From contig NZ_PYLQ01000019.1 in NCBI RefSeq assembly GCF_003024685.1, positions 1 to 49,013 on the forward strand: a stretch of DNA of 49,013 nucleotides, written 5' to 3'. Under the pieces are notes generated by a model. The model saw only the letters and a list, made by a program, of their open reading frames with translations. It was not told where the DNA came from and did not search any database. Of this stretch, positions 1-49,013 are shown piece after piece. The DNA is from Faecalibacillus intestinalis. Lineage in GTDB: Bacteria > Bacillota_I > Bacilli_A > Erysipelotrichales > Coprobacillaceae. Within the stretch, counting starts at the first letter, position 1; every line of letters begins with the position of its first letter. The translations under genes and the position numbers were made by a program.

Positions 1-1795
1 AGATTTCACAATTTCAGTAACAGATGATTACAGTGAATATAAAGATGTTGAACAGGTAAAACGTGTCAATGTGAATAACCGACCATTTACGTCACAACTT
101 AAAATTATTAAATTAGATGCCGAATCAGGAAAGAAAGTCACATTAAATGGTGCATCATTTAAAATCAAAGATTCCAAAGGAAACTATGTTGTACAAAAAG
201 TTGGCGGAAAGAAATATGACACATTTACAACCAATTCTAAAAACGTTGTCACAGTAAAAGACAGCGAAGAAGGAACAGTAACACTTCCTTTACAGCTAGA
301 CGCGGGAGATTATTCTATCGAAGAAGTAGAAACACCTAAAGGCTTCTTGCAACTAGAACAACCTGTGAAATTCACAATTACAAATACAAGAGATTATGAC
401 AAGGATGAGGATGAAGATCCAATTCTAACTGTCAAAGTAAAAAATGTACAGCCAAAAGGAAAAATCATTTTAACAAAGACAGACAAGGCTACAAATGAAG
501 CACTAGCTGATGTTGAATATGAATTAACTGCCAAAGAAAATATCTACAGTGCAGTTGATGGTACTTTACGTTATGCAAAAGGAGCTACTGTTGCCAAAGG
601 AAAAACAGATGCCAATGGAAAACTTGTCATTGATTCGCTATTCATGGGCAAATATGAATTAAAGGAAACTTTAACAAATGAAGGATATGTGCTTTCAGAA
701 AAAGTACATCAAATCAATCTTGAACAAAAAGATCTAACAACTAAAGAATATGTCATTACAAAGAATGTAACGAACATTGCACCTCATGGTGAAATCCATG
801 TACAAAAAAGAGACAGAGATACATTAGAAGATCTTTCAGGTGTTACTTTCCAATTAACAGCAAAAGAAGACATCTATTCACTTGATGGAAGAAATACACT
901 TCTTTATAAAAAAGGTGAAGCTGTTTCAATGGATATTTCAGAAAACGGATATTATGTGACTAATGAATTAGGCGAAATTCATATTTCAGGACTACCACTT
1001 GGAAAATATGAATTGAAAGAAGTACAAGAATTAGAAGGATATGTTAAAAACAATAAGGTCTATGACATTGACTTAAGCTATGATCACACAGATAAGATCA
1101 TCTATTCAAAAGAACTTGACGTTCTTAATAAAAAGACAGCAACTGAAATTTCAAAAGTTGATGCAACTAATGAAAAAGAACTTGAAGGTGCAAAACTTTC
1201 ATTAAGAGATGAAGAAGGAAATGTTGTGGAAGAATGGACATCAACAAAAGATGTTCACATTATCAGAGGTCTTGTATCAGGTAAAAAATATATCTTGCAT
1301 GAAGAACTTGCACCATTAGGATATGCAACAGCAAGTGATGTAACATTTACAGTAAATGAAGATGGAAGTGTGACTAAAGTTAAAATGAAAGATGAAATCA
1401 CAAAGGTAGATATTTCAAAAGTAGATGCAACAACTGGAAAAGAAATTGAAGGAGCTAAGCTTACATTAAAAGACAAGGAAACAGGTGAAGTAGTTGAATC
1501 GTGGATTTCTGGAAAAGAACCACATCGAATCGAAGGATTAACTGTTTCAAAAACTTATGTGCTTCATGAAGATTTAGCACCTGCAGGTTACAATGTTGCA
1601 AGTGATATTGAATTTACAATCTCTGATACAGGAGAAGTTCAAAAAGTGGTTATGAAAGATGAAGCAAAACCTGTTGTTGTAAAAACAGGTGATGATAGTA
1701 ATATCAGTTTCTATGTTGCAATGGGAATGTTTGCTTTAGGTTTGATCGTATGTTTTTATGCAAAAAGAAAATATGGAGAAAAGAATGACAAATAA
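1..1795 (+). CDS. SpaA/Cna-B-type surface adhesin, 5' end outside window
   Basis: Cell-surface protein of the ICE, probably displayed on the donor to promote mating contact. The frame is open from base 2, so the start lies upstream of the window. At least five repeated prealbumin-like (SpaA/Cna-B) domains are visible. Each opens with a Lys-containing strand (KIIKLDAESGK, KIILTKTDKA, EIHVQKRD, EISKVDATNEKE, DISKVDATTGKE) and closes with a Glu strand (YSIEEVETPKGF, YELKE, YILHEELAPLGYA), the layout that forms internal Lys-Asn isopeptide bonds. The C-terminus has a sorting-like signal, VVVKTGDDS, then a hydrophobic span and a basic tail (AKRKYGEK). The motif is not a canonical LPXTG. No sortase gene is visible in the window. 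Confidence 0.85.
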   Translation, partial: DFTISVTDDYSEYKDVEQVKRVNVNNRPFTSQLKIIKLDAESGKKVTLNGASFKIKDSKGNYVVQKVGGKKYDTFTTNSKNVVTVKDSEEGTVTLPLQLDAGDYSIEEVETPKGFLQLEQPVKFTITNTRDYDKDEDEDPILTVKVKNVQPKGKIILTKTDKATNEALADVEYELTAKENIYSAVDGTLRYAKGATVAKGKTDANGKLVIDSLFMGKYELKETLTNEGYVLSEKVHQINLEQKDLTTKEYVITKNVTNIAPHGEIHVQKRDRDTLEDLSGVTFQLTAKEDIYSLDGRNTLLYKKGEAVSMDISENGYYVTNELGEIHISGLPLGKYELKEVQELEGYVKNNKVYDIDLSYDHTDKIIYSKELDVLNKKTATEISKVDATNEKELEGAKLSLRDEEGNVVEEWTSTKDVHIIRGLVSGKKYILHEELAPLGYATASDVTFTVNEDGSVTKVKMKDEITKVDISKVDATTGKEIEGAKLTLKDKETGEVVESWISGKEPHRIEGLTVSKTYVLHEDLAPAGYNVASDIEFTISDTGEVQKVVMKDEAKPVVVKTGDDSNISFYVAMGMFALGLIVCFYAKRKYGEKNDK

Positions 1796-1949
1796 TGTCT
1801 GTTCGTTTTTAGCTTCACTTCTTATTCTTTTTGGAGTTGCTGGTTTAAAAATATATATTCAAATCAGACATCTGAAACAGATTAGACAGAAAATGAAGGG
1901 GAGAAATTTCTCCCTTTTTTCATTTGATAGAAAGGAAGATAAAAAGTGA
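1785..1949 (+). CDS. small one-TM protein, unknown function
   Basis: A 54-residue protein starting at an ATG that overlaps the end of the adhesin gene, with GGAG about 8 nt upstream. It has one hydrophobic segment (residues about 7-25, SFLASLLILFGVAGL) followed by a basic cytoplasmic tail. A longer in-frame reading from 1758 is possible but lacks a better ribosome site. The 3' third runs through a perfect terminator-like palindrome (1899-1914), which may mean the coding end is loosely constrained. Its position between adhesin and transfer genes suggests an accessory membrane factor. I do not recognise a family. Confidence 0.5.
   Translation: MTNNVCSFLASLLILFGVAGLKIYIQIRHLKQIRQKMKGRNFSLFSFDRKEDKK
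1899..1920 (+). terminator. intrinsic-terminator-like hairpin
   Basis: GGGAGAAATTTCTCCC is a perfect 16-nt palindrome followed directly by six T residues, inside the 3' end of the 54-residue gene and just before the ribosome site of the next gene. It would form a stem-loop with a U tract on the + transcript. Confidence 0.7.
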
Positions 1950-2641
1950 AAGAATTACAAATAAAAGAGATTTGCCAAGAAATAATCGATGAACAGACCA
2001 AATGTAATTATTCAGTTGAGTATATCCTTAAAAATAAGGATGATATCGTTCGTGCAGTTGCTGTGAATAAACATACAAAAAGCACTATCCAACTTGATAT
2101 TGTTGATAGTCGAAATCATACACAAAATCTAGATCATTTTAATTTCAATCCAGATTTATTTTTGTTTACTGATCTAGAAAGAGGATATGAATTGGTTTAT
2201 GCACCGTTGAATGTCCATTACGATATTTGGCGCTATGTTAAAGAAAATTATGAAACTCTTATTCACAAAAAAGGAATGAATCTTTATTTTGATTTTTGTA
2301 AGCGAAAAGATATTACAGAAAATACAATGTTCTTATTGAGTCTTAATAAAATAGATATTTCAAAATTCTATCAGGAAAAAAATGGTTCCTATGAAATCAT
2401 TAAGGAAATACACATCAATGATGATTCGATTGTTATTGGATACAGTCCTACATCTCCATCTAAATTTGTTACTTGGGAAACAAATGGAAATAGAAAATAT
2501 GGATTTTATACAGGACATTATTTTAATGATTATGAAGAAGCATATAAGGATATGGAGAAACGTTCAAAATATTTACTTGAGCAGAATCTGTGTAGAAAAA
2601 GGAACTTTTTAAGAAAAAATAAAACAAATCGAGAAAGGTAG
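1946..2641 (+). CDS. hypothetical ICE protein (231 aa)
   Basis: Starts at GTG 1946 behind AAAGGAAG. The soluble 231-residue product has no membrane segment or signal peptide. The middle (residues about 65-110) is rich in aromatic residues, and the C-terminus is strongly basic (RKRNFLRKNKTNRER), suggesting nucleic acid contact. It lies 10 nt before the giant methylase/helicase gene and is probably co-transcribed with it. I do not recognise a named family. A small DNA-binding or antirestriction accessory protein is a guess from position only. Confidence 0.6.
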   Translation: MKELQIKEICQEIIDEQTKCNYSVEYILKNKDDIVRAVAVNKHTKSTIQLDIVDSRNHTQNLDHFNFNPDLFLFTDLERGYELVYAPLNVHYDIWRYVKENYETLIHKKGMNLYFDFCKRKDITENTMFLLSLNKIDISKFYQEKNGSYEIIKEIHINDDSIVIGYSPTSPSKFVTWETNGNRKYGFYTGHYFNDYEEAYKDMEKRSKYLLEQNLCRKRNFLRKNKTNRER

Positions 2642-2651
2642 GTGAGATGAA

Positions 2652-5600
2652 TTGAATAAATTAGATACATTATATGAACTTCTTGAAAAATCATGTCATG
2701 ATATTATTCAAAGTGAGGAAGCGTGGCTTTCGTTTTTAAGAACATCTGGTTATCTTTATAATTTCAATTTTACCAACCAACTATTGATCTATCAGCAAAG
2801 ACCTGATGCAAAAGCCTGTACGGACTTTGAAACATGGAATAACAGGATGAACAGGTGGATCAAAAAAGGTTCAAAAGGTATAGCTCTTATAGATGATGAT
2901 GGTCGATATACAAAAATAAGATATGTTTTTGATATTGCTGATACAAGGAGCCCACGTAATAGAGAACTTCATTTATGGAGTGTAAAAGAGTCCTTTCATA
3001 AACAATTGATTGATAGAATTGCAAAACAATTTGATATGACTTCAAATGATGAGGATTTAGGAAGTTTCATCAAAGAAATTGCAAAGGAACAGACAGGCTA
3101 TTATGTGGATGATTATTTTAAAAGGTTGATGATATTAAAAGACGGTTCTTTGCTAGAAAGCTATGGGGAAAATGAACTAAAGAATCTTTATAGAAATCTT
3201 TTAGAAAATTCAGTTGCCTACAGTTTAATGAGCAGATGTGATATTGAAACAAAATTTTATTTCGAAGCGGATGATTTTATATCAATAGAACTTTTTAATA
3301 CACCTGAAATGTTGGGAGTGATAGGTAATTCCTTTCAGGAAGAAAGTAATTCACTTTTAAATGTGATTTCTCATATTACAAAAGAATTGATAATTCAAAA
3401 TCGCACATTTGAAAATAACAATCGTTTAGTAGATGATAAAATTGATAAAAATGAAGGGAGTGTTATCAATGGAACAAATCACATACTCAACAGTGGGAGA
3501 TTATCAAATGCCCAATTTGACAGTAGACAAGGAGATACCTTTAGGAAAATACGCAATGATGAAGAAAAAGTATCTGAAGGAACAGCAGCCAGAAATTCTC
3601 TTTTCACTTCGAGTAAGGAATCAACTGAACTCTTACTTAATGAAAACAGAGAAGAAGGCAAACGAAATGATGGAAATGTTGATGAAGGAATTGCTAACGA
3701 AAAATCCAGCACCAAACAAGGAGATACATCAGATGGAATGGGTACAGCATATGAACAACCTTCAAAAAACAGCGGAAGAAATCATTCTGAAGGAAATAAT
3801 CTACAATTAGATTTAGGAATTGAAGAAGTCGATAAGGAAAAGGGTGGCGATAATGTATTGCCACCCTTTGATTTAAGTGATTTACCTCAACTCTTAAGAG
3901 AAGATGTTTCATTGCAACATAGCAAAGAAGAAATTATTCAGTATTTTCATGAGCATACAGATGAAATTGAAAGGGCAAATTATTTAAAAGAAAGTTATGA
4001 TGATACGCTTGTTCAAACATTCAGGTGTCCAGAACACTATGACTATAGTTATCTTGGCTATAAAAAAAGAAATGATGGACTGGACATATGGAGTGGTAAC
4101 TACTTGAATCGGAAAAGCGAATCGTACTTGTCTTTTTTTCAACTTCAAAGTTATCTTGCAAAAATTATTGAAAAAGATGAATATCTTACATCACCTTATG
4201 AAAATGAATCAGGATTAAAAAGGGCATATGAAAACAAAATCATCAATGCGAATGTCTTTTATCATGTTTTTCAGTATAACGATGAACTTTTAGAATCTGC
4301 AGGAAGAATCATTGAGTTTTTTCAAACACATGACAGTGATGAAGAACGTTGTGAATATGTTCAGCATATATATCCTGACAGTATAAGAGAATGGAAAGTT
4401 GATGATGTCATTCTTGGATATGACAGATTAGATGATGGTCTGCATATTTATTTAGGAACTTTTGATAATCAAGTTGTTTCTTATGATTATTCATGGAATT
4501 TTGTTGCCAAAGAAATTGATGGCATGATATTATCTCGATATTTTGCACCAGATATACAGATTCCATCACTGGAGGAACAAAAAAATGCAGTATATGAGAA
4601 TATTCAAAATTTTGAAAATGGAATCTATTTTTCACAACAGGAAATAGATAGAGTATTGACTCGTGGAAGTGGATTTGAAGAAGGCAAATACCGAATCAAT
4701 CAAATGTTTTCAAAAAATACTACATTGAAAGAAAAGGTTCAGTTTCTAAAAAAAGAATATGGAGAGGGTGGAAGTTCTCCTGCAATAGGTTTTATAAATG
4801 TCAATTATGATGCTAAGGGAATGAGTTTAAGTCGTTATCGTGAGATTGGAAAAGATGAAATCAAAATCACTTTAAAATGGGATAAGGTTGCTAAAAGGAT
4901 AGATGAACTTATTCAGCTTGACAGATATCTTAATAAAAAAGAAAAAGAATATTATCCAACATTCTTGCAAAATCAACTTCAACATCAACTCGAATATGAA
5001 AGGAAAAGTATTAATCAAAGTCTTATCCCTGAATCTTCTGATGATTTACAGAATGAAAATATTCCAAAAGAGTATCAATGGAACTTGGGAGACAGTGTAT
5101 ATGTTGGAGCAACGGAATACAAAATTATTGAAAGTGGTAATGAAATAACTTTACAGGATGAAAGCTTCCCATTGTTTTTAGAATATTATTCTAAAGATGA
5201 TTTTCTCAAATTGTTAAAAGAAAACCCATTAAATGACCATTTGTTAAAACCAATAACACAGGAAGTTCAAGATATTAACATTGATAGTTCAAACCATACA
5301 ATCATTAAGAGGTACCTTCCTGACCTTGAAGATCAAATTAAACGTTCTATGATTTATCCCGCATTACGTGATAGTGATACAACAGATGAAGAGGCAGAAG
5401 ATTATATTCGAGAAGAATTGATTTCTATTATGCCTTCTTATGAAACGAAGGATCCTGATTTTTATAACAGATATCTTAATGATGATGAGTTTAGAAATTC
5501 GCTTGTTGATTATTTGATTGATAGAACTTATGAAGATTATTCAATATCTAATGATATTTTCAACAAAGAAAATAAAGAAAATAGACAGTTGTTTGAAAAA

Positions 5601-8600
5601 ATGAAAAAAATAGTACCACGTATTATGAATGAAATCTCTGGTTTTTGTAACATGATAACTGCAAGTGACAATGATCCTTTGATGATTTTATATGATCATG
5701 ATGAAAAAACAATAGACATGTTCCATTATTATGAGGTAAATGGTATAGAAGTAAGTGAGCCTTATATGACCTTTAAAGTTGATTTTTCAAAAGAACTGTT
5801 AGAGCCGATTTCATATAAAAATGACTCAATTGATATTGAAATTTCTTCTGATAATAAAAATAAAGACGCTTTATCAACCAAAGATGATTTAGAAAATTAT
5901 GCAAATCAATGGCTTGATAAACTTTTAGAAAAAAATTATATAGTTGAATCCGAGCAAGTATTTAAGGATAGCATTAACAAAAGAGAAATTTATCATATAG
6001 ATTATGATGGCTCTTTTATTGTTTATACTGACATGCCTTATTCTTTAGTAAAGGAGTTCGCAGATAATTATAATTATATTGTCTCAGATAAGATTCAAAA
6101 AGAAGATATTTTAATTAATCCTGTTCAATCTGAAAAGATAAATTATCAAATCATGGATAAAGATTTAGGTAAAAGAACTCCAAAAGAAAGATACAACGAT
6201 AACGTAGCAGCAATCAGACTGCTTTTTTCTTTAGAAAAACAAGGAAGAAATGCAACAAAAGATGAACAGGATATTCTATCTCGTTATGTTGGCTGGGGAG
6301 GATTAGCAGATGCTTTTGATGAAAGTAAATCGAACTGGGCAAATGAATATCTTGAACTCAAATCATTGTTGAGTGAGGAAGAATATAAAAGTGCAAGAGA
6401 ATCAACACTGACTTCTTTCTATACTTCACCTGTTGTTATTGAAAGTATCTATAAGGCATTGAACAATTTAGGATTTAGACATGGTAATATTTTAGAACCA
6501 TCATGTGGTATTGGTAATTTCTTTGGTATGCTTCCAGATGAAATGAAGGGTTCAAAGATGTATGGTGTGGAGTTGGATTCGATCAGTGGTCGTATTGCAA
6601 AACAGCTTTATCAAAATTCAAATATTGCAATAGAAGGTTATGAGGAAACTAAGTTACCAGATAGTTTTTTCGATGTAGCTGTTGGAAATGTGCCATTTGG
6701 AAACTTTAAGGTCGTAGATAAAAAATATGATAGGCTGAATTTCAATATTCACGATTACTTTTTTGCAAAAACAATCGACAAGGTAAGACCAAATGGAATT
6801 ATTGCATTTGTGACTTCACGTTATACAATGGATAAAAGAAACAGCAATGTAAGAAGATATATCAATGAAAGATGTGAACTTTTAGGTGCCATTCGTTTAC
6901 CTAATGATGCTTTTGGTGATACAAAAGCGGTCAGTGATATTCTGTTTCTTCAAAAAAGAGAGCGTCCTGTTTTAAAAGATGATGATTGGGTTTCAACAGG
7001 GATAACAGAAGAAGGATATGTCATCAATCAATATTATATTGATCACCCTGAAATGATCTTAGGAACAATTGAAAAAACACATGCAATGTATGGTAGAGAG
7101 GATATAACGGTCGTAGGATATGATGAACCTCTCAATGAATCATTGGGAAAAGCTATCTATAATATCAAAGGTCATATAGATGAATTTGATATTGTGGAAG
7201 AAGATGAATATGAGATTGAAAGTATACCTGCCGACCCACAGGTAAGAAATTATTCTTATACTGTTATAGGTGATAAGGTCTATTACAGAGAAAATTCTTT
7301 AATGAATAAAGTTGATGTTGGTGATACAACATTTAAAAGAATAAAAGGCATGATTAGAATACGTGATACTGTCAGAGATTTGATTACCTATCAAAGTGAA
7401 GATTATCCAGAGGAAATGATTGCTAAAAAGCAAAGAGAATTGAATGATTACTATGATGTTTTTACTCAAGCATATGGTTTGCTCAACAGTCGAGGTAATA
7501 CCATTGCATTTAGAGAAGACAGTTCGTTCTATCTTTTATGTTCTTTAGAAAATTTAAACGAAGATGGAACTTTAAAATCTAAAGCAGCCATGTTTACTCA
7601 AAGAACGATTCGTAAAAAGAAAGAGTTTAACAATGTTGCTACAGCTAATGAGGCATTGATGGTGTCTTTAAGTGAAAAAGCAAAAGTCGACATTAATTAT
7701 ATGAGTGAATTGACGGGCATAAGTAATGAAAAAATCAAAGAAGATTTAGATGGTATCATATTTAAAGTCCCTAGTGTTTTAAATGAAGAACAGGAAAAAT
7801 ATGTAACAGCTGATGAATACCTTAGTGGAAATATCAGAGAAAAATTAGAAGTAGCCAAAATGTCAGCAGCAATTGATCCAAAGTATCAAAAGAATGTGGA
7901 GGCTTTAGAAAAGGCAATGCCTAAAGAACTTACAGCCAGTGAAATTGAGGTCAGACTTGGGGCAACTTGGATTCCAGTAGAAATCTATCAGCAGTTTCTT
8001 TATGAATTGCTTGATACACCTAGCTGGGTAAGAAACTATACGAAGCTTTCTTATTCTTCTTATAATGCTAATTGGAATATCAGTGCAAAGAATATGGATA
8101 AAGAAAGCGTAAAAGCTGATAAGACTTATGGAACTTCAAGAGCAAACGCATATAGATTGATGGAAGATTGTCTTAATTTGAAACAGACAAAAATATTTGA
8201 TTATGAATATGATGATGACGGTAATAAACAAGCAATTCTTAATAAAAAGGAAACGATGATTGCTCAACAAAAACAGGATACAATCAAAGAAAGCTTTAAT
8301 AATTGGATTTGGAAAGATCCTCAAAGACGTGAAGAATTAACACAGATTTACAATCGATTATTCAATAGCATAAGACCCCGTGAATATAATGGTGATCATT
8401 TAGAGTTTCCGGGAATGAATCCTGAAATTACTTTACGAAAACATCAGAAAGACGCCATAGCACATATCCTTTATGGTCAAAATGTTCTTCTTGCTCACGT
8501 AGTGGGGGCAGGGAAGACTTTTGAAATGACGGCAGCATGTATGGAATTAAAAAGATTAGGTTTAGCACAAAAGCCAATGTTTGTTGTTCCCAACCATTTA

Positions 8601-10886
8601 GTTGAGCAATGGGGAGCAGAATTTTTGCAACTCTATCCAAGTGCCAACATTCTAGTTGCAACAAAAAGAGATTTTGAAAAGAAAAATAGAAAAAAGCTGT
8701 TTTCTAAAATGGCAACTGGTGAATTTGATGCTATCATCATAGGACATTCACAATTTGAAAAAATACCCATGTCAATTGAAAGGCAGAAGATGAATATTGA
8801 AAATGAAATTGAAGAAATTACAAATGGAATAAGTTCTTTAAAAGCAAACAATGGAGAAAGATTTACAATCAAACAGTTAGAAAGAACCAAGAAAGGGTTA
8901 AAAGCAAAACTCGAAAAACTGAATAAGAATGATAGAAAAGACGATCTAATTACTTTTGAAGAAATAGGAGTGGATCGTCTTTTTGTTGATGAAGCACATT
9001 TTTATAAAAATCTTTTTCTATTTACAAAGATGAATAATGTATCAGGACTTTCTACAACAGATGCACAAAAATCCTCAGATCTTTATTTGAAGTGTAGGTA
9101 CTTGGATGAAATTACAGGAGGAAAAGGGGTTGTTTTCGCAACAGGAACACCTATTTCCAACTCGATGACGGAAATGTATACGATGCAGCGTTATTTGCAG
9201 TATTCTACTCTAGTTAAGCATAATCTTCAGCATTTTGATTGTTGGGCTTCTACTTTTGGAGAAACAAGCACGAGTATCGAACTTGCCCCTGAAGGTTCTG
9301 GATATAGGATGAAGACTCGTTTTTCTAAATTCTTCAATCTTCCTGAATTAATTAATATGTTCAAGGAAGTAGCGGATATTAAGACTGCTGATATGTTGAA
9401 TCTTCCTGTTCCTAATGCTCATTACCAAAATGTGGCAGTTAAACCTTCGGATATTCAAAAAGAACTTGTTGAAAGCTTAGGTGAACGTGCTCAAAAAATT
9501 AGAGATGGAACAGTTGATCCTCATGAGGATAATATGCTTAAAATTACGAACGATGGAAGAAAATTGGCACTTGATCAAAGGCTTATCAATGAACTTTTAC
9601 CAGAAAATAAAAATAGCAAGGTCAATGCCTGTATTAAAAACATATTGAAGATATATCATGAAACAGTGGAAGAAAAAAGTACACAGCTTGTCTTTTGTGA
9701 TATGTCTACTCCTCGTAATGATGCATTCAATGTCTACGATGAAATTAGGAATAAACTATTAGAAGAAGGAATTCCTGAAAGTGAAATTGCATATATCCAT
9801 AATGCAAAAACAGATGTTAAAAAGAAAGAACTCTTTTCTAAGGTTCGAGAAGGTAAAGTGAGAATTTTGATTGGTTCGACAGGTAAAATGGGAGCTGGAA
9901 CAAATGTACAAGAACGCTTGATAGCAATACATGATCTGGATTGTCCTTGGCGACCTTCGGACTTGGAGCAACGTGCAGGAAGAATCGTAAGACAAGGAAA
10001 TAGAAATAAGGATGTTTATATTTATCGTTATGTAACAGAAGGTACATTTGATGCTTATCTATATCAGTTGGTTGAAAATAAACAAAAATTCATAGGGCAA
10101 ATTATGACAAGCAAATCTCCTGTAAGAAGTGCAGAAGATATAGATGAGGCTTCACTTTCTTATGCAGAGATCAAGGCACTAGCGAGTGGAAATCCCAAAG
10201 TGAAAGAAAAGATGGAGCTTGATACAAAAGTATCCAAACTAAAGCTTTCCAAAGCAAACTATCTCTCTCAAAAATATGATTTAGAAGATAGAATTATTAA
10301 ATATTATCCACAAAAGATTAAATCCATTAAGACAAGGATTGAAGGGTTAGAAAATGATATAAAAGATTTGAAACCTCAAAAAGAGTTTCAGCAAATAAAA
10401 ATCAAGGATATGTTGATAGTGGATAAAAAACAGGCGGGAAATGCAATACTTCTTGCCTGTAAGGAATATGATGGTCAGGATAAAAAACATATTGGGGAGT
10501 ACAGAGGATTTGATTTATACATTCAGTTCAACAGTTTAAGTCAATATTACATCATGTCTTTAAAGAAAGAACTTTATTATCCTGTTGAATTAGGAAATGA
10601 TGTTTATGGGAATCTTACAAGAATTGATAATGCTATTGAAAATATTCCAAAAAGTTTAAAAGTGGAAAAGGAACTTCTTCAAAATACATTGCAACAGTTG
10701 CATAATGCTGAACTTGAAGTAAAAAAGCCATTTGAAAAAGAAGATGAATTGAATAATGCCTTAAAGAAACTGTCCAAAATCAATAAAGAACTTGATTTAG
10801 ATAAGAAAGAAAATATTCCAGATACTTCTGTTCAAAAAAACGATACAGGTGTTGATCGTAAATCAAAAGTAAATAGGATGCGATAA
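2652..10886 (+). CDS. giant N6-adenine methylase / SNF2-type helicase fusion
   Basis: A 2744-residue DNA-processing protein typical of Tn1549-like ICEs, thought to protect or remodel incoming element DNA. Start is TTG 2652 behind AGGTGAG; an ATG at 2647 ends after two codons. Domains in order: an ArdC/LtrC-like N-terminus (residues about 1-230, [16 protein letters not shown]); a charged low-complexity linker (about 270-395) overlapped by tnpV; middle segments with repeated DGLxIxxGxY-like units; a methylase with [13 protein letters not shown] (about 1279) and NVPF (about 1345) standing for the NPPF motif; and a helicase with [10 protein letters not shown] (about 1948), DEAH in VDEAHFYKN (about 2111), ATGTPISNS (about 2165) and [11 protein letters not shown] (about 2439). 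A coiled-coil C-terminus follows. No frameshift is seen. Confidence 0.92.
3469..3810 (+). CDS. tnpV: TnpV family protein encoded in another frame inside the giant gene
   Basis: A 113-residue protein lying wholly inside the giant gene in a different frame. It has its own GGGAG 8 nt before ATG 3469. The sequence matches my recollection of the TnpV family along its whole length: [14 protein letters not shown] at the N-terminus, [20 protein letters not shown], then [18 protein letters not shown] and a terminal KEIIYN. TnpV proteins occur in Tn4451-like and conjugative transposons and have no well-established role. A 10-bp hairpin (3839-3869) sits just after the stop. In the main frame this stretch is an Asn/Glu/Gly/Ser-rich linker, as expected for a permissive overprinted segment. 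Confidence 0.75.
3839..3869 (+). terminator. hairpin after tnpV, inside the giant gene
   Basis: AAGGGTGGC-type 10-bp stem (3839-3848 with 3860-3869) and an 11-nt loop. Only a short T tract follows, so termination would be weak. It lies 28 nt after the tnpV stop, consistent with a separate tnpV unit, yet it must be read through to express the giant gene. Confidence 0.45.
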
Positions 10887-10888
10887 GT

Positions 10889-11842
10889 ATGTCAAATAAG
10901 TTTTACACAGATGAGGAGGCACAAGAATTACAAAAGTTGGATGTATTTACTTATCTGTATAATTATGAACCAAGTGAACTTGTTAAATCTGGAAAAAAAG
11001 AATACCGAACGGCAACGCATTCCTCTTTGGTTATCTCTAATGGAAAGTGGATATGGTTTTCTCAAGGAAAAGGTGGGGTAAGTGCAATCAGTTATTTAAT
11101 GGATGTTAAAGGTATGAACTATTATGAGGCTGTAAAATATGTTGATAAATGTATAAGAGATAGTCCTCCTGTTTATCATGTAAACAAATGTTCAAAAACG
11201 AACAATGGTATTTTCAAATTGCCACCCGTTTCAAAAGATAATAAAAAAATGATGTACTATCTAAAAAATAAAAGAAAAATTGATAAAGAAGTTATTCAAT
11301 TTTATTATCAAAAGGGAATGATCTATGAGTGTAGTTATGATCACTCTGTTGTCTTTGTAGGATATGATGAAAAAGGAATAGAACGTTATGCTTCAAAAAG
11401 AGCAACAGATGGTGATTGGAAGATAGACGTATTTAACAGTAATAAGGAATACAGTTTTCAATTGGTGAATAAAGAAAGTGATGTTTTAAATATCTTTGAA
11501 AGTGCAATTGACCTTATGTCTTTTCAAACTTTAGAGAAGTTGCATAAAAGAAATTGGAAGAAGAACAATTATCTTTCTTTATCAGGAGTAACAGCAATAG
11601 GCAATTCTATTGAGGAAAGTGAATTGCCTATTGCCTTAGGTAAATTTTTAGAAATCAATCCTCAAATTAAAGTTTTAAATCTATATTTGGATAATGATAA
11701 GGCAGGAAAAAACAGTATTGCAAAGATCAATTATCTTTTAGGTAAAAGTTATCAAATCTATGATAAAGGACCTAAAAAAATGAAAGATGTCAATGAAGTT
11801 CTAATAAGAAAATTTAAGCAAAAAGAAGAATATAGTAGATAG
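10889..11842 (+). CDS. DUF3991/Toprim primase-like protein
   Basis: A 317-residue DNA primase-related protein of ICE transfer modules. The N-terminal half resembles the DUF3991/zinc-ribbon region of such proteins, with a WFSQGKGGVSAISYLMDV stretch (about 53-70). The C-terminal half carries Toprim hallmarks: NIFESAIDLMS with the catalytic Glu (about 201-211) and LYLDNDKAGKNS with the acidic DxD-type site (about 268). These enzymes are thought to prime complementary-strand synthesis on transferred single-stranded DNA. ATG 10889 lies 2 nt after the giant gene's stop, indicating translational coupling. A full RNA-polymerizing activity cannot be judged from sequence alone. Confidence 0.85.
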   Translation: MSNKFYTDEEAQELQKLDVFTYLYNYEPSELVKSGKKEYRTATHSSLVISNGKWIWFSQGKGGVSAISYLMDVKGMNYYEAVKYVDKCIRDSPPVYHVNKCSKTNNGIFKLPPVSKDNKKMMYYLKNKRKIDKEVIQFYYQKGMIYECSYDHSVVFVGYDEKGIERYASKRATDGDWKIDVFNSNKEYSFQLVNKESDVLNIFESAIDLMSFQTLEKLHKRNWKKNNYLSLSGVTAIGNSIEESELPIALGKFLEINPQIKVLNLYLDNDKAGKNSIAKINYLLGKSYQIYDKGPKKMKDVNEVLIRKFKQKEEYSR

Positions 11843-11843
11843 G

Positions 11844-11875
11844 AAGGTCATGGATCAAATTCGTGACCTTTTATT
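11844..11875 (+). terminator. intergenic terminator-like hairpin
   Basis: AAGGTCA (11844-11850) pairs with TGACCTT (11864-11870), followed by TTATTAT. It sits between the primase-like gene and the DpnD/PcfM gene, just before the latter's AGGAG. Confidence 0.5.
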
Positions 11876-11891
11876 ATACAAGGAGAAAATG

Positions 11892-12089
11892 ATGAAAGAA
11901 TATGTTGTTGAAATTACAGAAGTATTACAGCATCAAGAAACAGTAAAGGCTCATTTCAAAAATGAGGCAATTAATGTTGTAAGAGAAAAGTATAAAAATG
12001 AAGATGTAATACTTAATGATGAAAATATAACGGATTTAAGATTTGATGTTCTTGAAGTCAAGAAAAAACTTTTTGACAGGGAAAGATAG
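11892..12089 (+). CDS. DpnD/PcfM family small protein
   Basis: A 65-residue protein. I chose ATG 11892 because AGGAG (11881-11885) is correctly spaced; ATG 11889 is possible, and an upstream start at 11850 would have to read through a hairpin. The pattern KEYVVEITEVLQ...VKAHFKNEAINVVREKYKNED...LRFDV is the alternating strand-helix layout of DpnD/PcfM proteins, which accompany conjugation and restriction modules and have no settled biochemical role. It lies immediately upstream of the probable transfer origin, so a relaxosome or regulatory role is plausible by position. Confidence 0.7.
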   Translation: MKEYVVEITEVLQHQETVKAHFKNEAINVVREKYKNEDVILNDENITDLRFDVLEVKKKLFDRER

Positions 12090-12094
12090 TTTTC

Positions 12095-12137
12095 CAGCAG
12101 GATAATAAATTCATTAAATAGAAGTATTATCCTGTTG
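12095..12137. repeat. 12-bp inverted repeat beside oriT
   Basis: CAGCAGGATAAT (12095-12106) is complementary to ATTATCCTGTTG (12126-12137) with one G-T pair and a 19-nt loop. It may end the upstream transcript or be an arm of the transfer origin. Confidence 0.6.
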
Positions 12138-12138
12138 A

Positions 12139-12211
12139 TGACTTTTGTAGCAAGCAAGGACTTTTGTACCCAAAGTCAGCTTGTTAGGGACAATCCCTAA
12201 GACCCTGCAGG
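12139..12211 (+). other. oriT: probable origin of transfer (oriT)
   Basis: This non-coding stretch just before mobC and the relaxase gene is packed with repeats. GACTTTTGTA occurs twice (12140-12149 and 12159-12168). A nested inverted repeat spans 12151-12183: CAAGC/GCTTG outside, GACTTT/AAAGTC inside. A second inverted repeat is TTAGGGA-CAA-TCCCTAA (12184-12200), followed at once by GACCCTGCAGG. This resembles the layout of MOB-P-type origins, where a hairpin precedes a nick in a C-C-T-G-like core. The nick, by analogy within GACCCTGC (12201-12208), is inference. The region is more G+C-rich than its surroundings. Confidence 0.7.
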
Positions 12212-12228
12212 AAATGGAGTAGATAAAA

Positions 12229-12567
12229 TTGAACAAGATCAAAAGAAATAAAGAGATAAAAGTAAGATTGTCTTTGATTGAATTAGAAAATTTAAATAAA
12301 TGTGTTAAGAAAACAGGACTGTCAAGAGAAGAATATATTCGTACATTGATAAGTGGATATGTTCCAGCACCAAGAATCAGTGATGATGTTAAAGAAATTA
12401 TTAAGCAGTTAAGAATGATAGGTAATAACTTAAATCAGATTGCAGTTATTGGTTATAAAACTGGAACAATTGATATTTTAAAATATAAGAGAAACTGTTC
12501 AGAACTTGAAAAAAATGTTCAATTAATATTAAACAATGTTACTGAACCTACAAGGATGGAAAAGTAA
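12229..12567 (+). CDS. mobC: MobC relaxosome accessory protein
   Basis: A 112-residue relaxosome protein that helps the relaxase open oriT. Start is TTG 12229 with GGAG 9 nt upstream. The N-terminus has the ribbon-helix-helix pattern IKVRLSLIELENLNKCVKKTGLSREEYIRTLI (shown here across two segments: residues about 10-23 and 24-42). The C-terminal half has the typical MobC motif IIKQLRMIGNNLNQIA (about 63-78). It lies between oriT and the relaxase gene, with the relaxase ATG 2 nt after its stop, implying coupled translation. Confidence 0.85.
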   Translation: MNKIKRNKEIKVRLSLIELENLNKCVKKTGLSREEYIRTLISGYVPAPRISDDVKEIIKQLRMIGNNLNQIAVIGYKTGTIDILKYKRNCSELEKNVQLILNNVTEPTRMEK

Positions 12568-12568
12568 A

Positions 12569-13918
12569 ATGGCTACAACAAGTATATGGGCAGTTAAGGA
12601 TAATTTGGACAGGGTTTTAAATTATGCTTCCAATCCTCTTAAGACAAAAGAAACGGATAGTGGTTATGAATATAAAGGACTTGAGAATGTTATTGATTAT
12701 GCTGTCAATGATGATAAAACTGAAAGACAACTTTATGTCAGTGGTTTAAATTGTCATCCCTCAACTGTTCTTCAGCAAATGGAACAGACAAAAAGGAATG
12801 CACACAAGGAGGATGGTGTTCTAGCATTTCATGCGTATCAGTCTTTTCTACCAGGGGAGGTTACAGCTGAAACAGCACATCAAATTGGATTAGAACTTGC
12901 CCATCAGATGTGGGGAGATGATTTTGAGGTATTGGTCTGCACACATACAGATAAGAAACATTTTCATAATCACTTTGTTATAAATTCTGTTTCATGGACA
13001 ACGTACAAAAGATTTTTAAATAAGCATTCTGACTATGACAAAATGAGAAGATTGTCGGATGCACTTTGTGAAAAGTATAGACTCAATGTAATTACAGATT
13101 CTAAAAAGGGAGTGCACTATTCTGAATGGCAGGCTAAAAAACAGAAAAAGCCTACACGAAGAACGCTTATAGAAGATGATCTTGAACGTGCTATTGCATC
13201 ATCAAGAACATTCACACAGTTTTTACAATATCTCAAGTCTATTGGATATGATGTGAAAACAAATGTAAAACATATTGCAGTCAAACCACCCGGAGCACCT
13301 CGTTTTTTTAGACTTTATAAAGTAAGAGATGATGGAACATACAGTGAAGAAAATATCAAGAAAAGAATCATTGAACAGGATCTGTATTTTGAAAAAAGAA
13401 CACGAATCAAAAGTAAATATCAATATCATGGAAATATCAAAAAGGCAAAAAAGATAAAAGGAATAAAGGCATTGTATTTCCATTATATGTATCGAATGGG
13501 AATTATCCCTAAAAATGTACCTTCTAGAAGAAAGGTACATTTTATTTTTAAGGAGGATCTTAGATATATGGACAGGATTACTGAAGAAACAACTTTTCTA
13601 TGCAAAAAGAAAATCAATACGATCGAGGATTTGGAAAATTATGAAAGTGAAATAAGCAACAAAATTGAAAAGTTAGTTAAGGAAAGAAGATGCCTTTATA
13701 ACAAGGTCAAAAGATGCCGAAATCTTGAAAGAAAAGAAATGATTCAAAAAGATATCGAAACAATTTCAAAAGAAATAAAGGATTATCGAAAGGAGGTGAA
13801 ATTATGTGAAGGTATCAAACAACGTTCCTTAAAGATTAAAGATAAATTGCAAATAGTTAAGGAACAAGAAAATAAAGTACAAGAAAGAAGTTCAAAAGAA
13901 CGAAAAAGAAATTATTAA
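12569..13918 (+). CDS. MOB-type relaxase
   Basis: A 449-residue relaxase/mobilization nuclease that nicks oriT and pilots the strand into the recipient. I chose ATG 12569 (MATTSIWAVKDNL), coupled to the mobC stop; an upstream start at 12536 would overlap mobC. The metal-binding histidine cluster is visible as HTDKKHFHNHFVINSV (about 127-142), with an upstream AFHAYQSFLPGE strand. The C-terminal third is a basic coiled coil. A perfect hairpin at 13513-13542 and an in-frame AAGGAGG plus ATG at 13568 lie inside the gene, so an internally started 116-residue C-terminal product is conceivable. Confidence 0.9.
   Translation: MATTSIWAVKDNLDRVLNYASNPLKTKETDSGYEYKGLENVIDYAVNDDKTERQLYVSGLNCHPSTVLQQMEQTKRNAHKEDGVLAFHAYQSFLPGEVTAETAHQIGLELAHQMWGDDFEVLVCTHTDKKHFHNHFVINSVSWTTYKRFLNKHSDYDKMRRLSDALCEKYRLNVITDSKKGVHYSEWQAKKQKKPTRRTLIEDDLERAIASSRTFTQFLQYLKSIGYDVKTNVKHIAVKPPGAPRFFRLYKVRDDGTYSEENIKKRIIEQDLYFEKRTRIKSKYQYHGNIKKAKKIKGIKALYFHYMYRMGIIPKNVPSRRKVHFIFKEDLRYMDRITEETTFLCKKKINTIEDLENYESEISNKIEKLVKERRCLYNKVKRCRNLERKEMIQKDIETISKEIKDYRKEVKLCEGIKQRSLKIKDKLQIVKEQENKVQERSSKERKRNY
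13513..13547 (+). terminator. terminator-like hairpin inside the relaxase gene
   Basis: AAATGTACCTT (13513-13523) pairs perfectly with AAGGTACATTT (13532-13542), followed by a T-rich tract. Just after it comes AAGGAGG and an in-frame ATG (13568). Confidence 0.5.
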
Positions 13919-13933
13919 GGAAGGAGGAACTTT

Positions 13934-14665
13934 ATGAATGCTGGCGGAGAAACAGCAGATCAAGCAGTGAGGATGACACTTCAGGGAATAGAAATGGCAG
14001 CTAATGTAGCTTTAAAGGCAGGTGGAATGGCTTCTAAATCTTTAGCAGTAACGCTTTATGCAATTTTAACAGATAAGAAAAAGGTTAAAGGAAAAACAAG
14101 ACTAGCTAATATGTTGAAATCTGGAAAGGAACTTAAAGTGTTTGCTGTACATCATTCAGATTTGAAAAAGTTTTGTGAAGAAGCAAAACGTTATGGTGTT
14201 CTTTATTCTGTATTAAAAGAAAGAAATAATACGGATGGAATATGCGATATTATGGTACGAGCTGAAGATGCAGCAAAAATCAGCAGGATCGTAGATAAAT
14301 ATGAACTTGCAACTATTGATACTGAAGCAATGAGAAAAGCAGCGCTTGCAAAACAGCCTGATGAATTCAAAGATGTCAAACCATTAACTGAAAAAGAACA
14401 TGATGAGTTGGTATCTTCTTTATTGAATTCAATGAAAGAAGAACAAAACCCGTCTATGGCTCGAACGAAAACGAGGGGCGAAAATCAGTTCGAGCATATC
14501 TCAATGGAGGAAGGTATCAATAAAAGACCATCAGTAAAAAAAGAACTAGATGAGATAAAAAATAGAAATAAAAAGGCTAAACCTAAACAAACAGTTAGAC
14601 AAAGAAATAGGGTACGTCATAAACAGCCTCAACGTAAGAAAAAGATAAAAAGAAAGGTAAGATAA
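13934..14665 (+). CDS. PcfB/DUF3801 family conjugation protein
   Basis: A 243-residue protein of the PcfB (DUF3801) family, named after the pCF10 conjugation accessory protein. It starts at ATG 13934 after AAGGAGG. The family core is visible: GGETADQAVRMTLQGIEMAA, then KVFAVHHSDLKKFCEEAKRY and VRAEDAAKISRIVDKY. The C-terminal 50 residues are very basic (KKAKPKQTVRQRNRVRHK, KIKRKVR), suggesting DNA or coupling-protein contact. It lies between relaxase and ArdC-like genes, matching the order in related ICEs. Confidence 0.82.
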   Translation: MNAGGETADQAVRMTLQGIEMAANVALKAGGMASKSLAVTLYAILTDKKKVKGKTRLANMLKSGKELKVFAVHHSDLKKFCEEAKRYGVLYSVLKERNNTDGICDIMVRAEDAAKISRIVDKYELATIDTEAMRKAALAKQPDEFKDVKPLTEKEHDELVSSLLNSMKEEQNPSMARTKTRGENQFEHISMEEGINKRPSVKKELDEIKNRNKKAKPKQTVRQRNRVRHKQPQRKKKIKRKVR

Positions 14666-14668
14666 AAT

Positions 14669-15571
14669 ATGAGTGATATATATAATTTATTAAACAATGC
14701 AGCTAATGAGAAAGTTGAAGAAAAACCTAGAATTCCTCCAGAGGAATATGCCAAACAAAAACAACAAAAAAGACAGAATCTTTATGATATGGCTGAGAAG
14801 CAAACACATGAAGTTGTTTCTTCTCCACAAAATTATCTGAACTATTTAGAAATGCAATCAAAATTTGGTTATACTGTTACCAATACACTCTTGGTCATGG
14901 CACAATGTCCACAGGCAACACTGTTAAAAGATAACAATCGTTGGGTAGAAGAAAAAAAGTATGTAAAAAAAGGAGTAAAAGGAATTGGAATATTAGAGCC
15001 TAAAGGTGAGTATCAAGGAAATGATGGCGTGATAAGAACCAACTATGATGTTAAATATGTTTTTGATATTTCTCAATTAAACAGACCATACAGAATGAAA
15101 AAACAAAATTTGTCTGTTAGAAAAATCATCAGCGGTTTAGTTTATCAATCACCTGTTAAAATGCAAATGGTTGACAATACTGAAAATGGTTCGCTAGTAC
15201 AATACTCTCCAGATAATCAAATGATCTACTATGCAGACGGGATGAGTCCGACAGATTTAATGGAGGGTTTAGCAAGAGAATATTGCTATGTAGAATTTGA
15301 AAGCCAATATGGAAATGTTGACAGAACAGAGGATGCCTTTATGGTAAAAAGTGCTGCCTATATTCTTTGTAAAAAATTGAACATTCCAGTTTCAAACGTT
15401 GATTTCGCAAATGAAGTAAAAAATTATTTTGAAGGAATGGATTCTCGAGATACCAAAGAAGAATTAAGCAATATTAAAAGTATTGCAGATGAAGTGAGCA
15501 ATCGAGCTGAAAGAGGAATCTATAGATTGCAACAGGAAAGAGATAATGCAAACAGAGGAGAAGAACGTTAA
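14669..15571 (+). CDS. ArdC/LtrC-like single-stranded-DNA-binding protein
   Basis: A 300-residue protein with the ArdC N-terminal type domain: NYLNYLEMQSKFGYTVTNTL and WVEEKKYVKKGVKGIGIL (about 49-110), then YDVKYVFDISQL. The same fold opens the giant methylase/helicase protein in this ICE. Relatives bind single-stranded DNA and can protect incoming DNA from restriction. Here the C-terminal metalloprotease HExxH motif of some ArdC proteins is not evident, so a pure binding role is more likely. ATG 14669 is 3 nt after the PcfB stop. Confidence 0.75.
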   Translation: MSDIYNLLNNAANEKVEEKPRIPPEEYAKQKQQKRQNLYDMAEKQTHEVVSSPQNYLNYLEMQSKFGYTVTNTLLVMAQCPQATLLKDNNRWVEEKKYVKKGVKGIGILEPKGEYQGNDGVIRTNYDVKYVFDISQLNRPYRMKKQNLSVRKIISGLVYQSPVKMQMVDNTENGSLVQYSPDNQMIYYADGMSPTDLMEGLAREYCYVEFESQYGNVDRTEDAFMVKSAAYILCKKLNIPVSNVDFANEVKNYFEGMDSRDTKEELSNIKSIADEVSNRAERGIYRLQQERDNANRGEER

Positions 15572-15771
15572 TGGGGTTATTTAAGAATAAAGAGCCAACG
15601 GTTTTGATTAGAGTAACGGACTTTGAAAGAAGAATAATTATTACTGCTTTGAGAAATTTAAGAGACAAGCAAATAAAAGAAAATAAGGATTATGATTATA
15701 TTGAATCGATTATGGACAAGGCAGCAATAGCTGATATATCCAAATCAAAAAAATCATATGAGGAAAGATAA
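15571..15771 (+). CDS. small conserved-type ICE protein (66 aa)
   Basis: A 66-residue soluble protein whose ATG overlaps the stop of the ArdC-like gene by one base (TAATG) and whose 3' end overlaps virD4 by 14 nt. Tight coupling on both sides argues it is real. It is highly charged, with FERRIIITALRNLRDKQIKENKDYDYIE suggesting a helical pair. I know no function. Genes of this size commonly precede virD4 in this ICE family. Confidence 0.6.
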   Translation: MGLFKNKEPTVLIRVTDFERRIIITALRNLRDKQIKENKDYDYIESIMDKAAIADISKSKKSYEER

Positions 15772-17527
15772 ACAGGTTGAACTTGTTTTTTATTTTGTAG
15801 GAGCAGTATTTATAGCGTGGCTTTCAGTTCTTGTTGCTCCTTGCATCCATGAGGGACTATTTGATGCAATCATTTACTTAAATGAAGCAATGAATAGCCC
15901 TTTTTCTTTTGAATTATGTCAGGATACTCTTAAATGTATCTTGATATCTGAGTCAATCTATTCTTTTTCATACTTGGCTTATTACTATAACAGGAAGAAT
16001 TACAGAAGAAATGAGGAGTATGGTTCGGCAAAATGGGCGAATAATAAAGCTGTCAATAAAAAATATACTGAAAAGGATTACTCTTCCAATAAGATACTTT
16101 CGCAGAATGTTCGTATTGGTTTAGATGGCAGACGACATAGAAGAAACCTAAATACTTTAGTTATTGGTGGAAGTGGAGCAGGGAAAACTCGCTTTTTTGG
16201 TAAGCCTAATTTGATGCAATGCAATACATCTTTTGTGGTTCTTGATCCAAAAGGTGAACAACTCAGAGATGTAGGAAATCTTTTAGAAAAAGAAGGATAT
16301 GTTATCAAAGTTGTTGATCTTATCAATATGAACAGATCACATTGTTATAATCCATTTCGCTATATCAAGGATGATAAGGATGTTTTAAAGCTTATAACCA
16401 ATCTTATAAGAAATACTACACCTAAAGGTAGTCAGACAAATGATCCCTTTTGGGAAAAATCGGAAACGGCTTTATTAGAAGCTCTTTGTCTTTACCTTTT
16501 ACATGAAGCACCAGAAGAAGAACAAAATTTCACGATGGTGATGGAAATGATTGCAGCTGCTGAAGTAAAAGAAGATGATGAAGAATATCAAAGTCCGCTA
16601 GATGAATTGTTTGAAAGATTGGAAATAAGAAATCCAAATTCATTAGCTCTCAAGCAATATAAGATTTATAAACAGGCGGCAGGGAAAACTGCTAAATCGA
16701 TTCTTATTTCTGTAGGTGTGCGTTTATCAGCTTTTAACTTGGAAAGTATTGCTAGTTTAACTGCAACAGATGAGTTGGAACTTGATTTGGTGGGAGAAAG
16801 AAAAACAGCAATCTTTGCGGTTATTCCAGATAATGATTCAACATTCAACTTTCTTATCGGTATGCTTTATACGCAGCTTTTTCAAATGTTGTATTATCAA
16901 GCGGATATTGTTCACGGTGGTGCTTTACCAGTACCCGTACATTTTCTTATGGACGAATTTGCGAATGTTGCTTTACCAGATGAATTTGATAAATTACTTT
17001 CCACAATGAGATCACGACTTATTTTTGTTTCAATCATTATACAGAATCTTGCTCAAATCAAAGGACTTTATAAAGACAGTTGGGAAAGTATCGTAGGAAA
17101 TTGTGATACATTATACTATTTGGGTGGAAATGAACAGAGTACACACAAATTCATGTCAGAATATTTGGGAAAAGAGACACTTGATACAAATACTTACGGT
17201 AAATCAAGTGGGAGGTCAGGGAATTATTCAACAAACTATCAACAGGCTGGAAGAGAATTACTTACACCAGATGAGGTTAGATTATTAGATAATGATTATG
17301 GATTGCTTTTTATTAGAGGAGAACGACCTGTATTTGATAAGAAGTATGATATTTTGAAACATCCAAGAATAAATGAAACTACGGATGGAAATGCAAAACC
17401 ATATCTGCATGGTAAAATCAAATATTCAATTGATGACTGGCAAAATATTTTATTGAGCGATAGAGAATATGAATTATTAAGTGATGAAGATATGGACAAC
17501 TATTTTAAACAATTAAATAGTAAATAG
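15758..17527 (+). CDS. virD4: VirD4/TraG type IV coupling protein
   Basis: A 589-residue coupling ATPase that hands the relaxase-DNA complex to the secretion channel at the inner membrane. Two N-terminal membrane segments are visible (about 6-30 and 60-75). Walker A is IGGSGAGKTRFFGKP (about 134-148), followed by FVVLDPKGEQ (about 158), the TraG-type strand. Walker B is FLMDEFANVALPDEF (about 397). The length suits the TcpA/VirD4 family. ATG 15758 overlaps the preceding gene. A hairpin 2 nt after the stop separates it from the next gene. Confidence 0.93.
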   Translation: MRKDKQVELVFYFVGAVFIAWLSVLVAPCIHEGLFDAIIYLNEAMNSPFSFELCQDTLKCILISESIYSFSYLAYYYNRKNYRRNEEYGSAKWANNKAVNKKYTEKDYSSNKILSQNVRIGLDGRRHRRNLNTLVIGGSGAGKTRFFGKPNLMQCNTSFVVLDPKGEQLRDVGNLLEKEGYVIKVVDLINMNRSHCYNPFRYIKDDKDVLKLITNLIRNTTPKGSQTNDPFWEKSETALLEALCLYLLHEAPEEEQNFTMVMEMIAAAEVKEDDEEYQSPLDELFERLEIRNPNSLALKQYKIYKQAAGKTAKSILISVGVRLSAFNLESIASLTATDELELDLVGERKTAIFAVIPDNDSTFNFLIGMLYTQLFQMLYYQADIVHGGALPVPVHFLMDEFANVALPDEFDKLLSTMRSRLIFVSIIIQNLAQIKGLYKDSWESIVGNCDTLYYLGGNEQSTHKFMSEYLGKETLDTNTYGKSSGRSGNYSTNYQQAGRELLTPDEVRLLDNDYGLLFIRGERPVFDKKYDILKHPRINETTDGNAKPYLHGKIKYSIDDWQNILLSDREYELLSDEDMDNYFKQLNSK

Positions 17528-17528
17528 G

Positions 17529-17560
17529 AAAGCAGCTTTAGAAATAGAGCTGTTTTCATT
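17529..17560 (+). terminator. hairpin after virD4
   Basis: AAAGCAGCT (17529-17537) pairs with AGCTGTTTT (17548-17556), including one G-T pair, then TTCATTTTG. It lies directly before the AAGGGAG of the next gene. Confidence 0.55.
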
Positions 17561-17578
17561 TTGAAGGGAGAAAAACAA

Positions 17579-17896
17579 ATGAGAAAATATTTAAAAAAAT
17601 ACAAAAAAACAATGAAGATATTTTTTGTTTATGCACTCAATATCTTTTTAATGAATTTCAAGGTAATTCAAGTTTATGCAGATGGAGATCCATTAACAGT
17701 TGTTAATAATCTTTCAACTTTTGTTTTTAGTTTAATTAGAGCAATTGGAATGATCATTTTAGGATTTGGAATTGTACAGTTAGGATTAAGTTTAAAAAGT
17801 CATGATCCATCTCAAAGAGCAAATGGATTTTTAACTGTAGCAGGTGGTATCGTCATTACCTTTGCAAAAGAAATTTTAAATACAATTACAGGATAG
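17579..17896 (+). CDS. Maff2/VirB2-like small membrane protein
   Basis: A 105-residue membrane protein starting at ATG 17579 behind AAGGGAG. A signal-like N-terminus (FFVYALNIFLMNFKVIQVYA) is followed by two hydrophobic segments (about 45-67 and 82-98) flanking a short polar loop, LKSHDPSQRANG. This matches the size, layout and position of Maff2 or VirB2/TrbC-like proteins of Gram-positive ICEs, encoded between virD4 and the VirB6-like gene. It may line the conjugation channel. Assignment rests on position and topology more than on diagnostic residues. Confidence 0.65.
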   Translation: MRKYLKKYKKTMKIFFVYALNIFLMNFKVIQVYADGDPLTVVNNLSTFVFSLIRAIGMIILGFGIVQLGLSLKSHDPSQRANGFLTVAGGIVITFAKEILNTITG

Positions 17897-17928
17897 TGAT
17901 TTTAAATGGGTAAGGCAGGTGATAGATA

Positions 17929-18759
17929 TTGGGTAGTATTATTGATAACTTAACAAACGCAATCAATACATGGAATGAGAAACTCGCAGAAATATGGTTG
18001 TTACTAACACAGACACCTCAAAACTTTAAAGGCGGAAATATTTGGAATGTGATTGTGAAGATACATGGAGGTTTGCAAGCCATTGGACTTGCCCTTCTCG
18101 TTCTTTTCTTTGCGATAGGAATGGTAAAGACATGCAGTAATCTAAACGAGATAAAGCGACCTGAGCAGGCAATTCGTTTGTTTTTAAGGTTTGCAATTGC
18201 AAGAGGTCTAGTTGTTTATGGAATGGAATTAATGACAAAATTATTTGAAATAGTGCAAGGCGTAACCTCTCAAATTATGACAACAGTAGGTGTTGGAACA
18301 GCAACATCTACTACTATTCCTCAAGAAATCATAGATGCAGTAGAGGATTGTGGTTTTTTGGAAAGTATACCTGTTTGGGCGGTAACACTTTTAGGTGGCA
18401 TTTTCATTACGATTTTGTCCTTTGTCCTCATACTTACTGTTTATGGTCGTTTCTTTAAATTGTATATGTATACGGCCATTTCTCCTGTGCCACTTTCTAC
18501 TGCTGCAGGAGAAAGTACACAGTCAGTAGCGATAACATTTATTAAGTCTTATGTGGGTGTATGTCTAGAAGGAGCAATTATAGTTTTAGCCTGTATTATT
18601 TTTTCACAATTTGCGGGGTCCCCACCAGTTGTAGACAGTGAAGTGAGTGCGATTTCCATGTTGTGGAGCTACATTGGAGAGCTTATTTTCAATATGCTGA
18701 TTTTAGTTGGTACGGTAAAAATGTCAGATCGAATAGTTAAAGAAATGATGGGATTGTAA
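17929..18759 (+). CDS. VirB6/TrbL-like polytopic channel protein
   Basis: A 276-residue integral membrane protein. TTG 17929 is preceded by AGGTGAT at suitable spacing. Five to six hydrophobic segments are visible, for example GLALLVLFFAIGMVKTC, ALVVYGM-type helices, LLGGIFITILSFVLILTVYG and EGAIIVLACIIF. A conserved-looking RFFKLYMYTAISPVPLST loop (about 181-198) is typical of the VirB6-like proteins that follow Maff2 in these ICEs. It likely forms the membrane part of the DNA translocation channel. Confidence 0.75.
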   Translation: MGSIIDNLTNAINTWNEKLAEIWLLLTQTPQNFKGGNIWNVIVKIHGGLQAIGLALLVLFFAIGMVKTCSNLNEIKRPEQAIRLFLRFAIARGLVVYGMELMTKLFEIVQGVTSQIMTTVGVGTATSTTIPQEIIDAVEDCGFLESIPVWAVTLLGGIFITILSFVLILTVYGRFFKLYMYTAISPVPLSTAAGESTQSVAITFIKSYVGVCLEGAIIVLACIIFSQFAGSPPVVDSEVSAISMLWSYIGELIFNMLILVGTVKMSDRIVKEMMGL

Positions 18760-18776
18760 TACTTTAATCTAAAATG

Positions 18777-18823
18777 TTGAATATATAGTATTATAAGGGT
18801 ATAATATTACTAGAATATTACTA
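18777..18823 (+). promoter_or_regulatory. toxin-antitoxin promoter with operator repeats
   Basis: TTGAAT (18777-18782) and TATAAT (18800-18805) are separated by 17 nt, a near-consensus vegetative promoter. Overlapping and after the -10 lie two direct copies of AATATTACTA (18803-18812 and 18814-18823), a likely operator for the antitoxin. The gene's GGAGG follows. Confidence 0.75.
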
Positions 18824-18840
18824 TATTGGAGGTGCTTATT

Positions 18841-19107
18841 ATGAATATTCGTCCATCTGCAGCAATTAGACAAAATTATAATGAAATTGCAGACCTTTGT
18901 AGGACAAGTCAAGAACCTGTATATCTCACAAGAAACGGTGAAGGTGATTTAGTTGTTATGGATATGGAGACATTTAGTCGTAGGGAAAAAATGTTAGATT
19001 TACGTGAACAACTTCTTTCTGTAGAAGAAGATAGAATGGCAGGAAATAAAGGGTATACAATTGATGAATTAGATAAATACCTTGATGATATTATTTCAGG
19101 AGTATAG
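18841..19107 (+). CDS. Phd/RelB-type antitoxin
   Basis: An 88-residue antitoxin starting at ATG 18841 with GGAGG 8 nt upstream. The N-terminus has the Phd/YefM-type DNA-binding pattern: RPSAAIRQNYNEIADLC and PVYLTRNGEGDLVVMDMETF. The acidic C-terminus (ELDKYLDDIIS) would wrap the toxin. It has its own promoter with operator repeats, so it is probably autoregulated by the toxin-antitoxin complex. The toxin gene begins 3 nt after its stop. The pair likely stabilises the ICE after excision. Confidence 0.88.
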   Translation: MNIRPSAAIRQNYNEIADLCRTSQEPVYLTRNGEGDLVVMDMETFSRREKMLDLREQLLSVEEDRMAGNKGYTIDELDKYLDDIISGV

Positions 19108-19110
19108 AAA

Positions 19111-19425
19111 ATGGAATATGAGAAATATAAAGTAATTATTTCAGAAAAGGCAAAAAATATGCTTGCATCAAATATTGCTTTTATTGCTAAGGTAAGTGCT
19201 GATGCAGCAACAAAACAAAAAAAAGCGGTTATTGATGGTATACGATCATTAGAGCAAATGCCCAAACGCTATCCTTTTTTTAACGAAGAATATATACCAC
19301 CAAACAAATATAGAAAAATGTTTATAAAAAAATGGTATTTGATTTTATATCAAATTCAAGAAGATGTTGTATATGTTGATTATATACTTGATTATAGAAA
19401 AGATTATCAATGGTTAGATAAGTAA
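19111..19425 (+). CDS. RelE/ParE-type toxin
   Basis: A 104-residue toxin of the RelE/ParE superfamily, directly downstream of the antitoxin gene. Typical segments: YKVIISEKAKNMLASNIAFI at the N-terminus, IRSLEQMPKRYPFF in the middle, and a final strand pair with YRKMFIKKWYLILYQIQED and VYVDYILDYRKDYQWL. RelE-like members cleave mRNA on the ribosome, while ParE-like members poison gyrase; the sequence does not decide between them. The unit interrupts the transfer operon between the VirB6-like gene and prgI. Confidence 0.87.
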   Translation: MEYEKYKVIISEKAKNMLASNIAFIAKVSADAATKQKKAVIDGIRSLEQMPKRYPFFNEEYIPPNKYRKMFIKKWYLILYQIQEDVVYVDYILDYRKDYQWLDK

Positions 19426-19435
19426 AGAGTTAATG

Positions 19436-19465
19436 GCAAGAGAAATTTCCTCTTGCTTTTTATTT
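19436..19465 (+). terminator. terminator after the toxin gene
   Basis: GCAAGAG (19436-19442) pairs with CTCTTGC (19450-19456) across a 7-nt loop, followed by TTTTTATTT. It would end the toxin-antitoxin transcript just before prgI. Confidence 0.75.
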
Positions 19466-19488
19466 GTGAAAAAAGAGGAAGGAGTAAT

Positions 19489-19926
19489 ATGGAAGTAAAA
19501 ATTAATAAAGAGATAAGAGAATATACAGAAGGCATTTTCTTAGGATTATCCCTAAGACAATGCTTTTTTTCTTTTTTAGCGTGTGTAATGGCAGTTATAT
19601 TTTATTTTTTATTCATTGATCATTTAGGAATGGAGATAACAAGTTGGTTGTGTATGATTTCAGCTGCACCATTTGCAGCACTTGGATTTATTAGATTTCA
19701 AGGAATGAATGCTGAACAGATTGTTATATGTGCGATACGCTCACTATTGATTAAACAGCATAATTTGATATTTAAACCACAAAATTTATATTACGAATAT
19801 TTAAAAGAATTTTTAGAAATTAAAAGAAAGGAGTCTATTGATCCATATGATAAAAAGTTACGAAAGATTGAAAAAGCAAAACAAAGAAAAAATAAGTGTT
19901 CCCAAAAGTGCACAGGATCTAATTGA
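19489..19926 (+). CDS. PrgI family membrane protein
   Basis: A 145-residue PrgI-type protein, the small membrane partner encoded before VirB4 in Gram-positive conjugation systems. ATG 19489 follows GGAAGGAG. The N-terminal strand KINKEIREYTEGIFLGLSLRQ and two adjacent membrane helices (about 25-43 and 48-66) match the family. The C-terminal soluble tail ends in a basic segment. The last 89 nt overlap virB4 in a different frame. Confidence 0.85.
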   Translation: MEVKINKEIREYTEGIFLGLSLRQCFFSFLACVMAVIFYFLFIDHLGMEITSWLCMISAAPFAALGFIRFQGMNAEQIVICAIRSLLIKQHNLIFKPQNLYYEYLKEFLEIKRKESIDPYDKKLRKIEKAKQRKNKCSQKCTGSN

Positions 19927-22174
19927 TATTGATACCATCTATAAAGATGGTATTTTTTGTTCTAAGAACAAGTATTCTAAAACATATAGGTTTAAGGATA
20001 TTAATTATTCAATTGCTTCAAAGGATGAAAAGGTTGGATTATTTTTGAATTATAGTGAATTGCTTAATTCATTAGACAGTTCAACAATGACAAAGATTAC
20101 AATCAATAATAGAAAAATTAATATAAAAGAATTTAAAGAAAAGATTTTAATTCCATTAAGAAATGATCATCTTGATAAATATCGAAAAGAATACAATGAT
20201 ATGTTATTAGAGAAAGTATCTGGAGCAGATGGAATTATTCAAGAAAAGTATATAACAATAACTGCCTTTAAAAAGAATGTAGAAGAAGCAAGAAATTTCT
20301 TTTCAAGGGTAACTGTGGAATTATCATCTCATTTTTCTAAATTGGGTTCTCAATTAGAAGAACTTGATGCTATTGAAAGATTAAAAATTCTTCATGATTT
20401 TTATAGAAATGGACATGAAGAACAGTTTTCATTTGATATGGATGTTTCAATGAGAAAGGGACATCATTTTAAAGATGCTATCTGTCCACAAATGCCAAAG
20501 TTTCATGATAAATATTTTCAATTAGGAGATAAGTATGGAAGAGTTATGTATTTAAGTGAGTATGCAAGATATGTAAAAGACAGTTTTATTTCAGAACTTT
20601 GTTCATTAAATAAAAATCTTATGTATTCAATGGATATTATTACAGTTCCAACAGACGAGGCAGTAAAAGAAGTTGAAAGAAAATGGCTCGGTGTTGAAAC
20701 TAATATCACAAATTGGCAAAGAAGACAGAATGCTAATAACAATTTCAGTGCTGTAATTCCTTATGATATGGAACTTCAAAGAAAAGAGAGCAAAGAATTT
20801 TTAGATGATTTAACAGTAAGGGATCAACGTATGATGTTGGGCTGTATGACAATCGTTCATTTAGCTGATAGTCTAGAAGAACTTGATAATGATACAGAAA
20901 CACTTATGGCGATTGCAAGAAAGTATATGTGTGAATTGGATATATTGTTTTTTGCAAGCAGACAGCTAGATGGTCTATCAAGTGTTTTACCAATTGGAAC
21001 AAATAAGCTAAATATTGTAAGAACATTACTTACAGAAAGCATGGCTGTTTTTATACCGTTTAGAGCACAGGAAGTTGTTGATGATGGAGGCATTTGGTTT
21101 GGACAAAATGCTATTACAAATAATTTAATTATGTGCAATAAAGAAAAATTGATGAATCCTAATGCCTTTCAGTTAGGAGTACCTGGTTCTGGAAAATCCT
21201 TTTTAACAAAGGAACAAATCGTATTTTTAGCTCTTGCAACTCAAGATGATATTATTATCTGTGATCCAGAAGCAGAGTATTCACTTTTAGTTAAAGAGTT
21301 GGGAGGAGAAGTTATAACGATTGCAGCAGGAAGTGAAAATCATATTAATGCAATGGATATGCTGGAAGGTTATGGTGATAGTGGTAATCCAGTTGGAGAT
21401 AAGTCACAATTTATCATGTCTTTATTTGAACAGTTGGATAGAGATGGAATTAAACCAGTAGACAGGTCAATTATTGATAGATGTGTAACTTTGGTATTTC
21501 AGGATTATTATCGAACAAGAAAAATGCCTACACTTGTTACGTTGAGAGAGAAACTGTTAGAACAACCTGAAATAGAAGCAAGAAGTTTGGCTTTGAAACT
21601 TGAACTGTTTACAGATGGATCATTGGATGCATTTGCACACCAAACAAATGTAAATACTTCAAGCAGAATTGTATCGTATGATATTTTTAAGCTTGGAAAA
21701 CAATTAAAGACAATGGGGCTATTAGTAATCACAGACGCAATGATTAACCGTGTTAATGAAAATTGGCGAAAAGGTAAAAGGACACACATCATTCTTGATG
21801 AATTTCATGTGGTTTTTGAAAATGAAGAGAGTGCTTCTTTCTTTAATTCGGCATGGAGACAATTTAGAAAAAGAGATGGCTATCCTATTGGAATTACACA
21901 AAATGTTGAATATCTGTTAGATAGTGTTCAGGCAAGTACGATGCTTTCTAACAGTGAGTTTGTTGTTATGTTAAATCAATCATATCAAGATAGAGAAAAG
22001 CTTGCGAAATTACTGAATATCTCTGATGAGCAGTTAAGTTATATAACTAATGCACAATCAGGGTGTGGACTTATTAAGTATGGTGGAAACATCGTACCTT
22101 TTATAAATAGATTTCCAAAAAATACATTGTTATATAAATTGATGTCAACAAAACCATCAGAAAAAAATAAATAA
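19838..22174 (+). CDS. virB4: VirB4-like conjugation ATPase
   Basis: A 778-residue ATPase that energises the type IV channel. The start is either TTG 19838 (GGAG only 4 nt away) or ATG 19847 (13 nt away); neither is ideal. The N-terminus VPKSAQDLIDIDTIYKDGIF followed by YSKTYRFKDINYSIASK is standard for this family. Walker A is LGVPGSGKSFLTKEQ (about 445-459), and the DPEAEYSLLVKELGG strand follows. Walker B is HIILDEFHVVFENEE (about 650), then QFRKRDGYPIGITQN. A terminator-like hairpin (19932-19953) lies near the 5' end of the coding sequence. Confidence 0.93.
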   Translation: MIHMIKSYERLKKQNKEKISVPKSAQDLIDIDTIYKDGIFCSKNKYSKTYRFKDINYSIASKDEKVGLFLNYSELLNSLDSSTMTKITINNRKINIKEFKEKILIPLRNDHLDKYRKEYNDMLLEKVSGADGIIQEKYITITAFKKNVEEARNFFSRVTVELSSHFSKLGSQLEELDAIERLKILHDFYRNGHEEQFSFDMDVSMRKGHHFKDAICPQMPKFHDKYFQLGDKYGRVMYLSEYARYVKDSFISELCSLNKNLMYSMDIITVPTDEAVKEVERKWLGVETNITNWQRRQNANNNFSAVIPYDMELQRKESKEFLDDLTVRDQRMMLGCMTIVHLADSLEELDNDTETLMAIARKYMCELDILFFASRQLDGLSSVLPIGTNKLNIVRTLLTESMAVFIPFRAQEVVDDGGIWFGQNAITNNLIMCNKEKLMNPNAFQLGVPGSGKSFLTKEQIVFLALATQDDIIICDPEAEYSLLVKELGGEVITIAAGSENHINAMDMLEGYGDSGNPVGDKSQFIMSLFEQLDRDGIKPVDRSIIDRCVTLVFQDYYRTRKMPTLVTLREKLLEQPEIEARSLALKLELFTDGSLDAFAHQTNVNTSSRIVSYDIFKLGKQLKTMGLLVITDAMINRVNENWRKGKRTHIILDEFHVVFENEESASFFNSAWRQFRKRDGYPIGITQNVEYLLDSVQASTMLSNSEFVVMLNQSYQDREKLAKLLNISDEQLSYITNAQSGCGLIKYGGNIVPFINRFPKNTLLYKLMSTKPSEKNK
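19932..19958 (+). terminator. terminator-like hairpin at the start of virB4
   Basis: ATACCATCT (19932-19940) pairs perfectly with AGATGGTAT (19945-19953), with a run of T to 19958. It lies just after the prgI stop but within virB4 codons. Confidence 0.5.
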
Positions 22175-22186
22175 TATTAAATATAA

Positions 22187-22220
22187 GCGAAAGGATATGA
22201 ATACATATCTTTTCGCATTT
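22187..22220 (+). terminator. hairpin after virB4
   Basis: GCGAAAGGATATG (22187-22199) pairs with CATATCTTTTCGC (22204-22216), 13 bp with one G-T pair. A short T tract follows, then the next gene's GAAGGGAG. Confidence 0.6.
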
Positions 22221-22239
22221 CATGAAGGGAGAAACCATT

Positions 22240-22986
22240 ATGGATAAACAATTGCCAGCAATATACAATGATCCTTACATTAGTGAATATTTTAAAATAC
22301 TTTATAAGGAACATAAAGAAAATAAAATAAATGAAACTAAAGAATTACTCGATTATATTTCAAATATGGAAAAGAAAATAGATTATATGACAAGTGAAGT
22401 TTTAGAATTAAAGAATACAATAGAACAATTACAAAATCCAACTATTCGAGAAACTATGAAAAGTATAACTGAAGATATAAAAAAGACAGTAGATAATGGA
22501 AAGAAACAATTAAGTGATATAAAATCAAATATTTTATCTTCAGTAAAAGAATATGTGAATCAGTTTAAACAACATGGTAAACAGGCAGTTATCAAAACGA
22601 TTGAAATTTCACATTTTAAAGTGGCTCTTAGAAAATTCCATAGATCACTTTTTAAATGTGTTAATAAAACACATCTACTTATAAATAAATGTGATGCTGT
22701 TACTAACGAATTAAGAAATACAAAGATGAATTTTAAAAATATCGGAGCAATTATTATGGGGAAGCCACCAGTTAATAAAAGACCAGAAGTGAATAAAATG
22801 AATTTTATTCAAAAAACATCACGTTCAATGCTGTCTAATTTAGAAAAAATGATTGCAAAAACTTCAAAGATGATTCATCAAGTGGATAATATAGATAAAA
22901 AGTCTGTAAAAAGTGAAATAAAATATTTAGAAAGCAAGACGGCAGAAAAATCAATAAAAAATAAAATGAAAGAAAAAATAAGATAG
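22240..22986 (+). CDS. DUF6674-like coiled-coil ICE protein
   Basis: A 248-residue soluble protein from ATG 22240 (GGGAG upstream). The N-terminal segment LPAIYNDPYISEYFKILYKE and a following helical region (LDYISNMEKKIDYMTSEVLELKNTI, split around residue 50) match what I recall of the DUF6674 family in Tn1549-like elements. The rest is Lys-rich and mostly helical, and the C-terminus is very basic (KSIKNKMKEKIR). No catalytic motif is seen. Its place between virB4 and the hydrolase suggests a structural or regulatory role in transfer. Confidence 0.6.
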   Translation: MDKQLPAIYNDPYISEYFKILYKEHKENKINETKELLDYISNMEKKIDYMTSEVLELKNTIEQLQNPTIRETMKSITEDIKKTVDNGKKQLSDIKSNILSSVKEYVNQFKQHGKQAVIKTIEISHFKVALRKFHRSLFKCVNKTHLLINKCDAVTNELRNTKMNFKNIGAIIMGKPPVNKRPEVNKMNFIQKTSRSMLSNLEKMIAKTSKMIHQVDNIDKKSVKSEIKYLESKTAEKSIKNKMKEKIR

Positions 22987-22999
22987 TGAGGGGAATATA

Positions 23000-23389
23000 A
23001 TGAAGTATTTTAACAATGAACATAAAAAAGCATATCATTTAGCTATAGAAAAAAGTGGAATTAATGATGTTTATCATCAATCGCTATTTTATACATTAAC
23101 CATTGATAAAGATTGCAGAGAGCATATTAATGATCTTTATGATTTTAATAGAAATAGTATTAAACTGTCAGGACTAGACAAATCATGGCATACTTCAGGA
23201 TCAATTAATACAACGCTGATGGGTTTCAATTTGTTCAATGGTTATGTAGATGAAAAAAATGCAAAAGTTTCAACACCTTATGAACTGTTTTCATGTGAAT
23301 ACAGTTCTTTTTTTATGGAGTCAATAAAATTAAGATATCCTGAATATTATAAATCTAGAAAAGATAAGAGTTTTGATAACTGTTTATGA
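23000..23389 (+). CDS. DUF6075-like protein
   Basis: A 129-residue protein after GAGGGGA, matching my recollection of DUF6075 proteins in Firmicutes ICEs: NDVYHQSLFYTLTIDKDCRE, LDKSWHTSGSINTTLMGFNLF, and a C-terminal PYELFSCEYSSFFMESIKLR with LRYPEYYKSR. No enzymatic motif is evident. Its stop overlaps the next start (ATGA), so the two are translationally coupled. Confidence 0.7.
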   Translation: MKYFNNEHKKAYHLAIEKSGINDVYHQSLFYTLTIDKDCREHINDLYDFNRNSIKLSGLDKSWHTSGSINTTLMGFNLFNGYVDEKNAKVSTPYELFSCEYSSFFMESIKLRYPEYYKSRKDKSFDNCL

Positions 23390-24900
23390 TAAAGAATATT
23401 AAGACAAAAGAAACAATTAAGGATATTAAGACTCTTGATAAGAAAAAGATGCTAGATTCTTTTAATAAAAAGCAAAGTATTAATACAAAAAATAATGTAC
23501 AGGATAAAAAGGAAAATAAGGAGTCAAATTATGCAATAAATAAAATCAAAGGTACAAGTGAAAAAACACTTGTTAGTGCTAGAATAAAAATAAAGAAATA
23601 TCGAAACCAAAAAAGAAAAAATGAAAAGCTTATAAAAGAATACAGTACAAAAAAGGGTAATATCAAATTAAAAAACATAAAATTATCAACAGCTAAGAAT
23701 AAAATTAATTCCAGAACAAGTGGTAATTTATCGAACACAATTAATCAAACTTTGTCGAATCAGACAATAAGTCAATCAAGAATGTTGAACAAATATAGAA
23801 AATCATTAAATAAGTTCAATGGAACAACCACGATGAAATATTCAGGTAATAAAATTATAGATTTTATAAAAAAGCTGATAAGTTTTGTAAAAAAGCCAAT
23901 AGCAATCATGAATCATTTGATTTCTTATGGAACAGGAATGATTATTCTAATAGTGATTGTTTTATTTATTGGAGTATTTTCTGCTTTGTCAGATGATTCT
24001 AGTGTAAATACGTCTGTAGAAGGACTTAATTCAGAAGTAATAGCTTATACACCAGTGATTGAAAAATATGCGTTGGAAAGTGGGATTGGTGATTATGTTT
24101 CTTTGATACAGGCAGTAATGATGCAAGAAAGCGGAGGAAAGGGAAATGACCCTATGCAATCATCAGAATGTGGATTTAATGAAAAATATCCAAGGGTGCA
24201 TAATGGAATAACAGATGCTGATTATTCCATTAAGGTAGGAATACAACATTTAGCTAGTTGCTTAAATGATGCAAAAGTAGCTTCAAGTGGAGATACCGAG
24301 CATATATCATTAGCCCTTCAAGGGTATAATTATGGAAACGGATATATAAGTTGGGCAAATGAACATTTTGGAGGATATACTAGAGCAAATGCAAAGGTAT
24401 TTTCTGATGAAATGAAGGCAAAATTAAAAACAAATGTTTATGGTGATCCTGATTATGTTGCACATGTTTTAAGGTATTATCATATTGGAAATAACAATAT
24501 AGTAGAAGTTGCAAAGTCACAAGTTGGAACAACAAGCGGAAGTAAATATTGGACATGGTATGGATTTAATAAAAAAGTAAATTGGTGTGCCATTTTTGTA
24601 TCATGGTGTGCAAATGAAAGTGGAATGTTAGATGATAGCTCAGTACCAAAGTTTTCTCTATGTACAGATGGAGAAAATTGGTATAAGAAAAATAACAGAT
24701 GGAAAGATAAATCTTATGTACCAATGACAGGAAATATCATATTTTTTGATTGGCAACGGGATGGGCATACAGATCATGTAGGTATTGTTGAAAAAGTTGA
24801 AAATGGAAAAGTATTCACTATAGAAGGTAATAGCAAAGATGAGGTAAAAGAAAAAAATTATAATTTAAATAGTAAATCTATTTATGGGTATGGAGTTTAA
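23386..24900 (+). CDS. CwlT-like lysozyme/CHAP cell wall hydrolase
   Basis: A 504-residue two-domain peptidoglycan hydrolase that opens the wall for the conjugation channel. A long basic, Asn/Lys-rich cytoplasmic region (about 1-180) precedes one membrane helix (GMIILIVIVLFIGVFSAL, about 185-202). Outside lies a transglycosylase-like domain (YVSLIQAVMMQESGGKGNDP, with the catalytic Glu about 245; then ALQGYNYGNGYISWA). A CHAP-type endopeptidase follows with NWCAIFVSWCANESGM (catalytic Cys) and DGHTDHVGIVEKVE (His). It is the last gene of the transfer block. The cytoplasmic tail is longer than in Tn916 CwlT. Confidence 0.9.
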   Translation: MIKNIKTKETIKDIKTLDKKKMLDSFNKKQSINTKNNVQDKKENKESNYAINKIKGTSEKTLVSARIKIKKYRNQKRKNEKLIKEYSTKKGNIKLKNIKLSTAKNKINSRTSGNLSNTINQTLSNQTISQSRMLNKYRKSLNKFNGTTTMKYSGNKIIDFIKKLISFVKKPIAIMNHLISYGTGMIILIVIVLFIGVFSALSDDSSVNTSVEGLNSEVIAYTPVIEKYALESGIGDYVSLIQAVMMQESGGKGNDPMQSSECGFNEKYPRVHNGITDADYSIKVGIQHLASCLNDAKVASSGDTEHISLALQGYNYGNGYISWANEHFGGYTRANAKVFSDEMKAKLKTNVYGDPDYVAHVLRYYHIGNNNIVEVAKSQVGTTSGSKYWTWYGFNKKVNWCAIFVSWCANESGMLDDSSVPKFSLCTDGENWYKKNNRWKDKSYVPMTGNIIFFDWQRDGHTDHVGIVEKVENGKVFTIEGNSKDEVKEKNYNLNSKSIYGYGV

Positions 24901-24964
24901 GAAATAATAGCCTGTTATAAATTTATTATTGTCATATTTTATCGTATTATGGCTTTTATTATGA

Positions 24965-24988
24965 TATAATCTTTAAGCACTTATGTGC
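24965..24988 (+). promoter_or_regulatory. promoter and 5' hairpin of the type I toxin mRNA
   Basis: An extended -10 element, TG-A-TATAAT (TATAAT at 24965-24970), is followed 6 nt later by GCAC-TTAT-GTGC (24977-24988), which would form a stem-loop at the extreme 5' end of the RNA. No convincing -35 is seen. Confidence 0.55.
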
Positions 24989-25060
24989 CTATGGAGGATC
25001 TAGCATGTTTAAACATCATACTAGGAGACTAGCATTGATGTGACATTAAGAGAGGATTAA

Positions 25061-25120
25061 ATGGAATATTTAATTATTCTTTATTTAATTCTAGTTATTA
25101 CCGCTTTTATATTGAAGTAG
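25061..25120 (+). CDS. 19-residue hydrophobic type I toxin candidate
   Basis: A tiny gene with its own ribosome site (AGAGAGG, 5-6 nt before ATG 25061). The product, MEYLIILYLILVITAFILK, is a single hydrophobic helix with a terminal Lys, the form of Ibs/Fst-type membrane toxins. The surrounding RNA layout is that of a type I system: a long 5' leader, a convergent short antisense transcript, a shared bidirectional terminator and two 17-nt direct repeats. Classical Fst proteins are longer (about 33 residues). Function is inferred from context only. Confidence 0.6.
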   Translation: MEYLIILYLILVITAFILK

Positions 25121-25133
25121 TTTTAACTGCTTA

Positions 25134-25214
25134 AGTCTATTGATGCTAGTATCCAAAATAGTGAAAAAGGAAGAATTGCCGTTCTTCCTTTTTCTTTAGT
25201 CTATTAATGCTAGT
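25134..25214. repeat. direct repeats DRa/DRb around a shared terminator
   Basis: AGTCTATTRATGCTAGT occurs at 25134-25150 and 25198-25214 with one mismatch. The copies flank the hairpin at 25164-25193. Both contain ATGCTAGT, the complement of ACTAGCAT in the toxin mRNA leader (25028-25035). Confidence 0.75.
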
Positions 25215-25225
25215 CCTATGACTAC
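25162..25225 (-). ncRNA. antisense RNA of the type I toxin locus
   Basis: On the minus strand an extended -10, TG-A-TATACT (25237-25232), predicts a start near 25225. The RNA would run through direct repeat DRb and end at the bidirectional hairpin, giving about 64 nt. It would share ACTAGCAT with the toxin mRNA leader and could pair with DRa in that mRNA and with the shared terminator. These are the usual contact points in par/Fst-type antitoxin RNAs. Confidence 0.55.
25164..25195. terminator. bidirectional terminator of the type I locus
   Basis: AAAAAGGAAGAA (25164-25175) and TTCTTCCTTTTT (25182-25193) form a perfect 12-bp stem with loop TTGCCG. It has a U tract in either direction. Confidence 0.8.
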
Positions 25226-25282
25226 GTCTATAGTATATCACATTTTTTACAAAATTAAAGTTGCATTTTATTTTTTATAGAT

Positions 25283-25663
25283 TTATTTCAAAATACGATA
25301 AATTATAAATGAACCCACAAATCCTAAAAGAATGCTTGAAATATCAAAATATCCTGTTAATGTAAGTAATTTTACTAATTTGAATATAATTATAATTATG
25401 AATGATGATATGATAAAGTTCTTGTTTGAGTTTAATTTAGAGAAAACTCTTGGAAGAAGATATCCTAATGGCATAAATTGAACAAAAGAAATAATACATT
25501 GTTTTATTGAAATGCTATGTAGTGGTACTAAATTTGTTGAATGACAAATAGCTTCAAAATACGAAAGTCCACCTATATTGTTAATACCTTGATTTATATA
25601 TGAAATGAATATCATTAATATGAGATATATTGTTAAAAGATATTTATATGTTGATTTCTTCAT
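25283..25663 (-). CDS. VanZ-like membrane protein (first copy)
   Basis: A 126-residue membrane protein with four hydrophobic segments. It carries VanZ-family features: TNLVPLHS after the first loop, FVQFMPLGYLLPR in the middle and a terminal GYFDISSILLGFVGSFIIY. VanZ gives low-level teicoplanin resistance in Tn1546; most relatives are of unknown role, often beside bacteriocin or regulatory genes. ATG is 9 nt after AGGAG. The start overlaps the upstream kinase gene by 20 nt, so it is the last gene of the minus-strand regulator operon. A second VanZ-like gene lies divergently at 28219. Confidence 0.78.
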   Translation of the reverse strand: MKKSTYKYLLTIYLILMIFISYINQGINNIGGLSYFEAICHSTNLVPLHSISIKQCIISFVQFMPLGYLLPRVFSKLNSNKNFIISSFIIIIIFKLVKLLTLTGYFDISSILLGFVGSFIIYRILK

Positions 25664-26888
25664 TTGTTTTAGCTCCTGTTTTTAAAATTATATATTTAGA
25701 GTAGAGTGTTTTTTCATAATTGTCGTATGCTTCACCGTTATATTTCATTACAATATCATTAACTATTTTCAAACCTAATCCATGATTTTCACCCTTGGAA
25801 GATTTAAAGTGTGATTTGATGGGATTTTTTATTGAATGATTACAAATTTTAATAATTATGTCATGATTATATACAATATCAACATTTATTGTATTGTTAG
25901 ATGTATTTTCTAAAGCATTATCTATTAAATTCATTAGAATAATTAAAATGTCAAAGCCCATATTGCTTAGTTGTGATAAGTCCGTTGAATGAATATCAAA
26001 GTTGATATTATTATTAGATTCTATGATTGAGTTAAGATAGCTGTCAATATAAGAAATATTGCAGAAGCGATTCATTTTTAATGTAACGTTTGTATTTATT
26101 AATTGATCAATATATTGTAAAGAATCTTCTGTATTTTGATATGCGATAAGTTGCTTAAGATTAAGTAAATGGTTTTTATAATCATGTTTTAATTTTTTTA
26201 AATCTTCGTTTTCTATTTTAAGACCTTGATAATAAGCTTTATCAAGTTGTTGAGCTTTATACATAGATATATTTATATCTTCTTTTCTTTTAAGAATGTA
26301 ACAGTAATTAAGAGAAACTACTATAATTATTGATAAAAGAAGAAATCCTAAAATGAGTAAACCCAAATAATAATTTAAGTTATTAATAAAGAAATTATAG
26401 GATAAAATAAACATGAATATAAAAAGTATGATATTAATCAGTATTATAAGAACAAGATCATAAATATTGAATTGCACTGAATTATTTAAGAATGATAATT
26501 CGTTTAAATAATAGAAAACCATTAAACTCATAAAAATTGCAATGCAGTCAATGTTTGCCGAATAAAAAATTGAAAACTGAGTAGAATTTTCAAGCATAAA
26601 AATAAGAAAAACATAGCTTAGTAGATAAAATAATACAATAATTAAAGAATTATAATATGACTGAAAAAAATTTAATTTTCTAATCAGCATAAAACATATA
26701 GTAAAATAGATAAGTTTTAAAAGAGAACTTAAAAGAAAATAATCATTAATAAAGCTCATAGAAATAGCATAAATAACAGTTGTTATTAAGCAGTTTTTTA
26801 TAATAATTATCTTTGATTCATTATGATTGCTGAAAGAAAATAATATTCCTATAAGAATACCAATAACATAATTATATATTTCTAGCAT
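25644..26888 (-). CDS. AgrC/GHKL-type sensor histidine kinase
   Basis: A 414-residue membrane kinase. The N-terminal half holds about six hydrophobic helices, as in peptide-sensing AgrC/ComD kinases. The cytoplasmic half has the H-box LKKLKHDYKNHLLNLKQLI (His near residue 240), an N-box at LIDNALENTSNN, and a G-box in GENHGLGLKIVNDIV. It overlaps the upstream response regulator gene by 17 nt. No AgrB/AgrD pair lies next to it, so its signal is unknown: perhaps a peptide from another locus, or the secreted protein encoded divergently. Confidence 0.88.
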   Translation of the reverse strand: MLEIYNYVIGILIGILFSFSNHNESKIIIIKNCLITTVIYAISMSFINDYFLLSSLLKLIYFTICFMLIRKLNFFQSYYNSLIIVLFYLLSYVFLIFMLENSTQFSIFYSANIDCIAIFMSLMVFYYLNELSFLNNSVQFNIYDLVLIILINIILFIFMFILSYNFFINNLNYYLGLLILGFLLLSIIIVVSLNYCYILKRKEDINISMYKAQQLDKAYYQGLKIENEDLKKLKHDYKNHLLNLKQLIAYQNTEDSLQYIDQLINTNVTLKMNRFCNISYIDSYLNSIIESNNNINFDIHSTDLSQLSNMGFDILIILMNLIDNALENTSNNTINVDIVYNHDIIIKICNHSIKNPIKSHFKSSKGENHGLGLKIVNDIVMKYNGEAYDNYEKTLYSKYIILKTGAKTNEEINI

Positions 26889-27540
26889 TATAAATACTCC
26901 TTTCTAAAATTTTAATTTTTAAATCTTTTTGATTTCTTCTACTTACTTGAAATTCATTGTGGTTTATTTTAACAGTTCCTTTATTATAAATAGGTTCCAT
27001 ATCTAAATTAATAATAATATTACGATTGATTTGATAGAAACGTTCATCTAATTCTTTTGATAAAAGAGATAAGGATTTTTCAGAAAGCTTTATTTTAGAA
27101 TTGTTATTGAGATAAATAGTGGTATCACGTAAACTATATTCAATATAAGCAATCTGATTAAAATATATATCAAATTCTTTACCATCTTTTATAATTGTTA
27201 GATGTTCTTTTTTTATTATTCTACAAATGATATCGTCAATTTCTTCTAAATGGCTTTTTTCAACGAAACCAACAACATTTCTATTAAAACATTTTTTGAT
27301 CATTTCATCATGACTTGAAATAAAAATGATATCAAGGTGTTTATATGATAAAGATTGGGCGATATCAATACCGCTAATATTCGGCATTTCTATATCCAAA
27401 AATAAAAGTTCAAAGGAATCTATATGATTTTTTAAATCGTTATAATTTGTGTATATTGAAATATCAAAATGATATTTAGACAAATAATTTTCTAAACTTT
27501 TACAAAATGAAATATTATCATCCAATATTGCAACTCTCAT
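26872..27540 (-). CDS. LytTR response regulator (first system)
   Basis: A 222-residue regulator of the AgrA/ComE class. The receiver domain has the acidic pair DD (7-8), the phosphoacceptor Asp49 in LFLDIEMPNISG and ISS at the signalling Thr/Ser position. The C-terminal LytTR domain runs from about 120 to 220 (IAYIEYSLRDTTIYL, FYQINRNIIINLD, VSRRNQKDLK). GAGGTGA lies 7 nt before the ATG. LytTR proteins bind 9-10-bp direct repeats; a matching pair lies in the divergent promoter region (27595-27623). Confidence 0.92.
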   Translation of the reverse strand: MRVAILDDNISFCKSLENYLSKYHFDISIYTNYNDLKNHIDSFELLFLDIEMPNISGIDIAQSLSYKHLDIIFISSHDEMIKKCFNRNVVGFVEKSHLEEIDDIICRIIKKEHLTIIKDGKEFDIYFNQIAYIEYSLRDTTIYLNNNSKIKLSEKSLSLLSKELDERFYQINRNIIINLDMEPIYNKGTVKINHNEFQVSRRNQKDLKIKILERSIYNARNI

Positions 27541-27594
27541 ATAATCACCTCACTTTACAATTTAATTATATATGATTTAAATGAATGAAAAAAT

Positions 27595-27662
27595 ACCATC
27601 CATGAGTATTTAAGACCATTCATTCCTTAAATGTTTATTTTTTAATATTCTATACATAAAAT
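27595..27662 (+). promoter_or_regulatory. LytTR operator and promoter of the secreted-protein gene
   Basis: ACCATCCAT (27595-27603) and ACCATTCAT (27615-27623) are direct repeats with a 20-bp period, the geometry of LytTR regulator sites. They are followed by -10 candidates TATACA (27651) or TAAAAT (27657). On the opposite strand a TATAAT-like element precedes the regulator gene, so the site could control both directions. Confidence 0.65.
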
Positions 27663-27704
27663 GTAAGTAGCTGGCCAGGTAATATGAAAAAAGGAGAAAA
27701 AATT

Positions 27705-28217
27705 ATGAAAAAAATAATAGTAATGCTTTTGAGCTTAATGATTATGACAAGTGTAGGAACTATGAATGTTTCAGCACTAGAAAGTGTAAATAATAATATT
27801 TACTATGATGAAAAAGGAAATTATGATAATCCAGAGACGGGAGAATATTTTCATTGGGACAATTCTAATGCAAGATCAACAGCTAAGTCATTTTCATTTA
27901 AAATTAGATATTCATTAAAATCAGGAAGTTTTAAATTAAAAGGTACAAATTCAAAAATTAGAATTAGTAATGCTACTTTTGTTTATGCAAGTGGAAGTAA
28001 AGCAAGTTGTTGTTCTAAACATAGATTTACGGTTAATTTAAGAAGAGATGGTTTATCTAATAATGAAGCAACTTTCTATGCACCATTTACAAGTGCAAAA
28101 ACTGTTAGTTTAGGTGGAGGTTTTTCAACATCTTCAAGCTATCTTGTAGAAATTTCAAATAATGATAATTTACCATCTGGAATTTATCTTTCAGGTAGTG
28201 GAACGGTTGAAAATTAG
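27705..28217 (+). CDS. secreted protein, unknown function
   Basis: A 170-residue exported protein. I chose ATG 27705 because AAAGGAG is well placed; an in-frame ATG at 27684 lies upstream of it. A Sec signal peptide is clear (KKIIVMLLSLMIMTSVG, then NVSALES with probable cleavage after VSA, about 25). The mature part is Ser/Gly/Thr-rich and probably all beta: TAKSFSFKIRYSLKSGSFKL, GSKASCCSKHRFTV, and a C-terminal LPSGIYLSGSGTVEN. An adjacent Cys pair is the only cysteine feature. The LytTR-type operator upstream suggests it is the main output of the divergent two-component system. It could be a bacteriocin-like or surface factor; I cannot name it. Confidence 0.7.
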   Translation: MKKIIVMLLSLMIMTSVGTMNVSALESVNNNIYYDEKGNYDNPETGEYFHWDNSNARSTAKSFSFKIRYSLKSGSFKLKGTNSKIRISNATFVYASGSKASCCSKHRFTVNLRRDGLSNNEATFYAPFTSAKTVSLGGGFSTSSSYLVEISNNDNLPSGIYLSGSGTVEN

Positions 28218-28218
28218 T

Positions 28219-28650
28219 ATGAAAAACAAAAAAATAACATGTATCATTATATTGCTATATATAGTGTTATTATTTGCATATCCTTATATTCTAGGAAGAA
28301 ATGTAAGTGATATAAATGGTTCTTTACCATTCTTTGACAAGATAGTTCAAAATACTAACTTAATTCCATTTAATTTTAATTATGATATTAATTTAGATAT
28401 TATTGTAAAAAATATTGCTTTGAAATTACTTTTATTTGTACCTTTTGGAATGATAATGAAAAAGGAAGTTACTTTTAAACAAGGAATATGTGCTTTATTA
28501 TTACTTAGTATATGCAAAGAAATATTGCATTTAGTTACATTTGCAGGTTATTTTGATATAAATGATATTTTATTATATATTGTAGGATATTTAATTGGAT
28601 GGTATTTAGAAATTGGAAATTCACAAAAAAAGTTATCTCATAACAAGTAG
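28219..28650 (+). CDS. VanZ-like membrane protein (second copy)
   Basis: A 143-residue membrane protein beginning 2 nt after the secreted-protein stop, so the two are coupled. It is a paralogue of the VanZ-like protein at 25283-25663: TNLIPFNF, LFVPFGMIMKK and AGYFDINDILLYIVGYLIG align with TNLVPLHS, QFMPLGYLLPR and GYFDISSILLGFVGS there. Pairing with a secreted product suggests self-protection or envelope adaptation, which is inference. Confidence 0.78.
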   Translation: MKNKKITCIIILLYIVLLFAYPYILGRNVSDINGSLPFFDKIVQNTNLIPFNFNYDINLDIIVKNIALKLLLFVPFGMIMKKEVTFKQGICALLLLSICKEILHLVTFAGYFDINDILLYIVGYLIGWYLEIGNSQKKLSHNK

Positions 28651-28750
28651 TAAAATAAGATTTTGAGAATTTTTACGTATCTGTATGTCTAACGTGGTAT
28701 TTTAATTGAGCAGTTTCTTTCGCTCTAATAGTCTAACAGGGTTGTTCAAC

Positions 28751-28773
28751 GAGCACGAAAGTGCTCTTTTTTT
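28751..28773 (+). terminator. strong intrinsic terminator
   Basis: GAGCAC-GAAA-GTGCTC (28751-28766) followed by seven T residues. It ends the secreted protein/VanZ transcript. Upstream, a GAGC...GCTC stem and two GTCTAAC repeats (28687 and 28731) hint at further structure in the 3' untranslated region. Confidence 0.85.
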
Positions 28774-28858
28774 AATGATTCATTTAAAGACCAATTTGTT
28801 CCTTTTTTATAAAATTTGTCAGTATATGTTATTTTGTTCTTGTAAGAGGAAACAAACC

Positions 28859-29095
28859 ATGAAAAATATAGATGAAATTACAGATATAATAGATGTGTTA
28901 AAAAAAGGAATAAAGAACCAATTGGAATCTGCAACAGTTACATTGCAATTGGTACATCAAAGTGATGACTGTCCAGAAAGCATATCGAAGATTTTGTATA
29001 ATTAAATAGGAGCGTTAGTTTTTTGTAATGAGGAATTAGATAAACTTTTTGAATATTTAGATCTTTTAGATTGTTTAATTGATTGTATTTCCTAA
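28859..29095 (+). pseudogene. small acidic protein gene with in-frame nonsense codon
   Basis: ATG 28859 (AGAGGA upstream) opens a frame that stops at TAA 29003 after 48 residues. It then continues in the same frame for another 29 codons to 29095. The downstream part (IGALVFCNEELDKLFEYLD) has the same amphipathic helical style as the first part (EITDIIDVLKKGIKNQLESA), so a single point change to TAA in a 78-codon gene is the simplest reading. I do not recognise the family. A short 48-residue functional product is also possible. Confidence 0.5.
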
Positions 29096-29160
29096 AATAA
29101 TTGCATTGCAAAGTATTAATACAAAAAATTATTACAAATATATGTTATGTACCAATAAGG

Positions 29161-29189
29161 ACTAGAAATTAGATTTCTAGTCTTTTATA
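29161..29189 (+). terminator. terminator after the small broken gene
   Basis: GACTAGAAA and TTTCTAGTC form a 9-bp stem around TTAGA, followed by TTTTAT. It separates the small gene from the recombinase remnant. Confidence 0.75.
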
Positions 29190-29223
29190 CTTTTGTAAAA
29201 ATCTTACATTTTATTTTATTGTT

Positions 29224-30035
29224 ATGAAAATATTTGTCAAGAATCTAGAGGATGAGGTAAAAGAGATAAATGAGTATATACATTTTATGAATAAAAAATA
29301 TTCTAAACATAAAACCGTGAAGAGAAAATTAGCAAGTGTAAAGGCTTTTTATTCCTATTTAGAATATGAAGAAATTATTGAATATTCACCATTTAACAAA
29401 GTAAGAACAAAAATAAAAGAACCACATGTGTTACCAAAAACAATTCAAAAAGAAAATATAGAGAAAATTATTCAATATTTATTTGATAGAGTATCATCTG
29501 CTAAAACAGATTTTCAAACAATAATATCAATTAGAAATATTGCAATTATTGGATTACTTTTTTCAACTGGAATACGTATATCAGAATTATGTAATATAAA
29601 GGTAGCAGATATAAATTTTAATGAAAAAACTCTTAAATTTTTTGGAAAAGGATCAAAAGAAAGAATTTTATATATTGGCAATGAAACTGTTGTTGACTTA
29701 TGTAAGGAATATAAACAATTAAATGAATATGTTGCAGAAAATGATTATTTTTTTTAAATAGATTTGGAAAACAAATTTCTGATCAATCTATGCGAATTTT
29801 TCTGAAGAACATTGAATCTGAATTGAAGCTAACAGAACATATTACACCGCACATGTTTAGACATACATTCGCAACAACATTATTGGAAAAAGATGTTGAT
29901 ATTAGGTATATACAAAGTATTCTAGGACATAGTTCGATATCTACAACTCAAATTTATACTCATGTTACATATTTTAAACAGATAGAAATACTAACAGAAA
30001 AAAATCCTATAAATGATTATCGTTTGGGTGCTTAA
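29224..30035 (+). pseudogene. tyrosine recombinase remnant, frameshifted
   Basis: XerC/D-like recombinase in two pieces. Frame 1 (29224-29757) has the end of the core-binding domain and the first catalytic block, LLFSTGIRISELCNIKV (Arg I) and GKGSKERI (Lys). It stops just after eight T residues. One extra T would join it to frame 2 (29790-30035), which has [17 protein letters not shown] (His/Arg) and [15 protein letters not shown] (nucleophile Tyr). About 40 N-terminal residues of a usual XerC-type protein also seem missing. All catalytic residues survive, so the loss may be recent. It suggests that this accessory block once moved on its own. Confidence 0.85.
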
Positions 30036-30441
30036 ATTATTAGGAGAATCATGTAGAAAAGAAATAATAATGATTACTTAATGATAATATATATAAATAA
30101 TTCAATTATGTGTAACGCAACAAATTATGTTGATAACGTGAGTGATATTATTTTTGGTACATTTGATATTAACTTATATAATTTTTTTATTGATTTTTAA
30201 TTAAACTATCAAACACTGCGGATGCAATTTTAAATTGATGATGTTTTAATAAAAAATATTTATTTTTCTATTAAATATAACAGTAACAATACTTATAAGT
30301 TAATAAATTGATACATCAGGTCTATATCGTTTATGTTGATACAATGTCGTCAAAAATATTCATATACATCTAAAAATAATATTGTTCGAATACAATTTTC
30401 AATTGAAAATTATATAAAAGATAATTTTAAACTATCAAAAG
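30036..30441. other. A+T-rich intergenic region
   Basis: I see no gene, tRNA or convincing terminator here. The only ordered element is a perfect 18-bp palindrome, AATTTTCAATTGAAAATT (30394-30411), which could be a regulator site. Confidence 0.4.
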
Positions 30442-30503
30442 TCATGAAAAAATAATGTCGTTGATGAAATAATATTTAATGAATTGTATTATTATGGTAA
30501 TAA
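30442..30503 (+). promoter_or_regulatory. LytTR-like direct repeat and promoter of the 61-aa gene
   Basis: TCATGAA (30442-30448) and TGATGAA (30462-30468) have a 20-bp period. A -10-like TAATAA preceded by TG-G lies at 30498-30503. The same arrangement, with 29 nt between the second repeat and the -10, occurs at 45583-45644. Confidence 0.55.
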
Positions 30504-30572
30504 TTAATTGTAGCAGCTACAGCACATCATTTAAGTTCTTTAATTATAAATTTAAGTATAGAGGAGAAAAAA

Positions 30573-30758
30573 ATGAATTCTCAAATTGAACAATTTTTAG
30601 AAAAAGCGATTACTACAAAAAATAATTTAGAAGCAAATGAGTATTTAAGAAGTGCAATGAATTTGGTATATAATGAAAAAATAATGACTAATCAAGAAAA
30701 AATAATTATATTGAATAAAATAAATTGTATTGCTTTGTCCAGAAGACTACCTACTTAA
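30573..30758 (+). CDS. small helical protein, unknown function
   Basis: A 61-residue soluble protein starting at ATG 30573 with AGAGGAG 7 nt upstream. The sequence is mostly helical (IEQFLEKAITTKNNLEANEY, YLRSAMNLVYNEKIM) and ends in a basic RRLPT. The repeated operator upstream suggests LytTR-type control shared with the 148-residue gene at 45669. I do not recognise the family. It could be a small regulator or an immunity-type protein. Confidence 0.6.
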   Translation: MNSQIEQFLEKAITTKNNLEANEYLRSAMNLVYNEKIMTNQEKIIILNKINCIALSRRLPT

Positions 30759-30849
30759 GAATAAAGCAATTAAATTATTATTTAAATATGACTACTGATT
30801 AGTAATAAATGAATTGAATTTATCATTTTTATAAAAAAGAGGTGATGAT

Positions 30850-31284
30850 ATGAATATAAAAATAACACCATATCACTTATTTTGTATTATAAAAAAATAT
30901 GGAGAGAATATTGAATTATTTCATCCTGATTTAAAAAAACAAAATGATTATTATTTTGTTGCAAATAGTATTATTTATCGAGATATAAAATTTATTGCTT
31001 TTACAATAAGTGAAGATGATATTTGTAAACCATGTGTTTATAATGAAGATAATTTATGTAAAGTTAGAGACGAATCCTATAAAAATATAAATAAAATTAT
31101 ATTTGATAAACTGGAGTTAGTAGAAAATAACTTTTATGATTTTAATTACATAATTCAATTATTGCAAAGAAAAATAAATTTTAAAATGATTAATGAATGT
31201 TACTACTCATGTTCTATAAATGAAAAAAGGAAAATACTAAGGAATATGGAAAATGGTTTGAATAAATTAATGAATAAGCAATAG
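30850..31284 (+). CDS. DUF1284-like Cys-rich protein
   Basis: A 144-residue protein behind AAGAGGTGATG. It resembles DUF1284 proteins: an N-terminal ITPYHLFCIIKKYGE (family pattern HHLLC near the start) and a cysteine block ISEDDICKPCVYNEDNLCKV (about 57-76) followed by further Cys at about 117 and 121. Such proteins are predicted to bind an iron-sulfur cluster or metal, with no known reaction. The match is moderate. It lies 91 nt downstream of the 61-residue gene and ends before a bidirectional terminator. Confidence 0.6.
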   Translation: MNIKITPYHLFCIIKKYGENIELFHPDLKKQNDYYFVANSIIYRDIKFIAFTISEDDICKPCVYNEDNLCKVRDESYKNINKIIFDKLELVENNFYDFNYIIQLLQRKINFKMINECYYSCSINEKRKILRNMENGLNKLMNKQ

Positions 31285-31329
31285 CATATAATGGTAGAAT
31301 TTATTTATGATAAATTTAATATCAAATAA

Positions 31330-31369
31330 AAAATAGTGACCCCATGGATAATAAAGGTCACTATTTTTA
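31330..31369. terminator. bidirectional terminator
   Basis: AAATAGTGACC and GGTCACTATTTTT form a perfect stem with a 14-nt loop and U tracts on both strands. It lies between the convergent DUF1284-like gene and the minus-strand XRE gene. Confidence 0.82.
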
Positions 31370-31371
31370 TG

Positions 31372-31655
31372 TTATTTTTTATAAATATCATCATGTGCAA
31401 GAATTGCATAAATTTTTTCCTTGGTTTCATTTGATAAAGTAGAAAGATCTAGAAATATATGATTTTCTCCATAAAAATAATTTTCATTCACATGATAAAA
31501 TTCAATAATACTAAAAAATTTATCTAGTGATGGTCTAGAAATATCATTTTCATATTCAGACAGAGAAGATTTACCTATATTTATTGCTTTACTAACTTCA
31601 CTTAAAGTTAAATTTCTATCTAATCTTATTTTTTCAATTTTTCTCCAAAGCTCAT
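31372..31655 (-). pseudogene. XRE-family regulator, frameshifted near the start
   Basis: On the minus strand ATG 31655 reads MSFGEKLKK and then stops. Shifting by one base at an A6 run (31629-31634) gives IRLDRNLTLSEVSKAINIGK, SSLSEYENDISRPSLDKFF and a tail to TAA 31372, a standard XRE helix-turn-helix protein of about 94 residues. With seven A residues it would be intact. It would be divergent from agrD and could bind the GTTCG-N7-CGAAC repeat at 31688-31704. The lesion may be real, phase-variable or a sequencing error. Confidence 0.72.
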
Positions 31656-31687
31656 AATATCACCTAATAGAATTTTATTATCAAAGT

Positions 31688-31778
31688 GTTCGGTGATTAC
31701 GAACCTCAAATACTTTATAAGAAAATAAGATACGTTTAAAGTTAAAAAAAAGAAATAATTTCAAAGAGAAAATAAAAT
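31688..31778 (+). promoter_or_regulatory. agrD promoter with LytTR direct repeats and XRE-like operator
   Basis: GTTCG-GTGATTA-CGAAC (31688-31704) is an inverted repeat suited to an XRE dimer. ACTTTATAAG (31712-31721) and ACGTTTAAAG (31732-31741) are direct repeats of 20-bp period, 7 of 10 identical. TAAAAT (31773-31778) lies 31 nt after the second repeat as a likely -10. The lanT promoter has a similar box at the same distance. Confidence 0.6.
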
Positions 31779-31806
31779 GTAATTGTAAACGGAGGGAAGA
31801 ATAGAA

Positions 31807-31929
31807 ATGAAGAAAATTTTAAAAACATTAGTATTTGCAATTGCTGTTATTGGATCGATGACACCATCACAATATGGGTTATACAATCCAAAATGTCCTG
31901 TTAAACTAAAATTAAAAAAAGATGTTTAA
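31807..31929 (+). CDS. agrD: AgrD-like autoinducer peptide precursor
   Basis: A 40-residue precursor with GGAGGG upstream. It shows the three AgrD parts: an amphipathic/hydrophobic leader (KKILKTLVFAIAVIGSM), a short core, and a recognition tail, NPKCPVKLKLKKDV, matching the (Q/N)PxxPxxLK tail of clostridial cyclic-lactone peptides. Where most have Cys at the ring start, this has Ser21: S-Q-Y-G-L (21-25), or to Tyr26. Closure would therefore be a lactone. Cys30 lies in the tail. The response regulator, kinase and AgrB follow downstream. The gene is divergent from the broken XRE gene. Confidence 0.78.
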   Translation: MKKILKTLVFAIAVIGSMTPSQYGLYNPKCPVKLKLKKDV

Positions 31930-32136
31930 AAAAGAAAAATTTAATAAAAAATGTGATAAAATGATATAAAGATAATATATTATTTTATAAATGGAATCTT
32001 TAATTTATTGGTTCTTTTGAGAGATTTCAGAAATTATTATATTTTGTTTTCTCTTATATATTCCTGTTCAAAGGTAAGTAAGAACTTCAAATTGAGTTAA
32101 AGGTTCCTTTTTCTTTTAATGAGGGAGGAAATCATT

Positions 32137-32829
32137 GTGAAAATATTGATTATTGATGATGATAAAAAATTTACTAATACACTAAAAGATGATATTAAGA
32201 ATTTTTTTCAAAAAACTAACGATAAAGCCATAATCACGGTTATAAATGATGAATTCGATCAAGTTGATTTGTTTGATAATTATCATATAGTTTTTTTAGA
32301 TATTGATTTAATAACTAATAATGGTTTGATAATTGCTAAACAATTACGAGAATTGGATAACAATGTAATGATTGTGTTTATATCATCTAGAAGTAACCTT
32401 GTTTTCAAAACATTTGTTGTAAAACCATTTTATTTTTTAAGAAAGGCAAATTATAAGAAGGATTTGATTTATTTTTTTGAGATGTTAGATAATTATTTTA
32501 AGAAAAATACATTAATATCCTTAGATTCTAGAGCAACACGTGTTCATATACCCGTAGACTCGATTATTTATATTGAATCGAGGGAGCATCAATTAACTAT
32601 CCATTCAAAAAAGGATGTTTATTATGATAGTTCTAGTTTAACAGCTTTTTTGATAAAGTTATCAAGTTTAAATTTTATACAAATACATAAATCATATATT
32701 ATTAATTTAGATTATTTAAAGGGAATAAATAAAAATGAAATTTTGTTATTTGATAACACAAGGATACCAATTGGCAGAAAATATAGAGATTTATTTTATG
32801 AAAGGTATCAAGAATATTTAATAAAATGA
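32137..32829 (+). CDS. agrA: LytTR response regulator of the agr system
   Basis: A 230-residue AgrA-type regulator. I chose GTG 32137 because GGGAGG lies 8 nt upstream; an in-frame ATG at 32119 precedes that site. The receiver has DDD (7-9), phosphoacceptor Asp55 in IVFLDIDLI, and FISSRSN. The LytTR domain (about 125-225) has VDSIIYIESREHQLTIHS, NFIQIHKSYIINLDYLKG and IPIGRKYRDLF. It is followed with a 4-nt ATGA overlap by the kinase gene. It is the likely binder of the repeats upstream of agrD and lanT. Confidence 0.92.
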   Translation: MKILIIDDDKKFTNTLKDDIKNFFQKTNDKAIITVINDEFDQVDLFDNYHIVFLDIDLITNNGLIIAKQLRELDNNVMIVFISSRSNLVFKTFVVKPFYFLRKANYKKDLIYFFEMLDNYFKKNTLISLDSRATRVHIPVDSIIYIESREHQLTIHSKKDVYYDSSSLTAFLIKLSSLNFIQIHKSYIINLDYLKGINKNEILLFDNTRIPIGRKYRDLFYERYQEYLIK

Positions 32830-34055
32830 CATATTTTACACTTTTTATAAATTTTATTGAAGTCTTTTTATTTTCTGGATTTATTGCATATACTTTTAAT
32901 TTAAATAAAAAAATAAGGTATACTGCAATTATTGGTATGATAAATTACGCTATTACTAATATTAGTAGCTATTATTCGTATGATGGTGTTTTTTTAACGA
33001 TAGCCGTTCTTTTGGTTACTATATTTGGCTTAATAATTGAAACAAAAACTTTAAATTTTAAAATTTTATTTATACCCATTATTTATAATATAATTATAAT
33101 TTTATGTACCAGTATTTCCGTAGAAATTGTTACTTATATATTCTCTATAGATATATCAGAGATATTCTTAAATAGTACAATATATTATATAGCATGTATT
33201 TTATCTAAAATATTACAATTAATTTTATCGCTATTTATTTATATTGTTTTAGATAAATACGTTATAACATTGAAATTAAAAGAATGGTGGATTATTATTG
33301 CTACAGAATTTTCGATGATTATAACCATTGGATTATGTCTTTATTCATTAAATTTTGGGAAAATTAATCAAATGATTATAAAATCCTTATTATTTCTATG
33401 TGTTTTTTCAAATATTCTATTTTATTTAGTTATTCTTGTTTGTAATAAGAATTATAATGAAAAAATACAAAATGCAAAAAAATTACAAGAATATGCTTTT
33501 AAAAAGCAAAAATATAAGACTATTGAACATATAAAAAAAGAAACAGATATTTTAAATCATAGAATGTTTTATATATTATGGCAAATAGAATGGTTGTTAG
33601 AGAAAAAGGATTTATCTAAAATCAAAGAAACTATAGAAAAATATAAATCGTTATTGAATAAAAACCAATATGTAATAAATTCAGGAAATGATATTTTTGA
33701 TTGCTTAGTTTCTTTAAAATTATCTAAATGTTTTGATAATAATACTGATTTGAAATTATCTATCGCGATAGAAAAAAATGAATTTTATGATAATTTAGAA
33801 TTTATTGACTGTTTGAATACCTTAATTGATGCAATTATATTGAATAATGAAGATACAGATTTAAGTATGTTAGAAATTAATTCTTTTTTGGTAATCAATA
33901 TTTGTATAAAAGGAAATAAGGATAAAAATATTAAATTAAATACGGCTGTAGATAGTTTATCAAAAAAATATAACACAAAAACTAACATCTATTTTGATGA
34001 TAATAGCTATAATATTAGATTATCTATTTCTATTACAAATCGAGGTGAATTTTAA
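32826..34055 (+). CDS. agrC: AgrC-like sensor kinase
   Basis: A 409-residue sensor whose ATG overlaps the regulator stop. Six or so N-terminal membrane helices (residues about 1-205) form the peptide-binding part. The cytoplasmic region has an H-box-like segment, IEHIKKETDILNHRMFYILW (His about 240), and a C-terminal ATPase region that looks reduced: a DCLNTLIDAIILNNED N-box-like stretch is present but the glycine-rich G-box is poor. That pattern is common in AgrC kinases. It likely senses the AgrD-derived lactone and phosphorylates the regulator encoded just upstream. Confidence 0.85.
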   Translation: MTYFTLFINFIEVFLFSGFIAYTFNLNKKIRYTAIIGMINYAITNISSYYSYDGVFLTIAVLLVTIFGLIIETKTLNFKILFIPIIYNIIIILCTSISVEIVTYIFSIDISEIFLNSTIYYIACILSKILQLILSLFIYIVLDKYVITLKLKEWWIIIATEFSMIITIGLCLYSLNFGKINQMIIKSLLFLCVFSNILFYLVILVCNKNYNEKIQNAKKLQEYAFKKQKYKTIEHIKKETDILNHRMFYILWQIEWLLEKKDLSKIKETIEKYKSLLNKNQYVINSGNDIFDCLVSLKLSKCFDNNTDLKLSIAIEKNEFYDNLEFIDCLNTLIDAIILNNEDTDLSMLEINSFLVINICIKGNKDKNIKLNTAVDSLSKKYNTKTNIYFDDNSYNIRLSISITNRGEF

Positions 34056-34547
34056 ATGGAAAAATTATTACCAAAGAGTATAGAAGAAAGAAAATTATTG
34101 TTTAATTATGGACTTTTTATATTATTTTATAATTTATTTACATTTATTATAATTTTATTAATAGGAAAATTATTAAATGAAGAACAATTTATAATTTTAT
34201 TAATGACTTTGTATATACCGGTAAGAATAATTATAGGAGGCTATCATTGTAAAAAAGTGTCGACTTGTTTGTTGTTATTTAGTTTAATCATTACAATTAC
34301 AATTATTTTTTATAAACTGAATTTTAAAAATATTCTATTTTATTGGAATATACCAATATTTATATTAACTTTATATAGTATATTAAATAATAAAAGAAAT
34401 AAAATCAAAAATATAGCATTAATGATTTTCGTGGCTGAAATTATTCTTAGCTTTTTAAATAACATAATAGGTGCAGCTTCTTTTTATTCTGTAATGCTTA
34501 TTTCTATATTTTATATTGCTAATTTAATAGTAAAGAATAATAATTAA
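34056..34547 (+). CDS. agrB: AgrB peptide-processing protease
   Basis: A 163-residue polytopic membrane protease that cuts and cyclises AgrD. The catalytic pair is visible as His64 and Cys71 in IIIGGYHCKKVSTC, with the H-x6-C spacing of AgrB (His77/Cys84 in the staphylococcal enzyme). The N-terminus SIEERKLLFNYGLF and about five hydrophobic segments fit the family. ATG directly follows the agrC stop, so it is the last gene of a D-A-C-B operon; a terminator lies 10 nt downstream. Confidence 0.9.
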   Translation: MEKLLPKSIEERKLLFNYGLFILFYNLFTFIIILLIGKLLNEEQFIILLMTLYIPVRIIIGGYHCKKVSTCLLLFSLIITITIIFYKLNFKNILFYWNIPIFILTLYSILNNKRNKIKNIALMIFVAEIILSFLNNIIGAASFYSVMLISIFYIANLIVKNNN

Positions 34548-34557
34548 TATTAAACAG

Positions 34558-34583
34558 TAGGGTAATTTTTACCCTATTTTTTT
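34558..34583 (+). terminator. agr operon terminator
   Basis: TAGGGTAA-TTT-TTACCCTA (34558-34576) followed by seven T residues. Confidence 0.88.
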
Positions 34584-34816
34584 ATATTTTAAAGCTTACT
34601 TATAAAATATTTGAAGCAGATACTCAAAGGTTAGATAGAGGAAAAAAAATAAAACATAATCAATAATCATAGTAGTTTTAGAAATTAAAATTTTTATATG
34701 AAATAATTATTTTTACTATGATGGTGTATTGAAATTATTAATATTTATTTAGAGTACCAACATATTTAAGTGGATTTTAATAGTATTATTCACATTCTTG
34801 ATTATTCCACTCTAGT

Positions 34817-35552
34817 TGATCATTCATTCTGATTAGGTTGACCAACGACTATATTTCAACAAATTCCCATGAGATTGATCAACTATTCCGATAAGCTTGA
34901 CCATATAAAAAATCCCAACTTTTTTTATTCAGTCAGAATTTATTTTTTATCTGCTTCTCATTGATTTATCGTCCATGATTTTAATCGTTTGTGATTTTGA
35001 AACAACTCTATCTAATATAGCGTCAGCTAATGCATCGTTGCTTTGTTTTTCCATATACTGATTAAAATAATTACAGAATTGAGAATATTGAAGTGGTATT
35101 TTTCCAATAGCCTTTACTTCTTTTGAATATTCTTCCCATAATAACATTCTATTTACACCAGTTTTTTGTAATTCAAGATACATCATTTCACAATCAGGTT
35201 TGGGTTGAAGATTATCATTATCATCATTTGATTTAGGAAATAGCTTATTGGCAAATTCTTCGTTTGACATTGTACTAGCATCATTCCAAGTTAGATTTAA
35301 AGATTTAGCAGTATTTTCAACCTTTCTAATCGTATTTCTTGATGTCTTTAATAATTTTGAAATTTCATTTCTAGATATTCCCAGTGACAAATACCTAAAA
35401 ATCTCTTTATATTTTTCTTCTTTTGTTTAAAAATAAAAAATTCCTATCCTGCAAAATATATTGTAGATACGATGCTTATCTACAACATAATTTTAAAGCA
35501 AAAAGGAGCTTGTATTATATAGTTGGTCAACCTAATCGGAATTGATGATCAA
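34817..35552. mobile_element. internally deleted IS21-family element
   Basis: The ends carry inverted copies of two boxes: TTGATCAT (34817-34824) with ATGATCAA (35545-35552), and GATTAGGTTGACCAAC (34832-34847) with its exact complement (35522-35537). A further partial copy lies near 34880-34905. Multiple subterminal repeats are typical of IS21-family ends. Only a chimeric istA/istB scrap remains inside. True outer ends and target duplication could not be fixed; the element may extend 10-30 nt beyond either box. Confidence 0.75.
34947..35390 (-). pseudogene. istA N-terminus fused to istB C-terminus
   Basis: A 147-codon frame. Residues 1 to about 112 match the IS21 transposase IstA N-terminus: ISRNEISKLLKTSRNTIRKV (helix-turn-helix), NLTWNDASTMSNEEFANKLF, and LLWEEYSKEV with YSQFCNYFNQY. 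The last 30 residues, NDALADAILDRVVSKSQ and IKIMDDKSMRSR, match the C-terminus of the helper ATPase IstB. The catalytic core of IstA and the ATPase of IstB are gone, so a single deletion removed most of both genes and left the frame open. No ATG start is seen; TTG 35390 is only nominal. Confidence 0.8.
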
Positions 35553-35897
35553 GATAAATCGGAATTATTGGTTAGCTAAGCCAAAATAATCACATTCTTA
35601 CATTTAACATAATAATGTATAGAAAATCAAAATAATCATTTATTTAATTTTATTATTAAACTTGAGTAAATTATTGATTTTAATGTGTGGTGTCTATGTG
35701 GTTTGAATTACTTAACTATCTGTTTTTTTATTAAATATTATGAAATTGATTATAACTATTATTCTAGATAAATTTGAATAACTAACTAAATATATTTAAA
35801 ACTTTTGTATGAATTGCGTGAAATAATAAGTCTTTTTAATTAATGTAAATTACTGGTGATTTACAACGACTACTTTATAAAAAAATAATAAATATAA
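35553..35897. other. A+T-rich intergenic stretch
   Basis: This joins the IS21 remnant to the lanthipeptide promoter. I see no coding frame with a ribosome site, no RNA gene and no strong hairpin. Confidence 0.4.
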
Positions 35898-35964
35898 AAC
35901 GTTTAAGAAAAAAAGATGCATTTTAAGTAATGTGATATTTATTGCTAATTTATTATGTTATAAG
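35898..35964 (+). promoter_or_regulatory. lanT promoter with LytTR-type direct repeats
   Basis: AACGTTTAAG (35898-35907) and GCATTTTAAG (35918-35927) have a 20-bp period. An extended -10, TG-T-TATAAG (35959-35964), lies 31 nt after the second repeat, the same gap as at agrD. ACGTTTAA is common to both promoters. This is probably the entry point of AgrA-type control over the cluster. Confidence 0.58.
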
Positions 35965-36007
35965 TTTATTAACAGCTGTAAGAATATAATTTAAGGAGGA
36001 TAAAAAA

Positions 36008-37786
36008 ATGAAAAAAGATAAGATCTATTGTTTTATAGATAGAATTAAATTCATTTTTAAACTCATAAAAGATTTAAAATTATCATTGTTGATTGTATGT
36101 TTATTTTTATGTGTTATCAATGTTATTTTGCCATACATTACTATGATTAACACACAAGAAATAATTAATAGAATTCAGATAGGGTTATCAATAAGACTTA
36201 TTTTAAAAAGGTTAATAATTTTTTTGATTTTAGGTATCTTATATATAATTTCCTCAAATTTATATAATTTTCTTATATTAAAGTATAAAGAATATTTATA
36301 TCTTGAATTAAATAAGAAATTTCTTGATAATTCTTTAAAATTTAATTTAAAAGATTTTGAAAATCCAGAAGTTTACAATATTATTCAAAGAGCCGAACAG
36401 GAAATAGGAATAAGACCTTATAATATAATTATTTCATTATTATCGATAATTTCACAAAGTGTCAATTTAATATCTGCATTTTTGATATTAACTAAATGGC
36501 ATTTAACATTAATCATTGGTTTTATATTGTTAGCTAGTTTTGCATCAAAATATTTCATTTCAATCAGTAAGAATGAATATGATATTTTAATGAATAGGAC
36601 AAACTATGAGAGAAAGTCATGGTATATTTCTCATTTATTAATAAAAGATGAATATATAAAAGAAGTAAGATTATTTGGATTATCTAAATATTTAATACAG
36701 CAATTTATAGAATTAAGAAGTCGTTTTTTTAAAGAAAATGTAGATGTATTAAAAAGGCAATATATATTTTCTGAAATATACCAGTTAATGAATTATGTCA
36801 TTTCATTTTTTATTATTTTTTTAGCAATATATGAGTCAACTCAAGGAATTATTCTAGTTGGGACAGCTATGACTTATATTAATACTTCTTCAAAGATTGA
36901 GAATGCTATACAGAATATAGTTAGTAATATTTTTGGAATATATAAGGATTCTTTATATATAGATAATATTAAAAAATATTTTAATTATGAATCAAATAAA
37001 TTTTATGGTAATAAAACTTTAAAAAATATAACAACTATAGAGTTTGTTAATGTTTCCTTTAAGTATCCAAATAGGGAAGTGTACGCTATAAGAAATACAA
37101 GTTTTAAAATAAAAAAAGGAGAAATCCTTGCAATTGTAGGGGAAAATGGTTCTGGGAAAACAACTATCATAAAATTATTAAATGGATTGTATGATGAATA
37201 TGAAGGAAATATATTAATAAATGGAATTGAAATAAGAGAAATTGATAAAAAAAGTCTAAGAAATTGTTTAGCAACATTGTTTCAAGACTATAACAAATAT
37301 CAATTTACAATAAAAGAAAATATAGGATTTGGATCAATTGATAACTTGGATGATATTGAAAAAATAAAATACAGTGCAAAAAAGGGCGGAGCAGATCAAT
37401 TTATAAATTGTTTACCTAATAATTATACTCAGCAAGTTGGATACTGGTTTGAAGGTGGAACCCAATTATCGGGTGGTCAATGGCAAAAACTAGGGCTATC
37501 ACGTTTGTTTATGAAAAATGCTGACTGTTTAATTCTAGATGAACCTACAGCTTCATTGGACCCTTTTTCAGAATTAGAAATATTTAAACAACTATATCAA
37601 AATAGTAATGAAAAAATAAACATTATTATTACACATAGATTTATTAATACTGTATTTGCAAATAAAATAATAGTTTTAAAGAATGGAGAGATAATTGAGA
37701 AAGGAAAACATGATGAATTATTAAAGCAAGACGGATTTTATAAGGATATGTTTGATATACAAAGTAGAGGAATAACATTGAATTAA
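36008..37786 (+). CDS. LanT-type lanthipeptide ABC exporter
   Basis: A 592-residue half-transporter (membrane plus ATPase domains) that most likely exports the modified precursor. Five to six N-terminal membrane helices are visible (for example LSLLIVCLFLCVINVILPYI and IIFLILGILYIISSNLY). The ATPase has Walker A GENGSGKTT (about 377), signature LSGGQWQKLGLSRLF (about 487), Walker B LILDEPTASLDP (about 509) and a switch His in IITHRF. There is no N-terminal C39 peptidase, as expected for class I systems that rely on a separate protease. It begins at ATG 36008 behind AAGGAGG and is the first gene of the cluster. Confidence 0.9.
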   Translation: MKKDKIYCFIDRIKFIFKLIKDLKLSLLIVCLFLCVINVILPYITMINTQEIINRIQIGLSIRLILKRLIIFLILGILYIISSNLYNFLILKYKEYLYLELNKKFLDNSLKFNLKDFENPEVYNIIQRAEQEIGIRPYNIIISLLSIISQSVNLISAFLILTKWHLTLIIGFILLASFASKYFISISKNEYDILMNRTNYERKSWYISHLLIKDEYIKEVRLFGLSKYLIQQFIELRSRFFKENVDVLKRQYIFSEIYQLMNYVISFFIIFLAIYESTQGIILVGTAMTYINTSSKIENAIQNIVSNIFGIYKDSLYIDNIKKYFNYESNKFYGNKTLKNITTIEFVNVSFKYPNREVYAIRNTSFKIKKGEILAIVGENGSGKTTIIKLLNGLYDEYEGNILINGIEIREIDKKSLRNCLATLFQDYNKYQFTIKENIGFGSIDNLDDIEKIKYSAKKGGADQFINCLPNNYTQQVGYWFEGGTQLSGGQWQKLGLSRLFMKNADCLILDEPTASLDPFSELEIFKQLYQNSNEKINIIITHRFINTVFANKIIVLKNGEIIEKGKHDELLKQDGFYKDMFDIQSRGITLN

Positions 37787-37852
37787 TTTTGTAAGAAAGT
37801 AGATAAAAGTGGTATTTAAATAAAAATGTATAAAGAAGAGAGGAAAAAATAT

Positions 37853-38470
37853 ATGGAAAATGTATTAGTTATTGGAGCTCATCCTGATGATATAGAATTA
37901 GGATGCATTGGCACAGTGTTAAAGCTAAAAAGTGCAGGTAAGAAAATCATTTATCTTGTTATGACGAATGGAGGAAATTGGGAAAAAAAAACTTACATAG
38001 ATAGGTTATGTGAAACAAAAAATGCAGTAAATAGTGTGAATTTTGATGAAGTAATTATAGGAAATATTAAAGATGGTCATTTGCTTCATAATCCCAAAAC
38101 TATTGATTATTTGTCAAATATTATAAAAAAGTATGAAATAGATACGGTGCTATGTCAATATTTTAAGGATTCTCATCAAGATCATGTAAATGTAGGGTTA
38201 TCTGCAATATCTATATCTTCGATTTGTGAAAATCTATTGTTTTATGAATCCTTAACTAGTACTGAATTTATACCTAATTTATTCATCGATATTAGTGATT
38301 TTGAGGAACAAAAGAAAAGTTTATTAAGAAAGTATACATCACAAATAGAAAAATATAAAAAGAGAAATCAAAATTTATTATCATACATAGAAGCAAAGGA
38401 CAAATTGAATGGAATTAAATCATGTTCCAACTATTCAGAAGGGTTAATGATTTATAAGATGAAAGGATGA
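37853..38470 (+). CDS. PIG-L/LmbE family deacetylase
   Basis: A 205-residue zinc-dependent de-N-acetylase. I chose ATG 37853 (GAGAGG upstream) so that the protein opens with the family strand VLVIGAHPDDIELGC; an upstream ATG at 37826 would add a Lys-rich tail. The metal site is AHPDD (9-13) with HQDH (about 111-114). Family members remove acetyl from GlcNAc groups in GPI anchors, mycothiol, bacillithiol and teicoplanin-type glycopeptides. It is followed by a glycosyltransferase gene, so the likely substrate is an N-acetylhexosamine placed on the peptide. Substrate is inference. Confidence 0.9.
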   Translation: MENVLVIGAHPDDIELGCIGTVLKLKSAGKKIIYLVMTNGGNWEKKTYIDRLCETKNAVNSVNFDEVIIGNIKDGHLLHNPKTIDYLSNIIKKYEIDTVLCQYFKDSHQDHVNVGLSAISISSICENLLFYESLTSTEFIPNLFIDISDFEEQKKSLLRKYTSQIEKYKKRNQNLLSYIEAKDKLNGIKSCSNYSEGLMIYKMKG

Positions 38471-38475
38471 TTAAA

Positions 38476-39789
38476 ATGAAACCTAAAGTAGTAGCATTTA
38501 CAGTTAAACATATCAGTCATATTTTTCCAATAATACCACTTTTAAAATCTATTGATAAGTGGGCAGATTTGATATGCTATATTGATAAGAAAAATATAAA
38601 TATCTTTATTGATAATAATTTAAATTTTAGGGTATATCCTGTAGATTTAGGCGATACTGATTATTTTGAAGAATCGCAACAAGAATTAGAAAAATTTGCA
38701 ATAGAGTTAGCTAATGAGAATTATGAAAAAGCACATTATCATTCGTTGAAACAAGATTTAATAGCATCACATACTATTAACAAAGAGTATTTTGATTTAT
38801 TACTGAAAGATATTAAACAGGAAAAAGTTGATTTAATTATCAGAGATACTGTAGATGTATATGGAGCAGAAATTGCAAGAATACTAAATGTTAAAACAGT
38901 TGGATATATAACTAATAATCTTTATAATGAGGAATACTTTTCTGCTCATGAAGAGGAGTTACATATTTATTTTGCTACATTGCCTATCGAAAATAAGCTA
39001 TGTAATGATTATTATCATAATTTTTTTAAAAAAATTAGAGGTATGAATAAGGAAGTTGAAAAAAAATTAAATGCAGTACACGTAGATTGTTATCATAATT
39101 ATTTATTAGAAGATGATTTTAATTTGATCTTTAGTACGAATTATTTACAACCCAAAGAGGCAATACCTAGTGATAATATTAATAATTATAAAATTATTTA
39201 TCCAAATTTTCATAAATTTGTGATTGAAGACAATGTGCCAGAAAGATTAAAAGAATTTATTTCTAAAAGTAAATATATTATTTACGTTTCTACAGGGTCT
39301 TTTCATTCGGAAGATAAAAAATTTTATAAAGCAATAATTAATTATTTTGCTAATTCAAAATTTAATTTGGTAATTTCTTGTTTGAAGTGGAATTCTGAAA
39401 TTAAAGACTATATTAGAAGTGAAAATTTAGATTCACAGGTTTATGTTGATAATTTTATCCCACAAAAATATGTGTTATCGCATGCAAATTTATTTCTTAC
39501 ATCAGGAGGATTTAATAGTGTATTGGAATCTATTTATTATGAGGTACCAATGATTGTTAGGCCTGTTTCATGTGAGCAAAGAATGAATGGAATTGTTATA
39601 GAAAAAAATAATCTTGGAATAACACTATATAAAAAAAATAAAAGATCCTTACGTGATGAAGTATATTTTTTATTGAATAATAAAGAAATAGAAAATAGTT
39701 TAAAAATGAATTCAAAAGATTTAAAAAATCATTTTGATAATAATTATGAGACAATAAATAAGAGAATAAGGAGATTGATTAATGGTTAA
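38476..39789 (+). CDS. GT1-like (MGT-type) glycosyltransferase
   Basis: A 437-residue GT-B-fold transferase. ATG 38476 has GAAAGG at good spacing; ATG 38467 overlaps the deacetylase stop but sits directly against the ribosome site. The N-terminus PKVVAFTVKHISHIFPIIPL matches macrolide/UDP-glucosyltransferase proteins that recognise small acceptors. The donor-site block is LTSGGFNSVLESIYYEVPMI followed by RPVSCEQRMNG (about 340-372), with Ser where His is usual in HGG. It likely attaches a sugar to Ser, Thr or Cys of the lanthipeptide. Donor and acceptor residues are not predictable here. Confidence 0.85.
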   Translation: MKPKVVAFTVKHISHIFPIIPLLKSIDKWADLICYIDKKNINIFIDNNLNFRVYPVDLGDTDYFEESQQELEKFAIELANENYEKAHYHSLKQDLIASHTINKEYFDLLLKDIKQEKVDLIIRDTVDVYGAEIARILNVKTVGYITNNLYNEEYFSAHEEELHIYFATLPIENKLCNDYYHNFFKKIRGMNKEVEKKLNAVHVDCYHNYLLEDDFNLIFSTNYLQPKEAIPSDNINNYKIIYPNFHKFVIEDNVPERLKEFISKSKYIIYVSTGSFHSEDKKFYKAIINYFANSKFNLVISCLKWNSEIKDYIRSENLDSQVYVDNFIPQKYVLSHANLFLTSGGFNSVLESIYYEVPMIVRPVSCEQRMNGIVIEKNNLGITLYKKNKRSLRDEVYFLLNNKEIENSLKMNSKDLKNHFDNNYETINKRIRRLING

Positions 39790-40483
39790 AGTATTTATAT
39801 TTAATGGCAGCTTGAATAGAAATTCTACAACTGACTATTTAATAAAAAATTTTTTAAATAAGTTAAAACAAAATAGTGACATTGAATTAAGTACATATTA
39901 CTTGAAAAATAAAGAGATTAGTAATTGCATAGGTTGTAGTAGATGTTTTCAAAATAAAGAATGTGTATTGGACGATAAGGATTGTTTTGATAAGGTTAGA
40001 GCAGAAATGTTGGATTCAGATATTATTATAATAGGAACACCGATATATGCAAACAATGTTACTGGATACTGTAAAACATTTATAGATAGAATATCGTCAT
40101 GGTGTCATATTTTTAAATTAATAGGTAAAAGAGGAGTCATTATTACTACAACAAGTAATTCTGGATTGGATGAAGTAAATAATTATTTATATAAAGTGAT
40201 GTCATACTTGGGATTGGCGGATATTGAAGTAATATCTCACCAATTAAATAAAGATAATATTAATAGAACGCTTGATGAAATAGATTATATTTCCTCTAAG
40301 CTAATAAATAATATTAAAAATAATGAAAAATTAAAATTTTCTAAACTTAGTGAGGAATCTTTTGAAAGATTGAAAGAATTTTATCTTTCGGAAAATGCAA
40401 ATATTAATGAAAAAAAATATTGGGAAGAAACGGGAATGATTACATGTGAATCGTTAGATAAAATTATTTATGAAAGGAGGTGA
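39782..40483 (+). CDS. flavodoxin-fold NAD(P)H-dependent oxidoreductase with Cys cluster
   Basis: A 233-residue flavoprotein-like enzyme. The FMN phosphate loop is FNGSLNRNSTTDY (about 6-18), and the second flavin loop is IIGTPIYANNVTG (about 81-93). Between them is CIGCSRCFQNKEC (about 50-62), a spacing seen in iron-sulfur flavoproteins of the FMN-reductase family. In a lanthipeptide cluster it may reduce dehydroalanine/dehydrobutyrine to D-amino acids or modify the C-terminal Cys; both are inference. It is not a LanD-type decarboxylase. The start overlaps the transferase gene by 8 nt, and its stop is 5 nt before the first precursor. Confidence 0.8.
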   Translation: MVKVFIFNGSLNRNSTTDYLIKNFLNKLKQNSDIELSTYYLKNKEISNCIGCSRCFQNKECVLDDKDCFDKVRAEMLDSDIIIIGTPIYANNVTGYCKTFIDRISSWCHIFKLIGKRGVIITTTSNSGLDEVNNYLYKVMSYLGLADIEVISHQLNKDNINRTLDEIDYISSKLINNIKNNEKLKFSKLSEESFERLKEFYLSENANINEKKYWEETGMITCESLDKIIYERR

Positions 40484-40488
40484 AGAAA

Positions 40489-40656
40489 ATGTCAAATTTA
40501 GATGAATTTGATTTGAATCCGGTTGTTAATGTAGAAGATAATAACTCTATTGAACCACATTCAGTTATGTCTGTTTTACCGACTATTTCAATAACAATTA
40601 ATCCACCAACTTCTACATATACGACAAATCCAGGATACACAGAATCAAAATGTTAA
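40489..40656 (+). CDS. lanthipeptide precursor 1 (divergent, 55 aa)
   Basis: A 55-residue precursor with the strongest ribosome site in the cluster (AAAGGAGGTGA). The leader, NLDEFDLNPVVNV, carries the F-x-L-D/N class I recognition box. The core is Ser/Thr/Pro-rich (MSVLPTISITINPPTSTYTT) and ends in NPGYTESKC, identical to the three other precursors. Only one Cys is present, the last residue, so at most one lanthionine ring can form. The central core differs completely from the other copies, suggesting a distinct product or a partner peptide. Confidence 0.82.
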   Translation: MSNLDEFDLNPVVNVEDNNSIEPHSVMSVLPTISITINPPTSTYTTNPGYTESKC

Positions 40657-40683
40657 TAATAAAATGAAAGGAGTGTAAGAAAA

Positions 40684-40872
40684 ATGCCAAATTTAGATGA
40701 ATTTGATTTAGATCCAGTTGTAAGTACAGCAGAAAATGGAAATGATGGAATCAGTCCACAAAGTTACAGTGTTACAACAAAACCTTGTCTTGTAACAGAT
40801 GTTATTTCGGTATTATCACAAGTATCAACAAGTCTTTCTACAAATCCAGGATACACAGAATCAAAATGTTAA
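40684..40872 (+). CDS. lanthipeptide precursor 2 (62 aa)
   Basis: Class I precursor. Leader residues 1-26 contain EFDLDPVVS, the F-x-L-D box recognised by LanB, and end in GISPQ, close to the GASPR processing site of nisin, so cleavage after Gln26 is likely. The 36-residue core runs from SYSVTTKPCLVTDVISVL to NPGYTESKC, with 14 Ser/Thr and only two Cys (35 and 62). Most Ser/Thr must therefore stay free, be dehydrated only, or be glycosylated. First of three near-identical tandem copies. Confidence 0.9.
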   Translation: MPNLDEFDLDPVVSTAENGNDGISPQSYSVTTKPCLVTDVISVLSQVSTSLSTNPGYTESKC

Positions 40873-40899
40873 TAATAAAATGAAAGGAGTGTAAGAAAA

Positions 40900-41088
40900 A
40901 TGCCAAATTTAGATGAATTTGATTTAGATCCAATTGTAAGTACAGCAGAAAATGGAAATGATGGAATCAGTCCACAAAGTTACAGTGTTACAACAAAACC
41001 TTGTCTTGTAACAGATGTTATTTCGGTATTATCACAAGTATCAACAAGTCTTTCTACAAATCCAGGATACACAGAATCAAAATGTTAA
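40900..41088 (+). CDS. lanthipeptide precursor 3 (62 aa)
   Basis: Second copy of the 216-bp tandem unit. It is identical in protein to precursor 2 except Val12 to Ile in the leader, next to the F-x-L-D box. The core is unchanged, so the mature product would be the same. The gene has the same GAAAGGAGTG ribosome site. Confidence 0.9.
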   Translation: MPNLDEFDLDPIVSTAENGNDGISPQSYSVTTKPCLVTDVISVLSQVSTSLSTNPGYTESKC

Positions 41089-41115
41089 TAATAAAATGAA
41101 AGGAGTGTAAGAAAA

Positions 41116-41304
41116 ATGCCAAATTTAGATGAATTTGATTTAGATCCAGTTGTAAGTACAGCAGAAAATGGAAATGATGGAATCAGTCCACAAAGTTACA
41201 GTGTTACAACAAAACCTTGTCTTGTAACAGATGTTATTTCGGTATTATCACAAGTATCAACAAGTCTTTCTACAAATCCGGGATACACAGAATCAAAATG
41301 TTAA
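41116..41304 (+). CDS. lanthipeptide precursor 4 (62 aa)
   Basis: Third copy of the tandem unit. The protein is identical to precursor 2; one silent change is visible in the Pro codon of NPGY. The downstream sequence departs from the repeat directly after the stop. Amplified identical genes argue for dosage of a single core peptide. Confidence 0.9.
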   Translation: MPNLDEFDLDPVVSTAENGNDGISPQSYSVTTKPCLVTDVISVLSQVSTSLSTNPGYTESKC

Positions 41305-41327
41305 CAGTATTATTAAATATAAACTAA

Positions 41328-41414
41328 TAGTAGAAATGTGATGATATAATTATGAACTTTAAATCGCAACTTTAAAGTATATTCAAAATTAATTAATACC
41401 ATCACATTCTACTA
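41328..41414 (+). promoter_or_regulatory. large stem-loop between precursors and lanB
   Basis: TAGTAGAAATGTGATG (41328-41343) pairs with CATCACATTCTACTA (41400-41414), with one bulged A. An inner hairpin, ACTTTAAA...TTTAAAGT, lies in the loop (41356-41378). No T tract follows, so it is more likely a processing or stability element favouring precursor over enzyme mRNA than a strong terminator. Confidence 0.6.
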
Positions 41415-41515
41415 TCTACTATGTTATGTAAATTACATATAATAATTTAAAGGTATTTAACATAAATGTCAATAATTAATATAAAATAATAGATATATTT
41501 AAATGGGGTGATTAT

Positions 41516-44437
41516 GTGGAAAAAAATAAAATTTTATGTCTAGATAATTTCTATGTAAGATATGCAAACTTATCATTTGATAAATTTGAAAAGGTAGCAA
41601 ATCAAAATAACTATACGTTATTTAATGAATTTTATAATAATACATTTAAACAAGATATATTATTAACATCTTCATCATTGTATGCAACTCTTTCTAAAGG
41701 TTGCAAAGATGATAATATATGCTCTCTTTTAAAATATATAATACGTTCATCTACACGTTGTACACCATATAGTTCGTTAAGTGGAGTAGGATTGGGAAGA
41801 TTTACAAACAAAAACAATTATAACATAGATATTCCTAAATTATATTTTAGGGTAGATAATGAATGGTTGCTACCAATTTTACCTAAATTAGAACAAGAAA
41901 TACGTAATGACATTTACGTTGTTAAAAATAAAGATATAGAAGAAAATGATAAAAAAATTGTTAACCACTGGGTTACACATTATTATTTAGAAACAAACAA
42001 GAATACGAATGAAGTAATTATTAATAATACAAGTGTTGTAAAAAAGGTATTAGAATTAACACAATCATATATAAAAAAAGAAGATTTAATAAATAATCTA
42101 TTAGAAATATATGGCTCAGAAAGATTAAGTGATATAAGTAAATTGCTTGATCAACTACAAAAATATGAGATTTTGGTAAGCAATTTACGTTTTTGCCCAC
42201 TTATAAATGATCCATTGAAAGAAATAATTAAAACAGGAGAAAAATTTAATTATCATTCTCCATTACTAGAAAAACTAGGAAAATTCTATTATGATTTATG
42301 CAATCTAAATATAGATTTTTCAATTCCAAAATATGAAAGATTGATAAATGAAATGAAAGATGTATATAATTGTAAAAATATAATTAGAGTTGATAGTTAT
42401 TATGAATCTGTTTTAGATATTAATATTGAAGAAAAAAAGAAATTAGAGGATTATGCAAATTTTATAAATAGTTTTTCTAATGATGAAGATAAGTACATTA
42501 ATCATTGTAAATCTTTTATTGATAAGTTTGGGAATGTAAGGGTTCCTGTAAAATATGCATTTGATAAATATAAAGGAATAGGATTACCAACTAAAATATT
42601 TCGAAATGAAGAAATTTCTGATAACGGAAAAAGGCTTATACATTATCTTAATGAAAATATAAAAAGTGGTAGTGTTATAGATCTATCAAATTTTATGGTT
42701 GAGGATAAAAATAAAGAGAAATATAGAACTAACATGGAATTGGCGTTCTATCCAATTTTAAACGGAACAGAATTAAATTATATTACTAGTCCATTTTGTG
42801 CTTCAAATAATTTATTTGAATCATTTGGTAGATTTAATTATATATTCAGAGAAAATAATTCTAAATTTTTTAATAAAGAGGATATTGATTATGTAGAGAT
42901 AACATATATTCCTAAAAATAGTAGAGTGCAAAACGTGATAAATTGTACAACAGATTGTAATTACTATTTAGAATATACAACCAATACTAATATTCTTGGG
43001 AAAACTAGATTAACCCTTGATGATATTAGTGTTAGTTCTAACGGAAATGAATTTTTTTATTATAACAATATAACAGGAAAACAAATTGCTTTTAACGCAA
43101 ATAATAAAGCACTACGAGATTTTATGCCACCAATTTTAAATTTTATTCTTGATTCTTCTCAAAGAAAAATAAAAAATAATTTGTATTTTTTTAATTTGAT
43201 TAATAGATGGTTAGAAGGATTTGATATTCTACCAGAAATTCGATATAAGAACGTAGTAGTTAGTCCACAAAAATGGAAATTGGATAACAATAAGATAAAT
43301 CTTACAAAAAAACAAAGTTATGAGATTTTTTGTACAAAATTGGACGAAAAAATAAAAACAGATCAGTTGCCTAGTAAGGTGTTTTTTGAATATATGGATA
43401 ACAGACTTTTGTTAGATTTAAATAATGATTTACATAAAAAAATATTATTTCAACAAATTAAATCTAGTCCAAAAGGAATATTAGTAAAAAACTATTTTAC
43501 TGATAATGACTTGATTGTTATAAATGATAGCGGAGAAAAACATGTTTCGGAGCTTATTTTTCAATTTGCTGGAGATAATACTAATTATACAATTCATGAG
43601 ACGTTGTCCTTTAGTAAAGAAAGTAATCGTACCTTATTTCCTTTTAACGAATGGACTTATTTTAATATTTATGTAAAGGATTATTTTCAAGATGAATTTT
43701 TAACAAACTATCTTATGCCATTTTTATTACATGAAAAAACTTATTCATTTATAAGAGAATATTTCTATATAAGATATATAGATGAACTTCCACATATTAG
43801 ATTAAGAGTAAAATCTTCGTATATTAATAAATTTATGGTACATTTTAACGAATTTATTTTAAAGTGTAAAGATATGGGATATGTAGAGAAATATTCTATT
43901 AATGTATATGAAAGAGAGACAGAAAGATATGGTTATGGAAATATTGAAAGATTTGAAAAAATGTTTTGCGAAAATACATATTTTTCATTGGAATTGTTAT
44001 ATTTATTAACAAAAAAAAGAATTGATTACACCAAAGAAAGTCTATATATTATGACAGTGCTTTATATATTGTTTAATTTACATCAAGATGTTTCACAAGT
44101 TTTAAGTATGTATAAGACTATAAATTTTAATAAAAGGGAATATCAAAAAAAATACAAATTTATCGAAAACATTATGTACCCGGATGAAAATTTTATTAAA
44201 TTAAGAAAAAGCTCTTTAGGTACAAAACTATATAGTATATTAGAGAATAGCAATAATCAAGTGTTGGAATATTTCAATTGTGAAAACTATGATAATGACC
44301 AGTTGATAAGTTATTTTCATATGTTTTTTAATCGCTTATTAGGAATTGATAGACGAAAAGAAAATGAATTAAACTGTTATGTTGAAAGGATATTTTATGG
44401 AATTACAAGTAGACAAAAATATTCTAAAACCAAATAG
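41516..44437 (+). CDS. lanB: full-length class I lanthipeptide dehydratase (LanB)
   Basis: A 973-residue LanB that dehydrates Ser/Thr of the precursors using glutamyl-tRNA. GTG 41516 follows GGGGTG; an overlapping ATG at 41514 stops soon. The glutamylation domain opens with the usual block IIRSSTRCTPYSSLSGVGLGRF (shown in part, about 72-93; RxTPxxxxxGvxxG). The C-terminal SpaB-type elimination domain runs from about 718 (WTYFNIYVKDYFQDEFL) through YIRYIDELPHIRLRVK and YGYGNIERFEKMF to about 960. Both domains are present, unlike split thiopeptide enzymes. The 3' end overlaps the lanC start by 41 nt. Confidence 0.93.
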   Translation: MEKNKILCLDNFYVRYANLSFDKFEKVANQNNYTLFNEFYNNTFKQDILLTSSSLYATLSKGCKDDNICSLLKYIIRSSTRCTPYSSLSGVGLGRFTNKNNYNIDIPKLYFRVDNEWLLPILPKLEQEIRNDIYVVKNKDIEENDKKIVNHWVTHYYLETNKNTNEVIINNTSVVKKVLELTQSYIKKEDLINNLLEIYGSERLSDISKLLDQLQKYEILVSNLRFCPLINDPLKEIIKTGEKFNYHSPLLEKLGKFYYDLCNLNIDFSIPKYERLINEMKDVYNCKNIIRVDSYYESVLDINIEEKKKLEDYANFINSFSNDEDKYINHCKSFIDKFGNVRVPVKYAFDKYKGIGLPTKIFRNEEISDNGKRLIHYLNENIKSGSVIDLSNFMVEDKNKEKYRTNMELAFYPILNGTELNYITSPFCASNNLFESFGRFNYIFRENNSKFFNKEDIDYVEITYIPKNSRVQNVINCTTDCNYYLEYTTNTNILGKTRLTLDDISVSSNGNEFFYYNNITGKQIAFNANNKALRDFMPPILNFILDSSQRKIKNNLYFFNLINRWLEGFDILPEIRYKNVVVSPQKWKLDNNKINLTKKQSYEIFCTKLDEKIKTDQLPSKVFFEYMDNRLLLDLNNDLHKKILFQQIKSSPKGILVKNYFTDNDLIVINDSGEKHVSELIFQFAGDNTNYTIHETLSFSKESNRTLFPFNEWTYFNIYVKDYFQDEFLTNYLMPFLLHEKTYSFIREYFYIRYIDELPHIRLRVKSSYINKFMVHFNEFILKCKDMGYVEKYSINVYERETERYGYGNIERFEKMFCENTYFSLELLYLLTKKRIDYTKESLYIMTVLYILFNLHQDVSQVLSMYKTINFNKREYQKKYKFIENIMYPDENFIKLRKSSLGTKLYSILENSNNQVLEYFNCENYDNDQLISYFHMFFNRLLGIDRRKENELNCYVERIFYGITSRQKYSKTK

Positions 44438-45575
44438 TTTTATTGATGAGTATAATAAAGAGCTATTAAAAAGAATATATAATAATAATTTTGATCTTTA
44501 TTATGCAAAAGATATTATTATATATCTATTAATCCTATATAAAGATACAGGAAGTAATTTCTATAAAACATTGATTTTGAAAATTAATGATGAATATATG
44601 AAGAATTACAAGCATTATACGTTTAATAATTCTTTTTGGTATGGGCATAGTAGTTATTTGTATATTTTAAATAAAATGCATGAATATGGAATAATTAAAG
44701 ATGGAAATTTTAATAGTTATAAAAATATACTTTTAGAAAATATTAGAGATATTGTTAATGGAAATTATATTCAAAATCATCGATGGTATGACCTATTTAA
44801 TGGTTTGAATGGTAATTTGACTTTTTTATTACAATATGATGATATCCAAATTAAAAAGGAAGTCTGCATAGTAGTTGACTACATTGTATCTGAATTAAAT
44901 AAATTATCATTAAATCAAGATAATATATTTGTGATTTATGAAGAAAATTACATTGATAAAAAAATGAAAGAAATATTTAATGAAAATTATATTGATTTAG
45001 GTGTGGCACATGGTTTAATTAATGTTCTTCAAATATTATATAAAATTTACAGAAAATATAATTATAGTCAAGCCAAGAATGGCATGAATATACTAATCGA
45101 TTTTTACTATAATTTAATGTTAAGGTTTGATGGGAAAATTGATAGTTTAGAGAGAATATCTAGTGATAAAAATATTACGTATGCTGGAGATAAAAATATT
45201 TATAGATGGGGAAATGGAGTTCAAACAACGATAATATATTTAACATATTATTGTAAGCTGATTGGAAACAAAAAATATAATTTTTTTGAAAAAATGATAG
45301 ATATTGAAAATTTAAAAAAAGACATATCTAATTTGAATGAAACTAAAGCATTTATTAATGGAGTAAGTGGTTATATTTTTAATTATTGCTTAATTTTAGA
45401 TACTGTTAATAAAAATGATGAAGAAAACAAATTGAAAATTTATAAAATTTTAAATCAATTACTTGAGAACTTTGAATTTACTGATAACTTTTCTCTTATG
45501 GAAGGAAATTTATCCCCTGTAATATGTATGGCATTTTTTAGTAATGAGATTATTTTTGAAATGTTGGGTTTTTAA
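44397..45575 (+). CDS. LanC-like protein without zinc ligands
   Basis: A 392-residue protein in the LanC position, starting at ATG 44397 (GAAAGG upstream) inside the lanB end. The alpha-toroid repeats and GVAHGLINVL (His205) of LanC cyclases are recognisable. The zinc site is not: RWGNGVQTTII has Trp271-Gly272 where LanC has Trp-Cys, and FINGVSGYIF has Ile320-Asn321 where LanC has Cys-His. All three ligands (two Cys, one His) are therefore replaced. Either cyclisation is non-enzymatic or another enzyme's task, or this protein acts as a scaffold. Length is normal and no frameshift is seen. Confidence 0.82.
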   Translation: MELQVDKNILKPNSFIDEYNKELLKRIYNNNFDLYYAKDIIIYLLILYKDTGSNFYKTLILKINDEYMKNYKHYTFNNSFWYGHSSYLYILNKMHEYGIIKDGNFNSYKNILLENIRDIVNGNYIQNHRWYDLFNGLNGNLTFLLQYDDIQIKKEVCIVVDYIVSELNKLSLNQDNIFVIYEENYIDKKMKEIFNENYIDLGVAHGLINVLQILYKIYRKYNYSQAKNGMNILIDFYYNLMLRFDGKIDSLERISSDKNITYAGDKNIYRWGNGVQTTIIYLTYYCKLIGNKKYNFFEKMIDIENLKKDISNLNETKAFINGVSGYIFNYCLILDTVNKNDEENKLKIYKILNQLLENFEFTDNFSLMEGNLSPVICMAFFSNEIIFEMLGF

Positions 45576-45582
45576 AGTGATT

Positions 45583-45644
45583 TCATGAAAAAATAGTGTT
45601 GTTTATGAATATATATATTATTAACTTTTGATTATGAATATAAT
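45583..45644 (+). promoter_or_regulatory. LytTR-like direct repeat and promoter of the 148-aa gene
   Basis: TCATGAA (45583-45589) and TTATGAA (45603-45609) have a 20-bp period. TATAAT (45639-45644) lies 29 nt after the second repeat. The same box and spacing occur before the 61-residue gene at 30573. Confidence 0.55.
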
Positions 45645-45668
45645 TTATTTGAAAAGGAGGAATTAATT

Positions 45669-46115
45669 ATGAAATTTGTTATTGGAAAGAAAAAAGAAGC
45701 TCATTGGGAGATAGATGAACATTTGATTCGAGTGTATTCTAAACCGCAGATTGTTTTTGGAAAATTAAAATTAGAACATCAAATTTATTTAGACAATATA
45801 GAAAGTATTGAAATCTACTTTACAAGTCTACCTATGGGTGGAGCTGCAAATAGAGTTGGTGTATTTTCTTATGCACACCAAGTAATGTTCAATATTAAAA
45901 TAAAAAATGAAAAAAATGCGATATTTAATATATTAACAGGTACAAATAGGGATGAATTAATTCAAGCGATAAATTATCTAAAAAATAAAAATATTACTTT
46001 TATAGATCAATATAATTTAATTGCTTTAATAAATGATAAAAATAAAAAAATTTGGGATGGGGTTGAACAAATTATTAAAGAAAATAATTTACCATATGTA
46101 AATCATAAAGTATAG
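45669..46115 (+). CDS. hypothetical 148-aa protein beside the lanthipeptide cluster
   Basis: A soluble 148-residue protein with AAAGGAGG upstream. The first 90 residues look like alternating strands (HWEIDEHLIRVYSKP, HQIYLDNIESIEIYFTSLP, HQVMFNIKIKNEKNAIF) and could be a PH-like barrel, followed by helices. There is no signal peptide or membrane segment. It has its own promoter, with a repeat shared with the gene at 30573, so it may belong to the first LytTR regulon and not to the lanthipeptide operon. An immunity role is possible by position but unsupported. Confidence 0.6.
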   Translation: MKFVIGKKKEAHWEIDEHLIRVYSKPQIVFGKLKLEHQIYLDNIESIEIYFTSLPMGGAANRVGVFSYAHQVMFNIKIKNEKNAIFNILTGTNRDELIQAINYLKNKNITFIDQYNLIALINDKNKKIWDGVEQIIKENNLPYVNHKV

Positions 46116-46209
46116 TGTTCACAAAAAATATTGATTTATATCGAAATAGTTGTAAAAAAATAAAAAATTAATACTAAATGTATAATTTATAGTTTACAAA
46201 GTTAATGGT

Positions 46210-46251
46210 AAAGATAGTCTGATTCATTTCAGGAAGACTATCTTTTTTTTT
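46210..46251 (+). terminator. strong intrinsic terminator
   Basis: AAAGATAGTCT (46210-46220) and AGACTATCTTT (46235-46245) form a perfect 11-bp stem, followed by an unbroken T run. Confidence 0.9.
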
Positions 46252-46339
46252 TACTCTTTTAAATTGAGAAAATACGGGTTTAAAAATTAGGCTTACTTTC
46301 TCTCTTCTTTCCTCCGTTAGTCGAAGGAGGAAAAGAAAA

Positions 46340-46795
46340 ATGAATACAATAATTGTAAATTTAAAATTATTATACCCAGAACATTATAAGGAGGACATAT
46401 TTATTGAAGTTGCAACAGAAATATTTGAAATTATTGATAGTTATGAACATATGGAATCAGCGTATGATAGAAAATTAAGATATCATAAAGTATACTATTC
46501 CCTAGAAAGAAGTCCGTATGTTGAAATACATAGAGAGGATTTTAATAGAAAAGATACAGCATATTTAGATAATATAGTTCATGATGATCTTTTAAAATTA
46601 ATTATAGAAGGGATTAGCAACTTGACCTTAGTACAACGTAAAAGAATATATAAAAGATATGTAGAGGGAAAATCATTACAAGTAATAGCAAAAGAGGAAA
46701 ATTGTACAAAACAATCAGTATTCAAGTCAATATCTAAAGCATTAGATAAACTAAGAATAATATTAGAAAAAAATGGATATGATGTAACAGATTAA
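46340..46795 (+). CDS. sigma-70-like regulator of the ICE
   Basis: A 151-residue protein typical of the regulatory end of Tn1549/Tn916-type elements. The C-terminal half is a sigma region 4-like helix-turn-helix: LTLVQRKRIYKRYVEGKSLQ then VIAKEENCTKQSVFKSISKA (about 94-135). The N-terminal half (YPEHYKEDIFIEVATEIFEI) is not a classical sigma region 2. It may direct polymerase to recombination or transfer promoters. ATG 46340 has AAGGAGG at good spacing; strong terminators stand on both sides, so it is monocistronic. Confidence 0.8.
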   Translation: MNTIIVNLKLLYPEHYKEDIFIEVATEIFEIIDSYEHMESAYDRKLRYHKVYYSLERSPYVEIHREDFNRKDTAYLDNIVHDDLLKLIIEGISNLTLVQRKRIYKRYVEGKSLQVIAKEENCTKQSVFKSISKALDKLRIILEKNGYDVTD

Positions 46796-46802
46796 AATCT
46801 AT

Positions 46803-46849
46803 AGAGTAATTGTGATTATTAATAATACAATCATGATTACTCTTTTTTT
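46803..46849 (+). terminator. terminator after the sigma-like gene
   Basis: AGAGTAAT (46803-46810) and ATTACTCT (46836-46843) with further inner pairing GTGATT/AATCAT, followed by TTTTTTT. Confidence 0.85.
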
Positions 46850-46908
46850 ATATGTTAATTATAGAAAATAAAAAAGTTATTTTTTTGAGGTGACAAATGT
46901 TGCTTTTT

Positions 46909-46959
46909 TCTCCTTATAGATGAAAAGAAAATTTCTTTGAAATATAAGGAGACTTTTTT
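46909..46959 (+). terminator. long inverted repeat with T tract
   Basis: TCTCCTTATA (46909-46918) pairs with TATAAGGAGA (46943-46952); an inner AAAGAAA/TTTCTTT pair adds to the stem, then CTTTTTT. It may be a terminator or a recombination-protein site. Confidence 0.55.
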
Positions 46960-46984
46960 AGAGTACATTGAAAGCAGAATAGTA

Positions 46985-47290
46985 ATATCAGTAACGTTAC
47001 TTATATTTAAGCCCAATCATGAATACGCCATGACCAATATGTATTGAGAGCGAATAATATTTGATGGTAATCATAGGTGCTGCTATGAGGCGATGATAAT
47101 ATAAGAATATAATGATACGCATAGTGTTCGCATGAGTAATTAAATTTGCCGCACGCAAAACACTATTGAAGGTTAGAATCCTTTGAGAACATATAACGCC
47201 TTGAAGATTATGTGGGACTCGTGGAATTGCATAGCAAAGCAATCTACTGATATTACAATTAACTAAAAGCAACTTTACTGTTGCTTTTAG
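46985..47290 (+). ncRNA. structured non-coding stretch before mazF
   Basis: About 300 nt without a credible gene, clearly richer in G+C than its surroundings. Many local pairings are visible: palindrome GTAACGTTAC (46991-47000), AATAC/GTATT, CATAG-GTGCTG-CTATG, ATAGTGTT (47121-47128) with AACACTAT (47159-47166), and TTGC/GCAA near 47227-47242. It ends in an 11-bp hairpin, CTAAAAGCAAC-TTTACT-GTTGCTTTTAG (47263-47290). This suggests a small RNA or leader upstream of the toxin/recombination genes. The strand is assumed from the neighbouring genes. I cannot assign a known family. Confidence 0.45.
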
Positions 47291-47317
47291 TCATACATAA
47301 AAAAGAAGGTGATGAAG

Positions 47318-47665
47318 TTGATAGAAAACATAGTAAGAGGAGAAATCTATATGGCTGATTTGGATCCATGTATAGGCAGTGAACAAGGTGGTATCAGACC
47401 TGTTGTGATTATTCAAAATAATACTGGCAATAGATTTAGTACAACTACTATTGTTGCACCGATTACAACAAAATTAGGCAAAGCATATTTACCAACACAT
47501 TTGGTTATAAGTAAAAGAACAGGAATTTATAAAAAATCTATGATATTACTTGAACAAATAAGAATCATTGATAAAAGTCGGCTGTTAGAAAAACTAAGTA
47601 TTTTAGAGGATCAGGAAATCGATTTAATGGATAGGTCTTTACGAATAAGTATTGGTTTAAATTAA
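47318..47665 (+). CDS. mazF: MazF/PemK-type endoribonuclease toxin
   Basis: A 115-residue MazF-like protein. TTG 47318 is best spaced from GAAGGTG; in-frame GTG 47309 and ATG 47312 overlap that site. The family core is clear: RGEIYMADLDPCIGSEQGGI, RPVVIIQNNTGNRFSTTTIV and PITTKLGKAYLPTHL. These toxins cut mRNA at short sequences. No MazE-like antitoxin gene is adjacent, which is usual for MazF copies at the recombination end of this ICE family, where the gene may act in control rather than killing. Confidence 0.9.
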   Translation: MIENIVRGEIYMADLDPCIGSEQGGIRPVVIIQNNTGNRFSTTTIVAPITTKLGKAYLPTHLVISKRTGIYKKSMILLEQIRIIDKSRLLEKLSILEDQEIDLMDRSLRISIGLN

Positions 47666-47735
47666 TGTACGATTAATAAATTTGCACATTTGTATGTGAA
47701 TAAACATCTTAATAAACTAAAGGAGAAGTCAGAAA

Positions 47736-48104
47736 ATGAATATAGTAAATGATTGGGAAAAACAAATTCTAACAGCTCAGGATATTGCAAGAATTTTTAA
47801 ATGTGGCAAGAATCTAGCTTATAAAATTATTGAAAGTGATGACATGAATGCTGTTAGGATTGGTTCGACAATACGAGTATCTATGAAATCTTTTAATGAA
47901 TGGATTGATAATAAAGGTTTTCTTTTAAATAACGAAGAAACATTTGATAATCAAGTTTATACATTAGAAGAAATAAAAGATATCTTAAAAATTGGAAGAA
48001 ATTCTTCTTATAATTTGTTAAATGAAAATTACTTTAAAATCATTAAACTAGGAAAAATTGTAAGAATATCTAAAAAATCATTTGATAACTGGCTTAATAA
48101 ATAA
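47736..48104 (+). CDS. double helix-turn-helix excisionase-like protein
   Basis: A 122-residue DNA-binding protein made of two copies of a MerR/excisionase-type winged helix (HTH_17). Copy one is LTAQDIARIFKCGKNLAYKI through IRVSMKSFNEWID (about 12-57). Copy two is YTLEEIKDILKIGRNSSYNL through VRISKKSFDNWLN (about 71-121). Single-domain versions precede integrase genes in many ICEs and direct excision. It sits between mazF and the integrase, starting at ATG 47736 behind AAAGGAG. Confidence 0.82.
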   Translation: MNIVNDWEKQILTAQDIARIFKCGKNLAYKIIESDDMNAVRIGSTIRVSMKSFNEWIDNKGFLLNNEETFDNQVYTLEEIKDILKIGRNSSYNLLNENYFKIIKLGKIVRISKKSFDNWLNK

Positions 48105-48120
48105 ATTAGGAGGAACAAAT

Positions 48121-49013
48121 GTGAAAATAACAAAAAGAAAGTACATTACTACGATTACTTATGACAAAATATGTAATGGAGTAAAAAAATCGTGTATAGA
48201 AAGCTTTTTTGATAAGAAATATGTCGATATTAGAGTAGATGAAATCAATAATTGTGAATATGATAAAGAATATAGGATAGATCAAAATACATTATTTTTA
48301 GATTTTATTGATATTTATTTAAAAAAGGTTTCTTTAAAGAAAGATGCCTATAAAAAGTATGAATTTTATGTGAGTTTGACACGAAGATATATTATGGATT
48401 ATTTTGAAGATATTTATATAAAGGATGTAACACAATCATTTATTGAAAATTTAAGTACACAGGTAAATAACCAAGTTTCAAAGTTTGGTAATAAGGAAAA
48501 AGTAATCTCAAAAACATTAAAAAATGATATAAAGTTTTTCATAAATAAATTATTTAAATATGCTACAGATATGAATTTATATGATGTTAATCCTATGCAA
48601 TATTATAAAGTACAAAATGATTCTAATCGTTATTTAGTTGAATGGGATTTTGATACTTTAAATACTATTTTTGAATTATGTAAAGGAACAAGATTACATA
48701 TGTTCTTGCATTGTTTTTTTGGAACTGACTTGAAAATGAATGAAATTTTGGCTTTAAAATGGAATGACCTTTATATTGGTCATAAAAACATCAAAAAAAA
48801 TAATTGTTATGCTGTAGTGAATAAAAAATTAAAAAGAAAGAAGATATCCTACATTAATGAACATAGAGAAAATATTATTAAGCAATTTGATCCGAAAATA
48901 AATGATGAGGGTAGTACTAGGCTTGTCATTTATAAAATTGAAAATAGTAAGAAAATCCATATTCCTATTAATGTAGCCAAAATGCTAATAAAATGGAAAA
49001 AAGTAGAAGGTAG
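48121..49013 (+). CDS. int: ICE tyrosine integrase, 3' end outside window
   Basis: The frame is open from GTG 48121 (GGAGG 8-9 nt upstream) to the window end: 297 full codons. The layout is an N-terminal arm-type domain, a helical core-binding domain (FLDFIDIYLKKVSLKKDAYK to about 170), then the start of the catalytic domain, FGTDLKMNEILALKWNDLY (about 201-219). In the usual T-G-x-R-x-x-E block the arginine is replaced by Lys205. The remaining catalytic His, Arg and Tyr lie beyond the window. Position after the excisionase-like gene identifies it as the ICE integrase. Confidence 0.85.
   Translation, partial: MKITKRKYITTITYDKICNGVKKSCIESFFDKKYVDIRVDEINNCEYDKEYRIDQNTLFLDFIDIYLKKVSLKKDAYKKYEFYVSLTRRYIMDYFEDIYIKDVTQSFIENLSTQVNNQVSKFGNKEKVISKTLKNDIKFFINKLFKYATDMNLYDVNPMQYYKVQNDSNRYLVEWDFDTLNTIFELCKGTRLHMFLHCFFGTDLKMNEILALKWNDLYIGHKNIKKNNCYAVVNKKLKRKKISYINEHRENIIKQFDPKINDEGSTRLVIYKIENSKKIHIPINVAKMLIKWKKVEG

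Follow-up and report, generated by a model that had tools for sequence, protein, structure and literature searches.

Can a complete small gene of mobile elements be encoded inside a giant gene, in another reading frame, or is its apparent presence a by-product of the larger coding sequence? This question is raised by a 49,013-nt stretch of DNA from Faecalibacillus intestinalis (contig NZ_PYLQ01000019.1), hereafter the window. An open reading frame of 2,744 aa on its plus strand (2652 to 10886) entirely contains a second one on the same strand (3433/3469 to 3810), which from the ATG at 3469 to a TAG encodes 113 aa in the +1 frame relative to its host. A first-pass annotation had described the product as a full-length TnpV-like protein. 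The translation from 3469 bears this out, as it matched the Pfam TnpV family PF14198 over model positions 1-111 of 111, with an E-value of 4.8e-29 and a score of 101 bits against a curated cut-off of 27. Over the overlap in the window, neither the tnpV frame nor the host frame contained a stop codon and the third frame contained 17. We consider tnpV, with a probability of about 0.93, to be a genuine gene with its own translation start, located inside the linker that joins the header of the giant to its core. Sequence comparison shows that both frames are open and under selection, that the host frame is kept free of stops, that the internal Shine-Dalgarno (SD) site and ATG are conserved and that the architecture is fixed.

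The giant 'polyvalent' gene consists of a header, a disordered linker, a central part, a methylase-like region and a SNF2 helicase core. Its Pfam matches were SNF2, ResIII, Helicase_C and DUF6908; Methyltransf_25 gave a weak match (E 0.097), and a relative (L038) matched N6_Mtase with an E-value of 3e-9. The header domain (2652 to 3413, plus strand; residues 1-254), found in the giants with a nested tnpV, is predicted to be folded, with AlphaFold block means mostly above 80, and has conserved columns in the alignment of relatives. Neither a Pfam match nor a PDB fold match was obtained for it; its motifs may resemble those of the ArdC-N header domain. A stand-alone 300-aa relative of the header with 29% identity is encoded in the same element (14669-15571). 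The giant with its SNF2-type helicase domains lies in an element of the integrative/conjugative type, which also encodes a relaxase (at 12536), a T4SS coupling protein (at 15758), a TraG-type ATPase (at 19838) and a CHAP/lysozyme protein (at 23386). Just 5' of the giant, a protein with five SpaA-type prealbumin-like domains is encoded (71-1795). Elsewhere in the window a lantibiotic dehydratase gene (41516-44437) is located 3' of ABC transporter and glycosyltransferase genes, and this region is likely a lanthipeptide cargo cluster.

The first-pass annotation had also pointed to a good ribosome site, and this was found to be a general property of the nested copies. In the window the SD site GAAGGGAG (3453 to 3460, plus strand) lies 8 nt 5' of the tnpV ATG. 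Across relatives an ATG start was present in 92 of 93 nested copies and an SD core in 91 of 92, compared with 5.4% of the 11,266 ATGs found elsewhere in the host open reading frames. The consensus in relatives was mostly GAAAGGAG, at a near-fixed spacing to the ATG, and the host frame reads E-R/G-S there. In 51 in-phase contexts the Glu preceding the SD core was encoded by GAA 49 times; in the remainder of the hosts GAA accounts for 55% of Glu codons. A count of AGG codons at the same site was discarded as circular because the motif had been selected on AGG, a problem that does not affect the GAA preference. The conservation of SD site and ATG suggests that translation initiates at 3469.

Relatives were collected by searching 196 related genomes with the N-terminal 583 aa of the giant, and were found in 26 of them. 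At essentially all loci that covered both header and linker and had an undisrupted host frame, the tnpV frame was open and scored as TnpV or TnpV-like. The set was enlarged by a TnpV search of 392 genomes of the phylum and by a scan of named genomes and viral contigs; the viral contigs gave no match to the single TnpV of the window and 23 loci when an alignment was used as the query. The resulting census of 232 loci comprised 128 TnpV domains nested in a giant homologue, all without a host-frame stop, 111 free-standing domains without a host, and zero intermediates between the two states. Removal of duplicates left 160 distinct full-length copies, 93 nested and 67 free. The frame offset relative to the host was identical in all 93 nested copies, and tnpV started between host codons 232 and 329, with one exception at codon 140. 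Host-frame stops were absent from 93/93 nested copies and numbered 7.6 on average in the 67 free ones (range 2-22); the third frame of the nested copies contained a mean of 12.9. A complete open reading frame thus lies within another one, in a different frame, and both are open in homologues, which is what defines an embedded gene.

Giants with a nested TnpV occurred in Clostridia, Bacilli, Erysipelotrichaceae and Collinsella. All of the intact header-bearing methylase/helicase giants examined (101/101) contained the nested open reading frame, a count that is biased because many loci were retrieved through TnpV; the header-first search of 196 genomes is the less biased set. Nested TnpV was absent from helicase giants of the same family that had no detectable header (L240, L241 and the Campylobacter coli locus L253), and stand-alone header proteins of ~300 aa were without TnpV. 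Just 5' of many giants, at ~5.5-8.9 kb in the loci L092-L171, a header paralogue of ~1000 aa was observed, which scored far lower for the header and lacked TnpV. The 52 open reading frames recorded without tnpV are this lower-scoring paralogue and were left out as exceptions. At L014/L032 (G036:C1, ~2785490) an apparent frameshift within the overlap disrupts the host and TnpV frames at once.

Codon-position substitution patterns, which had been suggested as a check on the overlap, were determined in both frames from 27 independent pairs. Outside the overlap, host codon positions 1/2/3 differed at.052/.033/.161 upstream and.072/.051/.166 downstream of it. Within the overlap the values were about.10/.054/.034, as expected for a coding sequence translated in the TnpV frame, so that the pattern switches from host to TnpV inside it. 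Doubly synonymous changes in the overlap occurred at a rate of.041 (a small class of 17 substitutions), and changes synonymous in TnpV and nonsynonymous in the host at.0203. The converse class, nonsynonymous in TnpV and synonymous in the host, occurred at.00197, about 5% of the value for doubly synonymous changes. By bootstrap over pairs, omega was.048 (.023-.106) for TnpV and.50 (.33-.86) for the stop-free host frame in the overlap, indicating purifying selection in the embedded as well as in the containing frame. TnpV-synonymous changes that would create a host stop were observed 0 times, against 23-46 expected. As a control, the flank was given a fictitious second frame, and this resulted in the opposite site-class pattern. 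These data indicate that TnpV is the dominant, strongly purified frame, and that the host frame is weakly constrained yet intolerant of stops. The true overlapping coding proposed by the first-pass annotation is therefore upheld. Stop codons in the tnpV frame of close homologues, together with a lack of purifying selection on it, had been named as the evidence against it; instead, the frame was open even where the giants share only 26-46% identity, and TnpV-nonsynonymous changes were rare.

The same nested layout was found on plasmids of Enterococcus faecalis and E. hirae and on a Virgibacillus plasmid. None of these had a stop in the host frame, the third frame contained 12-18, and most had an AAAGGA-type site. 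In the Enterococcus clade the codon-position rates flipped from.281/.181/.387 to.253/.115/.075 in the overlap. A divergent 'class 2' nested open reading frame of ~135-143 aa, for which the Pfam TnpV model gave a poor match or none, has its own purine-rich site and showed the same behaviour (for example.09/.05/.30 upstream and.17/.05/.04 within the overlap). Class 2 is a candidate for a new family beside PF14198; in L025, L026, L028 and L293-L295 it has an additional N-terminal segment EFSxxExTDEI. The flip was thus seen independently in Clostridia, in Enterococcus plasmids and in class-2 open reading frames. Chance open reading frames are common in other frames of long genes, and several occur in the window, so the giant alone might be coding and the similarity to TnpV be fossil or compositional in origin. 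We give this next to no credence in view of the PF14198 match (E 5e-29), the SD core in 91/92 copies, the TnpV omega of ~0.05 and the codon pattern flipped in three separate groups.

Public annotation of these loci differs between records. On the E. faecalis plasmid pEFM9-2 (NZ_CP098745.1), TnpV (7001-7342) is listed together with a shortened SNF2 protein that starts at 7357; on pKUB3006-2 the corresponding region is a single SNF2 protein of ~2096 aa; and on a Monoglobus plasmid, where the giant is split in two open reading frames, the record lists TnpV and omits the giant. The records examined give TnpV or the full giant, never both, which points to an annotation blind spot. Taken literally, the pEFM9-2 record would mean that the only true products are TnpV and a shorter helicase 3' of it, with no translation of the host frame through the overlap, and the weak amino-acid constraint on the host in the overlap would fit. 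This is very unlikely, as host stops numbered 0 in 93 nested copies against 2-22 in free TnpVs and changes creating them 0 against 23-46 expected, a conserved upstream header is in frame with the core at intact loci, and the pKUB3006-2 annotation reads through the region as one protein.

A downstream hairpin had been noted as well. It is present in the window just 3' of tnpV (3839 to 3869, plus strand; 10-bp stem, 11-nt loop), has no T-tract and was not called terminator-like. It was not conserved across relatives, and a conserved function in termination or regulation was rejected. The hairpin could also be taken to mean that RNA structure, or a DNA site such as a transfer or recombination site, is under constraint with no second protein involved, and in Streptococcus suis, IMEs and related cargo that carry tnpV are known to integrate in snf2 genes of ICEs (PMC9815147). 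Such an explanation is extremely improbable, since the constraint tracks the codon positions of TnpV, amino-acid similarity persists at 30-40% identity, frame and position are the same everywhere, the hairpin is not conserved and the window does not contain the S. suis insertion repeat TTTTGCGGACA. A relic of an IME insertion was considered for the locus and rejected on the same absence of the repeat.

The structures predicted for the two products are of opposite kinds. The AlphaFold model of TnpV had a pLDDT of 91.8 and consisted of a beta-hairpin and four helices. The N-terminal 583 aa of the giant were predicted to be folded at residues 1-254 and after 401, and the intervening disordered linker (3414 to 3854, plus strand; residues 255-401), with pLDDT below 50, contains the overlap (residues 273-386). 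The host frame had been called a low-complexity linker, which agrees with a content of 78% DEKRSTNQGP in the overlap compared with ~57-60% in the remaining protein. One frame is thus predicted to yield a folded protein and the other a disordered tether that is nearly coextensive with the overlap. For the TnpV fold, Foldseek found no significant match in PDB or BFVD. A likeness to lambda GamS reached a VIA-align Z of only 4.1-4.6, with all matches below Z 5, and was not trusted. Directly after the tnpV stop (3802-3850 in the window; also in L033, L056 and L121) the host frame often reads QL(S/T)LF, QMSLF or QLTLNLF, sequences reminiscent of the motif by which bacterial proteins bind the beta sliding clamp.

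In the TnpV tree, which is based on 114 columns, nested and free copies formed large blocks and were interleaved, with 9 changes of state (shuffled mean 37), at least 6 of them forced by well-supported branches. Some free TnpVs fell inside nested clades and had kept the TnpV frame, with 3-9 stops in the former host frame, as would be expected if TnpV functions independently. A free TnpV (L229) and a nested one (L013) from the same genome shared 75% amino acid identity, and the free copy retained the TnpV codon pattern, its former host frame containing 9 stops. Beside such escaped copies no remnant of a giant was found beyond a 44-aa match within one TnpV itself, and no unfused arrangement of header, tnpV and core was found. 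For the origin of the locus we lean slightly towards a row of header, tnpV and methylase/helicase genes that would have fused through tnpV. Loss of stops may have let translation cross tnpV in its stop-poorer +2 frame, joining header to core, with tnpV retained in its own frame; some nested copies would later have escaped as free genes. The interleaving of nested and free copies would also fit a dual-coding locus whose nesting arose several times or spreads by recombination, as opposed to a single nesting followed by escapes. We regard this as fairly unlikely, because the shared frame offset and host position are best explained by a single origin and the tree has only 114 columns.

Under the reading of tnpV as a genuine nested gene, some ribosomes on the giant's mRNA would make the giant and others would start at the internal SD site and make TnpV. 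One transcript would then yield both proteins, and both genes would move together in conjugation. The overlap may be tolerated because the host peptide there is merely a disordered tether joining the header and the remainder. Free TnpVs adjoin serine recombinases or relaxases (families judged from sequence, with no profile scan). Two giants that contain a nested TnpV are followed after 16 nt by a second, free TnpV gene (L121 at 17116, L055 at 17107). TnpV is therefore likely to function in mobilisation. Tentatively, it may act together with the recombinase, the relaxase or the giant in excision or transfer and not as an enzyme. The suggestion of the first-pass annotation that the overlap explains why TnpV is so common in such ICEs holds only in part, because 67 of the 160 distinct full-length copies are free-standing.

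The nearest known case is comS, which encodes 46 aa. Like tnpV, it specifies a small protein, in this case a regulatory one, in another frame of a giant operon gene (srfAB of Bacillus subtilis; PMC12915044). It differs in being much smaller and known from one operon type, whereas tnpV encodes a 113-aa Pfam family, occurs in giants of several taxa and has free relatives. The free-standing TnpV of Tn4451-type elements belongs to the same family PF14198, and free copies are likewise located in mobile elements; for this TnpV an Xis-like (excisionase) role has merely been postulated (PMC3158075). In contrast to it, the nested tnpV is embedded in another gene whose frame has been purged of stops. 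The host giant resembles polyvalent proteins with a DNA methylase-SWI2/SNF2 helicase dyad, with which it shares an N-terminal header, a methylase-like region, an SNF2 ATPase and location in a conjugative element (Iyer et al., 2017; PMC5512222); that paper makes no mention of TnpV or of overlapping frames. Embedded open reading frames have also been proposed as real genes in the long antisense overlapping genes of E. coli O157:H7, and overlapping genes have been characterised as taxonomically restricted (PMC9927249). Those cases are antisense, whereas tnpV is on the same strand, old and widespread, with selection measured in both frames. A literature search whose reach included few subscription papers found no prior description of a nested or overlapping tnpV. 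The nested tnpV thus appears to be a new, unusually old and widespread same-strand embedded gene, of which an earlier report may exist.

Established long embedded overlapping genes are few in bacteria, and the tnpV case spans gut Firmicutes and Enterococcus plasmids, with built-in controls in the form of free copies, header-less giants and a divergent class of open reading frames. At this locus selection has been measured for both frames of the same DNA, with a clean division of labour between order and disorder. We hold it an even chance that this is an ancient dual-coding locus, in which TnpV, as a small mobilisation protein, would be obligatorily co-encoded with the conjugative giant in at least Clostridia and Bacilli and be as old as the fusion of header and core. 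The overlap would then be a built-in device for co-delivery or ratio matching, and the linker simply the out-of-frame reading of tnpV. The locus also makes TnpV, an orphan family associated with elements that carry resistance, directly testable as the partner of a conjugative giant.

Follow-up and report, generated by a model that had tools for sequence, protein, structure and literature searches.

Among described lanthipeptide systems, those of nisin and subtilin, which pair LanB with LanC, have in common with the locus analyzed here a full-length LanB with the catalytic residues of NisB, a leader of the F-x-L-D type with an ISPQ-like end, and the LanC fold; our locus differs from them by a LanC-like protein devoid of the zinc ligands, by the presence of a GT1 glycosyltransferase (GT), a PIG-L deacetylase, and a flavoprotein, and by a neutral to anionic, Cys-poor core. 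Work on the cyclases of class III states that cyclase domains outside that class strictly conserve the zinc ligands, and the class III enzyme ThurKC, which bears Ser, Phe, and Asp at the zinc-ligand positions, still cyclizes (PMC10604976). The cyclase domains of class III, ThurKC among them, thus resemble the protein described below in having a LanC fold with three ligands replaced (S, F, and D in ThurKC; G, I, and N here), but they are domains, whereas here a stand-alone LanC-like protein accompanies a class I LanB. Flavin-dependent LanJB enzymes such as CrnJ convert dehydro residues into D-amino acids (PMC10373908), and the flavoprotein family of our locus also adjoins the synthetase and precursor in lactocin S and in further LanM clusters that carry a flavodoxin/FMN_red gene (LanJB type, as CrnJ); unlike our locus, these clusters are class II and have neither GT nor PIG-L. 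Glycosylated lanthipeptides are represented in class III by NAI-112, which carries a deoxyhexose on Trp, and in class V by cacaoidin, which carries a sugar on Tyr; both differ from our locus in class and in sugar, and no PIG-L enzyme is known to us from their descriptions. Finally, the PIG-L deacetylases of teicoplanin and A40926 offer a precedent, since they act on a GlcNAc that a complete peptide antibiotic already bears (PMC4101496), and this is the logic that we predict here; however, teicoplanin and A40926 are nonribosomal glycopeptides whose free amine is acylated afterwards.

The window, that is, the whole stretch of DNA that was analyzed, is the entire contig C11 (49,013 bases) from the 2.79-Mb genome of Faecalibacillus intestinalis, whose family also includes Candidatus Stoquefichus and Thomasclavelia. 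The cluster occupies positions 36008–46115, with every gene on the + strand and tightly spaced; the PIG-L, GT, flavoprotein, and precursor genes follow one another with spacers or overlaps of just a few bases, and a clear ribosome-binding site lies ahead of nearly all of them. Likely start codons were assigned by these sites for PIG-L (37853), GT (38476), the first precursor (40489), and the LanC-like gene (44397). The exporter, PIG-L, GT1, flavoprotein, four precursors, LanB, and LanC-like genes named in the original prediction are all present and co-oriented according to open reading frames and Pfam/NCBIfam searches, the LanC-like identity being based on homologs and a predicted fold. The unit nonetheless runs past position 45575 to end with a gene for a 148-aa protein, and an agr-like set (31807–34547) precedes it:

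31807..31929, + strand: candidate AgrD autoinducer precursor, inferred from the GLY[NQ]PKxP motif in common with a small open reading frame of the producer's second element
32119..32829, + strand: AgrA-like LytTR response regulator (sequence; homologs next to other clusters)
32826..34055, + strand: AgrC-like sensor kinase (sequence; homologs next to other clusters)
34056..34547, + strand: AgrB-like processing protease (Pfam AgrB, E 8.8e-13)
36008..37786, + strand: ABC exporter without peptidase domain, LanT-like (Pfam ABC_tran, E 4.5e-31)
37853..38470 (open reading frame from 37826), + strand: PIG-L/LmbE-family zinc deacetylase, 205 aa (Pfam PIG-L, E 6.1e-19; invariant residues)
38476..39789 (open reading frame from 38467), + strand: GT1 (MGT/UGT-like) glycosyltransferase (UDPGT, E 6.8e-16; MGT, E 9.5e-28; structural model)
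39782..40483, + strand: FMN_red flavoprotein, candidate dehydroamino-acid reductase (FMN_red, E 3.7e-23; CxGCxxCFx4C motif)
40489..40656, + strand: precursor A1, FDLN leader, one C-terminal Cys, ending in GYTESKC
40684..40872, + strand: precursor A2, FDLD leader, ending in GYTESKC
40900..41088, + strand: precursor A3, core identical to that of A2
41116..41304, + strand: precursor A4, core identical to that of A2
41327..41415, + strand: RNA hairpin between precursors and LanB (-24.8 kcal/mol for 41305–41424, z -4.9)
41516..44437, + strand: full-length LanB dehydratase (Lant_dehydr_N, E 2.5e-63; Lant_dehydr_C, E 6.5e-33; catalytic residues)
44397..45575 (open reading frame from 44379), + strand: LanC-like cyclase without any of the three zinc ligands (homologs, predicted fold)
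45669..46115, + strand: 148-aa cluster-associated protein, candidate immunity protein (no Pfam family; two other genomes have homologs within their clusters)

The precursors display the features of class I, namely an FNLD-type leader and a core of Ser, Thr, and Cys. Of the four F-x-L-D leaders initially announced, three are indeed FDLD and nearly identical in DNA, while the first precursor has FDLN and a different core. A2–A4, spaced at 216 bases over 40684–41304 and differing by 1–2 positions per 200 bases, are a recent tandem amplification. The hairpin that follows them is likely an attenuator or stabilizer; an Rfam search gave no match.

Searches with LanB, GT, and LanC located homologous clusters in at least six other loci, each of them with the GT: on a further contig of this genome, C12 (L006), the producer's second element; in Ca. 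Stoquefichus S9_Bin2 (G028, L007), Ca. Stoquefichus massiliensis AP9 (G032, L009), and a further member of the family (G033, L008); on a 4.4-kb contig of Thomasclavelia MAG.139 (L016); and in a Mycoplasmataceae-labelled MAG (L017). The LanB of G032 is broken into two frames at an A run, and the related locus of Enterococcus ratti (L020) seems to have decayed, with a broken GT frame and a LanB short at its start. Across 316 genomes of the order, a GT profile gave matches at E < 1e-168 in five genomes, at six loci altogether, the next best match standing at 1e-28; matches at 1e-28 and weaker, together with one from Blastocatellia (L021), were classed as generic and left out of the locus set. LanB is found in 5/6 of these loci, and the sixth, the short Thomasclavelia contig, carries a precursor and the flavoprotein; a seventh locus, outside the order, has the arrangement LanB-GT-LanC. 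Within the 316 genomes, this GT clade was found only in lanthipeptide loci of this kind. A 395-genome sample of the class yielded no further GT-clade locus, GT searches of plasmids and of viral contigs gave no match, and the E. ratti GT retrieved only generic macrolide-type GTs from plasmids. The recurrence of the enzyme set bears out the view that it is a real unit, and the cluster as a whole is both genuine and unusual.

The LanB protein aligns with NisB nearly end to end and has the glutamylation and elimination residues in place (RxxxRxTP, Asp, Arg, ExxRYG, and His...NR). The LanC-like protein has no LANC_like match in Pfam, while four homologs with related ligand changes exceed the Pfam cut-off. 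Its structural model (pLDDT 67, moderate) suggests that the LanC fold is kept, MadC and NisC being the only PDB matches below E 0.001 (Foldseek E 2e-4 and 4e-4). At the positions of the NisC ligands Cys284, Cys330, and His331, it bears Gly, Ile, and Asn (WGNG and INGV in place of WCYG and CHG), a loss that makes the system of the window a variant rather than a standard class I system. The four nearest variants (G028, G032, G033, and the Mycoplasmataceae-labelled MAG) have Gly, Cys, and Ser/Asn/Tyr there and have lost two ligands, the C12 and E. ratti proteins keep the zinc ligands, and the window protein groups with the other zinc-less ones with weak support; zinc may have been lost once or twice. 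One could suppose that the LanC-like protein is a dead remnant and that the cluster yields a linear dehydrated glycopeptide whose free C-terminal Cys bears the sugar (S-linked, glycocin-like), as the loss of three ligands in the window and of two in its nearest homologs would allow, and as the presence of a C-terminal Cys only, in A1 and the G033 precursor, would also fit. We deem this quite improbable, because every cluster keeps the frame of the LanC-like gene open and its HG motif is invariant, because an intact LanC goes together with this C-terminal motif at the C12 and E. ratti loci, and because class III cyclases without the same ligands make thioethers (PMC10604976). By analogy with ThurKC, which cyclizes without the zinc ligands, it is possible that the LanC-like protein is active as a cyclase.

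The flavoprotein, whose best PDB relative is S. pneumoniae SP1951, was considered as a novel element and rejected as such because all five of the plasmid relatives inspected (5/5) adjoin lanthipeptide synthetases: it is a common lanthipeptide companion. The systems concerned are lactocin S, mersacidin-family, lichenicidin-like, and LchA2/BrtA2-like ones, all with LanM, and a LanB/LanC system of Paraclostridium sordellii. The latter, on plasmid pCS1-5 (L060 2276–9923), is a class I cluster that lacks a GT, encodes a flavoprotein of this family, and has precursors rich in Cys. By analogy with the LanJB type, the flavoprotein is probably a dehydroamino-acid reductase, and a CxGCxxCFx4C motif common to all GT-linked flavoproteins and to some others suggests an iron-sulfur center. 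LanD-type decarboxylation of the C-terminal Cys was ruled out, since the cluster has no HFCD flavoprotein and its flavoenzyme is of the FMN_red family.

The model of the glycosyltransferase (pLDDT 89) adopts a GT-B fold and matches Bs-YjiC (Z 30.8, 4.0 Å over 352 residues), CalG4, and macrolide glycosyltransferases (Z 28–31 for these matches). Its invariant residues include SH (the N-terminal catalytic His), GGxNS, E, and EQ (the donor-site Gln), and the usual His ahead of the donor-motif GG is replaced in this clade. On the side of the peptide, 8/8 GT-linked precursor types, that of E. ratti included, bear near their C-terminus a [YF]TE followed by a Cys within a few residues. This motif is kept across differing leaders and cores, its Thr and Cys being invariant and its Tyr becoming Phe in C12, and it does not occur in the precursors of the GT-less P. 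sordellii cluster. The C-terminal Cys is the sole Cys of A1 and of the G033 precursor, and the cores of all GT-linked types except E. ratti are neutral or acidic, unlike nisin. Judging from this conservation, the [YF]TE...C residues are the best candidates for acceptor or ring residues, although the sugar acceptor may lie outside the shared motif. As to the reaction itself, the donor may be UDP-GlcNAc and the acceptor the peptide.

Another role for the GT would be self-protection: acting as OleI-type macrolide glycosyltransferases do, the GT (and PIG-L) would keep the peptide inactive within the producer, which would export an active form free of sugar. The MGT family to which the GT belongs does include self-immunity enzymes, and no LanFEG-type immunity transporter is found in the window cluster; we nevertheless give this scenario little credence, considering that the GT gene is placed amid the tailoring genes, that a conserved motif of the precursors goes with it, that the cluster has no sugar-removing glycosidase, and that PIG-L is left without a role. 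A fast-evolving protein of 140–177 aa with no Pfam family, a candidate immunity protein, accompanies the clusters (window 45669–46115; L007 2481–2903; L009 6460–6903; L008 4309–4734; L012 591–1124), five of these proteins having been aligned, with a weak alignment.

In the PIG-L enzyme, the metal ligands of the family (HxDD plus a His), the general base, and the conserved Arg and His are all present, with H19, D21, D22, R60, H117, and H120 invariant. The nearest named family is that of the bacillithiol deacetylase BshB, an identity that we rejected: the score for BshB1 is 97.2 bits versus a cut-off of 182.5, and the HPDH motif of BshB, preceded by an Arg, is replaced by [ST]HQDH. In plasmids, the best relative (42% identity) lies in an NRPS-type cluster with an ATP-grasp enzyme and an MFS transporter, on a plasmid of Virgibacillus halodenitrificans (L063 6025–6705). 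The PIG-L clade is found in 3/316 genomes of the order, all among the five GT-clade genomes (3/5 vs. 0/311; hypergeometric 2e-6, kinship uncorrected). The original prediction was to be refuted if homologous clusters lacked the transferase and deacetylase genes, and it withstands this check only by half. The GT is constant, but PIG-L was not found in genome G033 or at the E. ratti locus and lies ~14 kb off in C12; its neighbor is the GT in the window but LanB in G028 and the ABC gene in G032. Since one homologous genome does not have it and another carries it apart from the cluster, PIG-L is an accessory of the cluster family. It is far better conserved between clusters (65–77% identity) than GT (32–56%), LanB (24–50%), and LanC (23–34%), the ABC exporter standing at 44–65%; this contrast suggests a constant small substrate, and PIG-L may act on an unchanging group such as GlcNAc, although a recent spread of PIG-L by itself would produce an equal pattern.

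This shifting position, and the absence of PIG-L from some loci, would also be expected if the GT added a neutral sugar, for example glucose, with PIG-L serving another reaction or being a passenger of the mobile element. GT1 relatives with known structures, among them the structural neighbors of our GT, use mostly UDP-glucose or dTDP-sugars as donors, which fits such a sugar as well. But a mere passenger would be expected elsewhere too, when the PIG-L clade is confined to GT-clade genomes, and in the window it is closely coupled to the GT; on balance, a neutral sugar of this kind seems unlikely.

The agr-like quorum-sensing set of the window also adjoins clusters in L007, L008, L009, L012, and L016. 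The candidate AgrD ends (...SQYGLYNPKCP in the window and ...SISGLYQPKKP in C12) suggest control by a cyclic peptide, perhaps a serine lactone. As for the supposed location on an integrative conjugative element, it is plausible given the conjugation and recombinase genes. The stretch at 12–25 kb carries genes for a relaxase, a coupling protein, a VirB4-like ATPase, and lysozyme/CHAP proteins, and a tyrosine recombinase gene (29224–30035) is broken into two frames, its counterpart being intact beside the second cluster (L006 9073–9996); with these conjugation genes and the disrupted recombinase, the cluster is likely on a mobile element. The C11 and C12 contigs resemble sister mobile elements with a lysozyme/CHAP gene in common. 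At its start, the mobile region encodes a large surface protein with SpaA repeats and an anchor-like C-terminus (71–1795); it also contains an antitoxin/RelE-like pair (18826–19425), and a PemK/MazF-type toxin gene (47309–47665) lies downstream of the lanthipeptide cluster.

Altogether, the reading that we tentatively favor, at somewhat short of an even chance, is that of a sugar-tailored class I lanthipeptide. LanB would dehydrate Ser and Thr of the core, the flavoprotein would convert some dehydro residues into D-amino acids, and the zinc-less LanC-like protein would guide thioether formation independently of metal, as class III cyclases do, or act as a scaffold. The GT1 would then add an N-acetylhexosamine, most likely inside the C-terminal [YF]TE...C motif, from which PIG-L, where present, would strip the acetyl to leave a positively charged hexosamine. 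The ABC protein would export the peptide, and the agr-like system next door probably controls expression. The analysis directly supports the gene set and its recurrence, the catalytic residues in LanB and PIG-L, the folds predicted for GT and LanC, the missing zinc ligands, and the C-terminal motif; of these, the original prediction had noted neither the zinc-ligand loss nor the motif, and it had not recognized how widespread the flavoprotein is beside lanthipeptide genes. The sugar, its donor, its attachment site, and every chemical step on the peptide are what we infer, including the hexosamine on Ser/Thr or on the C-terminal Cys that the original prediction had suggested; an amino-sugar product is the leading reading, and an unmodified or neutral-sugar product is possible. 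The broader proposal, namely a class I lanthipeptide family that receives a glucosamine-type sugar at a conserved [YF]TE...C motif by a dedicated GT1/PIG-L pair and relies on a metal-independent class I cyclase, appears conceivable but rather doubtful.

In agreement with the original prediction, no described class I lanthipeptide with this enzyme set was found in the literature searched, which lay for the most part outside subscription journals. If the above were true, then, as far as our searches and knowledge reach, no amino sugar would have been described before on a lanthipeptide of class I, and no zinc-free cyclase within that class. Because the zinc ligands are reported to be strictly conserved outside class III (PMC10604976), the cluster family makes metal-independent cyclization testable in a simple two-enzyme system, and its GT would offer a new means of glycosylating peptides.
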